64,000 nt of DNA, taken from the NCBI RefSeq assembly GCF_001651805.1, contig NZ_CP015839.1, positions 124,001 to 188,000 on the forward strand. The letters run 5' to 3'. The position numbers and the translations under genes are program-made. Position 1 is the stretch's first letter. Each line of letters opens with the position of its first letter. This DNA is from Marinobacterium aestuarii. Lineage in GTDB: Bacteria; Pseudomonadota; Gammaproteobacteria; Pseudomonadales; Balneatricaceae. The notes under the pieces are model-generated. The model was not told where the DNA came from, ran no database searches, and was given only the letters and a program-made list of their open reading frames with translations. Positions 1-64,000 of the stretch are shown one piece after another.

Positions 1-19
1 AACTCTCCTTGCCATGGGG

Positions 20-823
20 TCAGCGGTATTGCGGGTAAGGCGCCGATGACGCGGCGGATGTTCTGATAAAGCCCCGGTAGAGCTCGCCATCGCTGCCGGG
101 ATAGCGGCGGATAAAGGCGCAATGACTGCCTGGAACCTGTGCCTGCCTGTCGCTGAATTCGACCTCCGTACTGGCGGGGACTGTGGCGGACTGTTCGAGG
201 TACTCATCGGCAGATCCCTGCACCAGGCCAAAGCGACTGTCGAGGCGAAAGCCCTGCTCCAGCAGATAGTCATTCAGCTCATCAATGCCGTCGTCGTGAC
301 TCAAGCTATTGATCAGTAAAGCATAGTGGTGGGGACGAAAGCCAAAAGCGGCGATCCAGGCGGCATGCTCGGAATAGCGCTGCAGCTGCTGATAGCTGTC
401 GAAATCGATTTTCCAGTGCCGGCCCGATATGCAGAAGTCGTCCTGCTGCGATGCTGCTGGCGGGATCTGACTTATCAGCTGATGCAGAATATTGCGCACC
501 TCATCGCCAAGAGAATCGACATTCAGCTCGGTGAACAGCAGTTTCGGCAGTCTGGTGTCGGGGTGTTCATAGTGGCGGGCAAACAGACGGGTGCCGCTAA
601 TGTCGAATTCGCCGCAGGCCCGGTAGCCGGCGCGCTCGAAGGGTTTGGCCAGCTGGGCAATATTAACCCTTGGCAGTGCCAGGGTGTGCAGGCTCAGGTG
701 GTCAATGCACAGCTGTGGATTATCAGTCAGCAGCAGGCTGTGAATGCGGCGGGCATCAGGGGTTCGTGCAAGGAAGTCCTGCCAGAGCGTCTCCAGCATT
801 TGATCCAGTTGCTCGCGTTTCAT
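20..823 (-). CDS. DUF1338 domain protein (HglS/YdcJ-like metal-dependent enzyme family)
   Basis: This 267-residue protein resembles the DUF1338 family, whose characterised member HglS is a metal-dependent 2-oxoadipate dioxygenase/decarboxylase of lysine catabolism. The family-type N-terminal motif IDHLSLHT (H42, H46) is present, followed by a HHYALLIN segment and a late VEFSD segment that would supply further metal ligands. It is much shorter than HglS (over 400 residues), so it belongs to the short branch, and its substrate cannot be assigned. I chose the ATG at 823 because AGGGGG lies 8 bases upstream; a start 27 bases earlier is open but lacks a ribosome site. It is a lone gene facing away from the DnaA-box region. 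Confidence 0.75.
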   Translation of the reverse strand: MKREQLDQMLETLWQDFLARTPDARRIHSLLLTDNPQLCIDHLSLHTLALPRVNIAQLAKPFERAGYRACGEFDISGTRLFARHYEHPDTRLPKLLFTELNVDSLGDEVRNILHQLISQIPPAASQQDDFCISGRHWKIDFDSYQQLQRYSEHAAWIAAFGFRPHHYALLINSLSHDDGIDELNDYLLEQGFRLDSRFGLVQGSADEYLEQSATVPASTEVEFSDRQAQVPGSHCAFIRRYPGSDGELYRGFIRTSAASSAPYPQYR

Positions 824-1090
824 AACGCACCCCCTCAGGATTGGTTGCACCGCTATTATCCCGCAGCGTGTTACAACGCAATGGTCACACCATTGCTATT
901 GCCAATGTCAGTTTAGACGCTCTGCCATCAATTAGGCGCCGCGGGGGCTGCGGTGCCTGCTGTGGGTGCCACGCGCGTATTGGCGGCGTTAAATAACCAC
1001 AGGAACAGGCATGGATAAAAACAGGAAAGCGGGAGTGAGGCGTAGGGGCCTAAAATGGGGGTAACTTTTCAGAGTGGTGTTTTTGCATGC

Positions 1091-1099
1091 TGTGCATAA
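1091..1099 (-). promoter_or_regulatory. DnaA box TTATGCACA
   Basis: The minus strand reads TTATGCACA, an exact match to the TTWTNCACA consensus. It lies on the upstream edge of the AT-rich stretch. Confidence 0.5.
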
Positions 1100-1190
1100 A
1101 AAGTTATAAGTCGTTTTTCGCCTAAGTAAATTTATATAAAACAATTAGTTGGGTTTATTTTCCTTGATTAAGTAACAGGCTTGAAACAGC

Positions 1191-1199
1191 TTATGCACA
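1191..1199 (+). promoter_or_regulatory. DnaA box TTATGCACA
   Basis: The plus strand reads TTATGCACA, an exact match to TTWTNCACA. Together with the box at 1091 it brackets the most AT-rich part of the gap, in opposite orientation. Confidence 0.5.
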
Positions 1200-1280
1200 G
1201 CTTGTGTTTTGTGAGTATCCTGTGGGTTTTTTGTTGGCAGAAAGTTTTCCAGATCCCGTTTAGCGTTTTGACAGGCACAA

Positions 1281-1306
1281 AAAAAGCACCCTGATGGGTG
1301 CTTTTT
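1281..1306. terminator. Bidirectional rho-independent terminator
   Basis: AAAAAGCACCC, loop TGAT, GGGTGCTTTTT forms a perfect 11 bp stem with a T run on either strand. On the minus strand it lies about 60 bases beyond the PII stop codon, so it most likely terminates that gene. Confidence 0.85.
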
Positions 1307-1317
1307 GGTGCATTAAG

Positions 1318-1326
1318 TTATCCACA
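1318..1326 (+). promoter_or_regulatory. DnaA box TTATCCACA
   Basis: The plus strand reads TTATCCACA, the high-affinity form of the DnaA box. It lies just after the terminator hairpin and about 40 bases beyond the end of the minus-strand PII gene. Confidence 0.55.
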
Positions 1327-1367
1327 GGTGGGCAGCGTCGAGCATTGCCGGTGGAAAATATCTGTGC

Positions 1368-1787
<420 letters not shown>

Positions 1788-1788
1788 T

Positions 1789-1804
1789 TACAAGCCCGGT
1801 GCCG
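1789..1804 (-). promoter_or_regulatory. Possible sigma-54 promoter of the downstream PII gene
   Basis: The minus strand reads CGGCACCGGGCTTGTA, with the -24 GG and -12 G at correct spacing, but the invariant -12 GC is GT here. It would start transcription about 70 bases ahead of the PII gene at 1706. I found no NtrC dyad upstream of it. Confidence 0.35.
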
Positions 1805-1934
1805 GGTTGGATGATGCCGCCCCGGAGCCTGAATGCTCGAAAAATTCACGTCAGTATACCCGTAAAATAAGCCTGGCGCCTACGCTGCCCTGTGTGCGCA
1901 GAGCAGAGCAGTCACCCTTGTGCGGGATAACGAA

Positions 1935-1956
1935 AAGGGCGCCCTGCGGCGCCCTT
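1935..1956 (-). terminator. Terminator of amtB
   Basis: AAGGGCGCC, a 4-base loop, GGCGCCCTT forms a perfect 9 bp stem, followed by TTTTCG on the minus strand. It sits about 20 bases past the amtB stop, separating amtB from the following PII gene. Confidence 0.75.
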
Positions 1957-1976
1957 GAGTTCCAGCTACGGCAGCA

Positions 1977-3251
<1,275 letters not shown>

Positions 3252-3286
3252 CTCGACAGCCCTCCGTTCAGGCGCGATTGGTGAAT

Positions 3287-3760
<474 letters not shown>

Positions 3761-3817
3761 TTAGAGTTCAGGGTCGGAAAATGACGCCGGATTGGGCATC
3801 GTCAGGTGATTATTGTG

Positions 3818-3834
3818 TGCACGATTTGAGTGCG
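3818..3834. promoter_or_regulatory. NtrC binding dyad (distal half-matched site)
   Basis: TGCACG, 5 bases, AGTGCG fits the NtrC pattern GCAC-N7-GTGC. It abuts the stronger dyad at 3835-3851. Confidence 0.6.
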
Positions 3835-3851
3835 CGCACCAAGACGGTGCA
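3835..3851. promoter_or_regulatory. NtrC binding dyad (strong site)
   Basis: CGCACC, AAGAC, GGTGCA matches the NtrC consensus TGCACC-N5-GGTGCA at all but the first base. It lies about 120 bases upstream of the sigma-54 promoter at 3705-3720, a usual enhancer distance. Confidence 0.75.
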
Positions 3852-3954
3852 AAGTGGGCCCGCAGCCAGCCCAGGTCAGCCGCAAGACCCGGACTCGGCT
3901 GCTCCGTGCAGGCGAAAAATGCTAAGCTTTCGCGAAATTAGCGGAGATTGTGCA

Positions 3955-4218
3955 ATGCTTAATCAAAAGATTATTGAGACGCTTTCGACCCAGCTGAGCG
4001 AGTTGTTTGAGGGTGGTCGTGGCCTGCCGGGTCAGGAAGCGATGCGCCAGCAGGTGCGGGCGGCGCTGCAGAGCAGTTTTGCCCGTCTGGACCTGGTGAC
4101 ACGGGACGAGTTCGATGCCCAGGCCGCCGTGCTGGGGCGTACCCGCGAGAAGGTGGATCAGCTGGAGCTAAAGCTGAGTGAAATTGAACAGCGGCTGGAT
4201 AACGCCAGCGGCGAGTAA
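3955..4218 (+). CDS. ubiK: Ubiquinone biosynthesis accessory factor UbiK (BMFP/YqiC family)
   Basis: An 87-residue cytosolic protein of the UbiK family, which helps assemble the soluble ubiquinone-biosynthesis complex with UbiJ. The family pattern is visible: an N-terminal amphipathic helix (LNQKIIETLSTQLSELF), a middle segment rich in Ala/Arg with FARLDLVTRDEFDAQ, then a C-terminal coiled coil with leucine heptads (VDQLELKLSEIEQRL). An open frame extends 210 bases upstream, but GGAG lies just ahead of the ATG at 3955 and that start gives the usual family length. It shares its upstream region with the divergent glnK-amtB promoter, and comM follows 130 bases downstream. Confidence 0.88.
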   Translation: MLNQKIIETLSTQLSELFEGGRGLPGQEAMRQQVRAALQSSFARLDLVTRDEFDAQAAVLGRTREKVDQLELKLSEIEQRLDNASGE

Positions 4219-4350
4219 AAAAGACGCCATAGAGCCAGGCATCAATAGGATGCTCGACCGAGCTGGCTAAAAAATGCACAAGGATGGTGCAAGAGCGCGC
4301 AACACCCGACAGCACCGTTTGGGAGCAACCGCACACCAGGGATGGTAACT

Positions 4351-5874
4351 ATGTCACTTGCAGTGGTTCATGCCCGCGCAATGCTGGGTATAGGCGCGCC
4401 GGCGGTTACGGTGGAAGTACACCTCTCCGGGGGTCTGCCATCCCTGAATATCGTTGGCCTGCCCGAAGCTGCTGTACGTGAAAGCAAGGATCGGGTGCGC
4501 AGCGCCCTGATCAACTCGGGTTTTGATTATCCGCAGCGTCGCATCACCATCAACCTGGCACCGGCTGATCTGCCCAAGGAAGGCGGACGCTATGATCTGG
4601 CGATTGCGCTGGGCATTCTGGCGGCCTCGAAACAACTGCCCCCGCAGTCCCTGGTCGGCTGGGAAGTGCTGGGTGAGTTGACTCTGGCGGGGGAGATCAG
4701 GCCAGTGCGAGGTGTGCTGCCGGCGGCGATGGTCTGCCGTGACCTGTCCCGCGCCCTGCTGGTGCCCCGCCTTAACGGTGCTGAAGCGGCCCTGGTGCAG
4801 GGCTGCGATGTGCGGGTTGCCGATCATCTGTTGCAGGTCTGTTCAGCCCTGCGTGGCGACAGCACTCTGGAGTCTGCAGTAGCAGTGCCGCCGCCGGCCG
4901 TAACGGGCCTGCCGGACCTGATCGAGGTCAAGGGACAGTATCAGGCGCGCCGGGCGCTCGAGGTCGCTGCCGCCGGCAGTCATAATTTACTTTTCAGCGG
5001 CCCGCCCGGCAGTGGCAAGAGCATGCTGGCGGCGCGCTTGCCGGGGCTGTTGCCAGTATTGGGGGAGCAGGAACGGCTCGAAGTGGCGGCGGTGTATTCG
5101 GTGGCGGGCTGTGCCATTGATACAGTGGGTCACGGCAGCCGGCCCTTTCGCAATCCGCACCATACGGCCTCCGCGGTGGCGCTGGTGGGCGGCGGCAGTC
5201 AGCCAAGGCCCGGTGAAATTTCCCTGGCGCACCAGGGCGTACTGTTTCTGGATGAGCTGCCGGAGTTTCCCCGCGCTGTGCTGGATGTACTGCGCGAGCC
5301 ACTGGAAACCGGTGAAATTCTGATCTCCCGCGCCGCCAGTCAGATGCTTTTCCCAGCTCGATTTCAATTGCTGGCCGCGATGAATCCCTGCCCCTGTGGC
5401 TATTTCGGTGATCCGTCGGGCCGCTGTCGCTGTACGCCGGATCAGATTCAGCGCTATCAGGGGCGCATCTCGGGCCCACTGCTGGATCGCTTCGATATGC
5501 AGCTGAATGTGAAGGCGCTGGACCCGGCCCAGCTGCTGGACCCGGCGAGCGGGCGGGGTGAAGCCAGTGGCGTGGTGGCCCAGCGCGTGGCCGCTGCCAT
5601 GAGCCTGCAGCAGGCGCGCCAGGGACGGCCCAATCGGGATCTGGGTGCGGCTGAACTGGATCAGGTTTGTGGCCTGGCACCGCCGCAGCGGGACTTGCTG
5701 GTGAATGCCGCAACCAAGCTGGGGCTTTCGGCTCGTGCCTGTCACCGCATTTTGCGGGTGGCGCGCACCCTGGCGGATCTGGCTGCAGAGGAACGGGTCG
5801 GTGAAGCACAGTTGCTGGAAGCGCTGAGCTTTCGCCAGGGATTGCTGCGCCAGGGCGGTTCAGGGGCGCGTTGA
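4351..5874 (+). CDS. comM: ComM/YifB family AAA+ ATPase (Mg-chelatase-like)
   Basis: A 507-residue AAA+ ATPase. ComM is a hexameric branch-migration helicase that promotes integration of incoming DNA during natural transformation. The order is an N-terminal ChlI-type fold beginning SLAVVHARAMLG, Walker A GPPGSGKS (G217-S224), Walker B VLFLDELPEF, a zinc-type CPCGYFGDPSGRCRC cluster and a C-terminal Mg-chelatase domain with LSARACHRILRVARTLADL. I chose the ATG at 4351, which matches the family N-terminus and has AGGGATGG upstream; an ATG 9 bases earlier is also open. A convergent c-di-GMP gene starts its 3' end 6 bases beyond the stop. Confidence 0.95.
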   Translation: MSLAVVHARAMLGIGAPAVTVEVHLSGGLPSLNIVGLPEAAVRESKDRVRSALINSGFDYPQRRITINLAPADLPKEGGRYDLAIALGILAASKQLPPQSLVGWEVLGELTLAGEIRPVRGVLPAAMVCRDLSRALLVPRLNGAEAALVQGCDVRVADHLLQVCSALRGDSTLESAVAVPPPAVTGLPDLIEVKGQYQARRALEVAAAGSHNLLFSGPPGSGKSMLAARLPGLLPVLGEQERLEVAAVYSVAGCAIDTVGHGSRPFRNPHHTASAVALVGGGSQPRPGEISLAHQGVLFLDELPEFPRAVLDVLREPLETGEILISRAASQMLFPARFQLLAAMNPCPCGYFGDPSGRCRCTPDQIQRYQGRISGPLLDRFDMQLNVKALDPAQLLDPASGRGEASGVVAQRVAAAMSLQQARQGRPNRDLGAAELDQVCGLAPPQRDLLVNAATKLGLSARACHRILRVARTLADLAAEERVGEAQLLEALSFRQGLLRQGGSGAR

Positions 5875-5880
5875 GCCTTG

Positions 5881-7593
5881 TCAGTTCCCGCGCAGCATAC
5901 GCATAAAGTCTTCGATCGGTACGGGTGGGCTGAAGAAATACCCCTGCACCTGATCACAGTCGTGACGGATCAAAAACTCCAGCTGGGCCTTGTTTTCGAC
6001 GCCTTCGGCGATGACCTTTTTCTGCAGGTTGTGCGCCAGATTAATGATGGCGCGCACAATCTCTTCATCATCCTTGTTCTGATTCACACCGGCGACGAAG
6101 GACTTGTCGATCTTGAGGGTGCTGATCGGCAGTTTCTGCAGCAGCGAAAAAGACGAGTAGCCGGTGCCGAAGTCGTCCAGCGAGAAATCAATGCCCAGGG
6201 CACTGAGTTCTTTCAGGCAGCTCTGTACATGGGCCTCGTCGGAGAAGAGTGCGGTTTCGGTGAGTTCGAACTCCAGCCGGTGCGGGTCTATCTGGTTCTT
6301 GTCGATAATGCGGCGGATCGTCTTGGCGAGGAAATCATCCTTGAACTGTCGAAATGACAGGTTGACGCCAATGCTGCCGTAGCGAAAACCCGCTTCCTTG
6401 AATTTGAGCATGTCCTGGCCGGCCTGGTGAATCGCCCAGTAACCCATGGGGACTATAAGGCCGGTTTTCTCGGCGATGGGGATGAATTCATCCGGCTGTA
6501 CCAGCCCGCGTTCGGGATGGTTCCAGCGCATCAGGGCTTCGGCGCCTATGATCTTGCCGGTGCGCAGATCGATGCGCGGCTGGTAGTAAAGCACGAACTG
6601 TTCCTGGCGCAGGCCGCTCCACAGCTCCGGTTCCAGCGTAATCTGGGTGGCGGGGTCGGTATCCTTGTCGGCTTCGAATATGGCGTAGCTGCAGCCGTGC
6701 AGCTGCTTGGCCCGCAGCCGTGCCTGGGAGGCCTGGCGAATAAGCGAGTCCAGCTCCCGGCTGTGCTCCGGTGCAAAGGCAACGCCTATACTGCTGGGCA
6801 GCATGATTTCCCGTTCAGAGCACTGGTAGGGGTGGCTGACATGCTGCATCAGTCGGGTAATGAGCCCAAGGGTGCTGGCGCGCAGGTCGGTGTCCGGCTC
6901 GGCTTCCAGAATAATGGCGAACTCGTCGCCACCAATACGGCACAGCTGTTCGTCCTGCAGGCAGGTTTGCAGTCGCTGGCTCAGCTGGCGCACCACATCG
7001 TCGCCGGCGGAATGGCCAATGCTGTTGTTGAACTTGCGAAAACCATCGAGATCCACCGTGATCAGCGCCACACCGTGCTGGTGGCTGTCGATGCGCGCCA
7101 GGGCTTCGAGCAGCTGGCGGTAGAAAAACTGTCGGTTACCAATGGAGGTGAGCGGGTCAGCATGGCGCAGGTAATCGATCTGGGCGTGCTGGCGCTGGCT
7201 GCCCAGCACATAGCGAATGGCGCGCTGCAGAGTGTCGGCGGCCAGTGTCCGCAGTGGCAGGTAGTCGGCCACGGCCTGATTCAGCAGCTTGCGCCCGGTC
7301 AGGTCATTGATGTCGTCGTCCAGCACTATGATGGGAATGCTGCTGTTGCAACGCTGGAGCGTCAGCAGGGTGGCATTGTCGAGCAAGTAGTTTGCCGGCA
7401 GGCAGAGAAACAGCAGGTCGACCTTCTCGCAGCCGATCAGAATAAGTGCCTGGGACACATCGGCACATTGTTGTATGTCGTATACATGTTCAGTGTTGAG
7501 CAGAGTGCTGATTTTGTCCGATGTCTGGAGGTCATCTGCGACGATCAGCAGTTTGATCACTGACTCGCTGCTTTGTCGCTGGGCAGACTGCAT
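5881..7593 (-). CDS. Diguanylate cyclase/phosphodiesterase with degenerate receiver domain
   Basis: A 570-residue soluble protein with three parts: a response-regulator-like domain (about 13-130), a GGDEF domain (about 140-305; GGDEF at 221-225) and an EAL domain (about 325-565; E352-A-L, DDFGTGYSS). Both catalytic signatures are intact, so it may make or break c-di-GMP. The inhibitory RxxD site before GGDEF is absent. The receiver keeps the acidic pair D20/D21 but has C64 in the phospho-Asp position (VDLLFLCLPA) and lacks the Lys of the usual DYxxKP motif, so it cannot be phosphorylated normally. The start at 7593 gives a clean receiver N-terminus; a 53-residue upstream extension looks non-coding. 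Confidence 0.88.
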   Translation of the reverse strand: MQSAQRQSSESVIKLLIVADDLQTSDKISTLLNTEHVYDIQQCADVSQALILIGCEKVDLLFLCLPANYLLDNATLLTLQRCNSSIPIIVLDDDINDLTGRKLLNQAVADYLPLRTLAADTLQRAIRYVLGSQRQHAQIDYLRHADPLTSIGNRQFFYRQLLEALARIDSHQHGVALITVDLDGFRKFNNSIGHSAGDDVVRQLSQRLQTCLQDEQLCRIGGDEFAIILEAEPDTDLRASTLGLITRLMQHVSHPYQCSEREIMLPSSIGVAFAPEHSRELDSLIRQASQARLRAKQLHGCSYAIFEADKDTDPATQITLEPELWSGLRQEQFVLYYQPRIDLRTGKIIGAEALMRWNHPERGLVQPDEFIPIAEKTGLIVPMGYWAIHQAGQDMLKFKEAGFRYGSIGVNLSFRQFKDDFLAKTIRRIIDKNQIDPHRLEFELTETALFSDEAHVQSCLKELSALGIDFSLDDFGTGYSSFSLLQKLPISTLKIDKSFVAGVNQNKDDEEIVRAIINLAHNLQKKVIAEGVENKAQLEFLIRHDCDQVQGYFFSPPVPIEDFMRMLRGN

Positions 7594-7914
7594 CAGGTTA
7601 ATACCCCACAAATGGACAGCAATACACAGGTGCGTGCGTTGGACTGCCGCCGGCGGTTGGTGAGGGATCCTTTGTGCTTGTGTGGCCCTGTTCGTGGCAT
7701 AATACGCCGTCCTGCGCGCTTGCAGGATACACTTAGCACGAGTCGCCAACACTACAAATGACAGCGAAAGCCCGTTTAATCAGGCATTTGTTGCTGTCAT
7801 TTCAGTCAATCCTTGAATGTCTCCAGAACCTACTCTGTTCTGGTTTCCCCTTCCGATATTGACCGTTAGCGGCCGTGTTTCCGACGGCTTTAGCACTTTT
7901 TTGACTATTGACTC
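7594..7914. other. Intergenic region between divergent c-di-GMP gene and rep
   Basis: These 321 bases hold no credible gene. The one clear structure is a 10 bp perfect inverted repeat, AAATGACAGC at 7756-7765 and GCTGTCATTT at 7793-7802, with a 27-base loop and no T tract. It could be an operator or the stem of a 5' leader for rep. Confidence 0.4.
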
Positions 7915-9927
7915 ATGAGCAAGCTCAATCCCAGACAGAAAGAAGCGGTGGAGTATGTGGGTGGCCCGCTGCTGGTTTTGGCCGGCGCAGGCTCCGGCAA
8001 GACCAGCGTTATCACGCGCAAGATCGCCTATCTGATCCAGAAATGCGGTGTTGAAGGGCGCCATATCGCCGCCGTAACCTTCACCAACAAGGCCTCCCGC
8101 GAGATGAAGGAGCGGGTCAGTCAGCTAGTGAAAGGCAAGGAAGCCCGTGGCCTGACAGTGTCCACCTTCCACAACCTGGGTCTCAATATCATTCGCCGGG
8201 AACACCGTATCCTGGGATTGAAGCCTGCTTTTTCGCTGTTCGATGACCAGGACAGCAAGGCGTTGCTGCGCGATCTGATGCTGCAGCAGGACGAGGATGC
8301 CGACCAGGTCGACACCGTACGCAACCAGATCTCGAACTGGAAAAACGACATGCTGGAGCCCAGCCAGGCGCTGGCCGAGGCCCAGGGCCCGGACGAGCTG
8401 CTGGCGGCCCGTGCCTATGACGCCTACGAGATCCATCTGCGCGCCTATAACGCGGTGGATTTCGATGACCTGATCCTGATTCCGGTGCGGCTGTTCCAGA
8501 ACAATCCCGAGGTGCTGCAGCGCTGGCAGGGGCGTATCCGCTATCTGCTGGTGGACGAGTATCAGGACACCAACCTGTCGCAGTACCGGCTGGTGCGCCA
8601 GCTGGTGGGGCATCGCGGCGCCCTGACGGTGGTGGGTGACGACGATCAGTCGATCTACGCCTGGCGCGGCGCGCGGCCCGAGAACCTGATTCAGCTCAAT
8701 GAAGACTTCCCGAGTCTGAAAGTGGTCAAGCTGGAGCAGAACTACCGTTCGACGCGCTTGATACTGAAGGCTGCCAATACCCTGATCGCCAACAACCCCC
8801 ACGTGTTCGAAAAGACGCTGTGGAGCGACATGGGCTATGGCGAGCCGATCCGGGTGATCTATAACCGCAACGAAGAAACCGAGTGCGAGCGCATCGCCAC
8901 CGAAATCCTCGATCGGCACCTGCGCAAGGCCGTGCCCTTCAAGGATTTCGCCATTCTTTATCGCGGCAACTTCCAGGCCCGTCTGCTGGAAGTCAAGCTG
9001 CAGGCCTACCAGGTGCCTTACAAGCTCAGTGGCGGTACCTCCTTTTTCTCCCGTGCCGAGATCAAGGATGTGATGGCCTACCTCAAGGTGCTGATCAACC
9101 CGGATGATGACAACGCTTTCCTGCGCATCATCAATACGCCCAAGCGCGAGATAGGCCCCAGTACGCTGCAAAAGCTCGGTACCTACGCTTCCGAACGTCA
9201 GGTGAGCATGTTTGCGGCCTGTGACGAAATGGGGCTCGAGCAGATGCTGCCGGCCCAGGCCATCGATCGTCTGCGCCGTTTCCGCGACTGGATGCAGCGC
9301 ATCTATCGCCAGTGCCAGGCAGTCGATCCGGTGGATGCCATTCGCGAAATGGTGCGGGATATCGACTACGAAGGCTGGATACGGCAGAACACTGCCAGTG
9401 AAGCGGCGGCGGACAAGCGGGTACAGAACGTCTGGTTTCTGCTCGACTCCATCCGTTCCACCCTGGACAGGCTGCGTGAAGACGACCCCGATGCCGGTAT
9501 CGAGGAAACCATTACCCGCCTGATCCTGCTCGACTTGCTGGATCGGCAGGAAGAAGAGGATGACTCCGACCGGGTGCAGCTTATGACGCTGCATGCGTCC
9601 AAGGGACTGGAGTTTCCCCATGTCTTCATGATGGGCATGGAAGAAGAGTTGCTGCCGCACCGCAACAGCATCGAAACCGGCACCATCGAGGAAGAGCGCC
9701 GGCTGGCCTACGTGGGCATCACCCGGGCGCGGGAAACCCTCACCATGACCCTGGCGCGCCAGCGCAAGCAGTACGGTGAGATGGTGGACTGCCTGCCGAG
9801 CCGCTTTATCGATGAAGTGCCCCAGGAAGACCTGGTGATCGAGGGGCTGGAGCGCAATCAGGACCAGAACAAGGCGCGGGGCAAGGCCACGCTGAACAGC
9901 CTCAAAAGCCTGCTCGACAGCTTTTAG
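7915..9927 (+). CDS. rep: ATP-dependent DNA helicase Rep
   Basis: A 670-residue superfamily 1A 3'-5' helicase, almost exactly the length of E. coli Rep (673). Rep clears protein roadblocks ahead of the replisome. Motif I is AGAGSGKT (K29), followed by TFTNKASREM (Ia), LVDEYQDTN (II), GDDDQSIYAWRGA (III), LEQNYRST (IV), MTLHASKGLEFPHVF (V) and EERRLAYVGITRARE (VI). The N-terminus SKLNPRQKEAVEYVGGP matches Rep rather than UvrD. The start at 7915 is the only one that keeps this N-terminus. The methyltransferase gene follows after 23 bases. Confidence 0.97.
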   Translation: MSKLNPRQKEAVEYVGGPLLVLAGAGSGKTSVITRKIAYLIQKCGVEGRHIAAVTFTNKASREMKERVSQLVKGKEARGLTVSTFHNLGLNIIRREHRILGLKPAFSLFDDQDSKALLRDLMLQQDEDADQVDTVRNQISNWKNDMLEPSQALAEAQGPDELLAARAYDAYEIHLRAYNAVDFDDLILIPVRLFQNNPEVLQRWQGRIRYLLVDEYQDTNLSQYRLVRQLVGHRGALTVVGDDDQSIYAWRGARPENLIQLNEDFPSLKVVKLEQNYRSTRLILKAANTLIANNPHVFEKTLWSDMGYGEPIRVIYNRNEETECERIATEILDRHLRKAVPFKDFAILYRGNFQARLLEVKLQAYQVPYKLSGGTSFFSRAEIKDVMAYLKVLINPDDDNAFLRIINTPKREIGPSTLQKLGTYASERQVSMFAACDEMGLEQMLPAQAIDRLRRFRDWMQRIYRQCQAVDPVDAIREMVRDIDYEGWIRQNTASEAAADKRVQNVWFLLDSIRSTLDRLREDDPDAGIEETITRLILLDLLDRQEEEDDSDRVQLMTLHASKGLEFPHVFMMGMEEELLPHRNSIETGTIEEERRLAYVGITRARETLTMTLARQRKQYGEMVDCLPSRFIDEVPQEDLVIEGLERNQDQNKARGKATLNSLKSLLDSF

Positions 9928-9950
9928 TTCGTTTTTTCAAGGATTTGCAG

Positions 9951-10511
9951 ATGAATGCCGCACGGGAAAAATGGAATCGTCGCTACGAGGCCCGCTCGCA
10001 GGTAGCTCCCGCAACCCCTGCCTTTGTGACCCAGACGGCGCCCGGGCTGCTGCCGGGTTCGGTGCTGGACCTGGCCGCCGGCGACGGTGCTGCCAGCCTT
10101 GCGCTGGCGCGGCTGGGCTTTGCGGTAACGGCGGTGGATATCGCCGGGGTTGGTTTGGCTCGCCTGTTGGACTTTGCCAGTGCCGAACAGCTGGCAATCC
10201 AGACTCACTGCCGTGATTTGGCTCAGCCGGACTGCCTGCAGGGCCTCGGGCCTTTCGATAACATCCTGGTGTGTCGCTACAAGCCCGAAGCTGCGCTCTG
10301 GCCGCAACTGGCTAGTGCCCTGGTGCCCGGCGGCCTGCTGGCATTCAGCACCTTCAACCTGCAGCAGAATGAGCGGCACGGCTTCCCTGCCCGCTTCTGT
10401 GTAGCGCCCGGCGAACTCAAGGCAATTGATCCTGCCCTTGAGCTGCTGAGCTGTGTGAGTGTGACGCGCGACGACGACTGCTTCGACGATTATCTGTTTC
10501 GCCGCCGCTGA
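9951..10511 (+). CDS. Class I SAM-dependent methyltransferase
   Basis: A 186-residue small methyltransferase. The N-terminal WNRRYE motif and the SAM-binding loop VLDLAAGDGAASLALARLG (motif I), then VTAVDIAG (motif II) and LVPGGLLAFSTF resemble the TehB-like methyltransferases (family known for tellurite and thiopurine detoxification and unknown small-molecule substrates). The acceptor cannot be predicted. The ATG at 9951 has AAGGA seven bases upstream; a TTG two codons earlier is in frame. It is 23 bases after rep and probably co-transcribed with it. Confidence 0.8.
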   Translation: MNAAREKWNRRYEARSQVAPATPAFVTQTAPGLLPGSVLDLAAGDGAASLALARLGFAVTAVDIAGVGLARLLDFASAEQLAIQTHCRDLAQPDCLQGLGPFDNILVCRYKPEAALWPQLASALVPGGLLAFSTFNLQQNERHGFPARFCVAPGELKAIDPALELLSCVSVTRDDDCFDDYLFRRR

Positions 10512-10520
10512 CCCTGGCTG

Positions 10521-10913
10521 CTAGAACAGGGATTCGATCGCCGGCGAGATATAGGGCCGGCCGCGTTCGTTCAGTGCCGTGCCTGTCACCAGACCTTCGA
10601 GCATGACCTTGTCGTCGGCCAGACGAATGACCCGCTGGCGAAAGCCGAAACGGACCTTGCCCAGGCGCTCGGTCGTGACCTCGACCACAAAACGGTCGCC
10701 ACTTTTCAGGGGCGCCTTGTAATCCAGTTCGCTGCGAATCACTACCAGATGAATGCCGTCGCGGGTCAGGGCGGCGAAGTCCACCCCTTTTGCCTGCAGG
10801 TACTCGTGGCGGGCGTGTTCCAGGTAGTTGAAATAGACGCCGTTATTAACGATGCCCTGCATATCCAGTTCATAGTCCCGCACCTGGAATTCAAGCCGAA
10901 ATGGCTGTGTCAT
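10521..10913 (-). CDS. Acyl-CoA thioesterase, 4HBT/YbgC-like hotdog fold
   Basis: A 130-residue hotdog-fold thioesterase. The active-site helix RDYELDMQGIVNNGVYFNY has the catalytic Asp at residue 17, and the following EHARHEYL and DYKAPLKSGD segments are typical of the 4-hydroxybenzoyl-CoA thioesterase group. These enzymes cleave short or aromatic acyl-CoAs in the cytosol. Its start codon overlaps the stop of the upstream HAD gene by four bases (ATGA), so the two are translationally coupled. The specific acyl-CoA cannot be inferred. Confidence 0.88.
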   Translation of the reverse strand: MTQPFRLEFQVRDYELDMQGIVNNGVYFNYLEHARHEYLQAKGVDFAALTRDGIHLVVIRSELDYKAPLKSGDRFVVEVTTERLGKVRFGFRQRVIRLADDKVMLEGLVTGTALNERGRPYISPAIESLF

Positions 10914-11593
10914 GGGGTTTCCTGTGTCGTTGAAGAGTCGGTTAGCTGCTGATTGATCCAGGCGTGGGCCTCGACCAGACTGTCGACGATAACGGTGGCG
11001 GATGAGAAGTCGTGGCTGATGGCCTCTGGGCTGCGAATGGCAACCACAGGCAGGCCTGCGGCATGGGCGGCGGTGACGCCCACTGCGGTGTCTTCCACTG
11101 CGATGCAGTTAGCGGCCTCGAGTTGCATCAGTGACAGTGCCCGCAGATAGCCATCCGGCGCCGGCTTGTTGCGAGGAACATCATCACCGGTGACCACATG
11201 CTCGAACAGCGGCTCCCAGACGTGGCCGCGCAGCGATGCCTGCACGCAGTTGCGCTGCGAGCCGCTGACCAGCCCGAGACGCAGCTTGGCTGCCAGCTCG
11301 CGCACCACCGTATCGGCGCCCGGCATCTGGGGAAAGTAGTTGTGGGCGAGATAAGCTGCGTTGGCGGCGAGCTTGGCGGTCATCAGTTGTTCTAGGCTGG
11401 CATCGGGCTTGTGCAGCGCCAGAATATCGGCGGCGTTTTGCCGGATAGGCACGCCCAGCATGCGACTCCAGTAGAGCTCGTCGCTAATCGTCAGCCCCCA
11501 GGGCTCAAGCGCCTGGCGCCAGAGTTGCAGGTTGACCGCCTCGGAATCCACCAGAGTGCCGTCGTGATCAAACAGAATTGCGTGCAGTGCCAT
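10910..11593 (-). CDS. HAD family hydrolase (beta-phosphoglucomutase-like subclass)
   Basis: A 227-residue haloacid-dehalogenase phosphohydrolase. The four HAD motifs are complete: FDHDGTLVDS (D9, D11), LVSGSQ, NKPAPDGY (Lys) and IAVEDTAVG. The cap between motifs I and II is helical, as in phosphoglycolate phosphatase and beta-phosphoglucomutase relatives. Position 10 is His rather than the commoner Leu/Met/Cys. The substrate is probably a small phosphorylated metabolite. It leads a two-gene operon with the thioesterase through a 4-base overlap, and is divergent from phoX. Confidence 0.87.
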   Translation of the reverse strand: MALHAILFDHDGTLVDSEAVNLQLWRQALEPWGLTISDELYWSRMLGVPIRQNAADILALHKPDASLEQLMTAKLAANAAYLAHNYFPQMPGADTVVRELAAKLRLGLVSGSQRNCVQASLRGHVWEPLFEHVVTGDDVPRNKPAPDGYLRALSLMQLEAANCIAVEDTAVGVTAAHAAGLPVVAIRSPEAISHDFSSATVIVDSLVEAHAWINQQLTDSSTTQETP

Positions 11594-11679
11594 CCAGATG
11601 CTTCCTGTCCCTGCTATTGGTTGATGGGCACTTTAGCATATTCCCGCTTGTGCGCTCAGGCGGCGGATGTGCCGGCAGG

Positions 11680-11697
11680 CTGTCATGGGATGGTCAT
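11680..11697 (+). promoter_or_regulatory. Pho box upstream of phoX
   Basis: CTGTCAT, GGGA, TGGTCAT matches the PhoB tandem heptamer pattern (CTGTCAT-N4-CTGTCAT) at 12 of 14 positions. Ten bases further a TAGCAT (11708-11713) could serve as the -10, the usual distance when PhoB replaces the -35. Confidence 0.7.
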
Positions 11698-11741
11698 CTT
11701 TACTGACTAGCATGCACGCCATTCTTGCAGGAGGAAGTTCC

Positions 11742-13667
11742 ATGAAACCAACACAGTCTGATGTTAATGCCCAGGATACCGATGGTCTGGAAGGCACCGG
11801 TTTTGATGCTCTGGTCGACAAGGCCCTGAGCCGTCGCAGCCTGCTCAAGGGTGGCATGGCCGCCGGCATGCTCGGATTTTTCAGCCTGTCGCCCATGGCT
11901 CAGGCGGTTGCCGCCGCCATGGAGCCGTCCCGCCTGATGGGCTTCAAGGCGATCAAGGCGTCCACCGACGACGCCATAGTACTGCCCGCCGGTTACCGCT
12001 CCTCGATTCTCATGTCCTGGGGTGATCCGGTGCTTCCAGGCGCGCCTGAATTTGATCACACCGGTGGCAATAGCGCCGCCGATCAGGCCCTGCAGTTTGG
12101 TGACAATACCGATGGCATGTCTCTGTTCCATTTCCGCAAGGCGGATGGCAGCCTGGATATGGACCGCGCCATGCTGGCGGTGAACAACGAATACACCAAC
12201 GGCGAACACATGCTGCAGCACGGCGAAGTCAAAACCGCCGAAGACGTCGCCAAGCTGCAGGCTGCCCACGGTGTCACCATTGTTGAAGTGTGTCGTACCT
12301 CCGGCAATGCCTGGGAATACGTGAAAAATTCCGCCTACAACCGTCGTCTGCACGCCAACAGCGAGTTTATGCTGACAGGCCCCGCCGCCGGTCACGAGCT
12401 GATGAAAACCGCCGCCGACAGCAGTGGCACCAAGGTACTGGGCACTATCAACAACTGTGCCAATGGCCGCACGCCCTGGGGCACCTACCTGACGTGCGAA
12501 GAAAACTTCAACGGCTACTTTGGCGCCCCTAGCGACGAGGCTGTACCGGCGCAGCAGAAGCAGTACTACGGAATCAAGGCCGCTGAAGATCGCTACCGCT
12601 GGTGGCAGCACGATGCACGCTTTGATGTTAGCCAGACGCCGAACGAGCCGAACCGCTTTGGCTGGGTCGTCGAAATTGATCCATTCGATACTGCATCCAC
12701 GCCCATGAAGCGCACGGCCCTGGGCCGCGTAAAGCATGAAAACGCCGACGTGCTGGTCAACAAGGACGGTCATGTGGTGGTTTACATGGGCGATGACGAG
12801 CGCGGCGAACACATCTACAAGTTCGTCTCCAAAAACAAGTATGCCGAAGGCCAGGACGCGGTAAATCGCAGCCTGCTGGAAGACGGCACCCTCTTTGTGG
12901 CGCAGTTTGCCGGTGGTGACGGCAAAGAACATGCTGGTACCGGTCGCTGGATCGAACTGACCTTTGGCAAGAATGGCCTGACGCCGGAGAACGGCTTTAA
13001 CAGCCAGGCTGAAGTCCTGATCCATACCCGTCAGGCCGCCAAACAGGTTGAGGCCACCACCATGGATCGACCTGAGTGGATCAGCCATAACCCGAACAAC
13101 GGCCAGGTGTTCTGCACCCTGACCAACAACAAGAACCGTGGCAAGAAGGACGACCAGCCTCTTAACGCCGCCAACCCGCGGGCCGAGAACCACTATGGTC
13201 AGATCATTCGCTGGGAAGCCAAGGACGGTGACCATACTGCGGACACCTTCGACTGGGATCTGTATCTGCTGGCCGGCAACCCGAGGGTGCATGAGGGCAG
13301 CCTCTACGCCGGCTCCGACGCCATTAACGCCGACAACATGTTCAACAGCCCCGATGGCCTGGGCTTTGACAGCGATGGTCGGCTGTGGATTCTGACCGAC
13401 GGCGACGACTCCAACGCAGGTGACTTCGCCGGCATGGGTAACAACCAGATGCTTTGTGGCGATCCGGCCAGCGGTGAAATTCGCCGCTTTATGGTGGGCC
13501 CCGTCGGCGCCGAAGTCACAGGTCTGACCTTTAGCGATGACTACAAGACCATGTTCGTCGGCATCCAGCACCCCACCGGCGGTTTCCCGGACTACAGGGA
13601 TGGCGGCAAGCCGCGCTCCAGTATCGTGATGGTCACCCGCGAAGACGGTGGCGTGATCGGCGCCTGA
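11742..13667 (+). CDS. phoX: Alkaline phosphatase PhoX family (DUF839), Tat-exported
   Basis: A 641-residue PhoX-type phosphatase, a calcium- and iron-dependent periplasmic enzyme that releases phosphate from organic esters. A Tat signal is visible at residues 30-55 (SRRSLLKGG, twin Arg 31-32, then a hydrophobic stretch ending SPMAQA). The body shows the DUF839 pattern: PAGYRSSILMSWGDPV, NNCANGRTPWGTYLTCEENF, GRVKHENADVLVNKDGHVVVYMGDDERGE, RPEWISHNPNNGQVFCTLTNN and SPDGLGFDSDGRLWILTDG. The ATG at 11742 has AGGAGGA upstream and follows a Pho box, so phosphate starvation probably induces it. Confidence 0.92.
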   Translation: MKPTQSDVNAQDTDGLEGTGFDALVDKALSRRSLLKGGMAAGMLGFFSLSPMAQAVAAAMEPSRLMGFKAIKASTDDAIVLPAGYRSSILMSWGDPVLPGAPEFDHTGGNSAADQALQFGDNTDGMSLFHFRKADGSLDMDRAMLAVNNEYTNGEHMLQHGEVKTAEDVAKLQAAHGVTIVEVCRTSGNAWEYVKNSAYNRRLHANSEFMLTGPAAGHELMKTAADSSGTKVLGTINNCANGRTPWGTYLTCEENFNGYFGAPSDEAVPAQQKQYYGIKAAEDRYRWWQHDARFDVSQTPNEPNRFGWVVEIDPFDTASTPMKRTALGRVKHENADVLVNKDGHVVVYMGDDERGEHIYKFVSKNKYAEGQDAVNRSLLEDGTLFVAQFAGGDGKEHAGTGRWIELTFGKNGLTPENGFNSQAEVLIHTRQAAKQVEATTMDRPEWISHNPNNGQVFCTLTNNKNRGKKDDQPLNAANPRAENHYGQIIRWEAKDGDHTADTFDWDLYLLAGNPRVHEGSLYAGSDAINADNMFNSPDGLGFDSDGRLWILTDGDDSNAGDFAGMGNNQMLCGDPASGEIRRFMVGPVGAEVTGLTFSDDYKTMFVGIQHPTGGFPDYRDGGKPRSSIVMVTREDGGVIGA

Positions 13668-13743
13668 GCCTGACGCCCGATTCGCCCGCAGGCCGGGCTC
13701 CAGCATGCCTGCAGGAGCCCGGCCCGGCGTAAAAGGGGCCTTT

Positions 13744-13827
13744 AGTAATTAGTGAATCGTAATTGGTAATTGGTGAAGCCTGAGTGGTCGGTGAGAGGTG
13801 CTCTACGAATCACGAATTACCAATAAC
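13744..13827. repeat. Dispersed heptamer-repeat element, copy 1
   Basis: A palindromic intergenic element between phoX and radD. Its left arm is made of GTAATTG/GTGAATC-type heptamers and its right arm of their complements (ATCACGAATTACCAATAAC), with a core TGGTCGGTGAGAGGTGCTCTACGAATCACGAAT. The core occurs in the opposite orientation at 26380-26440. Confidence 0.75.
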
Positions 13828-13835
13828 TCTGCCTT

Positions 13836-15572
13836 TTACAGCTCATTCGCCTTGCGGTAGTGGCCGCTGTAGTCGAACAGTCTTTCGCGTACCCGCCAGT
13901 GGGGACCTGACTTGCGGGCGACGACAAAGTCCGGTGCGCTGAACTGCTCTGCCACAGCCAGTACTTCGGCCAGGGTGGCGAAACGCCGCGGTTCGGTAGC
14001 GGCATTGAAACGACGCCCGAACAGGCGATTGAACACCGCCCGCTGACCCGCCTGGCGCAGGTCGAAGCGCTCGTGCAGCTCCTCGCCTTCTTCATCGTGA
14101 TAGCTGATGCGCAGCGCACCCTTGTGCTCGGCAAAGCTGACGCCGGCGCAACGGATTACGCGGGCATCCCTGAGCTGCAGGGCGCGCTTGAGCAGGTCGT
14201 CGGGATCGATGATGGCTTCGCTGCACTGGTGGCACTGGCGGGCGGCAATATCGTTCTCAGCGCCACAGTGGGGGCATTCCTTGAAGCGAAAACGGTAGTC
14301 GCACTGCTCCTTGTGGCCTGTGTCATCTTCGAGCAGCCCCTGGCAGCGGCGGCCAAAGTGCTCGGTTACAGTACCGGCGCCATCGGTCTTGCCCCAGAAG
14401 ATATTGGCAAAGCCACAGCCCGGGCAGAAAATCTGTACCGGTTCACTGTCACTGTCGGGTTTCTTGCTGCCCACTTCCGGGGCAAACAGATTGAAGCCGT
14501 TGCCGGCGTAGTCGATTACCAGGCAGTCGGTCTTGCCGGGGGCCAGCCGCAGGCCACGGCCGACGATCTGCTGAAAGAGGCTGACCGACTGGGTGGGCCT
14601 TAAAATCGCAATCAGGTCCACATGGGGGGCATCGAAGCCGGTGGTCAGTACCGCCACGTTCACCAGGTACTTGAGCTCATGCGCCTTGAAACGCGTGATC
14701 AGGGATTCACGCTCAGGCGCCGGGGTCGTACCCGTTACCAGAGCGGTGCAGTCATCGGGCAGGTAGCCGGTAATCTCCTGGGCGTGCTTGATGGTGGCGG
14801 CGAAAATCATTACGCCGGCACGCTCGCAGGCCAGTTCCTGAATCTGCTCGCAGATGGCCCGGGTCACGCGCGGGTACTGGCTTAGCAGGCTGTTGATTTC
14901 CGTCTCGCTGTAGTGGCCGCTGGCGTTGGCCTGCAGGGCTGAAAAGTCGTAGTGGGCAATGCTCGCATCCACCAGCTCCGGCCGGGTGAGAAAACCCTCG
15001 CGGATCAGCTGTGACAGCGGCAGTTCATAGATGCAGTGACGAAAGGGCCGGCTGTCTTCGCTGCGCACAAAGCCGCGGTAGTGGTACTGATAGATCCAGC
15101 CCTGGCCCAGGCGATAGGGCGTGGCGGTTAGGCCCAGCACCTTGAGGTTGGCGTTCTGCTCGCGCAGCGTCGCTATCACCTGCTGATACTGGCTGTCATC
15201 GCTGTCACTGACGCGGTGACATTCATCGATGATGAGCAGCGAATAGGCGTCGCGAAACAGCGCCAGGTTGCGTGTTACCGATTGCACGCTGGCGAAGGTC
15301 ACCTGATGCCCGGCATCCTTGAGCCCAAGACCCGCCGAGAAGATGCCGGCGCTGAGGCCGAAGGCGGCATATTTGGCGTGATTTTGTTCGACCAGTTCGC
15401 GCACATGGGCCAGCACCAGAATACGGCGTCGCGCCAGGCGCGCAAGCTCGGCAATGACCAGGCTTTTGCCAGCGCCCGTGGGCAGCACTATCACGGCAGG
15501 GTCGTCGCCACCGCGAAAGTGGCGCAGGGTCGCGTCTACCGCTTCCTGCTGATAGGGGCGCAGCTTGATCAA
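13836..15572 (-). CDS. radD: DNA repair helicase RadD (YejH)
   Basis: A superfamily 2 helicase of about 578 residues, collinear with E. coli RadD (586), which acts in recombination-dependent repair of double-strand breaks together with SSB. Motifs: [13 protein letters not shown] (Q motif), LPTGAGKS (I), IIDECHR (II), [11 protein letters not shown] (III), [14 protein letters not shown] and [16 protein letters not shown] (VI). A zinc-type cysteine set follows ([30 protein letters not shown]). I prefer the TTG start at 15572, which has GGACGAG upstream and gives an E. coli-like N-terminus; a GTG at 15596 is possible. Either start overlaps the end of the ABC-like gene, so translation is probably coupled. 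Confidence 0.93.
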
Positions 15573-15573
15573 A

Positions 15574-18500
15574 TCAGCGCTCGTCCGTGCGTTCACCGCG
15601 AATGGTTTCGGCGGCGTTGAACAGGTGTCCCGACACGGTACGCAGCAGGATCATGGCTACGGCGGCGTCGTTTTCCACGATTTCGAGCAGCTCGCGACGC
15701 TCGATACGCAGGGCCAGCACGGGCTTGATGGCCAGCAGATCCATGTTGCGCGGCTGATCGACAATCACCGAGAGATCGCCAATCAGGCGCCCCGGGCCCA
15801 CCTCGGAAATGGGTTCGTCCTCTGCTGTGGCGTCGGGCCAGCGCAGCTCGGCCAGGCCTTCGACGACTATATAGGCGCCATCGGGCAGGTCGCCGCTGCG
15901 AAACAGGAGCTCGTCGGCCTCGACCCGCACCCAGCGCGATGCATAGGCCAGCAGGCGCACCTGGGCGGGGCTGAGTTTGGCGAAGGCTTCGGTGCTGGCA
16001 ATCACCTTGCGCTTGTTCTCGAAGTCTTCGATGGTTTCTGTCGGCGACTCGGCTGGCGTCTGGGCGCCGCCACGCTGAGGGGGCTGGCTGTCCTGCAGAT
16101 CAATCGTCTGATCGAACTGCTCCATGTTGCTGAAAGCGGGCTCCAGCACAAAGATGGTAGTTTCCGGCAGCAGGCGCCTGATCTTGCGCAGGGCTTCGTT
16201 GCGCTGGGCGACAGAATGGCTCGCCAGCGCCTGGTCCAGCACCAGAATATCCGGTTTCTTGATGGTGGCGCGCAGGAAGGCAAAACGCTCCTGGGCGATG
16301 GGCGGCACTTCGGCGCCGCCGAGTCCTACCGGAATACTGCGGATCAGCATGGACAGCGGGCCGTGCAGGCCGGCCTGCAGCAGCTCTTCGGCGATGATGC
16401 TGCGAATGTTGCGCTCGTTGGTTTCGCCGGCCCGTGCCAGCTTGCCGAAAAGCAGGTTCTCCAGCACGCTAATGCCGGGGTTGACGCGTTTTTCGTCCAG
16501 CGGCCGGTAACGGCTCTGGAACAGCGCCTCGTGTAGCGGGATGCACTCATCGCGCATGGCCAGCACAGCGGTGCAGATGGGCCTGGGCAGCGGCATGTCC
16601 AGTTGCTCGACGGTCACCATAAAGGGCAGTGACAGGCGCAATTCGGCTTCTGTATTGCTCAGTGGGCGGCCTGTGCTCTGCTTTTGGTGCAGGTCCTGCA
16701 GTGACTGGAATATCTCCGGGGTAAGCCCGCCGAGGCGTTTGAACATCGGGTGATTGGAGCCGATGGAGGCGAAGGTGTGTACCAGGGTTTCCAGCAGCCC
16801 CCGGGCAAAGTGCTCAAGCTCAGGCCCAAATCCTGCGGCGGTGAAACGTTTGATCAGCTGGCTGGTGGTGGCGACGTGCTCGTCGCGACTGGAATGCAGA
16901 TGCACCGCGAACAGCAGGTTTTCGGTCAGGGTGAGGCTCGGGTTCAGGGCGTCACGCTCGAAGGGATGAATAAAGCGAGCCAGGTTTTCCTCCGCCAGCC
17001 GGCGCGCCAGGCGGGGGCGGAACTCGATCATTTTTTTGGCCAGGGAGGGTCTGTCCGAGGGTTCAAAGCGGGCATCCAGAGCGCGCTGCGACAGGTAGTC
17101 CTCGCTGCCCATGGCATCGACGATCATCAGCCACCACTGATTCAGTTCATCGAGCTTGCTGAAGCGGGCGATATCCAGATCCAGCCATTCGGCGTTGACC
17201 GGGTAAGTGCTGTTGCCCGAGGCCAGGGACTCCAGCAGCTCGGGGTCGTCCAGCTCCTGGGCGCCCAGATCTGCGCGCGGGTTGCGGCGCAGCGGCATGT
17301 AGATATTTTCACCCACAGAGGCGTTAAACAGGTAGGGCGTGGAGGTGGCAAGGCCGATACGGGCGGATATGACGGCCTGATTCAGTCGGCCCAGATCATG
17401 TTCGCCGATATTGACCTGACCGGATGACAGGCTGATGCTGCGGGACAGAACCTGGGAAAAGGCCTTGCGCACCGTGCTGTTGCTGCTCTGGACGGCCACC
17501 ATGGCGCCCGCCGGTACACTCAGGCTGATATCCGACAGTACCCGGGTGCCGTTGGGGTCCGTGATGCAGACCTGGTCAAACCTGATAGCACCGTTGAGGC
17601 GCGGCAGTTCATCGCCGGATTCCTCGAACAGCTCGGCGTCCAGAATGTCATCGGGCTGGAACTGGTCGCGCAGGCTTTTGTAACGGTCGCTGGTTTCCTG
17701 AATCTGGCTGATGTAATTGAGCAGCTCGCGCCAGGGCGTGACTATATCCTTGTAGGCGGTGATGGCGGCCACCAGGGCACCGATGGAGAGCGAGCCCTGA
17801 ATCACCAGGTAGCCACCCACGGCGTAAAACAGGAAGGGGGGCAGATTGTTGATGAAGTTGTTGAGGAACTTCATGAAGAATTTTTTGCGGAAAATATCGC
17901 CGCGGATATGGAAAATGCCGCCTAGGCGATGGCTGAATATCGCCAGCGCATAGGGGGTGCCGCCGTTGCTGCGCAGGTCATCCAGCCCCTGTACGCATTC
18001 GCCGATCAGCTCGGACAGCTTGCGAACCCGGCGCACGCGCTCGCGATGCAGCCGGTTGATACGCCGCTGCAACAGGGGTGTAATAATGGCCTGCAGCGGT
18101 ACCAGCGCCACGGCGGCGAGACCAAACCAGGGGTTCTGGATAAACAGGAAGGTCAGGATGGTGAGCATCTGACCGGCCTGGAACAGCGGCAGCGCCAGGG
18201 CATCGCCCATGATGCCGCTCAGGGGCTCGACTTCGGCCGTGACCATGGACACCACTTCGCCCTGGGAAGTGCGCCTGAAACGGGCGGTGGGGAAACGCAG
18301 TACCTGGGTGATCAGGCGGTAGCGCAGGCGCCGCAGCAGGCGTTCGCCGACGACGCCCTTGTAGATGTTCAGCCGCATTTTGATCAGGCCGCCACAGAGC
18401 ACCATGAACAGAAAAGCAAAGCTGAGCAGCAGCAAAAAGGACAGTTGCTGGAAATTAATACCCAGAATCTGCACCGGGAATTCGGTGCCACCGATGGCTT

Positions 18501-18672
18501 CATTGAGGATGCGCTTGGGCAGTTCGAGACTGGCGTAGAGCACGGGAAACGACAGCAGCGTAATGGCCAGCAGCGCAAACTGATGGCGTGAACTGTAGCG
18601 CCAGACAAAGCTCAGCAGTGTGGGCTCTAGCCGATCCGGGGGAGTGCTGGACTGGCCTGGTCGCCACTTCAT
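15574..18672 (-). CDS. ABC exporter-like membrane protein with degenerate ATPase and C-terminal cyclic-nucleotide-binding-like domain
   Basis: A 1032-residue protein. Residues 20-310 form an ABC-exporter membrane domain with several hydrophobic segments. An ABC-like domain begins near 370, but the P-loop is QSSNSTVRK (about 393-403) instead of GxxGxGKS/T, the signature is LGGAEVPP instead of LSGGQ, and Walker B ends VLDQA instead of VLDEP. P-loop and Walker B positions are about 400 residues apart rather than about 110; the extra segment repeats a motif of the type NPxxxxxENLLF. Residues about 900-1025 resemble a CRP/cNMP-binding fold ([27 protein letters not shown]). ATP hydrolysis looks unlikely. 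The ATG at 18672 has AGGAAG upstream; radD overlaps its end. Confidence 0.8.
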
Positions 18673-19118
18673 GCCGATAGATCTTCCTGAGATTCGTACA
18701 AGGCTGTCGCCTAAGTGTAGCCCTGACACTGTCTGCCGGTGCCGGGGATTGCCGCCGCCGGGCACCAATCCTGAAACGCCGCTGCGGGGTGGGGATTCTA
18801 GCAGATTGTATTCTCTGCTATCACATGGATATCAATCTGGTAAAATTGCGATCCTGCGTCAGGGTTTCCAGTGCCTGGCAGCCTGTCGGGCTTTTCCGTA
18901 GTAGATCAGCGTTAAGTCCGATAGGTAGCTAGTGTCCAGCCTGTCGCAGGCACTTGCCACGCTGCTATGCTGTTTCGAGCGTGTTCGCAGGAATCCCCGG
19001 ATAGGTTTCATCCGCTGATTCTGTGATGTGAATGGTGTGCTGCCGGGGCGCAATCGTCCGTGTAGCGGCGCCGCACACTTCTCCTACTCACCTGTTCTTA
19101 CCGAGTGACTGGCCCCAC
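18673..19118. other. Intergenic region before the decarboxylase
   Basis: These 446 bases separate two divergent genes. I see no credible gene, terminator or well-matched promoter pair. A TAAAAT at about 18840 could be a -10 for the decarboxylase, but no matching -35 is visible. Confidence 0.4.
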
Positions 19119-21374
19119 ATGAAATTTCGCTTTCCTGTAGTCATCATTGATGAAGACTTCCGTTCTGAAAATATCTCGGGTTCCGGTATTCGCGACCTCG
19201 CCGAAGCCATCGGCCAGGAAGGCGTTGAGGTTATCGGCTTTACCAGTTACGGCGATCTGACTGCCTTTGCGCAGCAGGCCAGCCGTGCCTCCAGCTTTAT
19301 CGTCTCGATCGACGATGAAGAGTTTGGTGATGGCAGCGATGGCGATGTCGAGAAGGCGCTGGCGGGAATTCGTGGCTTTATTCGGGAAGTGCGCAAGCGC
19401 AACACCGATATTCCGATTTTCCTGTACGGCGAGACCCGCACCTCACGCCATATACCCAATGAAATCCTGCGTGAGTTGCACGGTTTCATTCATATGTTTG
19501 AAGATACGCCCGAGTTCGTGGCGCGGCATATCATCCGTGAGGCCAGGAAGTACCTGGATTCCCTGGCGCCGCCCTTCTTTGATGCCCTGATGGATTACGC
19601 CAGCGACAGCTCCTACTCCTGGCACTGCCCGGGCCACTCCGGTGGCGTCGCCTTCCTGAAGAGCCCGGTCGGGCAGATGTTCCACCAGTTCTTCGGCGAG
19701 AATCTGCTGCGCGCAGACGTCTGCAACGCCGTGGACGAACTCGGCCAGCTGCTGGATCATACAGGCCCGGTGGCGGCCAGCGAGCGCAATGCGGCACGCA
19801 TTTTCGGCTGCGATCACCTGTTCTTCGTCACCAACGGTACCTCGACCTCCAACAAGGTGGTCTGGCACTCCACAGTGGCGCCCGGCGACATAGTGGTGGT
19901 GGATCGCAACTGTCACAAATCGATTCTGCACTCGATCATCATGACAGGCGCGATTCCGGTGTTCCTGATGCCGACTCGCAACCACTACGGCATTATCGGC
20001 CCTATTCCCAAGAGTGAGTTCGACCCCGAGACCATTCGCCAGAAGATCGCCGACAACCCCTTTGCCCGCAATGCGGTCAACAAGAAACCGCGCATTCTGA
20101 CCATTACCCAGAGCACCTACGACGGCGTGCTCTACAACGTCGAAACTATCAAGGACATCCTGGGCAGCACCATAGATACGCTGCACTTCGACGAAGCCTG
20201 GCTGCCCCACGCCGCCTTCCACAGCTTCTATCGTGACATGCACGCCATCGGCTCCGGCCGTCCGCGTTCCGACGACACCCTGGTGTTCGCCACCCAGTCG
20301 ACCCACAAGCTGCTGGCAGGCCTGTCCCAGGCGTCGCAGATCCTGGTGCAGGACAGCAAGAACCGCAAGCTCGACACACACCGCTTCAACGAATCCTACC
20401 TGATGCATTCGTCCACCAGTCCGCAGTACGCCATTATCGCTTCCTGCGACGTGGCCGCGGCCATGATGGAAGCGCCGGGTGGTACAGCGCTGGTGGAAGA
20501 GTCCATTCTGGAAGCGCTGGATTTCCGCCGAGCCATGCGCAAGGTGGATGACGAGTTTGGTGCCGATGACTGGTGGTTCAGGGTCTGGGGACCGGATCGT
20601 CTGGCGGAAGAAGGCATGGGAGATCGCGACGACTGGGTGATTCATTCCGGCGATCGCTGGCATGGTTTCGGCGAGATCGAGTCGGGCTTCAACATGCTGG
20701 ACCCCATCAAGGCCACCATCATTACCCCGGGCCTGGACGTGGATGGCAGCTTCGACGACGTCGGTATTCCCGCAGCGATCGTCAGCAAGTACCTGGCCGA
20801 GCACGGTATCATCATCGAGAAGACCGGACTCTATTCGTTCTTCATCATGTTCACCATCGGCATCACCAAGGGCCGCTGGAACTCGATGGTAACCGAGCTG
20901 CAGCAGTTCAAGGATGACTTCGACAATAACGAGCCGCTGTGGCGCATCATGCCGGAATTCGCCAAGCGTTTTCCCAAGTACGAGCGCGTTGGCCTGCGTG
21001 ACCTGTGCAGCGAGATCCACGAGGTTTACCGCCAGTACGATGTTGCCCGCATCACCACCGACATGTACCTGTCCAAGATACAGCCGGCCATGACCCCGGC
21101 CGATGCCTGGGCCAAGATGGCGCATCGTCAGGTGGAGCGTGTGGCTATCGATGATCTGGAAGGCCGCATTACCGCCATGCTGGTAACGCCCTATCCGCCG
21201 GGTATTCCGCTGCTGATCCCGGGCGAGTGCTACAACAAGATCATCGTCAGCTATCTGCAGTTCGTGCGTGACTTCAATGGCCGCTTCCCGGGCTTCGAGA
21301 CCGATGTACACGGTCTGGTGCGCGAGAAGGTCAACGGCGAAGATCACTACTTCGTGGATGTGGTGAAAAACTGA
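19119..21374 (+). CDS. Orn/Lys/Arg decarboxylase (fold-type I, basic amino acid decarboxylase)
   Basis: A 751-residue PLP enzyme, the same length as the Pseudomonas lysine decarboxylase LdcA and close to biodegradative arginine decarboxylases. It has an N-terminal wing domain like a response-regulator fold (VVIIDEDFRSENISG), the core SWHCPGHSGGVAFLKSPVGQ, DRNCHKSILHS and the PLP lysine K397 in STHKLLAGLSQAS, plus a C-terminal domain ending with PYPPGIPLLIPGE. Lysine or arginine is the likely substrate, giving cadaverine or agmatine, but sequence alone does not decide. The start at 19119 gives the standard N-terminus. It is monocistronic as far as can be seen. Confidence 0.9.
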   Translation: MKFRFPVVIIDEDFRSENISGSGIRDLAEAIGQEGVEVIGFTSYGDLTAFAQQASRASSFIVSIDDEEFGDGSDGDVEKALAGIRGFIREVRKRNTDIPIFLYGETRTSRHIPNEILRELHGFIHMFEDTPEFVARHIIREARKYLDSLAPPFFDALMDYASDSSYSWHCPGHSGGVAFLKSPVGQMFHQFFGENLLRADVCNAVDELGQLLDHTGPVAASERNAARIFGCDHLFFVTNGTSTSNKVVWHSTVAPGDIVVVDRNCHKSILHSIIMTGAIPVFLMPTRNHYGIIGPIPKSEFDPETIRQKIADNPFARNAVNKKPRILTITQSTYDGVLYNVETIKDILGSTIDTLHFDEAWLPHAAFHSFYRDMHAIGSGRPRSDDTLVFATQSTHKLLAGLSQASQILVQDSKNRKLDTHRFNESYLMHSSTSPQYAIIASCDVAAAMMEAPGGTALVEESILEALDFRRAMRKVDDEFGADDWWFRVWGPDRLAEEGMGDRDDWVIHSGDRWHGFGEIESGFNMLDPIKATIITPGLDVDGSFDDVGIPAAIVSKYLAEHGIIIEKTGLYSFFIMFTIGITKGRWNSMVTELQQFKDDFDNNEPLWRIMPEFAKRFPKYERVGLRDLCSEIHEVYRQYDVARITTDMYLSKIQPAMTPADAWAKMAHRQVERVAIDDLEGRITAMLVTPYPPGIPLLIPGECYNKIIVSYLQFVRDFNGRFPGFETDVHGLVREKVNGEDHYFVDVVKN

Positions 21375-21849
<475 letters not shown>

Positions 21850-23205
21850 GTGAAGACGGTAGATGTGCACAAAATTATCGATGAGGCTCGATTCAACAAA
21901 TTTCACTGGCTGGTGCTGTTCTGGACCGGGCTTATCATCATCTTTGATGGCTATGACCTGATCATTTACGGCGTGGTACTGCCCAAGCTGATGGCTGAGT
22001 GGGATCTGTCCCCAGTGGATGCCGGAACCCTGGGGAGCACGGCGCTCTTTGGCATGATGTTCGGCGCCCTGTTTTTTGGTCCACTGTCGGACAGAATCGG
22101 CCGCAAGAAAACCATTATGATCTGTGTCGCCCTGTTCAGTGGCGTCACCTTCCTCAACGGCTTTGCCCGTGATCCGCTGGAGTTTGGTCTCTGCCGCTTC
22201 ATAGCAGGTCTTGGTATTGGCGGTGTCATGCCCAATGCCGTCGCCCTGATGACCGAATATGCGCCAAAGAAGATGCGCAGCACCCTGGTCGCCATCATGT
22301 TCAGCGGTTACTCCATCGGTGGCATGGCCTCGGCCTTTATCGGCATGACTCTGATTCCGGCCTACGGCTGGCCGTCGGTTTTTTTCGTCGCCGGCATCCC
22401 GCTACTGCTGCTGCCGCTGATCTGGCTGATGTTGCCGGAATCTGTCGGCTATCTGCTGCAGTCTGGCCGCAGGGCAGAGGCGGTGAAGATGCTCAACCGG
22501 CTTGATCCAGGCTGCAATGCACAGCTCGAGGACGATCTGCAGATGCCCACCGGAAAGGAGCCCGGCAGCGTACCGCTGCTGTCTCTTTTCACCCAGGGCC
22601 GTCTGATGTCTACGCTGATGTTCTGGGTCAGCTTCTTCTGCTGCCTGATGATGGTCTACGCTCTGGCCTCCTGGTTGCCGAAGATCATGGAAGCGGCCGG
22701 CTACGAAGTGAAGAAGGGTCTGTTGTTCCTGCTGGTACTGAACTTTGGCGCCATGTTCGGGGCCATCGGTGGCGGCCTGATGTCTGACCGTTTTCACCTG
22801 CGGCGCGTGATCACCATCATGTTCCTGCTTGCCGCGCTGTCCATCGGGCTACTGGGCTTCCTCAAGGGGTCTATGACGGTGCAGTATGTGCTGATCGCCA
22901 TCGCCGGTGCCTGCACCATTGGAACCCAGATTCTGCTGTACGCCTATGTGGCGCAGTACTATTCGGTGTCCAACCGTTCCACCGGTATCGGCTGGGCCTC
23001 AGGGGTGGGCCGACTTGGTGCCATCCTGGGCCCGATCCTCGGTGGTGTACTGATGGCGGCGGAGCTGAACGTCGAGATGAACTTTGTTGCCGTCGGTGTG
23101 CCGGCGCTGGTCGCCGCACTGGCCATTTGTATGGTCGGGCGTGAGCCCCGGCAGGCTCGGGCTGCTGCCGCGGCATCGCTAGCCACCCAGGCGGCCAAGT
23201 CATAG
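21850..23205 (+). CDS. MFS transporter, aromatic acid:H+ symporter (AAHS) family
   Basis: A 451-residue inner-membrane permease with twelve predicted helices. The AAHS hallmark FDGYDLIIYGVVLP lies in helix 1 and the MFS loop motif GPLSDRIGRKK lies between helices 2 and 3. AAHS members such as PcaK and BenK import 4-hydroxybenzoate, protocatechuate, benzoate or muconate with protons. No aromatic-degradation genes are adjacent, so the substrate is open. The start is GTG at 21850 with GGGAG upstream. A bidirectional terminator separates it from the convergent ilvIH genes. Confidence 0.88.
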   Translation: MKTVDVHKIIDEARFNKFHWLVLFWTGLIIIFDGYDLIIYGVVLPKLMAEWDLSPVDAGTLGSTALFGMMFGALFFGPLSDRIGRKKTIMICVALFSGVTFLNGFARDPLEFGLCRFIAGLGIGGVMPNAVALMTEYAPKKMRSTLVAIMFSGYSIGGMASAFIGMTLIPAYGWPSVFFVAGIPLLLLPLIWLMLPESVGYLLQSGRRAEAVKMLNRLDPGCNAQLEDDLQMPTGKEPGSVPLLSLFTQGRLMSTLMFWVSFFCCLMMVYALASWLPKIMEAAGYEVKKGLLFLLVLNFGAMFGAIGGGLMSDRFHLRRVITIMFLLAALSIGLLGFLKGSMTVQYVLIAIAGACTIGTQILLYAYVAQYYSVSNRSTGIGWASGVGRLGAILGPILGGVLMAAELNVEMNFVAVGVPALVAALAICMVGREPRQARAAAAASLATQAAKS

Positions 23206-23251
23206 ACCGGTGCTGAAGGCTGCTGCCAGGCATTGAAAGGAGGCAGATATC

Positions 23252-23283
23252 AAAAAGCCGCTCCCCAGGGGAGCGGCTTTTTT
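23252..23283. terminator. Bidirectional terminator between MFS gene and ilvH
   Basis: AAAAAGCCGCTCCCC paired with GGGGAGCGGCTTTTTT makes a strong GC-rich stem with T runs on both strands between two convergent genes. Confidence 0.92.
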
Positions 23284-23303
23284 GTAGCCGGCTGATCCAG
23301 AGA

Positions 23304-23795
23304 TCAGGGGCTGAGGGTTTTTTCGCCGCGGGCGATACCCGAAACACCCGAGCGCACCACTTCCATGATGGTGGCGGTGCCCAGTGCGCTGATAAAGGCA
23401 TCGAGCTTGTCGCTCGCACCGATCAGCTGCACCGTGTAGGTACTGGGTGTCACATCGATGATCTGGCCACGGAAGATATCCGAGGTGCGCTTGATCTCGG
23501 CGCGGGCGGCGCCTGAGGCCTTGAGCTTGATCATCATCAGCTCGCGTTCGATGTGCTCGCCTTCGGTCAGATCGACCACCTTCACAACGTCAATCAGCTT
23601 GTTCAGGTGCTTGGTGATCTGCTCGATAACACGGTCATCCCCGACGGTGGTGACGGTCAGGCGCGACAGGGTCGCATCGTCCGTCGGCGCCACTGTGAGG
23701 GATTCGATGTTGTAATTGCGCTGGGAGAACAGGCCGACCACGCGAGACAGGGCACCCGGTTCGTTTTCCAACAGAACTGAAATGATACGTCTCAT
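23304..23795 (-). CDS. ilvH: Acetolactate synthase III small (regulatory) subunit
   Basis: A 163-residue regulatory subunit, identical in length to E. coli IlvH. The N-terminal ACT domain MRRIISVLLENEPGALSRVVGLFSQRNYNIESL binds valine and conveys feedback inhibition to the catalytic subunit; the C-terminal domain DVTPSTYTVQLIGASDKLDAFI completes the family. An upstream frame of 10 codons is open, but the ATG at 23795 is the canonical start. It begins two bases after the ilvI stop, so it is translationally coupled. Confidence 0.97.
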   Translation of the reverse strand: MRRIISVLLENEPGALSRVVGLFSQRNYNIESLTVAPTDDATLSRLTVTTVGDDRVIEQITKHLNKLIDVVKVVDLTEGEHIERELMMIKLKASGAARAEIKRTSDIFRGQIIDVTPSTYTVQLIGASDKLDAFISALGTATIMEVVRSGVSGIARGEKTLSP

Positions 23796-23797
23796 GC

Positions 23798-25519
23798 TCA
23801 GGTTCTCTCCGTTTTGGTCAGCCACATGTCGCGCATTGAGCCGCGCGGTACCTGCATGGGGTACACGTGCTCGAATTGATCCACATAGATATCCATAAAC
23901 ACCAGACGATCTTTCATGGCGAAGGCTTCGCGCATGGCGGCTTCAAGGTCGGAATACTTCTCGACCTTCATGCCGACATGGCCATAGGCCTCGGCCAGCT
24001 TGACGAAGTCGGGCAGGGACTTCATGTAGGAGTGCGAATGCCGCGATTCGTAGTTCATGTCCTGCCACTGGCGTACCATGCCCAGGGACTGGTTATTCAG
24101 GTTGATGATTTTCACCGGCAGGTCGTACTGCTTGCAGGTGGAAAGCTCCTGAATGTTCATCTGGATGCTGCCCTCGCCGGTGACGCAGGCGACGTCGGCA
24201 TCGGGGAAGTTCATCTGCACGCCCATAGCCGCTGGCAGACCAAAGCCCATGGTGCCCAGACCGCCTGAGTTGATCCAGCGATTGGGCTTGTTGAACTTGT
24301 AGTACTGGGCTGCGAACATCTGGTGCTGGCCGACATCGGAACACACATAGGCGTCGCCGTTGGTGACCTTGCTCAACATTTCGATGACCTGCTGCGGCTT
24401 CATCTTGTCGGAGTCGTCGGTGCGGTAGCGACCGCCGTGGCGCGTGCGCCATTCGTCGATCTGTTCCCACCAGGTCTTGAGCGCCGCCGCATCGGGCTGC
24501 TTCTTGGACGCGGCCACCAGTTCGATCATTTCCGCCAGAACCGCCTGAGCCGGGCCCACGATGGGGATATCGGCCTTGACGGTCTTGGAAATGGACGCAG
24601 GGTCAATATCGATATGGATAATTTTGGCGGTGGGGCAGAACTTGTCCAGACCGTTGGTAACTCGGTCGTCAAAGCGCGCGCCTACGGCCAGAATCAGGTC
24701 CGAATGGTGCATCGTCATGTTGGCTTCGTAGCTGCCGTGCATGCCGAGCATGCCGATAAACTGACGATCCGTACCCGGGAAGCCACCCAGCCCCATCAGG
24801 GTATTGGTGACCGGGTAGTTGAGCATGCGCGCCAGCTGAAGCAGCTCGGCACTGGCATTGCCCATGATGACGCCGCCGCCGGTGTAGAGCACCGGGCGTT
24901 TGGCCGCCAGCAGCAGATCGGTCGCTTTCTTGATCTGGCCGCTGTGACCGCGGGTGACCGGGCTGTAAGAGCGCAGCTTGACGGTTTTGGGGTGTTCGTA
25001 TTCATAGCGTTCGGTCGGCGACGTCATATCCTTGGGGATATCCACGACCACAGGCCCCGGACGACCGGTCTGGGCAATGTGGAACGCCTTCTTGATAATG
25101 GCCGGAATATCTTCCGCCCGGGACACGCTGAAGCTGTGTTTCACTATAGGACGGGAAATACCCATCATATCGGTTTCCTGAAACGCATCTTCACCGATCA
25201 GGTGACTCATGACCTGACCGGTGATCACCACCATGGGGATCGAGTCCATATAGGCTGTCGCAATGCCGGTAACGGCATTGGTCGCGCCTGGGCCTGATGT
25301 GACCAGCGCCACGCCGGCCTTGCCGGTCGCGCGCGCATAGGCATCGGCCATGTGCGTTGCCGCCTGTTCATGGCGCACTAGTATATGTTGCACATCTTCC
25401 TGACGGAAAAGGGCATCGTAGACGTGCAGCAAGGCACCGCCCGGATAGCCATAGATGTACTTCACACCCTCGTCATGAAGGGCACGAACAACCATTTCTG
25501 CGCCTGATAATAATTCCAC
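23798..25519 (-). CDS. ilvI: Acetolactate synthase III large (catalytic) subunit
   Basis: A 573-residue TPP-dependent enzyme that makes acetolactate and acetohydroxybutyrate for valine, leucine and isoleucine. Catalytic Glu lies in [24 protein letters not shown], the FAD-binding middle domain and the TPP segment follow. The TPP/Mg motif reads [13 protein letters not shown] rather than GDG, a change I believe also occurs in pseudomonad IlvI. I chose the second of two close GTG codons (25519): GAGG lies about nine bases upstream and the protein then starts (M)[10 protein letters not shown] like its relatives. A small ORF at 25525-25596 ends five bases before it. Confidence 0.95.
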
Positions 25520-26090
25520 AGTATTCACCCTCTGGTGCACCAGTTCCCGGCAAGGAAAAGGCGCGTAACAGTTTTTGTTTCTGCAACGTTGAACATGACC
25601 CACCCACTTAAGCGACGTTGGTGCTTTGGTGGTAAAAATCTCAACCATTCCAGGGCAGAGACGTGGCGGCTCAGGTTCGGGTGCTTACCGGTGCTGAGGG
25701 TTGCCCAGCCGGCAGACCAGCGGGAGACGATACTGGAGATCGACTCGCCAGAGCTTCGGGGTTACCTACGCGCTCAAGGCCTCTAAAATCGAGCTGCACA
25801 TTCTCTCACCGGGTCAGGTTTCGATCAACCGATGGCGGCTGAATCGACCCAAAAAGCCGGCCTTGGCGGCGATTTGCATGCATTTAGGCCATAAAATTGC
25901 AGAAATCGGTGCCGTTTCCCCGGCCTGGCGGTTATGCACCCTTGATCCTTGCGGGCATGGCGGGGTTGCCGATGGGGCTGAGGATCTGCCAAAAGACGCT
26001 GCTAAAGGCCGTATCATCGCTCGCTACAACGGCTGCAAAGGCGTCTGAAAACAGGTTATAGTGCGGGAAAATGTCTAGCGGAGTCGCACC
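25520..26090. other. Intergenic region upstream of ilvIH
   Basis: These 571 bases separate ilvI (minus) from a small plus-strand gene. A 23-codon ORF (25525-25596, minus) lies directly ahead of ilvI; it contains no run of Leu, Val or Ile codons, so it is not a classic attenuation leader. I see no convincing gene elsewhere, and no leader hairpin with a T run. Confidence 0.4.
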
Positions 26091-26357
26091 ATGAATGTGT
26101 CTGAAATCAAAAACAAGGATCGGGTGATTAACGAGCTGCTGCTGTTTATCCGCAAGGTGCTGGTTGAGCCCGATATCAACACCAAGGCGCTGGATATTGC
26201 CCGCAAACACATCAACGAGAAAAACGCTGATGTGCTGATTGCCGATGAGCTGTCCGCCACCACCAACGTCAAGATCCCGGTTGAGCACAGCGATGCGGAC
26301 AAGCTGTTCCTCAAGCTGCTGCGTGATGTGGTACGCGACGAAAAAGCGCTGTACTAA
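26091..26357 (+). CDS. Small hypothetical protein
   Basis: An 88-residue acidic-basic protein that I do not recognise. It begins NVSEIKNKDRVINELLLF and reads as mostly helical, with two amphipathic helices (about 10-25 and 60-82) and a central NADVLIADELSATTNVKIPVEH segment. It has no signal peptide, membrane segment or cysteine. The start is supported by GCGGAG eight bases upstream. The reverse frame is also open over most of its length, but the ribosome site and the amino-acid make-up favour this strand. Its 3' end is followed directly by heptamer repeats. Confidence 0.6.
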   Translation: MNVSEIKNKDRVINELLLFIRKVLVEPDINTKALDIARKHINEKNADVLIADELSATTNVKIPVEHSDADKLFLKLLRDVVRDEKALY

Positions 26358-26365
26358 CTTAAAGC

Positions 26366-26626
26366 GTGATGCGTAATTGGTGATTCGTGATTCGTGATTC
26401 GTAGAGCACCGATCACTCCGGTTTCACGACTTACCAATTACGATTCACCAATTACCAGAGACCTCCCCTGACTACCGTATGAGCTGCGCCCCGCAGCGAA
26501 GCTTTCGAGGTGCTTAGAGCTTTCAGCTGTCAGCTTACGGCTGAAAGCTGCCTGTTTACCAATTACCAATTACCAATTACCAATTACCAATTACCAATTA
26601 CGATTCACCAATTACCAGAGGTCTCG
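26366..26626. repeat. Heptamer-repeat region, copy 3 (GTGATTC x3, TTACCAA x6)
   Basis: Two repeat blocks flank about 90 bases of unique sequence. The first holds three GTGATTC units (26380-26400), the shared core GTAGAGCACCGATCACTCC, then TTACCAATTACGATTCACC. The second holds an AGCTGTCAGCTTACGGCTGAAAGCTG palindrome and six TTACCAA units (26556-26597) ending ACGATTCACCAATTACCAGAGG. The last part overlaps the 3' end of the LysR gene. Confidence 0.8.
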
Positions 26627-27564
26627 GTAGGCGCCTCAATAGCCTCGCATTCCCCCACGCACTGCAGTAGCCAGTGGCGAAACTGCTCCACGCCTGGCTT
26701 GCGCCGCATGGGCTCCTGGGGCTCCAGCATGTAAAAGCGGGCGGTGGTGTTCAGCTCCATCGCTACGGGCCTCACCAGCAGGCCGCTTTGCAGATAATCA
26801 GCCACCAGCTGCTCCCACCCCAGGGCTATGCCCTGTCCATTCAGTGCGGCCTGCACCAGCATGGCGTAGTTGTTCAGGTTCAGACGGCGACGCGGTTCCT
26901 GCGGTGCAATACCCGCGGCGCTGAACCACTGACTCCAGTTGAGCCAGTCTTCCCCTGAATCCAGCCACAGCTGGGTGGTACCCAGAATATCTTCAGTGCT
27001 CTGCCCTTCGGCTTCGGCGCCGCTAGTGCGATTGCGTTCCAGAAAGGCCGGGCTGCAAACGGGGAACACCTTTTCGCTGAACAGCGGTGTCGCCACCAGC
27101 CCCGCCGGCGGTGTGCGGCAATAGAAGAGCGCGACATCAAATTCGGAGCTGCGCAGCCCCAGCAGGGAATCGGTGGCCAGGATGCGCACGTCTATATCGG
27201 GGTGCAGATCCTGGAATTCCGGCAGCCGTGGCAGCAACCAGAGCGAGGCCATGGCATTGGAGGTGACCACGGTGAGCTGCTGGTTACCCTGCCACTGGAC
27301 TATGGCGCCGGTGGCGCTGGAGATCAGCAGCAGGGACTGCTGCACGCTGTCGTAGTATTCGGCGCCTGTCTGGGTGAGGCTCAGCTGGCGCTTGTCCCGC
27401 ACGAAGAGGCTGCGTCCGAGGTATTCCTCCAGATGGCGGATCTGGCGGCTGACGGCACCCTGGGTCACACTCAGTTCAAGCGCGGCCTGGGTAAAGCTCA
27501 AATGCCGGGCGGCGGATTCGAACGCAACCAGGCTGTTCAGTGGCGGTAAGGGCTTGATCTTCAA
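26605..27564 (-). CDS. LysR-family transcriptional regulator (GcvA-like)
   Basis: A 319-residue LysR regulator with an N-terminal winged helix (LNSLVAFESAARHLSFTQAALELSVTQGAVSRQI, helix-turn-helix about 22-41) and a C-terminal effector domain. The conserved LPxLNxLxxFE start and the VVTSNAMASLWLLPRLPEFQDLHPDIDVRI segment are GcvA-like. I chose a TTG start at 27564, which has GGAGAG seven bases upstream; the longer frame has no support. The last residues (TSGNW) and the stop codon are encoded by the heptamer repeat, so the original C-terminus may have been altered. It lies next to the BCCT and Rieske genes and may control them. Confidence 0.87.
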   Translation of the reverse strand: MKIKPLPPLNSLVAFESAARHLSFTQAALELSVTQGAVSRQIRHLEEYLGRSLFVRDKRQLSLTQTGAEYYDSVQQSLLLISSATGAIVQWQGNQQLTVVTSNAMASLWLLPRLPEFQDLHPDIDVRILATDSLLGLRSSEFDVALFYCRTPPAGLVATPLFSEKVFPVCSPAFLERNRTSGAEAEGQSTEDILGTTQLWLDSGEDWLNWSQWFSAAGIAPQEPRRRLNLNNYAMLVQAALNGQGIALGWEQLVADYLQSGLLVRPVAMELNTTARFYMLEPQEPMRRKPGVEQFRHWLLQCVGECEAIEAPTETSGNW

Positions 27565-27696
27565 CCAGGGCTCTCCTTTTCTTATTTTCGTGGCGGCTAA
27601 TCGGCTGCCAGGGTTGAGTGCCCGTCGTGCCTGGCGCCTTGCCGGCAGTGTAGCAGTCAGGTTGTTTAGACAGGCGCCCAAGATTATACCCCCTGC

Positions 27697-27737
27697 AAAC
27701 AAAAACACCGGCGTTCGCGCAGGGCGAAGGCCGGTGT
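27697..27737 (-). terminator. Terminator of the BCCT transporter gene
   Basis: On the minus strand ACACCGGC and GCCGGTGT pair around an inner TTCGC/GCGAA stem and are followed by TTTTTGTTT. It lies about 20 bases beyond the BCCT stop. Confidence 0.85.
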
Positions 27738-27755
27738 GGTCAGCGGTTCATGGAA

Positions 27756-29462
27756 TCAGCGCTCGCCGCTGGCGCGCAACATGGCGGGCTGGGCTGCGTC
27801 GATCGGAGTCGCAGCATGGCTCTGGGTGTTGCTGTGCAGAGCCTGGGGCCTGTTGCTGCCCCGCTGTGGCCCGAGGGGAATAGGCAGCAGGCCGGCTTCC
27901 GCGCGCAGCGCCTTCATCAGGCTGACGGACATCAGCAGGGTCAGCACTGCAATCGGCAGGCCTGCAACGATGGAGGCGGTCTGCACGGCTTTCAGGCCGC
28001 CGGCGTAGAGCAGACCTCCGGCGATAAAGGCCTGCATGGCGCCCCAGATAATACGTAGCGCAAGCGGTGGCTCCATACTGCCCCTTGTACTTAGGGTACA
28101 GAGCACCAGGGTGCCGGAGTCCGCCGAGGTGATGAAGTAGGTGGCCAGCAGCAGGGTCACCAGTATCATCAGACCCTGGCCCAGGCTGCCGGAATCAAGC
28201 TTCTCGAACAGGGTAAAGATCGCCGAGGTGGTTTCGGCCTTGGTGGCCAGCAGGATCTCGCCGCCGTTGAATTCAGCGGCTTCGCCGCTCAAGCTGCCGG
28301 CTTCAACCAGTTCCTGGTGGGCGACGCGGTCCTGCTGTTCCATTTTCAGCGCCGAGCCGCCAAATACCGACATCCAGATAAAGGTCACCAGGGTGGGCAC
28401 CAGCAGGGCGCCGACGATCAGTTCGCGGATGGTGCGGCCACGGGAGATGCGGGCGATGAACATGCCGACAAAGGGTGACCAGGTCATCCACCAGGGCCAG
28501 TAAAAGGCGGTCCACCAGTTCTGCCAGCCCGAATCCGCCTGGGCGTCGCTCCAGGTGCTCAGCGTAATCAGGTTGCTGGCGTAGTCGCCGGTGCTTTCGA
28601 TAAAGGTGTGCAGAATATAGCGGGTGGGGCCTATCAGCAGCACGGCGATCACCAGGACGATCGACAGCAGCATGTTCCATTCGGACAGCAGGCGGATGCC
28701 GCGGCCGACACCGGAGACCACCGACAGAATCGCCAGGAAGCTGATGGCGGCAATCATGATCAGCTGATTGCCGATGCTGATATCCATGCCGAAGACGTTG
28801 TTGAGGCCGGTATTCATCTGGATGACGCCCAGCCCCAGAGACTGGGACACGCCAAAGGCGGTGATCGCCACGGTGAGGATATCCACCGCATGGCCGATGG
28901 GGCCATAGATGCGATCGCCGATCAGCGGGTAGAGCACCGAGCGCATGGTCAGCGGCAGGCCCTTGCGATAGGCAAAATAGGCCATGGTCAGGGCGACGAT
29001 AATAAAGATGGCCCAGGGATGCAGACCCCAGTGGAAGAAGGTAATGCGCATGGCGGTGGCGGCGGCCTCATCGCTGAGACCCGCGGCGGCAAAAGGGTTG
29101 CCGGCGTAGTGCCACATGGGTTCTGCCACGGACCAGAAGATCAGGCCAATGCCCATGCCGCCGCTGAACAGCATGGCGAGCCAGGAGCGGTAGCTGAATT
29201 CGGGTCTTTCATCGTCCCGGCCGAGGCGGATATTGCCGTAGCGACTGAACATCAGATAGATCAGCAGCCCGAGCACACCGGTGACGACGCTCAGGTAGAA
29301 CCATTTGAAGTTGTTGAGAATGTTGTCGGATACTTGCTGGAAGAAGGCGCCTGCCGCTTCGGCCTGCAGACCGCAATAAATAACGAAACCAATCACCACC
29401 ATCATGGAAATGAGGGTGACGATCGGGTCCACGCCTCGCACAAGTCCGCTGTCGGATCTCAT
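27756..29462 (-). CDS. BCCT family (betaine/carnitine/choline) transporter
   Basis: A 568-residue inner-membrane transporter with twelve predicted helices. The BCCT signature is clear: FSGGMGIGLIFWSVAEPMWHY in the first half and YWPWWMTWSPFVGMFIARISRGRTIREL in helix 8, whose tryptophans form the quaternary-ammonium binding cage. The C-terminal tail is hydrophilic and about 60 residues long. I chose the ATG at 29462 because AAGGTGG lies seven bases upstream; a GTG four codons earlier would overlap that site. Substrates of the family are compounds such as glycine betaine, carnitine, choline and related zwitterions. It is divergent from the Rieske oxygenase gene, which suggests uptake of that enzyme's substrate. 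Confidence 0.93.
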   Translation of the reverse strand: MRSDSGLVRGVDPIVTLISMMVVIGFVIYCGLQAEAAGAFFQQVSDNILNNFKWFYLSVVTGVLGLLIYLMFSRYGNIRLGRDDERPEFSYRSWLAMLFSGGMGIGLIFWSVAEPMWHYAGNPFAAAGLSDEAAATAMRITFFHWGLHPWAIFIIVALTMAYFAYRKGLPLTMRSVLYPLIGDRIYGPIGHAVDILTVAITAFGVSQSLGLGVIQMNTGLNNVFGMDISIGNQLIMIAAISFLAILSVVSGVGRGIRLLSEWNMLLSIVLVIAVLLIGPTRYILHTFIESTGDYASNLITLSTWSDAQADSGWQNWWTAFYWPWWMTWSPFVGMFIARISRGRTIRELIVGALLVPTLVTFIWMSVFGGSALKMEQQDRVAHQELVEAGSLSGEAAEFNGGEILLATKAETTSAIFTLFEKLDSGSLGQGLMILVTLLLATYFITSADSGTLVLCTLSTRGSMEPPLALRIIWGAMQAFIAGGLLYAGGLKAVQTASIVAGLPIAVLTLLMSVSLMKALRAEAGLLPIPLGPQRGSNRPQALHSNTQSHAATPIDAAQPAMLRASGER

Positions 29463-30156
29463 CGCTTTGTCCACCTTGCTTATTATATAAAGTCATGCCT
29501 GCCGCTCGATTGCAGAGCCGGATGCGGGCCGTGAAGAGTGCCGCCTGTAAGGCTGCTACGAACCGGAATTCGCGATGGCGCCATCTTGTGCAAAAGCTTG
29601 ATCCAGATCAAACGACTTTTTCACCCCCAGCTAATGAGTTTTTGTAATGACACTGTGAGATTCGCTGAGGCAGTGGCACAGCATTGCCGCCAGCATTCAG
29701 TGCTGCAGCAGCCGGCATGGCTGGCCTGCAGGGGCAGGGGATGGTCAAAAAACGAACAGTCATGTTTGTCTCAGCAGCATCAACGCAAGCCGCAGCCCTG
29801 AACCAGGACATTACCTTTTATCATGCTTTCTGTGCTGCCCCCAGTGGTGAGCGCGGCGGCTGTCTGCGACCTTTGAGGTCGGACTCCAGCCTGTTAAACC
29901 CTCATAAATCGCCCCGTTCTTCCCTATGTCCCTGTGCGCCTAAGGGAAATTTCCTCGTAAACTCAGGTGCTTGCAGACTTGTGAGTTTTTATCATGACCC
30001 CGGGGCTGAAAAGTCGTTTGTCCGGGCGATTTTGTATTCAGTACTATGCGTTCAAACAGAGTCTCGACGGTGACATCGCCAGTGGCATGTACTTGTCGGT
30101 CTATAAGAGAAACCAGCAGCCTTCCCAAGTGCAGGCCGTGTGTGGAGATAAGCGCG
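29463..30156. other. Divergent intergenic region between BCCT and Rieske genes
   Basis: A 694-base gap that contains a perfect FNR/Anr box (29598-29611). Short open frames on the plus strand have poor coding character, with no ribosome sites, and I do not call them. The leader before the Rieske start is AT-poor and lacks an obvious sigma-70 pair. Confidence 0.45.
29598..29611. promoter_or_regulatory. FNR/Anr box
   Basis: TTGATCCAGATCAA is a perfect match to the palindromic FNR/Anr consensus TTGAT-N4-ATCAA. It lies 136 bases upstream of the BCCT start and about 550 upstream of the Rieske start. Confidence 0.72.
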
Positions 30157-31341
30157 ATGACAATCAAGTCTCAGATGATTCCGATGGCAACCCTGGACAG
30201 CGTGCGCAAGCCGATTGCCGATGCCTCTGGCATGCCCAATGCCGTCTATGACGATCCCGCCTTCTTTGAGTTTGAACGTGAAGAAGTACTTGGCAAGACC
30301 TGGGCCGCCATCGGCTACACCAGCGACCTGCCGCGTAACGGCTTTGCCAAGCCGGTGGACTTCATGGGCCTGCCGCTGGCTATCATGCGCAACCGCGACG
30401 GCGAGTTCAATGTCTTCCACAACGTCTGCAGCCACCGCGGCATGATTCTGCTGAGCGAGGAAACCGAAGTTGAAGGCATGGTGCGCTGCCCGTACCATTC
30501 CTGGACCTACGACCTGAATGGCAACCTCAAGGGTACTCCACACATCGGCGGCGTCGGCGTTCACAAGGCCGAAGGCTTTGTGTGTGAAAAGCACGGCCTG
30601 CGCACTGTGCGCTCCCACGTCTGGATGGGGATGGTGTTTATTAACCTGTCCGGTGATGCGCAGTCCTTCGACGACTTTATCGCACCGCTGACCCAGCGCT
30701 GGAGCGAGTTCTGCGGTACGGATGGCTGGAATAACCTGCACATCGCCCAGACCGGCAGCCAGATGCAGCTGGAAGTGAACTGCAACTACAAGCTGGCTAT
30801 CGAGAACTACTGCGAAGCCTACCACCTGCCCTGGGTACACCCGAGCCTGAACACTTACTCGCCGCTGGATCAGCACTACAACCTGGTGGTTAGCGAAGGC
30901 ATGTCCGGGCAGGGCAGCTACACCTACAATCTGTCCGATGTCGCCGGCACCCACTTGCCACGCTTTGCCGACTGGCCGCAGGACAAGCTGCGTCAGGCTG
31001 AATATGTGTCCCTGTACCCCAACGTACTGCTGGGCATTCAGGCCGACCACTTCTTCACCATCATTCTGGAGCCGCGTGCCCATAACCGCACGCTGGAAAA
31101 TCTGCGCCTGTTCTACGTCGGCGAAGAAGCCTGCGGCGATGAATTCTCCGCCTGCCGCCAGGCCGTGCTGGAAGCCTGGAAAGTGGTCTTCGGTGAAGAC
31201 GTTTTCGCGGTCGAAGGCATGCAGGCCGGTCGCAAGTCGCCGGGCTACGCCGGTGGCGTCTTCTCGCCGGTACTGGACGGACCAACCCACCATTTCCACA
31301 CCTGGGTTGCCAACAAGTACGCCGAATCAGCCCAGGGCTGA
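30157..31341 (+). CDS. Rieske-type ring-hydroxylating/N-demethylating oxygenase, alpha subunit
   Basis: A 394-residue oxygenase with a Rieske [2Fe-2S] domain (C91-x-H93 ... C111-x2-H114) and a mononuclear iron domain with H223 and H228 in IENYCEAYHLPWVH. In most family members the residue that bridges the two metal centres is Asp in this segment; here E216 occupies it, as reported for carnitine oxygenase CntA. Its length and the neighbouring BCCT permease place it in the group acting on quaternary ammonium compounds (CntA, GbcA, stachydrine demethylase). The precise substrate is unknown. The ATG at 30157 has GGAGAT eight bases upstream; an in-frame upstream extension is open but unlike the family. 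No ferredoxin-reductase subunit is adjacent. Confidence 0.9.
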   Translation: MTIKSQMIPMATLDSVRKPIADASGMPNAVYDDPAFFEFEREEVLGKTWAAIGYTSDLPRNGFAKPVDFMGLPLAIMRNRDGEFNVFHNVCSHRGMILLSEETEVEGMVRCPYHSWTYDLNGNLKGTPHIGGVGVHKAEGFVCEKHGLRTVRSHVWMGMVFINLSGDAQSFDDFIAPLTQRWSEFCGTDGWNNLHIAQTGSQMQLEVNCNYKLAIENYCEAYHLPWVHPSLNTYSPLDQHYNLVVSEGMSGQGSYTYNLSDVAGTHLPRFADWPQDKLRQAEYVSLYPNVLLGIQADHFFTIILEPRAHNRTLENLRLFYVGEEACGDEFSACRQAVLEAWKVVFGEDVFAVEGMQAGRKSPGYAGGVFSPVLDGPTHHFHTWVANKYAESAQG

Positions 31342-31444
31342 TTCTACCCTCGAGCACCTGAAGCCGGTCGCCGGGTTGTTAAACCTGCGCGGCTGGCCTC
31401 ATTTCAGGGCTTCTTCTGCCACAAGACTCACGGGTAGCTTTCCC

Positions 31445-32890
31445 ATGCTGAATTGCAACACCAACCACTGGCTCAACTTTATCGCCGGCGACTGGGTCGA
31501 CAGCGATAGCTCCATTGAAGTGCGCGATCCGTCCACCAATGAAGTTTTCGCCACCATCGCCAGCGCCAGCCTGGATGACGCCGAGCGCGCCATTGCCGCG
31601 GCGCGTGAATGCGTGCGCGAGGGTCGCCTGACCCGGCAGCGTCCGGCGCAGCGGGCCGAGCTGATGTACCGCATTGGCGCCGAGATTCGCGCCCTGGTGG
31701 ACGACGCCGCGGTACTGGCATCGCGTGAGAACGGCAAGTCGATCAACGATGCCCGCGACGAAGTCAGCGAAGCGGCGCGGTATTTCGAATACTACGCCGG
31801 CATGGCGGACAAGATCGAAGGCAAGTCCATCCCGCTGGGTGAAGACTATGTCGATTTCACCAGCTATGAACCCCAGGGTATCTCGGTGCAGATCGTGCCC
31901 TGGAACTTCCCGGTGTCCATCTGTGCCCGCTCCCTGGCACCGGCGCTGGCGGCCGGCAACGCCGTTATCGTCAAGTCCCCCGAGCTGTCGCCGCTGGCGA
32001 TTACCGTGCTGGCCACGGCCTGCGAACGGGCGGGGCTCCCGAAAGGCGCGCTGAGCATTCTGGCGGGTCCCGGGCGTGAAATCGGTGCCGCCCTGGTGGC
32101 GCACAAGGAAACCAATCAGATCGTATTCACCGGCTCAGTACCGACCGGCCGCGCCATCATGCGTTCGGCGGCTGAAAACGCCGTGCCCTGCGTGATGGAA
32201 CTCGGTGGCAAGTCCGCGGCTGTAGTGTTCCCGGATGCGGACCTGGATCAGCTGGTCAGCAGCGTGCGCTGGGGCATCTTCTTCAATGCAGGCCAGGTGT
32301 GCTCGGCCATGTCCCGCCTGCTGGTGCAGCGTGATATCTATGATGAGGTGGTGGCGCGCGTAGCAGAGCTGGCCTCCAGCCTGAGCATCGGCGCCGGCAA
32401 GGACAATCCGGACGTGACGCCGGTGGTTTCCATGGGCCAGCGTGACGGCATTCTGGAGATCTGCCAGCAGGCGATCGAAGACGGTGCCCGCCTGGTGTGC
32501 GGCGGCGCGGCGGCGGCCGGCCTGCCCGGCGCCTTCGTACAGCCGACGGTATTTGCCGATGTGACCACCGACATGCGTCTGTTCGGCGACGAAGTCTTCG
32601 GCCCGGTGGTGGCGATCACCCCCTTTGATACCGAAGAGGAAGCCTACGCACTGGCCAACAACACCGACTACGGCCTGGTCGCCGGCGTCTTTACCCAGGA
32701 CATCAGCCGCGCCCTGCGTGCCTCCCGTGCGCTGGAGGCCGGACAGGTGTTCGTCAACGAGTGGTTTGCCGGTGGCATAGAGACGCCCTTTGGTGGCAAT
32801 GGCCTGTCGGGCTATGGTCGCGAGAAAGGCCAGGAAGCGCTGTACAGCTATGTACGTACCAAGAACGTGGCGATTCGCGTCGCCCGTTAA
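31445..32890 (+). CDS. NAD(P)-dependent aldehyde dehydrogenase
   Basis: A 481-residue aldehyde dehydrogenase with the general base E252 (MELGGKSAA) and catalytic C286 (NAGQVCSAMSR), and the cofactor segment PWNFPVSICARSLAPALAAGNAVIVKSPE. It is closest by eye to betaine-aldehyde, succinate-semialdehyde and 4-aminobutyraldehyde type enzymes. It starts 104 bases after the Rieske oxygenase stop in the same direction, so a plausible role is oxidising the aldehyde released by that oxygenase. The upstream frame opens from within the oxygenase gene, but the N-terminus LNCNTNHWLNFIAGDWVDS fits the family start. The ribosome site is weak (GGTAG). Confidence 0.93.
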   Translation: MLNCNTNHWLNFIAGDWVDSDSSIEVRDPSTNEVFATIASASLDDAERAIAAARECVREGRLTRQRPAQRAELMYRIGAEIRALVDDAAVLASRENGKSINDARDEVSEAARYFEYYAGMADKIEGKSIPLGEDYVDFTSYEPQGISVQIVPWNFPVSICARSLAPALAAGNAVIVKSPELSPLAITVLATACERAGLPKGALSILAGPGREIGAALVAHKETNQIVFTGSVPTGRAIMRSAAENAVPCVMELGGKSAAVVFPDADLDQLVSSVRWGIFFNAGQVCSAMSRLLVQRDIYDEVVARVAELASSLSIGAGKDNPDVTPVVSMGQRDGILEICQQAIEDGARLVCGGAAAAGLPGAFVQPTVFADVTTDMRLFGDEVFGPVVAITPFDTEEEAYALANNTDYGLVAGVFTQDISRALRASRALEAGQVFVNEWFAGGIETPFGGNGLSGYGREKGQEALYSYVRTKNVAIRVAR

Positions 32891-32989
32891 TAATAAAAGG
32901 CGCCTGCTGGGGCCGGTGCATTGCATCCGGTTCCACAGGCACCGGACCTGCAGCTTGTTAATGCCGCGGGCGAACAAGAGGACTGAAAA

Positions 32990-34360
32990 ATGAAAAAGTG
33001 GCTGTGCATCATCTGTGGACTGATCTACGACGAATCCAAGGGCTGGCCCTCGGACGGCATTCTGGCCGGTACCCGCTGGGAAGACGTGCCAGAAGACTGG
33101 ATATGCCCGGATTGCGGCGTCGGCAAGGCGGATTTCGAGATGATCGAAATTACGGCGAACGCGAAACCGGCGGATGCGGTTGCGGCTGCGGTTATCAGCA
33201 ATGAGCCGCCGGTGGTGATTATCGGCAGCGGCTACGCCGGCTACGGCATGGCCGAGGCGCTGCGCCAGCGCAGCCCGGAAAAACCGATAGTGCTGTTCAC
33301 CACCGATGATGGCCACCACTACTCCAAGCCTGCGCTGTCCAACGCGCTGGCACGTGAAAAATCGGCGACGGATCTGGTCAGCGAAACACCGCTGCAGATC
33401 GAGGCGCGGCTGAATATCCGCATTTATACGCGCTGCCGCGTTAAGAGTATTGATGTACAGCAACACCTGCTGCAAACCGATATGGGTGAGTTGCAGTACA
33501 GCAAGCTGGTACTGGCCCTGGGTGCCGAGCCGATTCGTTTGCCCATTCCGGGTACGGGTGCGGCTGATGTACTGAGCGTCAATGACCTGCTGGATTACCG
33601 CCTGATGCGCGACCAGCTGGACGGTTGCAAGCGTGTCACCATCATCGGCAACGGCCTGATTGGCTGCGAGTTTGCCAATGATCTGGCCGGTGCCGGTTAC
33701 AGCGTTGATGTGGTGGGTCTCACCGCCTGGCCGATGGATCGGCTGATGCCGCAGGCCCTGGGCGAGCAGCTGCAACAGAGGCTGTCGGCACAGGGTGTGA
33801 ACTGGTATCTGGAAAATACCGTTGAGCGCATCGAGCGCGGGGGTGACAGTTATCGCCTGCAGTTGCGCGATGGTACCGAACTTGAGTCTGACCTGGTGAT
33901 TTCGGCGGTGGGGCTGCGTCCGCGCATGGCGCTGGCGGAAGCGGCCGGCATCAAGGTTAACCGCGGCATCGTTATCAATGGCGGTATGCGCACCAGTGCG
34001 CCGGACATCTTTGCCCTGGGTGACTGTGCCGAGATCAATGGCCAGCTGCTGCCCTATATAGCACCGATCAACTACGGCATGCGGGCCCTGGCGGACACCC
34101 TGCTGGGGCGCCCGACCATGGCACAGTATCCGCTGATGCCGGTGATCGTGAAGACGCCCGCCCTGCCCCTGACGCTGCTGCCACCGGCGGCGGATATCGA
34201 GGGTGAATGGCAGGTGGAAACGCTGGAGAGCGGCATGCGTGCCTTCTTCGTACAGGCCTGCGGCACCCTGCGCGGCTTCGTGCTGGCGGGTGATCAGACC
34301 ACAGAGCGCCAGCAGTGGCTGGATCGCTGCGGTCAGCTGCTGGAGTCGTCCGTCGCCTGA
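32990..34360 (+). CDS. Rubredoxin fused to NAD(P)H:rubredoxin reductase
   Basis: A 456-residue fusion. Residues 1-55 are a rubredoxin with all four iron ligands (C6, C9, C39, C42 in CIICG and CPDCG). After a linker rich in Ala, residues 73-450 form an FAD/NAD oxidoreductase with GSGYAG (FAD), GNGLIG (NAD) and [10 protein letters not shown] motifs, similar to AlkT-type rubredoxin reductase. It would move electrons from NAD(P)H through FAD to the attached rubredoxin. It is 99 bases downstream of the aldehyde dehydrogenase and followed by a terminator, which suggests it ends the operon and may feed the Rieske oxygenase. That pairing is inference. A weak ribosome site (AAGAGG) precedes the ATG. 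Confidence 0.9.
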
Positions 34361-34421
34361 TAGCTATTCCGAGGCCCCGGGGCTGACCCGGGGTCCGAAC
34401 ATGAGTCGTAAGTAGTCCTTT

Positions 34422-34445
34422 GCCCGCCCTGTGCGGGCTTTTTTT
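34422..34445 (+). terminator. Terminator after the Rieske operon
   Basis: GCCCGC, CCTGT, GCGGGC followed by seven T residues, about 60 bases after the rubredoxin-reductase stop. Confidence 0.9.
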
Positions 34446-34578
34446 GGTTCTCTTGATGCTGGAGCGAGATTTCGCAGGATGCAGGATGGGTTGCACCGCC
34501 TTTAATCCCGGCAGGAGCCGGTTACGCGAGCCGTCGCGGCGGATTCACCCATACTGCCGTATCGATTTTTACCGCTGA

Positions 34579-35319
34579 TCAGTCCTGCAGGCGGGGGTCT
34601 ATCTTGGTCAATTCTGCCGGCACCTGGTGCTTGTAGTGCTGGTAGCGGTTGAGGCGTTTTTCCAGCAGCCGGAAACAGCCGATAAAGACACCGCTGATCA
34701 GCAGGTAGATGACGCCGGCGGCGAGGAAGATCTCCAGCGGCGTATAGGTACGGGCGATGATGGTGCGGGCCATGCCGGTGAGATCAAGCAGCGTGATGGT
34801 GGAGGCCAGGGAGCTGCCCTTGAGCATCAGGATGAGCTCGTTGCCATAGGCTGGCAGTACTATGCCAAAGGCTCGCGGCAGCACTATGCGGCGTACCTGC
34901 AGCGGCCTGCTCATGCCCAGAGCCTCGGCGGCTTCGATTTCGCCCTTTGGAATGGCCTGAATGGCGCCGCGAATCAGCTCTGCGCTGTAGGCCGCGGTGT
35001 TCATCGAGAAGGCGATGATGGCGCACCAGTAAGGCTGCTTCAGCACTTCCCAGAACACGGACTGCTTGACGGCTTCAAACTGCGAGGCGCCGTAGTAAAT
35101 CAGGAAGATCTGCACCAGCAGGGGCGTGCCACGGAAAAAGAAAATATAGGCAAAGGGAAAGGCTCGCACCCAGGGGCTGCGTGATACCCGCATCAGCGCC
35201 AGCGGCACCGCCAGGGCAATACCGATCAGACCCGAGATGGCCACCAGTTCCAGCGTCAGCCAGGTGCCTTCCAGCAGTCTGGGCAGGTATTTCAGTATGA
35301 CGCTCCAGTCCCAGCTCAT
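34579..35319 (-). CDS. Basic amino acid ABC transporter permease (HisM/AotM type)
   Basis: A 246-residue inner-membrane permease of the polar amino acid importer family. It carries the EAA loop EAAEALGMSRPLQVRRIVLPRAFG, which couples to the ATPase, and five to six hydrophobic segments. RVSRSPWVRAFPFAYIFFFRGTPLLVQIFLIYYG is the typical N-terminal half. It is the last gene of a four-gene minus-strand operon (ATPase, binding protein, permease, permease). The order and the relatives point to arginine, ornithine, lysine or histidine uptake, as in Pseudomonas Aot. Confidence 0.9.
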   Translation of the reverse strand: MSWDWSVILKYLPRLLEGTWLTLELVAISGLIGIALAVPLALMRVSRSPWVRAFPFAYIFFFRGTPLLVQIFLIYYGASQFEAVKQSVFWEVLKQPYWCAIIAFSMNTAAYSAELIRGAIQAIPKGEIEAAEALGMSRPLQVRRIVLPRAFGIVLPAYGNELILMLKGSSLASTITLLDLTGMARTIIARTYTPLEIFLAAGVIYLLISGVFIGCFRLLEKRLNRYQHYKHQVPAELTKIDPRLQD

Positions 35320-35359
35320 CGGGGAACCTCTTGCATGTTAAGGCGGGCGGAAGGCTGAT

Positions 35360-36052
35360 TCATGCGCGAGATCCGCGGGACACGGGATTGCTGGCGCGCT
35401 CCATCAGCATGGTGGAGGCGGTGGCGATGGCGGTGAGGCCCAGGTAAATAAAGGCCGCTGCCATATAGAAGGTGAATGGCTCCTTGGTCGAACCGGAGGC
35501 GACATAGGCCTGGCGCATCAGCTCATCGAGGCCAACGACCGACACCAGCGCGGTGTCCTTGAGCAGTACCTGGAACAGGTTGCCAAGGCCCGGCAACGCC
35601 AGGCGCCAGACCTGGGGCAGGATAATGCGAAAGAAGGTCTGGGGGCGCGACATGCCCAGGGCGTAGGCCGATTCCCACTGCCCCTTGGGCAGTTCTATCA
35701 GGGCGGCGCGGAAGACCTCGGTGGCATAGGCGCCAAAGGCGATGGACAGCGCTGCCACACCGGCGGCAAAGGCGCTGATCTCGATATAGTCGGTATAGCC
35801 GAAGAAGCTCGCCAGCCACATCAGCAGCATGGAGCCGCCAAAGTAGATGCTCAGTACCAGCAGCAGTTCCGGAATGCCCCGCACCAGGGTGGTATAGAGA
35901 GTACCGAGAATACGGGCGAGTCGAAAGTTCGACAGTTTCGCCGCTGCGCCTATCAGGCCAAACAGCAGGCCGAAGGCAAGACTCGTCAGGGCCAGCTTCA
36001 CCGTGACCCAGGCGCCGGAAAGCAGCAGATGACCGAAACCCTGAAGATCCAT
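35360..36052 (-). CDS. Basic amino acid ABC transporter permease (HisQ/AotQ type)
   Basis: A 230-residue permease that pairs with the neighbouring HisM-type protein to form the membrane channel. The EAA loop is ESAYALGMSRPQTFFRIILPQVWR and the RGIPELLLVLSIYFGG helix is typical. The gap to the next permease is 40 bases and to the binding-protein gene 67 bases. Sequence cannot tell which basic amino acid is preferred. Confidence 0.9.
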   Translation of the reverse strand: MDLQGFGHLLLSGAWVTVKLALTSLAFGLLFGLIGAAAKLSNFRLARILGTLYTTLVRGIPELLLVLSIYFGGSMLLMWLASFFGYTDYIEISAFAAGVAALSIAFGAYATEVFRAALIELPKGQWESAYALGMSRPQTFFRIILPQVWRLALPGLGNLFQVLLKDTALVSVVGLDELMRQAYVASGSTKEPFTFYMAAAFIYLGLTAIATASTMLMERASNPVSRGSRA

Positions 36053-36119
36053 TAGTGGCGTGTCCTGTGACAGAAAGGAATGCAGGTGCGGCGCCTAGCG
36101 AGCGCCCCACCCTGGCGGA

Positions 36120-36875
36120 TCAATAGATCGAGAACGGGAAGTACTCGGCGTTGATCTTCGCATAGGTACCATTGTCGACAATGGCCTTGATCGCGGCGTT
36201 GAACTTTTCTTTCAGCGGGTCGTTCTTGCGTACGGCAATGCCGATCTTGTCGTCAATGTCGATATCGGCGCCCTTGAACTCGAAGCCCTGGCCTTCCTCG
36301 CTGCGCATCCAGTCGTAGGCCGGGAACTTGTCGGACAGCAGGCCATCGAGACGGCCGGCGGCCAGGTCGAGATAGGCATTATCCTGGGTGTCGTAGAACT
36401 TCACCTCAACGGTATCGGCGAGGTTGTCTTCAAGGTAGAGGCCGGCGATAGTCGCCCGCTGGGCACCTATGACCTTGCCTTTCAGGCTGTCCTTGTCGGT
36501 CTTGAAGTCGCTGTCCCTGGCGGCAGCAAAGGCCAGCACGTTGGAATAGTAGGGCTCGGAAAAGTCCACCACCCGCAGGCGTTCTTCGGTGATGGACATG
36601 GAGGCGATGATCGCATCGTATTTGCGCGTCAGCAGGCCGGGAATAATGCCGTCCCAGTCCTGTGCCACGAGTTCGCAATCGGCCTTCATTTCGGCACAGA
36701 GCGCATTGGCAATGTCGACGTCGAAACCCTTGAGGTCGCCATTGGCGTCGATCATGTTGAAGGGAGCGTAGGCGCCTTCGGTGGCGATACGGATCTTTTC
36801 CGCCTGGGCGGCGCTGGCGGCCAGGGCGGTGCCGGCTAGGAGGCTCAGGGTCACAATGAGTTTGCGCAGATTCAT
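36120..36875 (-). CDS. Periplasmic lysine/arginine/ornithine-type binding protein
   Basis: A 251-residue periplasmic solute-binding protein with a Sec signal (LIVTLSLLAGTALAASAAQA, cleavage about residue 25). The mature part starts EKIRIATEGAYAPFNMIDANGDLKGFDVDIANALC, the LAO/HisJ/AotJ pattern. WDGIIPGLLTRKYDAIIASMSITEERLRVVDFSEPYY contains the ligand-binding motif. It lies between the ATPase and permease genes. Confidence 0.93.
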   Translation of the reverse strand: MNLRKLIVTLSLLAGTALAASAAQAEKIRIATEGAYAPFNMIDANGDLKGFDVDIANALCAEMKADCELVAQDWDGIIPGLLTRKYDAIIASMSITEERLRVVDFSEPYYSNVLAFAAARDSDFKTDKDSLKGKVIGAQRATIAGLYLEDNLADTVEVKFYDTQDNAYLDLAAGRLDGLLSDKFPAYDWMRSEEGQGFEFKGADIDIDDKIGIAVRKNDPLKEKFNAAIKAIVDNGTYAKINAEYFPFSIY

Positions 36876-36934
36876 AAAGGTCGATTCTCTTGCTGATGGG
36901 CTTTCTTATTGTAGGCCGCTTGTGGGCCCGCGTG

Positions 36935-37711
36935 TCAGGACAGGTGGCTCGACATGAAATCCCGTACCCGTGTGGATTTGGGATTGTCGAACACCTGTTC
37001 CGGTGAGCCTATTTCCTCGATCTGTCCCTGGTGCAGGAATACAACCTGGCTCGAGACTTCGCGCGCAAAGCGCATTTCATGGGTGACGATCAGCATGGTT
37101 CTGCCTTCGTCCGCCAGTGAGTGCATCACGCTGAGTACTTCGTTGACCAGTTCAGGATCCAGTGCCGAGGTGGGTTCATCAAACAGCAGCACCTGCGGGT
37201 CCATGGCCAGAGCGCGGGCAATGGCAATGCGCTGCTGCTGGCCGCCGGACAGGTTGCCGGGGTAGGCATTGCGCTTGTCCGCAAGGCCGACGCGGGCCAG
37301 CAGTTCTTCGGCGCGGGCAACGGCCTGGGCACGGGGCTGTTTCAGCACGCGCATGGGGGCTTCGATAATGTTTTCCAGGATGGTCTTGTGGGGCCAGAGG
37401 TTGAAACTCTGGAACACAAAGCCGATGCGCGAGCGCATGGATTCCAGCTGCGGGCGGCTGGCGGCGTCGAGGTAACCGTCTTTGGCAGGCTTGAGTACCA
37501 GCTCTTCGCCGGCGACGAGAATGCGCCCGGCATTGGGCCTTTCCAGCAGGTTGATGCAGCGCAACAGGGTGCTCTTGCCGGAGCCGCTGGAACCCAGAAT
37601 AGAGATTACATCGCCATCATTGGCCTTCAGAGAGATTCCCTTTAAGACGCTCAGGTCGCCATAGGACTTGTGTACGTCGACCAGTTCAAGTGCCGGTTGA
37701 GCTTGGGACAT
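36935..37711 (-). CDS. Basic amino acid ABC transporter ATP-binding protein (HisP/AotP type)
   Basis: A 258-residue ATPase with Walker [10 protein letters not shown], signature [36 protein letters not shown] and the H-loop [10 protein letters not shown]. It begins (M)[24 protein letters not shown]. The longer frame runs 85 codons upstream with no coding character; the ATG at 37711 has GGAATC upstream. It is the first gene of the operon, 60 bases before the binding-protein gene. Confidence 0.95.
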
Positions 37712-38022
37712 CTTGTAGATTCCGTTATCGCCTGAATTTAAGGCGGATTCAGACAGGATCTCTGCGTGACCACCCCGGGATGTGTCTGTTGGCGCCACAT
37801 CTCCCTGTTGCCCGGCGTGTCGCGGCCGGGAAAGGGGCGCTATTGTCCGCAAAAATCGGCAAAAGGCAAATTTTGCCGTCGACAGCGCCGGGAAAGAGCT
37901 GACGGCTTGAACAGGAAGTGTAACGGTGGCGGCTGCCGGAGGGAAGTCGCAGCGCCGAATTGGCACTGCGACGGGGAGCGGACCTGGGATTCAGGGCCGC
38001 ACAGGTGGGTGCTGGCTGATGC
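37712..38022. other. Intergenic region between ppk1 and the amino acid importer
   Basis: It holds the likely ppk1 terminator (37849-37878), and an inverted repeat CGCCT-N7-AGGCG at 37729-37745 close to the ATPase start, possibly an operator. No gene is visible. Confidence 0.45.
37849..37878 (-). terminator. Probable terminator of ppk1
   Basis: CGGCAAAA, six bases, TTTTGCCG forms an 8 bp stem and is followed by ATTTTTG on the minus strand, 145 bases beyond the ppk1 stop. Confidence 0.5.
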
Positions 38023-40233
38023 CTAGCTGGCGTAGTCGTTGAGCAACTGCTGCTGGGCGCTGAAGGCTTCTTCGTCTTCGGCGGGCTGGCGCAGGGTATA
38101 GCTGCCATCCGAGGCCAGCATCCAGCTGTGGGTGTTGTCGCGCAGATAGTAGTCGAGCTCGCGCTTGATGCGCTCGGCATGCTTGCCCGACAGCTGGAAG
38201 CCGGTTTCCACCCGGTGCAGCATGTTGCGTTCCATCCAGTCGGCGCTGGCGCAGAATACATCGGGTTTGTGATCGGCATTCTCGAAGTAGTAGACCCTGG
38301 TGTGTTCCAGGAAGCGGCCGACAATTGACACCACCCGGATATTGTCCGAGATACCCTCGATACCGGGGCGCAGGCGGCAGCTGCCGCGTATGATCAGATC
38401 CACCTGCACGCCGGCCTGGGAGGCCTCATACAGGCCCCGGATCAGCTTGGGTTCGGTGAGACCATTGACCTTGACGATAATGCGCGCAGGCTTGCCGGCG
38501 CGGGCATGCTTGATTTCACGCTGGATCAGTTCAAGCATCTTGGCGTGCAGGGTAAAGGGCGCGTTATAGAGCTTTTTCAGGCGCTGAATCTTGCCCATAC
38601 CGGTGAGTTGCTGGAACACCTTGTGCACGTCCTCGCACATTTCCTGATCGGCGGTCATAAAGCTGTAGTCGGTGTACAGCCGGGCGGTGCCGGAGTGATA
38701 GTTGCCGGTCCCCAGGTGGCAATAGCGTACCAGCCGGGTGCCTTCCTGGCGCACGATCAGCATCAGCTTGGCGTGGCACTTGTAGCCCACCACGCCGTAC
38801 ACCACCAGACAGCCGGCTTCCTGCAGGCGGCTGGCCAGGTTGAGGTTGCTCTCCTCGTCAAAGCGGGCGCGCAGCTCGATCACCACTGTGACTTCCTTGC
38901 CGTTGCGCGCGGCCTCCACCAGGGCGTTGACGATGTCGGACTTGACGCCGGTACGGTACAGCGTCTGCTTGATGGCCAGTACCTTGGGGTCCTTGGCGGC
39001 CTGGCGCAGCAGGTCGACCACCGGCGAGAACGACTGCCAGGGGTGCAGCAGCAGCTGCTCGCTCGCCGTGAGGCTTTCAAAGACGGTCTTCTCGTCCTTG
39101 AGCTTGTTCGGAATGCCGGGTGAAAACGGCTTCCAGCGCAGGTCGGCGCGTTCCACCATGTCGCGCACCGCCATCAGGCGGGTCAGGTTGACCGGACCAT
39201 CGACGCGGTACACCTGGCTGTCGCTGATGGTGAATTCCTGCTGCAGGAAGTGGATGTACCTGTCCGGCGTGCGGTTGTCGATCTCGAGTCGCACCGCGTC
39301 GCCATATTTGCGCGAGTGCAGTTCTCCCTTGAGAGTGCGGGCCAGATCCTCTATTTCCTCGAAGTCGAAGGTCAAATCCGCGTTGCGGGTGATGCGGAAC
39401 TGATAGCAGCCCTCGACCTTCATGCCGGGGAAGAGGTCTTCGGCGAACTCGTGGATCATCGACGACAGGAAGATAAGGTTGTCACCGCCCTCGCAGAGTT
39501 CGTCGGGCAGGCGCACCAGGCGTGGCAGTGAACGCGGTGCGGGAATTATGGCCAGCCCCGTTTCACGGCCGAAAGCATCCTTGCCATCGAGCTGGACGAT
39601 GAAGTTCAGGCTCTTGTTGACCAGCCGCGGGAAAGGATGCGAGGGGTCGAGCCCGATGGGGCTGATAACCGGCACCACATTCTGTTCGAACCAGTCCTTT
39701 ACCCAGGCGCGCTGTTCGTCGCTCCAGTCGCCGCGGCGGACGAAACGAATGCCCTGCTGGGCCATTTCCGGGAATATGGTCTCGTTGAGAATCTTGTACT
39801 GGCGGGTGACGTTGATATCGCAAATTTCGCTGATGCGCTCGAGCATTTTCTGCGGATGCATGGCATCGGGCCCAACAGCTTCGCGGCCATACTTGAGCTG
39901 GCGCAGCTGCTCGGCGACGCGAATTTCGAAGAACTCGTCCAGATTGCTGGAAAAAATCAGCAGGAACATCAGCCGTTCCAGCAGCGGATAACTGGGGTCC
40001 AGCGACTGCTCCAGTACCCGCACGTTGAACTGCAGATGGCTGAGTTCCTGATTGATATAAAGCTCTGGTGCCTTTAGATCCAGCGGTGTCTGTTCCACCG
40101 GTTCAGTAATGGGCAGGCTTTCGCGGCTCTCCAGCAGGGCCTGAGCCGCCTCCGCGGCTTCAATCTCGGCCTGCTCAATGACCACCGGTGCGGTGCTGAC
40201 TTCAGCGGTTGCTTCTGCGATCTGAGTATTCAT
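38023..40233 (-). CDS. ppk1: Polyphosphate kinase 1
   Basis: A 736-residue enzyme that reversibly polymerises the ATP gamma phosphate into polyphosphate. The autophosphorylated His lies in RYCHLGTGNYHSGTARLYTDYSF. LELRARFDEESNLNLASRL and KVNGLTEPKLIRGLYEASQAGVQVDLIIRGSCRLRPG are also typical. The N-terminus carries an extra 50 acidic/Ala-rich residues (TQIAEATAEVSTAPVVIEQAEIE) before YINQELSHLQFNVRVLEQ. hemB ends 43 bases upstream on the same strand, an arrangement also found in Pseudomonas. Confidence 0.97.
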   Translation of the reverse strand: MNTQIAEATAEVSTAPVVIEQAEIEAAEAAQALLESRESLPITEPVEQTPLDLKAPELYINQELSHLQFNVRVLEQSLDPSYPLLERLMFLLIFSSNLDEFFEIRVAEQLRQLKYGREAVGPDAMHPQKMLERISEICDINVTRQYKILNETIFPEMAQQGIRFVRRGDWSDEQRAWVKDWFEQNVVPVISPIGLDPSHPFPRLVNKSLNFIVQLDGKDAFGRETGLAIIPAPRSLPRLVRLPDELCEGGDNLIFLSSMIHEFAEDLFPGMKVEGCYQFRITRNADLTFDFEEIEDLARTLKGELHSRKYGDAVRLEIDNRTPDRYIHFLQQEFTISDSQVYRVDGPVNLTRLMAVRDMVERADLRWKPFSPGIPNKLKDEKTVFESLTASEQLLLHPWQSFSPVVDLLRQAAKDPKVLAIKQTLYRTGVKSDIVNALVEAARNGKEVTVVIELRARFDEESNLNLASRLQEAGCLVVYGVVGYKCHAKLMLIVRQEGTRLVRYCHLGTGNYHSGTARLYTDYSFMTADQEMCEDVHKVFQQLTGMGKIQRLKKLYNAPFTLHAKMLELIQREIKHARAGKPARIIVKVNGLTEPKLIRGLYEASQAGVQVDLIIRGSCRLRPGIEGISDNIRVVSIVGRFLEHTRVYYFENADHKPDVFCASADWMERNMLHRVETGFQLSGKHAERIKRELDYYLRDNTHSWMLASDGSYTLRQPAEDEEAFSAQQQLLNDYAS

Positions 40234-40276
40234 TCCCTGTGCTCCTTATTGTCGCAGGCCTGTGCCTGGCAGCCTG

Positions 40277-41293
<1,017 letters not shown>

Positions 41294-41510
41294 CTACCTC
41301 TTGTCTGGTCAATAATTAGATCGCGTTTGTGTGACAGCCGGATAACAGGAGCCAAAGCAGGTCGGCGCCGGGCGGCTGCAACAGGGTTAGGCCAATGATA
41401 CGCTGAGCGCCCGTTGGCGGGAACCGCACGGGGAGGGGGGCTGGCGCCGCGCCATGCGGCTTTGGCGCGGTGTACAGTGTCTTGTGCGGATGTCTGCGGG
41501 GCCTCTATGG

Positions 41511-41537
41511 GGCTCTGAAACTCTGTGAGAGCCTTTT
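41511..41537 (+). terminator. Terminator-like hairpin upstream of the PhnD-like gene
   Basis: GGCTCT, 11 bases, AGAGCC followed by TTTTATTT, on the plus strand 50 bases before the PhnD-like start. It faces no plus-strand gene upstream, so it may be an attenuator in the leader of that gene. Confidence 0.35.
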
Positions 41538-41585
41538 ATTTCCCAATAAATTCAAGTACTTTGGTTTGATGGCCAATCATATAAT

Positions 41586-42476
41586 ATGAAGAATAAGATG
41601 TTGTCACGACTGATACCCTTATTGTTGGGGCTGGTTATTTTCTCTGCGGCCGAGGCCCGAGTGCTGGTATTGGGGCAGGTGAGTGACAGGCCCGGCAAGG
41701 ATTACGAGCAATTGCGCCCGATGGCGGAGTATGCCGCCCTGCAGCTGGCTCCCCTGGGTATCACCTCGGCAGAAGTGCGACTGTTTGCGCAGGCCACTGA
41801 TCTGATAGCGGCGATGCGCCGGGGCGAAGTGGACTGGGTGACCGAAACGCCTTATACAGCCGCGCGCCTGGTGCATGAAGCCGGCGCACGCTTGCTGTTG
41901 CGCAAGTGGAAACGCGGCCAGCGGGATTATCAGAGCATTATCTATACCCGGGCGGATTCTGGGGTGCACAGCCTTGAGGATTTGGTGGGTCGGTCTATTG
42001 CCTTTGAACATGCCGACTCATTTAGCAGTTATTATCTGCCCCGCCGTTTGCTGGAGCAGCAGGGATTGGCGTTGAATCCGATGCTGGACATGCATCAGTC
42101 GCCAGTGCCTGGGCGTGTCAGCTATATTTTCAGTCGTAATGAGCGCAACAATGCACTCTGGGTGCACAAGTCGCTCATTGTTGCCGGTGCGCTGAATAAT
42201 AATGACTGGGAAAACCCGGCCCGGGTGCCGCCGGCGCTGCGAGATGAGCTGCGCATTATTTTTCGCTCGCCTTCGTACCCGCGGGCACTGGAGCTGGTAT
42301 CCGCCGGGCTCGCGCCCGAATTGGTGACTGCGCTGCAAGAGCTGCTGCAGCGCCTGACGCCCGAGAGCGCCCCTGATCTGCTGGCGCGTTACGAACAAAC
42401 GACTGGTTTTGAGCCGATCCTGCCGGATGATATGCAATTGCTGAATGATATCTACCAAAGTAGCCGCACGTGGTAG
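41586..42476 (+). CDS. Periplasmic PhnD-like (phosphate/phosphonate type) substrate-binding protein
   Basis: A 296-residue secreted protein with a Sec signal (LIPLLLGLVIFSAAEA, cleavage about residue 24). The body resembles PhnD/type-2 periplasmic binding proteins: AEYAALQLAPLGITSAEVRLF, DLIAAMRRGEVDWVTETPYTAARL, SLEDLVGRSIAFEHADSFSSYYLP. No ABC permease or ATPase is nearby. Instead its stop codon lies inside the next gene, a membrane GGDEF-EAL protein, which suggests a periplasmic sensor that feeds that enzyme. TATAAT directly abuts the ATG at 41586 and no ribosome site is evident; a second ATG at 41598 is possible. Confidence 0.78.
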   Translation: MKNKMLSRLIPLLLGLVIFSAAEARVLVLGQVSDRPGKDYEQLRPMAEYAALQLAPLGITSAEVRLFAQATDLIAAMRRGEVDWVTETPYTAARLVHEAGARLLLRKWKRGQRDYQSIIYTRADSGVHSLEDLVGRSIAFEHADSFSSYYLPRRLLEQQGLALNPMLDMHQSPVPGRVSYIFSRNERNNALWVHKSLIVAGALNNNDWENPARVPPALRDELRIIFRSPSYPRALELVSAGLAPELVTALQELLQRLTPESAPDLLARYEQTTGFEPILPDDMQLLNDIYQSSRTW

Positions 42477-44614
42477 CCCTGTTGCGGCGCTCCATCGCCA
42501 CCCGCTACGGCGCCATTCTGATGCTGATCACCTTTGGCACCAGCAGCGCGCTGCTGGTGTTTTCGCTCTACGTCCTGCAGGGCGTATATAGCCGCATCAC
42601 TATTGCCGGGCAGGATGCGATCGAAACCAGCATGGTGCGCCAGGTCAGTCGCGATGCCCTGCTGCTTGGGGAGACCCTGGCCAATAGCCTGCTGGATCCT
42701 GTGTACCTGCACGATTTCAGTCAGATTCAGGGCATACTGTCGCAGCTCAAAGAACGTACCGAGATCGGCTACATCTATGTCTACGATGCGGACAGGCGCA
42801 TTCTGCACGACGGTAGCGCCGACCTGCTGTCCTACGGCGAGCCTCTTGGGGACCGCGTTCCGGCGGGGCTGGGCAACCACTTTCAGCCGGGTGCGCGGCC
42901 GCTGGGCGAGTATCTGCATGTGGTTTACCCCATCAAGTCAGGCTCTGTCACCCTGGGTGCGGTGCGTTTCTCGATGTCTTACCGCGCAGCCCAGACCGAT
43001 ATCGACAATGCTTCCCGGCAGCTGACGAAGACGCTGGGAGGATTGCGGCAGGAGGTCAAGCTGGTGCTGCTGCTTGGCTTTGTCGTGCTGGCGCTGTTTA
43101 CCCTGGCGCTGTCGGTGGCGGTGAGTCGCGGCCTGACGCGACCGCTGAAGGAGCTGGCGGCCCGCAGCCGCAAGTTCCGTGCCCATGACGACTGCATCAG
43201 TTTTAGCCTGGGGCGCGAAGATGAAGTCGGAGAGCTGGCCGATGCGCTGGAGCAGATGCGCCTGCGGGTGCAGAGCAGCCATGGTGAGGTGTCACGCCTC
43301 GCATTCCATGATCCCCTGACCGGGCTGGCCAACCGGCGTCTGTTGCAGCAGGAGCTTGAACAGATGCTGCTGGACTGCAAGCAAAGGGGTAAATCCCTGG
43401 CCATGATGTTTATCGATCTGGATCACTTCAAACAGGTCAACGACGGGGCCGGCCATGATGTCGGTGATCAGGTACTGAAGGTCGTCGCGGCACGTTTGCA
43501 GCAGCTGGTGGTCGATGCATCGCTGGACGGTTTGGCCGGTGATACCAAGCCGCTGATTGCGCGCCTGGGCGGCGATGAATTCACGCTGGTGTTTCCGCTC
43601 TGTGACTCCGTCTGCACCGAAACCCTGGCCCAGCGCGTCAGTGAACTCTTTGTTGAGCCTGTGAGCCTTGACGGGCAGCGTTACAGTGTGTCGGCCAGTA
43701 TCGGCATTACTCTCTATCCCGAGGACGGTGAAACGGCCCAGGACATGATGCGTCACGCCGATATCGCCATGTACGCCGCCAAGCACGCCGGGCGTCATCA
43801 GTACTGCTTCTTTCGTCAGGAGTTGAAGTCCCAGCTGCAGGACCACCTGATGGTGTTGCAGGGGATAGACGCGGCGATCAGTGAATCGCAGCTGTTTCTG
43901 GAGTATCAGCCGATTTTCGACCTGCAGACCAATCAGATCAGTGGCGGCGAAGCACTGATCCGCTGGAATCATCCGGAGTACGGGCTTATTCCACCGGGAC
44001 GCTTTATCCCCATAGTGGAGGATTCCGATCGCATCGAGGCGCTGACGCTCTGGGTGATGGAGTGCAGTTGCCGGGCGCTGCGCCAGCATATTCTGCCGCA
44101 AATGCCGGACTTCAAGCTGTCACTGAACGTATCCGGTGTGGCACTGCAGTCTGATCGGCTGCGTGATGGCATTCTTGAAATTCTGCTGCGCGAGCGGGTG
44201 CCACCGCGCAATCTGCGTATCGAAATTACCGAAACCACCATGATGCGCAATATCGAGAAGTGCGCCGAAACCCTGCAACACTGGCAGAACGCAGGACTGC
44301 GGGTGCTGATCGATGATTTTGGCACCGGTTACTCCTCCCTGAGCTATCTGACCACCCTGCCGATCGACGGCCTCAAGGTTGATCGCAGCTTTATCAGCAA
44401 CCAGCTGCCTGGCAGCTACTGCCCGGTGGTGGAAGCCATACTGGCGCTGTCCAAGTCGCTGGGCATTCAGTCTATTGCCGAAGGCGTGGAGACGGAATCT
44501 CAGCTACAGGCGCTGCGGGAAATGAAGGCGACCCATGCCCAGGGTTACCTGCTTGGGCGTCCCATGGCGCTGGATAAATTGCTGGAACGGCTGGGGGAAG
44601 TCGAGGTCGGCTAG
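42470..44614 (+). CDS. Membrane HAMP-GGDEF-EAL c-di-GMP enzyme
   Basis: A 714-residue inner-membrane signalling enzyme. Helix 1 is at about 12-35, a periplasmic domain of about 160 residues follows, helix 2 is at about 196-218, then HAMP (SRGLTRPLKELAARSRKF), GGDEF (G367-G-D-E-F371) and EAL (E494-A-L, DDFGTGYSSLSYL). Both catalytic motifs are intact, so it could synthesise or hydrolyse c-di-GMP. It starts with GTG at 42470, 7 bases inside the PhnD-like gene, so the two are translationally coupled. The periplasmic domain is the likely partner surface for that protein. Confidence 0.9.
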   Translation: MVALLRRSIATRYGAILMLITFGTSSALLVFSLYVLQGVYSRITIAGQDAIETSMVRQVSRDALLLGETLANSLLDPVYLHDFSQIQGILSQLKERTEIGYIYVYDADRRILHDGSADLLSYGEPLGDRVPAGLGNHFQPGARPLGEYLHVVYPIKSGSVTLGAVRFSMSYRAAQTDIDNASRQLTKTLGGLRQEVKLVLLLGFVVLALFTLALSVAVSRGLTRPLKELAARSRKFRAHDDCISFSLGREDEVGELADALEQMRLRVQSSHGEVSRLAFHDPLTGLANRRLLQQELEQMLLDCKQRGKSLAMMFIDLDHFKQVNDGAGHDVGDQVLKVVAARLQQLVVDASLDGLAGDTKPLIARLGGDEFTLVFPLCDSVCTETLAQRVSELFVEPVSLDGQRYSVSASIGITLYPEDGETAQDMMRHADIAMYAAKHAGRHQYCFFRQELKSQLQDHLMVLQGIDAAISESQLFLEYQPIFDLQTNQISGGEALIRWNHPEYGLIPPGRFIPIVEDSDRIEALTLWVMECSCRALRQHILPQMPDFKLSLNVSGVALQSDRLRDGILEILLRERVPPRNLRIEITETTMMRNIEKCAETLQHWQNAGLRVLIDDFGTGYSSLSYLTTLPIDGLKVDRSFISNQLPGSYCPVVEAILALSKSLGIQSIAEGVETESQLQALREMKATHAQGYLLGRPMALDKLLERLGEVEVG

Positions 44615-44702
<88 letters not shown>

Positions 44703-45476
44703 TCAGAGGCGTACTTCGATACCGCGCTCGCGCATATAGGCCTTGGCCTGGGGGATGCTGTATTCGTTGAAGTGGAAAATGGACGCCGCCAGTACCGCAT
44801 CGGCCTTGCCTTCGATGCAGCCGGCTACCAGATGATCCAGGTTGCCAACGCCACCGGAGGCGATAACAGGCACATGCACCGCTTCGGAAATGGCCCGGGT
44901 AACGCCCAGGTCAAAGCCATTCTTGGTGCCATCGCGATCCATTGAGGTCAGCAGGATTTCGCCGGCGCCAAACTCCACCATCTTGCGTGACCACTCCACC
45001 GCATCGAGCCCGGTGGGCTTGCGCCCGCCGTGGGTAAAGATCTCCCAGCGATCCGCTTCGCCCTGCAGCGACACCTTCTTGGCATCAATGGCCACCACTA
45101 TGCACTGCGAACCAAAGCGCTGCGCGGCTTCGCGCACGAACTCGGGGTTGAACACTGCGGCGGTGTTGATGGATACCTTGTCGGCGCCGGCATTGAGCAT
45201 GCGGCGGATATCGTCACAGGTGCGAATGCCGCCACCGACGGTGAGCGGGATAAACACCTGGGAGGCCATTTTTTCGACCGTGTTCACCATGGTGTCACGG
45301 CCTTCGTGGCTGGCGGTAATATCCAGAAAGGTGATTTCGTCGGCGCCCTGCTCATCGTACTTGCGGGCAATCTCGACCGGATCACCGGCGTCGCGGATAT
45401 CGAGGAACTGCACGCCTTTTACGACACGGCCGTTCTCGACATCAAGACAGGGAATGATACGTTTGGCCAATGCCAT
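44703..45476 (-). CDS. hisF: Imidazole glycerol phosphate synthase cyclase subunit
   Basis: A 257-residue (beta/alpha)8 barrel that, with HisH, converts PRFAR and ammonia to imidazole glycerol phosphate and AICAR. Catalytic Asp residues lie in [18 protein letters not shown] and [13 protein letters not shown]. Phosphate-binding loops are also present ([22 protein letters not shown]). It is the last gene of the hisBHAF operon, 26 bases after hisA. Confidence 0.98.
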
Positions 45477-45502
45477 GGCGGTATTTCCTTCAGTTGCCGA
45501 CT

Positions 45503-46240
45503 TCAGTTGCCGAGTTGGTCGCAGAGCTGCTGGGCCTGGGCTACGTCCAGGGTGCCTTCATAGATAGCGCGTCCGGTGATAGCACCCAGAATACCCTGAT
45601 CCGCCACGGCGGCCAGTGCATGGATATCGTTGATATCGGTGACGCCACCGGAAGCGATAATCGGAATGCCGCATTCACGGGCCAGTTCCGCCGTGGCTTC
45701 GACGTTGACGCCCTGCATCATGCCGTCACGGCTGATATCGGTGTAAACAATGGACGATACGCCGTCGTCACGAAAACGCTTGGCCAGATCGATCGCCTTG
45801 ACGCTGGAAATCTCAGCCCAGCCATCGGTGGCTACCAGGCCGTCCTGGGCATCGATGCCCACGATGATGTGACCCGGGAAACGCTTGCACATTTCGGTCA
45901 CGAACTCGGGCTCCTTCACCGCCTTGGTGCCGATGATGACGTATTCGACGCCGGCCTTGAGATAGGCTTCGATGGTTTCGGCGCTGCGAATGCCGCCGCC
46001 GATCTGGATCGGCAGCTCAGGGTAGGCCTTGGCGATGGCGCTGACGATCTCGCCATTGACCGGCGTGCCGGCAAAGGCGCCGTTCAGGTCAACCAGGTGC
46101 AGCCTGCGGCAGCCGGCGTCAACCCACTTGGCGGCCATTTCGACCGGGTTGTCGGAGAATACGGTGGAGTCGTCCATCCGGCCCTGACGCAGGCGTACGC
46201 ATTTACCGTCTTTCAGATCAATCGCAGGGATAATAAGCAT
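45503..46240 (-). CDS. hisA: ProFAR isomerase
   Basis: A 245-residue barrel enzyme of histidine biosynthesis that isomerises ProFAR to PRFAR. Active-site Asp residues are in [16 protein letters not shown] and [28 protein letters not shown] binds phosphate. It follows hisH after 95 bases and precedes hisF on the minus strand. Confidence 0.98.
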
Positions 46241-46335
46241 AATGGTCTCGCTGATCGTTTGATGCCGGTGACCGCCGCTGTGCAGGGGCCATCACCGTCG
46301 TTCAGGGTGGGACTCAGACGCGTCTGCAGCCGTGG

Positions 46336-46983
46336 CTACAGGGTGCCGTCCCAGTTCAGGAAATTCTTCAGCAGCTGCAGCCCGGCCTTCTGGCTTTTTT
46401 CGGGGTGGAACTGGGTGGCGAACACGTTCTTGTGCTGCAGGGCGACGTCAAACTGGGTGCCGTATTCGCAGGTGGCGGCAACCTGGTCGCGCTGGCCCAG
46501 CTGAACATGATAGCTGTGCACGAAGTAGAAACGGCTGCCGTTGTCGATCTGGGCCCAGAGCGGATGATCCCTGGTCTGCTCGACGCAGTTCCAGCCCATG
46601 TGCGGCACCTTGAGCTTTTCACCGGCGCTGTCTTTCAGGCTGTCGCCGAAAAAGCGCACCTGGCCATCGAACTGGCCGAGACAGTCGACACCGCCGTTTT
46701 CTTCCGAGTGCTGCATCAGGGCCTGATAGCCGACGCAGATGCCCAGAAACGGCTTGCCCGAGGCGATGGCCTCGGCCACTTCGCGGTCAACGCCCAGACG
46801 GCGGATTTCCGCCATGCAGTCACGGATGGCGCCCACGCCCGGCAGCAGTACCCGGTCGGCACTGCGCACCTGCTCGGGGTCGGCGGTGACGCGCACCTCG
46901 ACACCCGGCTGCACAAACTCCAGCGCCTTGGCGACGGAGTGCAGGTTGCCCATGCCGTAATCGATAACAGCAATGCTCGACAT
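46336..46983 (-). CDS. hisH: Imidazole glycerol phosphate synthase glutaminase subunit
   Basis: A 215-residue class I glutamine amidotransferase that supplies ammonia to HisF. The catalytic triad is Cys in [10 protein letters not shown] and His/Glu in [28 protein letters not shown] is the typical N-terminus. Its start directly abuts the hisB stop. Confidence 0.98.
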
Positions 46984-47577
46984 TTACAGGCTTCCCTTGG
47001 TCGAGGGCACCGTATTGGCGGCGCGTTCATCAATCTGCAGCGCAAAGCGCACCGCGCGGCCGAAGGCCTTGAAGATGGTTTCGGCCTGGTGGTGGGCGTT
47101 AAAGCCTTTCAGGTTGTCGATATGCAGGGTGACACCGGCATGATTGACGAATCCCTGGAAGAACTCCCAGAACAGCTGGGTATCGAGTCGGCCAATGGAG
47201 GCGCGGGTGAACTCGACGTCCATGTGCAGACCGGGGCGGCCAGAGAAATCGATGGTCACGCGGGACAGGGCTTCATCCAGCGGCACATAGGCGTGGCCGT
47301 AGCGCATGATGCCTTTCTTGTCGCCCACGGCCTTGGCGATCGCCTGACCCAGGGTGATACCTATATCCTCGACGGTGTGGTGATCGTCGATATGGATGTC
47401 ACCGACACAGTGAATCTCCAGATCCAGCAGGCCGTGACGGGCTATCTGGTCGAGCATGTGTTCGAGGAATGGAACCCCGGTATCAGCATTCAGTTTGCCA
47501 CTGCCGTCGAGATTGACCGAGACGGTAATTTTCGTCTCCAGTGTATTGCGGGTGACCGTGGCGGTACGCTCTGCCAT
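46984..47577 (-). CDS. hisB: Imidazoleglycerol-phosphate dehydratase (monofunctional)
   Basis: A 197-residue dehydratase, the stand-alone form without the histidinol-phosphatase domain found in E. coli. The manganese ligands lie in [28 protein letters not shown] and the later [12 protein letters not shown]. It is the first gene of hisBHAF and is divergent from the AsmA-like gene. Confidence 0.98.
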
Positions 47578-47765
47578 GGGGGGCTCCAGATAGCTTGATC
47601 AAGGCGGCGATTATACAACTAACTCAGGGGCGGCGCACGACTCGGCATGGCGGATGATTTTGGTACCCTTAAGGAGGCCGGTGAAGCCCCCTTTGGCACG
47701 CTAAAACGTTGCTTCCTGACGGGATCCTATTATGCTGGCGCACTGATATATGAATGGAGGCAGCC

Positions 47766-49916
47766 ATGAAAGGCTTGACGAAACTGATACTGGGCCTGGC
47801 GGCTCTGGTAGTCATCCTGATTGCGACAGCAGGGATTCTGCTCGGCGTTTTTTTTGAACCCAATGATTACAAGGCCGATATTGAACAGCTGGCGCTCGAG
47901 AAAGCCGGGCTGGAGCTGAGTATTGACGGTGATATCGGCTGGTCGGTTTTCCCCTGGCTGGGGCTGGAAATCAGCCAGGTCAAGCTGCAGTATCCGCAGC
48001 AGCCGGCTCTGGCGAGCCTGGAACAGGCCCATGTGTCAGTGAAACTGCTGCCGCTGCTGTCAAGCCAGGTCGAGATGAGCAGCATCATGGTCGAGGGACT
48101 GGATCTTAATCTGGTGCAGGCGGCCGATGGCAGCAACAACTGGAGCCTGCCCGGTGCCGCCCCGGTGCAGTCCGAAGGCAGCGGCGATGAAGGCGCAGAC
48201 ACTGATGGCAGTGCAGATCTTGCGCTGGATATCGAAAGCATTGCCGTCAGCAATGGCCGCATCAGCTATGCCGACCTCAAGGCCGGCACACGGGTGCGGC
48301 TGCAGGAGCTGGCGCTGACGTCTGGCCGTATCCGCCAGACCGAGTACTTCCCGATCGAGCTGAGTTTCAAGCTGGATCAGTCCGCAGGCGATGCCGCCCC
48401 GACACTGAGCGCCGACACCAGCCTCAAGGCCGAGGTTCAGGTCGACCTGCTGACGCAGCAGTATCGCCTGCGCGGGCTGGACAGCAGTGTGCAGCTGCGC
48501 CTGGCCGAGCTGGGTGACAAACCGGTGGATTTCAAACTCAGCGGCGATGTCGCCGCCGACCTGGTCGCACAGTTGGCCCGCATCGACAACCTGAACCTGA
48601 GCCTTGCCAGCCTCAAGGCCAGCGGTTCGCTGTCGCTGCAGGATTTTGCCGCGCCCGTGCTGGGTGGCGAGCTTAAACTGGCTGAATTCAATCCGCGCAG
48701 CCTGCTTGAACTGCTGGGTCAGCCGCTGCCTGCGATGCAGGACGACAAGGCGCTGACCAGGCTGTCGCTGAGCGCCGTGCTGGGTGGTTCGCCCAGCAAT
48801 ATCAGCCTCAAGCCGCTGAGCCTGACGCTGGATGACACCCACTTCAATGGCGCCCTGGCCTATGGGCTGGCCGATGGGGCCATCAGTCTGGATCTGAATG
48901 GCGATGCCTTCAATCTTGATAGCTACCTGCCGCCCCAGAGCGAGAGCGCCCAGGGTGCTCAGACGGCGTCGGCTGGCAAAGCCGCCAGCGGCGAGCGCTA
49001 CTCCAAAGAAGAAGTGATTCCGGTTGAACCGCTGCGCTCGCTGTTGCTGGATGCCCAGTTCAAGCTGCAGGCGCTGCAGGTATCGGGCATGACACTGAGC
49101 GATGTTGATCTGGCGGTCAATGCCCGCAACGGCCTGATCAATGCGTCGCGTATCAATGCCAACCTCTTTGGCGGCACAGTGCGCAACAGCGCAGTGCTGG
49201 ATGTACGGGGCACGCCGGTGAAGCTTAAATCGAGCAAAGCTGTCAGCGGCCTGCAGATAGGTGACCTGCTGCAGGCCCTCAAGCCTGAAGAAAAGCCCGC
49301 CATGACCGGCACCCTGAGCAGCCAGGCTGAAGTCAGTGCCCAGGGCCGTTCGGTGCATGCCATCGTCAACAGCCTCAACGGCACGGCCAAATTTAATGTG
49401 GCGGACGGTACCATCAGCGGTATCGACATGGCGCAGACCGTCTGTCAGGGCTTCAACAACCTGGCGAGTCTGGGCGTCAATGCCGAGCAGGTTGATGGCT
49501 CCACACCCTTTGCCAATCTGGGCGGCAATTTCATCATGCGCAATGGTGTGGTGAGCAATGAGGATTTGCAGGCATCGCTGGATGCTATCGGCCTCAAGGG
49601 CAGCGGTTCGGTGGATCTGCCCAGGGCGCTGATTGATTACCGCCTGGGCCTGACGATTCAGGAAGACCTGTTCAAGCAGAGCTGTTCGGTCAACAACAAG
49701 ATCCAGGGTGTCGAGTGGCCGGTGAACTGCAAGGGTTCCTTCGATACGCCGCCGGCCAAGCTGTGCCGTCCGGATCTGAGTGTATTCGAGGACCTGCTCA
49801 AGGCACGTCTGAAACAGGATGTGCAGAAAAAAGTGGAAGAAAAGGTCAAGGAAGGCATTCAGGAAAAGCTGGGCGATGATGCCAAGCAGCTACTCAAGGG
49901 GCTCTTTGGTAACTGA
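47766..49916 (+). CDS. asmA: AsmA family protein
   Basis: A 716-residue AsmA-like envelope protein anchored by one N-terminal helix (about 5-27), with a long periplasmic beta-rich domain. The pattern [25 protein letters not shown] near residue 45 and the C-terminal AsmA_2-type segment [26 protein letters not shown] are characteristic. The family bridges the periplasm and is linked to lipid transport to the outer membrane. The tail is a charged helix ([13 protein letters not shown]). GGAGG lies five bases before the ATG at 47766, favouring it over an ATG four codons earlier. Its stop overlaps the mutY start. Confidence 0.9.
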
Positions 49917-50959
49917 TGACGAGCGAGCAATTCAGCACGGCGGTCCTCGACTGGTTTGACCAGCACGGCCGCCATGATCTGCCCTGGCAGGCGGACAAAA
50001 GCAGCTACCACACCTGGATTTCGGAAATCATGCTGCAGCAGACGCAGGTTGCAACAGTGATTCCCTATTTCGAGCGCTTTATCGCCCGTTTCCCCGATGT
50101 CGAGACCCTGGCGGCGGCGGATCAGGACGAGGTGCTGCATCTCTGGACAGGCCTGGGCTATTACGCCCGGGCCCGTAACCTGCACAAGACCGCGGGTATA
50201 GTCGCCCGCGAGTTCGACGGCTGTTTCCCCCAGAGCGTCGAGGAGCTGGAGGCGCTGCCGGGTATCGGCCGTTCCACCGCCGGTGCCATACTGTCCATCT
50301 CGACCGGCAAGCGTGCCGCCATTCTGGATGGCAACGTCAAGCGGGTGCTGGCGCGCTTTTACGCCCTGGACGGCTGGACGGGCAGCACGGCGGTGATGCA
50401 GGAACTCTGGGCTTATGCCGAGCGCAATACGCCCTGGCAGCGCGGGGGTGACTATACCCAGGCCATGATGGACCTGGGCGCGACCCTGTGCCGCCGGGGC
50501 AAGCCCGAGTGCGGGCGCTGTCCGCTGCAGAGCGATTGTGCGGCCCATGCCCAGGGACGCACCGGCGAGCTGCCGATGCCAAGGCCGAAAAAGGTGCTGC
50601 CGGTGCGCCAGACGCTGATGCTGATGGTGCAGAACGAAGCCGGTGAAATTCTGCTGCAGCAGCGCCCGCCGAGCGGCCTCTGGGGTGGGCTCTGGAGCCT
50701 GCCCCAGGCGGCGGATCTGCGTGATGCCGAACGTGAAACCGGCCTTGCGCTGGACCTCGATAGCGCCCGGGTGCTGGCGCCGCTACGCCATACCTTCAGT
50801 CACTTTCATCTGGATATAACGCCGGTACTGGTGCGACCCAGTGACGCAGAGGCTGTCATGGAAGGGGCGCCGTTACTCTGGTATAACATACAGCGGCCCG
50901 CCAGTGTGGGCCTTGCCGCGCCGGTCAAACGGCTGCTGGCGGCCTGTCAGGCGAGTTAA
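49916..50959 (+). CDS. mutY: A/G-specific adenine glycosylase
   Basis: A 347-residue base-excision repair enzyme that removes adenine mispaired with 8-oxoguanine. Catalytic residues E37 ([10 protein letters not shown]) and D138 ([11 protein letters not shown]), and the iron-sulfur ligands C192, C199, C202 and C208, sit at the same numbers as in E. coli MutY. The helix-hairpin-helix is [12 protein letters not shown]. The C-terminal NUDIX-like domain that reads 8-oxoG starts near 230. It overlaps the AsmA gene stop by ATGA, and yggX follows, as in Pseudomonas. Confidence 0.98.
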
Positions 50960-51107
50960 GCCGACAGCCTGTGTGAGCCCCAGGGCTTCACATCTGGAGA
51001 CACTGGCGTCCATGCTTTTGGATCAAAGAGCCTGCGGCGTCACGGACAACTCAGAGCCTGAGCCTGTGTGTCCGCAAGCTTAAAAAGTAATTTATTCGGA
51101 GACACCG

Positions 51108-51386
51108 ATGACCCGTACCGTATTCTGCCGCAAGTACCAACAGGAGCTGGAAGGTCTAGCGCGTCCGCCCTATCCCGGCCCCAAGGGCATGGATATCTAC
51201 GAGCACATTTCCCAGCAGGCATGGACCGAGTGGACCGCCCACCAGACGCTGCTGATCAACGAGAAGCACCTGAACATGATGGACCCCTCGACCCGCGAAT
51301 TTTTGCAGAAGGAAATGGATAAATTCATGCGCGGCGATGATTACGCCCAGGCCGAAGGTTACGTACCGCCTAGCGACGCCTCCTGA
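51108..51386 (+). CDS. yggX: Fe(2+)-trafficking / oxidative stress protein YggX
   Basis: A 92-residue small cytosolic protein that protects iron-sulfur clusters under oxidative stress. The family motif [24 protein letters not shown] carries the conserved C7, followed by [28 protein letters not shown] precedes the ATG at 51108. It lies 148 bases after mutY in the same direction. Confidence 0.97.
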
Positions 51387-51567
51387 TCCCGTCGGGCACT
51401 TCTCCGGGCTTGTTGCAGGGCCGGCGGCGATACCCGCCGGGCGAATCTGCTTATACGGGCTTTGACCTGTACCGGAGCGAAGTGGTCAGCCTCGCCGCCA
51501 TGATACCGGGCCCTTGGATTTTGGCCCGCTCACCATCAATTTTGCCTGGAACAGGAATGAACACGGC

Positions 51568-54363
51568 ATGACTCTCATGTGGATACCCCTGCTGCCACTG
51601 TTGGGGGCGCTCGTCCCCATTCTGGCGTCGGGCCTGGGACGCACGGCCTGTGCCTGGGCCACGGCGGTACTGCCGGCACTGGCACTGCTGCTGACGCTAA
51701 GCCTGATTCCCCAGATAGAGGGCAGCAGTTCGATTCAGGCGCAGCTGGAGTGGCTGCCGGCGCTGGGGCTGAATATCAGCTTTCGCTTTGACGGCCTGGC
51801 GCTGCTGTTTTCCATTCTGATTCTGGGCATTGGCCTGCTGGTTATCCTCTACGCCCGCTATTACCTGTCGGCGCAGGATTCGCTGCCACGGCTGTACGCC
51901 TATCTGATGCTGTTCATGACGGCGATGCTGGGCATAGTGCTGTCGGGCAACCTGCTGCAGCTGTGGATGTTCTGGGAACTGACCAGCATCAGCTCCTTTC
52001 TGCTGATTGGCTACTGGTGGCACAAGAGCGAGGCCCGTCGCGGTGCCCGCATGGCGGTGACCGTCACCGGTGCCGGCGGCCTTGCGCTGCTGGGCGGTAT
52101 TCTGCTGCTGGGCAAGATCACTGGCAGCTACGAGCTGGATGTGATTCTGGCCAGCGGTGATTTGATTCGTGCCCATGCCTGGTATCCGGTGACTCTGGTG
52201 CTGGTGCTGCTGGGTGTCTTTACCAAGTCGGCGCAGTTTCCGTTCCATTTCTGGCTGCCCCATGCCATGGCGGCGCCAACGCCTGTCAGCGCCTATCTGC
52301 ACTCGGCTACCATGGTCAAGGCCGGGCTCTTTTTGCTGGCCAGGCTCTATCCAGCGCTCTCGGGCACCGATCTGTGGTTTGTTCTGGTCAGCCTGACCGG
52401 TCTTACAACGCTGTTGGTGGGCGCTTACTTCGCCCTGTTCAAACATGATCTCAAGGGCTTGCTGGCCTACTCCACGGTCAGTCATCTGGGTCTGATTACG
52501 CTGCTGTTTGGTCTTGGCACCAAGCTTGGCGCTGTGGCGGCGGTGTTCCATATCATCAACCACGCCACCTTCAAGGCCTCGCTGTTCATGGCCGCTGGCA
52601 TCATTGATCACGAGTGTGGCACGCGGGACATGCGGCGCATCAACGGCATGTGGAAATACATGCCCTATACCGCGGCCCTGGCCATGGTGGCGGCTCTGGC
52701 GATGGCGGGTGTGCCGCTGATGAACGGGTTTTTGTCCAAGGAAATGTTCTTTGCCGAAACCCTGCAGCAGCACTTCCTGGGCTCACTTTCCTGGATTATT
52801 CCAGTGCTTGCGACCCTGGCAGGGATTTTCTCGGTGGCCTATTCGGTGCGCTTTATCCACGATGTCTTCTTCAATGGCGAGCCGATCAACCTGCCCCGCA
52901 CACCCCATGAACCCCCGCGCTACATGAAAGTGCCGGTGGAAATTTTGGTGGCGCTCTGCCTGCTGGTGGGTATATTCCCGAGCCTGGTGGTCGGGCCGCT
53001 GCTGGCGCTGGCCTCCTCTGCTGTGCTGGGCGGCGAGTTGCCCGAATACAGTCTGGCGATCTGGCACGGCCTTAACATGCCGCTGATCATGAGCCTGGTG
53101 GCCATGTGCGGCGGTTTGCTGGTGTACTTCAACCGGCGCCATATCTATGCGTTTCAGAAGCAGTTCCCGGAGTTCAACGCCAATGAGGCCTTTGAACGCG
53201 TGGTTCGCCGCCTGATTGCGGCCGCGACCTGGCTGCTGGAGCGGCTCGATAACGGCTCGCTGCAGCGCTATCTGGTACTGATGCTGCTGTTGTGGGTCCT
53301 GCTGGTGGGGCAGTCGATGCTCGATCTGGTGAGCCTGGTCGGCGACCGGCCGCAGCTGCCGCTGGATGGGGTTGCCGTCGCCATGGCGCTGCTGCTGTGC
53401 ATCGGTGCCGTTGCCACGGTGATCTATAACCGCAACCGGGTTGTGGCCTTGCTGATGCTGTCCGTTGTGGGTCTGGTGGTGTCGCTGGTGTTTGCGCGCT
53501 TTTCAGCGCCGGATCTGGCTCTGACGCAGCTGGTGGTAGAAGTGGTGACGCTGATCCTGCTGATGCTGGCGCTGTTTTTCCTGCCCCAGCGTACGCCGCG
53601 CGAATCACGCCCAAGCCATATACTGCGCGACCTGTCACTGTCGATTGTGATCGGTGGCCTTATGGGGTCGATCAGCTACGCCATGATGACACGCAGTTTT
53701 AACCCGATTTCCGACTTCTTCCTGCAGAACAGCAAGACCGGCGGCGGTGGCGACAATGTCGTCAATGTCATCCTGGTGGACTTCCGTGGCTTCGATACCC
53801 TGGGAGAAATCACCGTGCTGGGGATAGCGGCGCTGGGCATTTACAACCTGCTGGCAGGGCTGCGGCTGTTTATGCCTTCCGGGGATGCCGATGGCCGTAA
53901 CTGGGCGCGGGATCGCCATCCGCTGGTGCTGGCGACCATTTCCCAGAGCGTGCTGCCGCTGGCGTTGCTGGTGTCGGCGTTCATTTTTCTGCGCGGCCAC
54001 AATATGCCGGGCGGCGGCTTTATCGCCGGACTGGTGACGGCGGTGGCGTTGATTCTGCAGTACATGGCCCAGGGCGTGGACTGGATGAAAGCGCGGGTAC
54101 GGGTGATCTATCCGCGCCTGATTGGCTGTGGCGTGCTGTTGTCGACCCTCACAGGGGCTGCCAGCTGGCTGTTTGGCCGGCCTTTCCTGACGTCCTGGTT
54201 CGGTCATTTCGAGCTGCCACTGGTGGGCGAATTCGAACTGGCCAGCGCCATGACCTTTGACCTGGGGGTTTACATGACGGTGGTGGGATCCACGCTGCTG
54301 ATTCTTGCCAATCTCGGTCAGATGACCACCAGTGAAAGACCTGTGACCAAGGAGCAAGATTGA
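51568..54363 (+). CDS. mrpA: Mrp/Mnh/Pha Na+(K+)/H+ antiporter subunit A, fused to subunit B
   Basis: A 931-residue membrane protein, first of a six-gene Mrp antiporter operon. Residues 1-650 are the NuoL-like antiporter module ([83 protein letters not shown]). The tail contains the MrpB-like segment ([27 protein letters not shown]), so A and B are fused as in group 2 systems such as Sinorhizobium Pha. The ATG at 51568 has AGGA upstream and gives a typical N-terminus. Its stop overlaps the next start. Confidence 0.93.
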
Positions 54364-54716
54364 TGGAAGCCCTGTATGCCGTCTGTGTCGGCGTTCTGAC
54401 AGCCGCAGGTGTCTTCCTGCTGCTACGCGGGCGCACCTTTCCCGTGGTGGTGGGCCTGACCCTGCTGTCCTATGGTGTGAACCTGTTTCTGTTCTCCACC
54501 GGGCGCCTGAATGACAGTGCTGCCGCGGTGCTGGGGAGCGGCAGCGATCATGCCGATCCGTTGCCCCAGGCGCTGGTGCTGACCGCGATCGTGATTGGTT
54601 TTGCCATGACGGCCTTTGTCGTCATTCTGGCCATGCGTGCCCGGGGCGACCTGGGCAACGACCATGTGGACGGCCGCGTACCGGAACTGGTACTGGAATC
54701 AGAGGAGCGCAGCTGA
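54363..54716 (+). CDS. mrpC: Mrp antiporter subunit C
   Basis: A 117-residue NuoK-like subunit with three hydrophobic helices. GLTLLSYGVNLFLFSTGR and DPLPQALVLTAIVIGFAMTAFVVIL are family segments. The ATG at 54363 shares its A with the mrpA stop; a TTG one codon earlier is possible. Inner-membrane component of the antiporter. Confidence 0.94.
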   Translation: MEALYAVCVGVLTAAGVFLLLRGRTFPVVVGLTLLSYGVNLFLFSTGRLNDSAAAVLGSGSDHADPLPQALVLTAIVIGFAMTAFVVILAMRARGDLGNDHVDGRVPELVLESEERS

Positions 54717-54717
54717 G

Positions 54718-56241
54718 ATGCAGCATCTGATTCTGTTACCGCTTATTCTGCCGCTGCTCGGCGGCTTGCTGATGTTGCTGCCACCCCTGACCGAGAGCCG
54801 CGTGCGCCAGCGCAACTTTGCCCTGGTGCTGTCGGCGGCCACCATGCTGACCAGTGTCCTGCTGGTGCAGCAGGCGCAGCAGGGGGTTATAGGGGTTTAT
54901 GCGGTGGGAGACTGGGCCGCGCCCTTTGGCATAGTGATGGTGGCCGATCGCCTCAGTACTATGTTGCTGCTGCTGACCTCGGTGCTGGCCTTCTGTTCGC
55001 TGCTCTATACTTTCGGCCCCCGGGATGAAGAAGGCTCCTTTTTCCAGCCGCTGCTGCAGTTCCAGATTCTGGGTATCAACGGCGCCTTCCTGACCGGCGA
55101 CCTGTTTAACCTGTTCGTATTCTTCGAAATTCTGCTTATCGCCTCCTACGGCCTGCTGATGTTTGGCGGTGGCAAGACGCGTACCCGCGCCGGCCTGCAC
55201 TATGTGATTCTGAACCTGGCGGGCTCGGCCATCTTCCTGTTTGCGCTGGGTATTCTGTACGGCACCCTGGGTACGCTGAACATCGCTGATCTGGCGCAGA
55301 AGGTGCAGCAGCTGGATCCCGCTGAGACGCCCCTGGTACGCGCCGGCGGCCTGATGCTGCTGATCGTGTTTGGCCTCAAGGCCGCCATGCTGCCGTTGCA
55401 GTTCTGGCTGCCCGCGGCCTATGCGGCCTCGACACCGGCGGTGGCGGCGCTCTTTGCCATCATGACCAAGGTGGGCATCTACGCCATCCTGCGGGTGTTC
55501 ACGGTGATTTTCGGTGACGCCGCCGGGCCCCTCAGTCATATCGCCGGCCCCTGGCTCTGGCCACTGGGCCTGATGACGATTCTGATCGGTGCCATAGGTG
55601 TATTGGCCTCGCAGGATCTGCGCCGGCTGGTTGCCAACCTGATCATTGTCTCGGTGGGCACATTGCTGGCGGTCATTGCGCTGCAGCGTGAAGATGCCAC
55701 CGCAGCGGCACTCTATTATCTGCTGCACAGCACCCTGATCAGCGGCGGTCTTTTCCTGCTGGCCGACCTGATTGCGCGTCAGCGCGGCAAGGTGGGTGAT
55801 CGGCTGGTGCCGGGGCGTGGCGTGGGCCAGGGTCGACTGCTGGGATCGCTGTTCTTTATCGGCGCCATTGCGGTGATTGGCATGCCGCCGCTGGCGGGCT
55901 TCGTCGGCAAGGTGCTGATGCTCAGTGCTGCCAGCAGCGTCGCTGAAATGAGCTGGCTCTGGCCGCTGGTGCTGGGCAGCAGTCTGGTGGCGCTGATAAC
56001 CCTGTCCCGTGCCGGCAGTACCCTGTTCTGGAATCCGGCGGGCAAGCCTGTCGAGATTATGCGGGCCAATCCGGTGCAGCTGCTGGCGACGGTACTGCTG
56101 CTTTCCATGCCGTTGCTGTTGTCGGTCTTTGCCGGGCCTGTGACGCAAATGGTGGCCGCTACGGCGCAGCAGTTGCATGATGTTCAGGGCCAGATCGGCA
56201 GCGTTTTGCAGCCGGTGACTCACCTGGTGGAGGTCAAATAA
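54718..56241 (+). CDS. mrpD: Mrp antiporter subunit D
   Basis: A 507-residue NuoM/NuoN-like antiporter subunit with about 14 membrane helices. Characteristic segments are DLFNLFVFFEILLIASYGLLMFGG, KAAMLPLQFWLPAAYAASTPAVAALFAIMTKVGIYAILRV and GMPPLAGFVGK. An upstream frame overlaps mrpC, but the ATG at 54718, one base past the mrpC stop, is the correct start (RBS AGAGGAG). Confidence 0.95.
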   Translation: MQHLILLPLILPLLGGLLMLLPPLTESRVRQRNFALVLSAATMLTSVLLVQQAQQGVIGVYAVGDWAAPFGIVMVADRLSTMLLLLTSVLAFCSLLYTFGPRDEEGSFFQPLLQFQILGINGAFLTGDLFNLFVFFEILLIASYGLLMFGGGKTRTRAGLHYVILNLAGSAIFLFALGILYGTLGTLNIADLAQKVQQLDPAETPLVRAGGLMLLIVFGLKAAMLPLQFWLPAAYAASTPAVAALFAIMTKVGIYAILRVFTVIFGDAAGPLSHIAGPWLWPLGLMTILIGAIGVLASQDLRRLVANLIIVSVGTLLAVIALQREDATAAALYYLLHSTLISGGLFLLADLIARQRGKVGDRLVPGRGVGQGRLLGSLFFIGAIAVIGMPPLAGFVGKVLMLSAASSVAEMSWLWPLVLGSSLVALITLSRAGSTLFWNPAGKPVEIMRANPVQLLATVLLLSMPLLLSVFAGPVTQMVAATAQQLHDVQGQIGSVLQPVTHLVEVK

Positions 56242-56242
56242 G

Positions 56243-56731
56243 ATGCGTACCTGGCTACCATTGCCCCATACCAGTTTGCTGCTGCTGCTGGTCTGGCTGT
56301 TGCTGAATCAGACGGTCGCGCCTGGCCATCTGCTATTGGGGTCCGCGCTGGCGGTGATGATTCCACTGCTGACGATGCATCTGCGCAATCCCCAGCCTAC
56401 CATCCGTCACCCGTTCAAGGCGCTGATGTTTCTGTTTCGGGTGCTCAGGGACATTCTGGTGGCCAATATGGAAGTGGCGCGGCTGACGCTGCGGCCACAG
56501 CTGAGGCTGCGACCGGCCTTTGTTGTAGTGCCGCTGGATATTACCCGGGACTTCCCCATCACTGTGCTGGCCAGCGCTATTTCCCTGACGCCGGGTACTG
56601 TGAGCGCCGATGTGTCGGCGGATCGCAGCCGCTTGCTGCTGCACGTGCTGGATCTGGAAGACGAGGCGCAGTTGATCGCAACCATCAAGCACCGTTACGA
56701 GACACCGCTGCGGGAGATTTTCGAATGCTGA
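56243..56731 (+). CDS. mrpE: Mrp antiporter subunit E
   Basis: A 162-residue subunit with two or three N-terminal helices and a C-terminal cytosolic region. The family stretch is SLTPGTVSADVSADRSRLLLHVLDLED. It starts one base after the mrpD stop and its 3' end overlaps mrpF by seven bases. Confidence 0.94.
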   Translation: MRTWLPLPHTSLLLLLVWLLLNQTVAPGHLLLGSALAVMIPLLTMHLRNPQPTIRHPFKALMFLFRVLRDILVANMEVARLTLRPQLRLRPAFVVVPLDITRDFPITVLASAISLTPGTVSADVSADRSRLLLHVLDLEDEAQLIATIKHRYETPLREIFEC

Positions 56732-56994
56732 GCTGGGTCATACCCCTGGTGTTCGCCATGCTGTGCCTGGCGATGCTGATGAACCTGTGGAGCCTGCATA
56801 CCCGTTCGGGTCTGCCGGACCGGGTGCTGGCGCTGGATACGCTGTACATCAACAGCAGCGCGCTGATCATTCTGTTCGGCCTCTGGAAGGCCACCGAGCT
56901 TTATTTTGAGGCCGCACTGCTGATTGCCCTGCTGGGTTTTGTCAGCACAGTGGCGGTGTGCAAATACATGCTGCGTGGCGACATTATCGAATAG
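56725..56994 (+). CDS. mrpF: Mrp antiporter subunit F
   Basis: An 89-residue membrane subunit with three helices; the MrpF hallmark GLPDRVLALDTLYINSSALI is clear. It starts within the end of mrpE. Confidence 0.95.
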   Translation: MLSWVIPLVFAMLCLAMLMNLWSLHTRSGLPDRVLALDTLYINSSALIILFGLWKATELYFEAALLIALLGFVSTVAVCKYMLRGDIIE

Positions 56995-57060
56995 GACGCT
57001 GGCATCGGCGCTGTGCCTGCGCCTTGCCAGGTCATGAATACTCAATAAGGAGGCAAACCT

Positions 57061-57411
57061 GTGCCATTCTGGTTTGAACTGATTGTCTCGTTGCTGCTGC
57101 TCGGTGGCGGCACCTTTATACTGCTGGGTTCGCTGGGGCTGGTGCGCATGCCGGACTTCTATACGCGCATGCACGCACCCACCAAGGCTACGACCCTGGG
57201 GATGTGGGGACTGCTGATCGGTGCCTTGCTGCTGTCATCCTGGAACAGCGGCGTGCTGAGCATGAATCAGCTGCTGATTGCCGTATTCCTGCTGCTGACC
57301 ACGCCGGTCAGTACCCATATGCTGGCCAAAAGTGCGCTGCATCACCGTCTGGAATGGGAGGAGAATACCCAGGGTCAGGAGCATGCGAAGCGCTTTATGG
57401 ATGATCACTGA
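57061..57411 (+). CDS. mrpG: Mrp antiporter subunit G
   Basis: A 116-residue membrane subunit with three helices. GTFILLGSLGLVRMPDFYTRMHAPTKATTLGMWGLLIG is the MrpG signature. It starts with GTG at 57061 preceded by AAGGAGG. It ends the operon; a short CACCCGGGGGTG stem follows. Confidence 0.95.
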   Translation: MPFWFELIVSLLLLGGGTFILLGSLGLVRMPDFYTRMHAPTKATTLGMWGLLIGALLLSSWNSGVLSMNQLLIAVFLLLTTPVSTHMLAKSALHHRLEWEENTQGQEHAKRFMDDH

Positions 57412-57483
57412 GCAGTCGTTCACCCGGGGGTGTGGTGTTTTGATATTTATCGCAAAACCCATGAAATTTATGGAAATATAGCG

Positions 57484-57512
57484 TTGACAAGACGGCCGCC
57501 AAAGAGAATAAT
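57484..57512 (+). promoter_or_regulatory. Sigma-70 promoter of tRNA-Phe
   Basis: A perfect -35 TTGACA (57484-57489), 17 bases, and a -10 AATAAT (57507-57512), 16 bases ahead of the tRNA. Confidence 0.85.
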
Positions 57513-57528
57513 ACGCGCCTCTTGAGTT

Positions 57529-57604
57529 GCCCGGATAGCTCAGTCGGTAGAGCAGAGGATTGAAAATCCTCGTGTCGGTGGTTCGATTCCGCCTCCGGGC
57601 ACCA
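57529..57604 (+). tRNA. pheT-like tRNA: tRNA-Phe (GAA)
   Basis: A 76-base tRNA with acceptor arms GCCCGGA / TCCGGGC, D-arm GCTC...GAGC, anticodon arm GAGGA-TTGAAAA-TCCTC (anticodon GAA), T arm GGTGG-TTCGATT-CCGCC and an encoded CCA end. The 3' part is duplicated downstream. Confidence 0.98.
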
Positions 57605-57616
57605 AGTAATACCTGG

Positions 57617-57647
57617 AAGCCTCGCTAGTCAATAGTGGGGCTTTTTT
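57617..57647 (+). terminator. tRNA-Phe terminator, unit 1
   Basis: An 11 bp stem with two G-U pairs (AAGCCTCGCTA / TAGTGGGGCTT), loop GTCAA and a T6 run, 13 bases after the CCA end. Confidence 0.85.
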
Positions 57648-57803
57648 GTGTCTGGACGTTCAGTGGGTGAGGCTCCATCGAACCGAGGTTCGATTATTAG
57701 CCACATCCCTGTGGCTAACCCTTCGGGTCATCGTCGCTGCGCTCCGATATGTCAAATTGCTCCTGGCAATTTGGTCCGCCTCCGGGCACCAAGTAATGCT
57801 TAG

Positions 57804-57833
57804 AAGCCTCGCTAGTCATAGTGGGGCTTTTTT
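57804..57833 (+). terminator. tRNA-Phe-type terminator, unit 2
   Basis: The same stem with loop GTCA and a T6 run, after the second tRNA 3' end. Confidence 0.8.
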
Positions 57834-58002
57834 GTGTCTGATCGTTCAGTGGGTGAGGCTCCATCGAACCGAGGTTCGATGACTCGTATCGTCCCTGATA
57901 CTCGCCCTGCGGGTCATCGTCGCTGCGCTCCGATATGTCAAATTGCTCCTGGCAATTTGGTCCGCCTCCGGGCACCAAGTGCTATCCAGGTAACGCTGAT
58001 GG

Positions 58003-58033
58003 AAGCCTCGCTAGTCAATAGTGGGGCTTTTTT
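58003..58033 (+). terminator. tRNA-Phe-type terminator, unit 3
   Basis: The same stem with loop GTCAA and a T6 run, after the third tRNA 3' end, separated by 26 bases of unit-specific sequence. Confidence 0.8.
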
Positions 58034-58085
58034 GTGTCTGATCGTTTTTAAGAGGTTAAAAGCAGGCGCAAGGGTCAAGGGGCGG

Positions 58086-58170
58086 AGCTGTCAGCCGTAA
58101 GCCGTAAGCCGTAAGCTTATAGCTGTCAGCTTACAGCCAAAAAGCAGGTTCAAGGTTCAAGGTGAAAGCA
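58086..58170. repeat. Heptamer-repeat region, copy 5 (GCCGTAA x3, GGTTCAA x2)
   Basis: Three GCCGTAA units at 58094-58114 are followed by CTTATAGCTGTCAGCTTACAGCC, then two GGTTCAA units at 58147-58160. The same words occur in reverse order near 21540-21640. Confidence 0.75.
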
Positions 58171-58244
58171 GCTGAAAGCTGCCGGTTTACCCATCACCAG
58201 GGTGCGTGGCGGGCAGGGTTTGCTCATACCTGTGTGCTCTTGCT

Positions 58245-58952
58245 TTAGTCGCCGGTGCCTTCGAACATGCGGGTCTTGGCGTTGGTCAGATGGGCGCGCA
58301 TGGCGGTTTCGGCGCGCGGGCCGTCGCCGGCGACTATAGCCTCCAGAATCTCGTCGTGCTCGTTTTGTACCATCGTCAGGCGCTTTTCCGAGGCCTGCAG
58401 CGACAGGGTGCGGGTGATGTTCATGCCCTCTTTTATATTGTCCTGCAGCGACTTCAAAACGGTCGAGTAGTAGTTGTTATTGGCGGCATCGGCAATGGCA
58501 ATATGAAACTCGAAGTCTTCATCGGTGGCCACGGCATGGCGCTTGCTGGCCTCGGTCATGGCCTGGGCAGCACGAACAATCCGGTCCAGCTGCTCTTTGG
58601 TGCGCCGCACGGCGGCAAGGCCGGCGGCACCGCTCTCAATGTTGGTTCTGAATTCAAAGCAGCGCTGAATATCCGAGATGCTGGATATTCTGGAAAATTG
58701 CAGCACTGTGCTGTCGGGGCGCTTTATCACGAAGCTGCCGGAGCCCCGTCTGGAGACCACCAGGTTGTCTTCCTTGAGCCGGGTTAAGGATTCTCTGATC
58801 ACCGGGCGCGAAACATTGTAGATATCGCACAGCTGGGCTTCGGTCGGCAGCTTTTTATTGACGCTGTATTCGCCATTGATGATCGCGGTAAGGATCTTTT
58901 CATATACCAGCGATGACAGGGATTCCGGCGATTTGATTCTTTGGGTATTCAT
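58245..58952 (-). CDS. GntR-family (FadR subclass) transcriptional regulator
   Basis: A 235-residue regulator with an N-terminal winged helix (LPTEAQLCDIYNVSRPVIRESLTRLKEDNLVVSRRGSGSFV) and an all-helical FCD effector domain with metal-type residues (EDFEFHIAIADAANN, NEHDEILEAIVAGD). FadR-group proteins usually sense organic acids or sugar acids. The ATG at 58952 gives a standard N-terminus (MNTQRIKSPESLSSLVYEKI); the longer frame lacks support. It is divergent from the RraA-like/TctCBA operon and is probably its local regulator. Confidence 0.9.
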   Translation of the reverse strand: MNTQRIKSPESLSSLVYEKILTAIINGEYSVNKKLPTEAQLCDIYNVSRPVIRESLTRLKEDNLVVSRRGSGSFVIKRPDSTVLQFSRISSISDIQRCFEFRTNIESGAAGLAAVRRTKEQLDRIVRAAQAMTEASKRHAVATDEDFEFHIAIADAANNNYYSTVLKSLQDNIKEGMNITRTLSLQASEKRLTMVQNEHDEILEAIVAGDGPRAETAMRAHLTNAKTRMFEGTGD

Positions 58953-58969
58953 GATTTGGGCCAGATAAA

Positions 58970-58979
58970 TTTTACAAAT
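58970..58979. promoter_or_regulatory. Putative GntR operator half-site, own gene
   Basis: TTTTACAAAT, 18 bases upstream of the GntR start. Its exact complement ATTTGTAAAA occurs at 59177-59186, and a 9-base variant ATTTGTAAG at 59196-59204, beside the divergent promoter. Confidence 0.4.
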
Positions 58980-59176
58980 AGTATTTAGGCAGGTCAGTGT
59001 TGTCAACGCAGGTCCGCCCGGGCCTGGTCTGGCAAGGGGGAAAATGGGCGCTATTGCGTGTAAATTCAAGCTGTACAGATGTCAGACAGCAGGGGCCGCG
59101 GCGAGGTAGTTGCTGTCTGAACGATGCCTGTCTGTAGCACGTAACAGGCAGAAGGGGCCCTTTGATGATGCCAAGT

Positions 59177-59221
59177 ATTTGTAAAAAGTTGTTTGATTTG
59201 TAAGTTTTCATCGTCTATATT
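59177..59221 (+). promoter_or_regulatory. Promoter and operator of the RraA-TctCBA operon
   Basis: -35 TTGATT (59193-59198), 17 bases and -10 TATATT (59216-59221). ATTTGTAAAA (59177-59186) and ATTTGTAAG (59196-59204) overlap or border the -35, which suits repression by the divergent GntR protein. Confidence 0.55.
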
Positions 59222-59259
59222 GACTCTACTTTCAACAGATCAGCAACGGTAAGAGTCCA

Positions 59260-59985
59260 ATGAGCGAAGAAAATAAGAGTCAGGCGTTGGATCCGCGGAT
59301 CAAGCAGTTACTTATGCAGGTGTCCACAGCGACATTGCATACCGCCCTGTTCAAGCAGGGGCTGCGCAATACCTATATCCAGGGCGTGAGCCGGATAAAT
59401 TCAAAAGATGTAAAGATGGTTGGCCAGGCATTTACCCTGCGCTATATCCCGGCGCGGGAAGATGTTGATTCCATAGAGGCGTTCAAAGATCCCAAACATC
59501 CCCAGCGTCTGGCGGTGGAAACAGTTCCGGCAGGTCATATTCTTGTGTCCGATTGTCGCCAGGATGCTTCGGCCGCAAGCGCAGGCAGCATTCTTCTGGC
59601 CCGTCTTGAGTATCGTGACTGTGCCGGTTTTGTTTCTGATGCCGGTATTCGCGATGCCATCGACGCTGCCCGCATGGATATGCCGGTTTTCTGTGCCAAG
59701 GCCAGTGCGCCGACCAATCTGACCAAACACCATGCCGTGGATATTCAGGTTCCCATCGGTTGTGGTGGTGTGATGGTCAACCCGGGCGATGTCCTGGTGG
59801 GAGATGGCGATGGCATTATCGTGATTCCGTTTGAACGCGCGGCCGTTATTGCGGAAGAAGCGATTCGGATGGAAAAATTCGAAGCCTATGTTATTGGCAA
59901 GGTCCGCAGCGGCAGTGCCGTTATCGGTCTTTATCCGCCAAGCGAAGCCGCGCTGGCTGAGTACACCAAATACACTGAAGCCTGA
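59260..59985 (+). CDS. RraA family protein (HMG/CHA aldolase-like)
   Basis: A 241-residue member of the RraA fold. The motif GCGGVMVNPGDVLVGDGDGIIVIP and FVSDAGIRDA are typical of 4-hydroxy-4-methyl-2-oxoglutarate (HMG/CHA) aldolases and related enzymes. Free-standing RraA proteins include RNase E regulators, but the neighbourhood (tripartite carboxylate transporter, ketoglutarate semialdehyde dehydrogenase, GntR) argues for metabolism of a carboxylic acid. The ATG at 59260 is the first of the open frame, with AAGAG upstream. It leads the operon. Confidence 0.87.
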   Translation: MSEENKSQALDPRIKQLLMQVSTATLHTALFKQGLRNTYIQGVSRINSKDVKMVGQAFTLRYIPAREDVDSIEAFKDPKHPQRLAVETVPAGHILVSDCRQDASAASAGSILLARLEYRDCAGFVSDAGIRDAIDAARMDMPVFCAKASAPTNLTKHHAVDIQVPIGCGGVMVNPGDVLVGDGDGIIVIPFERAAVIAEEAIRMEKFEAYVIGKVRSGSAVIGLYPPSEAALAEYTKYTEA

Positions 59986-60105
59986 TTTCCACGAAATCAG
60001 TTACTGCAATTTCCAAGAGTTCCCCCGGGAATAATAACCGCGAACGCGCGGGTATCGAAATCAGTCGTATTGAACACATACAACCATAAGAAAGTGGAGC
60101 TAAAC

Positions 60106-61071
60106 ATGTCTTTGACAAAATTCAAACGTAATCTGACCCTCGCCCTGGGCGCGCTTGTGCTGACATCCTCCGCCGTCGCGGCGGAATTTCCGTCCCGGGA
60201 TATCCGCCTGATTGTGCCCTGGCCTGCAGGTGGCGGTGCCGATGCCATTTCACGCAAAATCAGCAATCTTGCCGAGCAGAACATGCCGGTGTCGGTTTAT
60301 GTCGAGAATATTGGCGGCGCTGTAACGGCCACGGGCCTGATGCAGATGACAAAGGCGCGTCCGGATGGCCATACCCTGGGTGTGCTGACCTATGACAGCG
60401 TTATTACCTTGCCGCGGGGCAACATGGTGCCGGGTTATTCACTGGAAAATATGGCGCCTATTGCCCGTATTACCCGTGAAGCCGATGCCATTGTGGTTTC
60501 CAAAAAATCGGGCTACAGCAGCTTTGAGGAACTGATCGCAGCGGCTAAGGCGAATCCCAATACGGTGCGCATTGGCGTGGCACCTGAAGGCTCAGGTCCT
60601 TTCCTGGCGGTGCGCCGTCTGGAGGAAAAAACCGGGGTAGACTTCAATGTCATCACCTATCCGGGTTCATCCACGGCTGAAGCCGAGGCCTTGCTGTCGG
60701 GCGAACTGGATGGAGCCATCTCCAGTCTGGGCGACTTCAGCGGCATTCTGGAATCCGGCGATGCCATTGGCCTGGTGGAGCTGTCATCGGAACAGAACCC
60801 GTCCTACAAGAGCGTGCCGCCAATCAGCACGCTGGGATACACGCTTGAAACCGGCAGCTTCATCATTCTGGCGGCGCCCAAGAACACGCCGGCAGATGCC
60901 CTTGCGGTAATCGAATCCGCCTATCAGAAAGCCTTCGAAAGCGAAGAGTTCCAGACCTGGGTCACCAGCATCGGTGTGACTCCAAGCTGGCTTGGCGCTG
61001 CAGAGGTGCAGGGCTGGATGGGTGAGCTGCAAACAGAAACCTTCAAAGTCATGGATGAGCTTTCTCTGTAA
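60106..61071 (+). CDS. tctC: TctC/Bug periplasmic solute-binding protein
   Basis: A 321-residue periplasmic receptor of a tripartite tricarboxylate transporter, with a Sec signal (LTLALGALVLTSSAVAA, cleavage about residue 26). The mature part begins EFPSRDIRLIVPWPAGGGADAISR, the Bug-family ligand loop, with later segments PDGHTLGVLTYDS and GELDGAISSLGDFSG. The ATG at 60106 has GTGGAG upstream. A terminator-like hairpin after it may raise its level relative to tctBA. Confidence 0.92.
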   Translation: MSLTKFKRNLTLALGALVLTSSAVAAEFPSRDIRLIVPWPAGGGADAISRKISNLAEQNMPVSVYVENIGGAVTATGLMQMTKARPDGHTLGVLTYDSVITLPRGNMVPGYSLENMAPIARITREADAIVVSKKSGYSSFEELIAAAKANPNTVRIGVAPEGSGPFLAVRRLEEKTGVDFNVITYPGSSTAEAEALLSGELDGAISSLGDFSGILESGDAIGLVELSSEQNPSYKSVPPISTLGYTLETGSFIILAAPKNTPADALAVIESAYQKAFESEEFQTWVTSIGVTPSWLGAAEVQGWMGELQTETFKVMDELSL

Positions 61072-61083
61072 ATCGTCAGCGAG

Positions 61084-61110
61084 AATGCCTCCGGTAACCG
61101 GGGGCATTTT
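61084..61110 (+). terminator. Intercistronic hairpin tctC-tctB
   Basis: AATGCCTCCGG, TAA, CCGGGGGCATT is an 11 bp stem with one G-U pair, followed by TT. The T run is short, so it is more likely a partial attenuator than a full terminator. Confidence 0.5.
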
Positions 61111-61124
61111 CGAGGTATAAGGCC

Positions 61125-61625
61125 ATGCTTCGGAAAAAAGAAAGTAGCGGAAAAATACTTTTCCATGTGTTTGTTCTAGTGGTTTCGTGCGGTTATCTGC
61201 TGTCAGCATTTTCCCTGGGAATGCCGGTGGTTGAAAGCCAGCTAAAGCCCTCCTTCTTCCCCATGTTGATCGGTTTCCTGTCTGTCATATTCAGTGCGAT
61301 TCTTTTTTTAAGAGAAATTCGCACAGACAAAGCTTCTTTTATCGGAGAAGCCCGGGAAGCGGATCAAGCTAGCGACAGTGACTCTGAAAAAACAAGCGAT
61401 CGTTCTGCCTATCTTATTATTGCGGCGACGGCGGTTTATATATTCGCTTTTTCGCAGATAGGCTATCTGCTTGCGTCAGCGCTCTATGTTTTCGCCGTCA
61501 TGGTTATTTTCTCGAACCGGGAAAAAATCTGGCAGAAACTGGCCATTGCAATCGTTACAGTCGGGATCGGATATCTGGTGTTTGAACAGATGTTTGGTGT
61601 TCGGCTCCCGGCCCTGTGGGAGTAG
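61125..61625 (+). CDS. tctB: TctB small membrane subunit
   Basis: A 166-residue TctB protein with four predicted helices, the small membrane component of the tripartite transporter. An acidic linker (EADQASDSDSEKTSD) sits between helices 2 and 3. GAGG lies ten bases before the ATG at 61125. tctA begins three bases after its stop. Confidence 0.85.
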   Translation: MLRKKESSGKILFHVFVLVVSCGYLLSAFSLGMPVVESQLKPSFFPMLIGFLSVIFSAILFLREIRTDKASFIGEAREADQASDSDSEKTSDRSAYLIIAATAVYIFAFSQIGYLLASALYVFAVMVIFSNREKIWQKLAIAIVTVGIGYLVFEQMFGVRLPALWE

Positions 61626-61628
61626 TCC

Positions 61629-63161
61629 ATGGAATTCATTGAACTTGTTATTGGCAGTTTCGCCAAGCTGTTAGATCCTGCCACTCTGGCCTATGTGGTG
61701 GCCGGATTTCTGATCGGTACTGTGTTCTCCGCGATTCCGGGCCTGACCGCAACGCTGGCACTGGCGCTGCTGTTGCCCCTGACCTACAGCCTGGATGTCA
61801 CTACCGCACTCATGGCCTGTGCCAGTATCTACATGGCCGGCATGTGCGGCGGCAGCATTACCGCGACCACCATTAATATTCCGGGTGCGCCTTCCTCCAT
61901 GATGACGGCGCTGGATGGCTACCCCATGCAGCAGCGCGGCGAAGGTGCCCTGGCGCTGGGGCACGCGTCCTTCGGTTCCATGGTGGGGGGTGGCCTGGGG
62001 GCGCTGTTGCTGATACTGCTGGCACCCTTAATCGCCGAACTGTCGTTGCTGGTCAAGACGACCGGCAAGTTCTCCCTGATCGCCTTCGCCATGATCGTGA
62101 TCGTTATTGCCCAGCGCGGCAAGATGATCAAGGCGGCCATGGCGGCCTGTATCGGGCTTATGCTGGCAACGGTTGGGCTGGATGCCATGGTGCCGGTGAC
62201 ACGCTTTACCTTCGGGCTGAGCGACCTGACGGCGGGTCTGGATCTGATGCCGGTGATTATCGGTACCTTTGCCATCAGCGAGATACTGATTCAGGCAGGC
62301 GCAATGTCGGACTCCGGCAAGGTGGCCAGTGCCCTCAGCAAGGTCAAGGCCATAAGGCGACGTGACTTTCTGCCGTCCTTTGCGTCTATCCGCAAGATTG
62401 GTCTGGGCTGTTACCTCAAGTCGAGCCTGATCGGTTACTTTGTGGGCACCTTGCCAGGAGCCGGTGGTTCCATGGGCAGCTTCCTGGCCTATGTCGAAAC
62501 GGTGCGTACCTCCAAGGACCCGAAAAGCTTTGGCAAGGGTAACCCCCAGGGGATAGCCGCGTCGGAAAGCGCCAACAACGCCGTCTGTGGTGGCGCCCTG
62601 GTACCCATGCTGACCTTCGGCATCCCCGGTGATCCGGTGACCGCCATTATGCTGGGCGTGCTGGTGATCAACGGCATTCAGCCGGGGCCACAACTGATGG
62701 CGGAGCAGGCCGGGCTGATCGCGCCCATGCTGGCATCCCTGCTGTTCAGTGCGGTGATACTGATTCCGTTGACACTCTTCCTGCTGGGGCCTTACTTCAT
62801 CCGCATCGTATCCATTCGCAAGGATGCGCTCTACGGCGCCATTGCCCTGCTGGCGGTGGTTGGCAGCTATGTGGCCACTTACTCCATGTTCCAGATGATC
62901 ATGACACTGGTGATGGGTGTGCTGGCGTATTACCTGCGCAAGCATGACTTCCCGGTGATCACCTTGCTGCTCGGCTTTATTCTGGGCCCGAATCTGGAAG
63001 AGTTCCTGCGTCGCTCATTGGCACTGTCCAACGGCAATCCCATGACCTTCTTTACCAACCTGGACAGCCTCTTCTTTGTCCTGCTGACGGCGGTCTTTGT
63101 GTACTTCCTGGTGATCCGCAAACCGCTGAAAAATCCGGTTGCGGCCGCCTCAGCCACCTAA
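61629..63161 (+). CDS. tctA: TctA large membrane subunit
   Basis: A 510-residue protein with about 12 helices, the large channel subunit of the tripartite tricarboxylate transporter. The family motifs [24 protein letters not shown] and [33 protein letters not shown] are clear, as are [44 protein letters not shown] and [15 protein letters not shown]. Start at 61629, three bases after tctB. Confidence 0.95.
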
Positions 63162-63243
63162 CCCGTCTAGCGACTGGCTGCGTCAACCTGAGGGGTTGAT
63201 GCAGCCCGCGCTGAATTTATTCCTCATTCAAGGAGCAGTAACG

Positions 63244-64000
63244 ATGCAACTCAAAGGACAGCTTTTGATCGGCCAGAATGGCGTGAACGGCAAGGGCGCC
63301 GCCATTCAGGCGATTGACCCGTCCACGGGCGAGCGGCTTGAACCTGTTTACCTGGGCGGCGGTGCGGCCGAGGTTGAACAGGCCTGCGCGCTGGCCGAAA
63401 CGGCCTGCGTGGCCTACGGCGAGACGCCGCTTGAGCTGCGGGCGGCATTTCTTGAAACCATCGCCAGTGAAATTGAAGCCCTGGGTGATGCGCTGATTGT
63501 ACGCGCCATGCAGGAATCCGGCCTGCCGCGGGCCCGGCTGGAAGGTGAACGTGGCCGTACCTGTGGTCAGCTGCGCCTGTTTGCATCGGTAGTACGCGCC
63601 GGCGAGTGGCAGGATCTGCGCATTGATCCGGCGCAGCCGGAACGCCAGCCACTGCCGCGTGCTGACCTGCGTCAGCGCCATATCTCCCTCGGGCCTGTGG
63701 TGGTGTTCGGTGCCAGCAACTTCCCGCTGGCATTCAGTGTGGCCGGGGGTGATACCGCCTCGGCACTGGCCGCGGGTTGCCCCGTGATCGTCAAGGCGCA
63801 CTCGGCGCACCCTGGAACCTCGGAGCTGGTGGGTCTTGCGGTGCAGGCGGCGGTAGCCAAGTGTGCTCTGCCCGAAGGGGTGTTCTCGCTGCTGTTCGGC
63901 TCTGGCCGTGAAGTCGGTCAGGCACTGGTGGCCGATTCCCGTGTGCAGGCGGTGGGTTTCACAGGTTCGCGCAGCGGTGGTACTGCACTGATGGCGACCG
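63244..64000 (+). CDS. 2-ketoglutarate semialdehyde (2,5-dioxovalerate) dehydrogenase, 5' part
   Basis: The first 252 codons of an aldehyde dehydrogenase; the frame continues past the window end, so the catalytic Cys is not in view. The ALDH sub-family pattern [45 protein letters not shown] is characteristic of ketoglutarate semialdehyde dehydrogenases. It converts 2-oxoglutarate semialdehyde to 2-oxoglutarate, the last step of routes from aldarates, pentoses or hydroxyproline. AAGGAG lies nine bases ahead of the ATG at 63244. It lies 82 bases after tctA and is probably in the same operon. Confidence 0.9.

Follow-up and report, generated by a model that had tools for sequence, protein, structure and literature searches.

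Two 144-nt units lie behind a tRNA-Phe gene of Marinobacterium aestuarii, each of which reads, from its letters, as a degenerate copy of that tRNA opened in the T-loop (..GGTTCGAT / an 80-nt hairpin module / TCCGCCTCCGGGCACCA). On balance we think it probable that the array consists of two tRNA-linked repeats of the TLR/RtT kind, working via read-through RNAs. The odds of this explanation and of its rivals overlap, and a role as DNA could be compatible with either.

Layout of the array and make-up of a unit

The stretch of DNA analysed, here called the window, comprises 64,000 nucleotides (positions 124001-188000 of the 5.19 Mb source genome, which is one contig). The parts of the array follow one another in the order promoter, tRNA-Phe, T1, unit 1, T2, unit 2, T3, with the following window coordinates.

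57484..57512, + strand: sigma70-like promoter of tRNA-Phe (11/12 matches)
57529..57604, + strand: tRNA-Phe (GAA)
57615..57647, + strand: terminator T1
57648..57791, + strand: unit 1, a tRNA-linked repeat: tRNA-Phe copy split in the T-loop, beginning with GTGTCTGGA and ending in CCA
57676..57694, + strand: palindrome CATCGAACCGAGGTTCGAT of unit 1, its right part GGTTCGAT at 57687-57694
57695..57774, + strand: 80-nt hairpin module of unit 1, with the covarying TCCC hairpin at 57697-57718
57775..57791, + strand: tRNA-Phe 3' end copy 1, closing unit 1 (17 nt exact)
57802..57833, + strand: terminator T2
57834..57977, + strand: unit 2, likewise a tRNA-Phe copy split in the T-loop
57881..57960, + strand: 80-nt hairpin module of unit 2, with the variant TCCC hairpin at 57886-57901
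57961..57977, + strand: tRNA-Phe 3' end copy 2, closing unit 2 (17 nt exact)
58001..58033, + strand: terminator T3, last part of the array

Between 57300 and 58250 the + strand carries only one sigma70-like site, upstream of tRNA-Phe, and three terminator-like sites (57615, 57802 and 58001) against a mean of 0.8 in 50 shuffles. A sequence-only reading of this region had placed the 17 bases TCCGCCTCCGGGCACCA at 57588 (within tRNA-Phe), 57775 and 57961, each followed by a terminator, and had described the replacement of the hairpin arms TAGCCACA/TGTGGCTA by GTATCG/TGATAC around TCCC; both were present as claimed, the two hairpins at 57698-57717 and 57886-57901. Its account of the spacer as a unit-specific part followed by about 50 identical bases was right about the latter and imprecise about the former, since GTGTCTG..GGTTCGAT before the variable part is also nearly identical (units 1 and 2 share 91% identity over 163 nt). 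Directly 3' of the array, window positions 58058-58162 hold short repeats (AGCTGTCAGCCGTAAGCCGTAAGC..., and AAAAGCAGG..CAAGG twice).

The 3' end and the terminator are common to tRNA-Phe and both units. Each unit starts with GTGTCTGGA directly past the T-run of the preceding terminator, and its right end, TCCGCCTCCGGGCACCA, corresponds to the right half of the T-loop, the acceptor strand and CCA. On the left of the module, GGTTCGAT of unit 1 is letter for letter the 5' part of the T-loop in tRNA-Phe, and in a unit of the related genome G001 the left half is CGGTGGTTCGAT, again as in the tRNA; the D-arm likeness of GTTCAGTGGGTGAGGC was judged by eye only. The split was scored in 51 tRNA-Phe units, all distinct (at most 3 mismatches in the end copy, spacer of 60-330 nt, same-spacer repeats and full tRNAs dropped). 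The T-loop 8-mer of the tRNA was exact in 25 of the 51 and matched in at least 7 of 8 positions in 36, in 33 of which it lay 64-81 nt upstream of the end copy. The T-loop half was not seen in the other 15, among them the first unit of the second array of the source genome and all three units of locus L105.

Comparison with known tRNA-linked repeats

The first description of TLRs dates from 1978 and came from E. coli, where they number 22 at ten loci (PMC8144298); RtT is known in Pasteurellaceae (PMC4986893). They sit in tRNA or rRNA operons, one to five per locus, and the last 18-19 bp of a unit are identical to the 3' terminus of the RNA gene immediately before it (PMC8144298). A transcribed and processed RNA has been demonstrated for rrA, rrB and rrF; according to PMC8144298, RrA, RrB and RrF are the only TLRs with a known function, and the starvation phenotype of rtT was later attributed elsewhere. 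The two units of the window lie directly 3' of tRNA-Phe and agree with this description, 17 tRNA bases matching exactly in each copy (18 if one mismatch is allowed), which is one or two bases below the stated TLR length.

The Rfam model of RtT (RF00391) gave no match in 57400-58150 up to E 5, and its 45-bit cut-off was not reached there, while the control on E. coli returned four matches of 133-138 bits; in the whole source genome there was one weak match (E 0.006). The T-loop split, a trait of RtT which we derived from tyrT and proK, is found in the array. The module is inverted with respect to RtT and the GGATGAGAAC-type motif is absent from the window units; a form of this motif is present in the Phe array of locus L112.

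The claim that the array resembles tyrT/rtT was borne out by comparison with the tyrT and proK units of E. coli, which have the same T-loop split, with a related module in the tyrT-tyrV spacer. The split site, read by eye, gives GGTTCGA / module / ATCCTTCCCCCACCACCA in the tyrT/tyrV spacers and tRNA, T1, ..AGGTTCGA / module / ATCCTCTATCACCGACCA, T2 at proK. When the tyrT-tyrV module was reverse-complemented and aligned with the Phe module of genome G020, 35 of 38 columns were identical with one gap, the alignment beginning exactly at the T-loop junction, and its score of 59 was not approached by the best shuffle (29; 0/500 as high). Against the window module the score was 25, reached by 1 of 500 shuffles, and across seven Phe modules 0 or 1 of 500 shuffles scored as high. 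The rtT module behind tyrV showed weak likeness to the family modules (2 to 101 of 500 shuffles as high).

The Phe model R1 scored 15.9 bits against the array of the window itself when this was read in reverse, and thus only stronger matches count when it is applied to units of other kinds. On 19 such loci it gave 9 matches in 8 loci (best E 4e-9), 8 of them opposite to the tRNA strand and the ninth, in L168 (27.8 bits), on the tRNA strand; 11 of the 19 loci, E. coli tyrT included, gave no match, and E. coli proK scored 15.1 bits, below that threshold. Elsewhere, there are units whose module lies in the opposite orientation, and several other tRNAs have units of their own. The proK unit, annotated as RtT sRNA, resembles the array in its order (tRNA, T1, unit with tRNA end, T2) and in its split (GGTTCGA / module / ATCC), whereas it follows tRNA-Pro, is single, has the module in the opposite orientation, carries the GGATGAGAACC motif and scores 100 bits with Rfam RtT. 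The tyrT/tyrV repeats (RtT, RF00391) share with the array the end copy, the tandem units, the T-loop split and the related tyrT-tyrV spacer module; in contrast, no terminator was seen by eye between the units and the module is inverted. Among 72,556 plasmid records 22 contain the tyrT stretch, with no annotated features under the matches. The array belongs to the same broad kind, tRNA-linked repeats, and the suggestion that it is an independent version is therefore not supported.

In the class, RF00391 matched 81 of 369 genomes at E <=0.01, 23 of them over the cut-off. Among 30 stretches (the best match per genome) 27 contain a tRNA and 23 a copy of their own tRNA end (<=4 mismatches), the tRNA being that for Gln, Ser or Tyr. 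Most of the Tyr cases are flanked by tRNA-Tyr and tRNA-Gly of the same cluster, and units inside this cluster, seen in several other Gammaproteobacteria, are therefore probably transcribed. A DNA pattern for the start of the module, present in 30 of 369 class genomes, was discarded because its matches were mostly an unrelated GCTTCGTCGC.. repeat or due to chance; among the 30 loci fetched with it, the T-loop junction was recognised by eye in L150, L165, L167, L168, L171 and L174. Genomes G433 and G446 carry a repeat GCTTCGTCGCTNCGCTCCTCGC.. with 17 and 13 matches to this pattern, and no tRNA was present in the two stretches of it inspected (L147 and L172).

Conservation of units and hairpins in relatives

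Units 3' of tRNA-Phe were present in 7 of the 7 genus genomes searched and also in other genera. R1 matched 43 of 116 family genomes (E <=0.01), spread over 10 of 16 genera and including all 7 of the genus, with 73 of the 116 giving no match under stricter filters; the weak matches may be other hairpins. At the 23 loci fetched outside the genus, tRNA-Phe was recognised at 15, tRNA-Pro at 2 and no tRNA at 6, though tRNA-Phe-like ends were seen at L113 and L116. A DNA search tally of 56/57 genomes was dropped as evidence for units, most of the matches listed being the tRNA alone, and the 20 phage records listed of 90 likewise match just the tRNA part of the query.

Counting units in sister genomes, as the sequence-only reading had proposed, gave none to four per tRNA-Phe locus examined. 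Unit type also varies among close relatives, with types alternating in L105 and L109, and decayed units occur in the relatives G004 and G006. An assembly artefact is unlikely, as the source genome is a single contig and has a second tRNA-Phe with repeats of the same kind, and as relatives carry units in varying number. Of 59 end copies 25 are exact, and where the tRNA end is unusual the copy is closer to its own tRNA in 19 of 21 cases, a figure biased towards this outcome since copies were located by their own tRNA end.

In the source genome a block of about 3 kb (L008:1337-4600, G000:C1:5006836-5010099) with several genes, by eye a LysR-like regulator and others, breaks up the second tRNA-Phe array, and part of a unit follows beyond it; the G001 and G003 arrays lead into sequence similar to this block. 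We consider it unlikely that the units are the footprint of site-specific recombination, in which an integrase crossing over in the T-loop would displace tRNA ends and the units would be small trans-mobilised cassettes. The start of the 17-nt end block at the T-loop, modules in both orientations at one point, the alternating unit types and the interruption of the second array by a gene block would suit such an origin. However, the units share a terminator and a spacer, as duplication predicts, and the far side of the block yielded no tRNA end (<=2 mismatches).

Pairing of the hairpins was examined in two alignments. A1 comprised 13 units of six genus genomes (omitting G003a_4, G001b_2, G001b_3, G001b_4, the G004 unit and short units), and A2 comprised 17 of 19 units of other genera. 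On the structure that we specified, 90.5% of the A1 cells pair against 86.6% in shuffles, and 11 pairs show two-sided change against 4.4 (0/500 as high in both cases). The TCCC hairpin accounts for 7 pairs changed on both sides out of its 9, and its covariation is genuine across the genus; the closing stem GTGTCTGG/CCGGGCAC had no two-sided changes in A1. GTNTCTGG-like sequence also occurs 3' of terminators at tRNA-Phe loci with no detected unit. RNAalifold, unprompted, recovered from A1 the closing stem, the T-loop hairpin, the TCCC hairpin, the CCC/GGG pairing and the last hairpin, but missed the ATCG..CGAT hairpin. In A2, 19 cells were doubly changed against 6.8 in shuffles (0/500 as high) and 6 pairs were doubly changed (29/500 as high), and RNAalifold unaided gave two of the hairpins together with a competing fold involving the tRNA end. 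The minimum free energy of terminator plus unit body lay below that of shuffles (z -5.0 and -3.3), the unit alone giving weaker values (z -3.4 and -1.2). The spacer stems of relatives thus keep their pairing, with covariation beyond shuffles in the genus and in other genera.

Selection on RNA or DNA structure, which the sequence-only reading had put forward, may underlie this covariation, but there is no wobble strand bias and the pattern has other possible causes. Outside the closing stem 8 GU cells stood against 8 AC cells, and the counts therefore do not favour RNA over DNA. Palindrome-correcting mutation or the insertion of ready-made hairpins could produce the same pattern of covariation. 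The palindromes without strand bias and the three consecutive terminators would also agree with a DNA or transcription device, in which stacked terminators and cruciform hairpins block read-through into downstream genes. This we regard as improbable, as it leaves the tRNA end copies unexplained, and likewise the copies inside tRNA clusters, where transcription must continue.

Hairpins that look like the module occur elsewhere in the source genome (an observation with no shuffle control). Dispersed hairpin repeats with ATCCCT loops and GCCC..GGGC and AAATCGGCT..CCGATTT stems were observed at L210, L211 and L212, in stretches of 0.8-1 kb from which a tRNA gene is absent; their make-up resembles that of the unit module.

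Proposed read-through RNAs, and copies at other tRNAs

We picture the array as growing by tandem duplication, its units being kept alike through gene conversion with the tRNA. In a minority of cases transcription would run past T1 (and T2) and give unit RNAs, and the copied tRNA 3' end would serve as a processing signal that trims the read-through RNA to a defined CCA end, the products being low-abundance, growth-coupled structured RNAs. Rare read-through of T1 with trimming at the copied tRNA end is likely by analogy with RrB, a detected RNA with the same end-copy hallmark, which is encoded between T1 and T2 and arises by read-through; PMC8144298 cites 87% termination at T1, and its authors propose the end copy as an RNase E signal. 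RrA, RrB and RrF, the TLRs of E. coli rRNA operons, resemble the array in that an RNA gene between T1 and T2 carries an end copy of the RNA gene before it; theirs is made by read-through (PMC8144298), as that of the array would be. They differ in being linked to 5S rRNA and in their reported interaction with Hfq and CsrA (PMC8144298).

Copies of tRNA ends are present at other tRNAs of the same genomes. In the source genome (84 entries in 37 stretches, one tRNA entered twice) 17 tRNA entries are followed by a copy of their own end (<=4 mismatches), at loci for Phe (2), fMet (3), Ile (3), Asp (1), Arg(ACG) (1) and elongator Met (1), a match at tRNA-Arg(TCT) being likely due to chance. In G001, where the scan covered 65 entries out of 81 tRNA matches, the same tRNA kinds have copies. 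By eye, the tRNA-Ile copies are nearly whole degenerate tRNAs, those of Asp and fMet keep the T-arm intact, the Met copy has a weaker likeness to the T-loop split, and the tRNA-Arg copy of G001 is split in the T-loop, with apparent inserts in the D-, anticodon and T-loops. A general closing helix formed by an inverted copy of the tRNA end was rejected after a mixed swap test, in which a unit's own pairing was best in 14 of 48 units (units behind doubled tRNAs were counted repeatedly, wobble was allowed and the 13-nt window cuts the Phe stem); we retain it merely as a lead, and only for some of the units behind tRNA-Gln, Tyr and Met.

Such copies, including the nearly whole tRNA-Ile copies and the G001 tRNA-Arg unit, would be expected if the units were neutral debris, that is, tandem tRNA duplications past the terminator that decay and gain palindromic loop inserts while their end is kept by recombination with the live tRNA. 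This neutral reading, in which decay is combined with gene conversion, is a strong rival and explains much: the copies follow the local tRNA end, unit number and type differ among close relatives, hairpins of similar motifs lie elsewhere in the genome, and there is no GU/AC strand bias. We give it a substantial chance, short of an even one; against it stand the covariation above that of shuffles and the recurrence of one split point, with related modules, across many families and at several tRNAs.

It is conceivable, if doubtful, that the TLR/RtT units of Gammaproteobacteria form one family. Its members would be tRNA copies opened at a fixed T-loop site by an exchangeable hairpin module of either orientation, in other words a small element targeting tRNA T-loops, which would serve repeatedly, behind the tRNAs for Tyr, Pro, Gln, Ser, Arg, Phe and perhaps Met, to make tRNA-tailed structured RNAs. 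The T-loop split itself provides a rule for what many TLRs are, ties the E. coli units to those behind other tRNAs across the class, and offers sites that can be tested, namely the T1 read-through and the copied CCA end. As far as the literature was searched (the best matches of longer lists, with subscription journals mostly outside), no tRNA-Phe-linked units, inverted module or T-loop rule were found; TLRs in E. coli and RtT in Pasteurellaceae were already known, and these three points appear to be new.

Further degenerate copies were observed in the source genome. At three loci (L085, L087 and L092), judged from gene order to be rRNA spacers, degenerate tRNA-Ile copies lie between tRNA-Ile and tRNA-Ala. 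At L067, L068 and L069, 3 of 4 tRNA-fMet genes have behind them units that combine a degenerate tRNA-fMet 3' part with a terminator-like hairpin.
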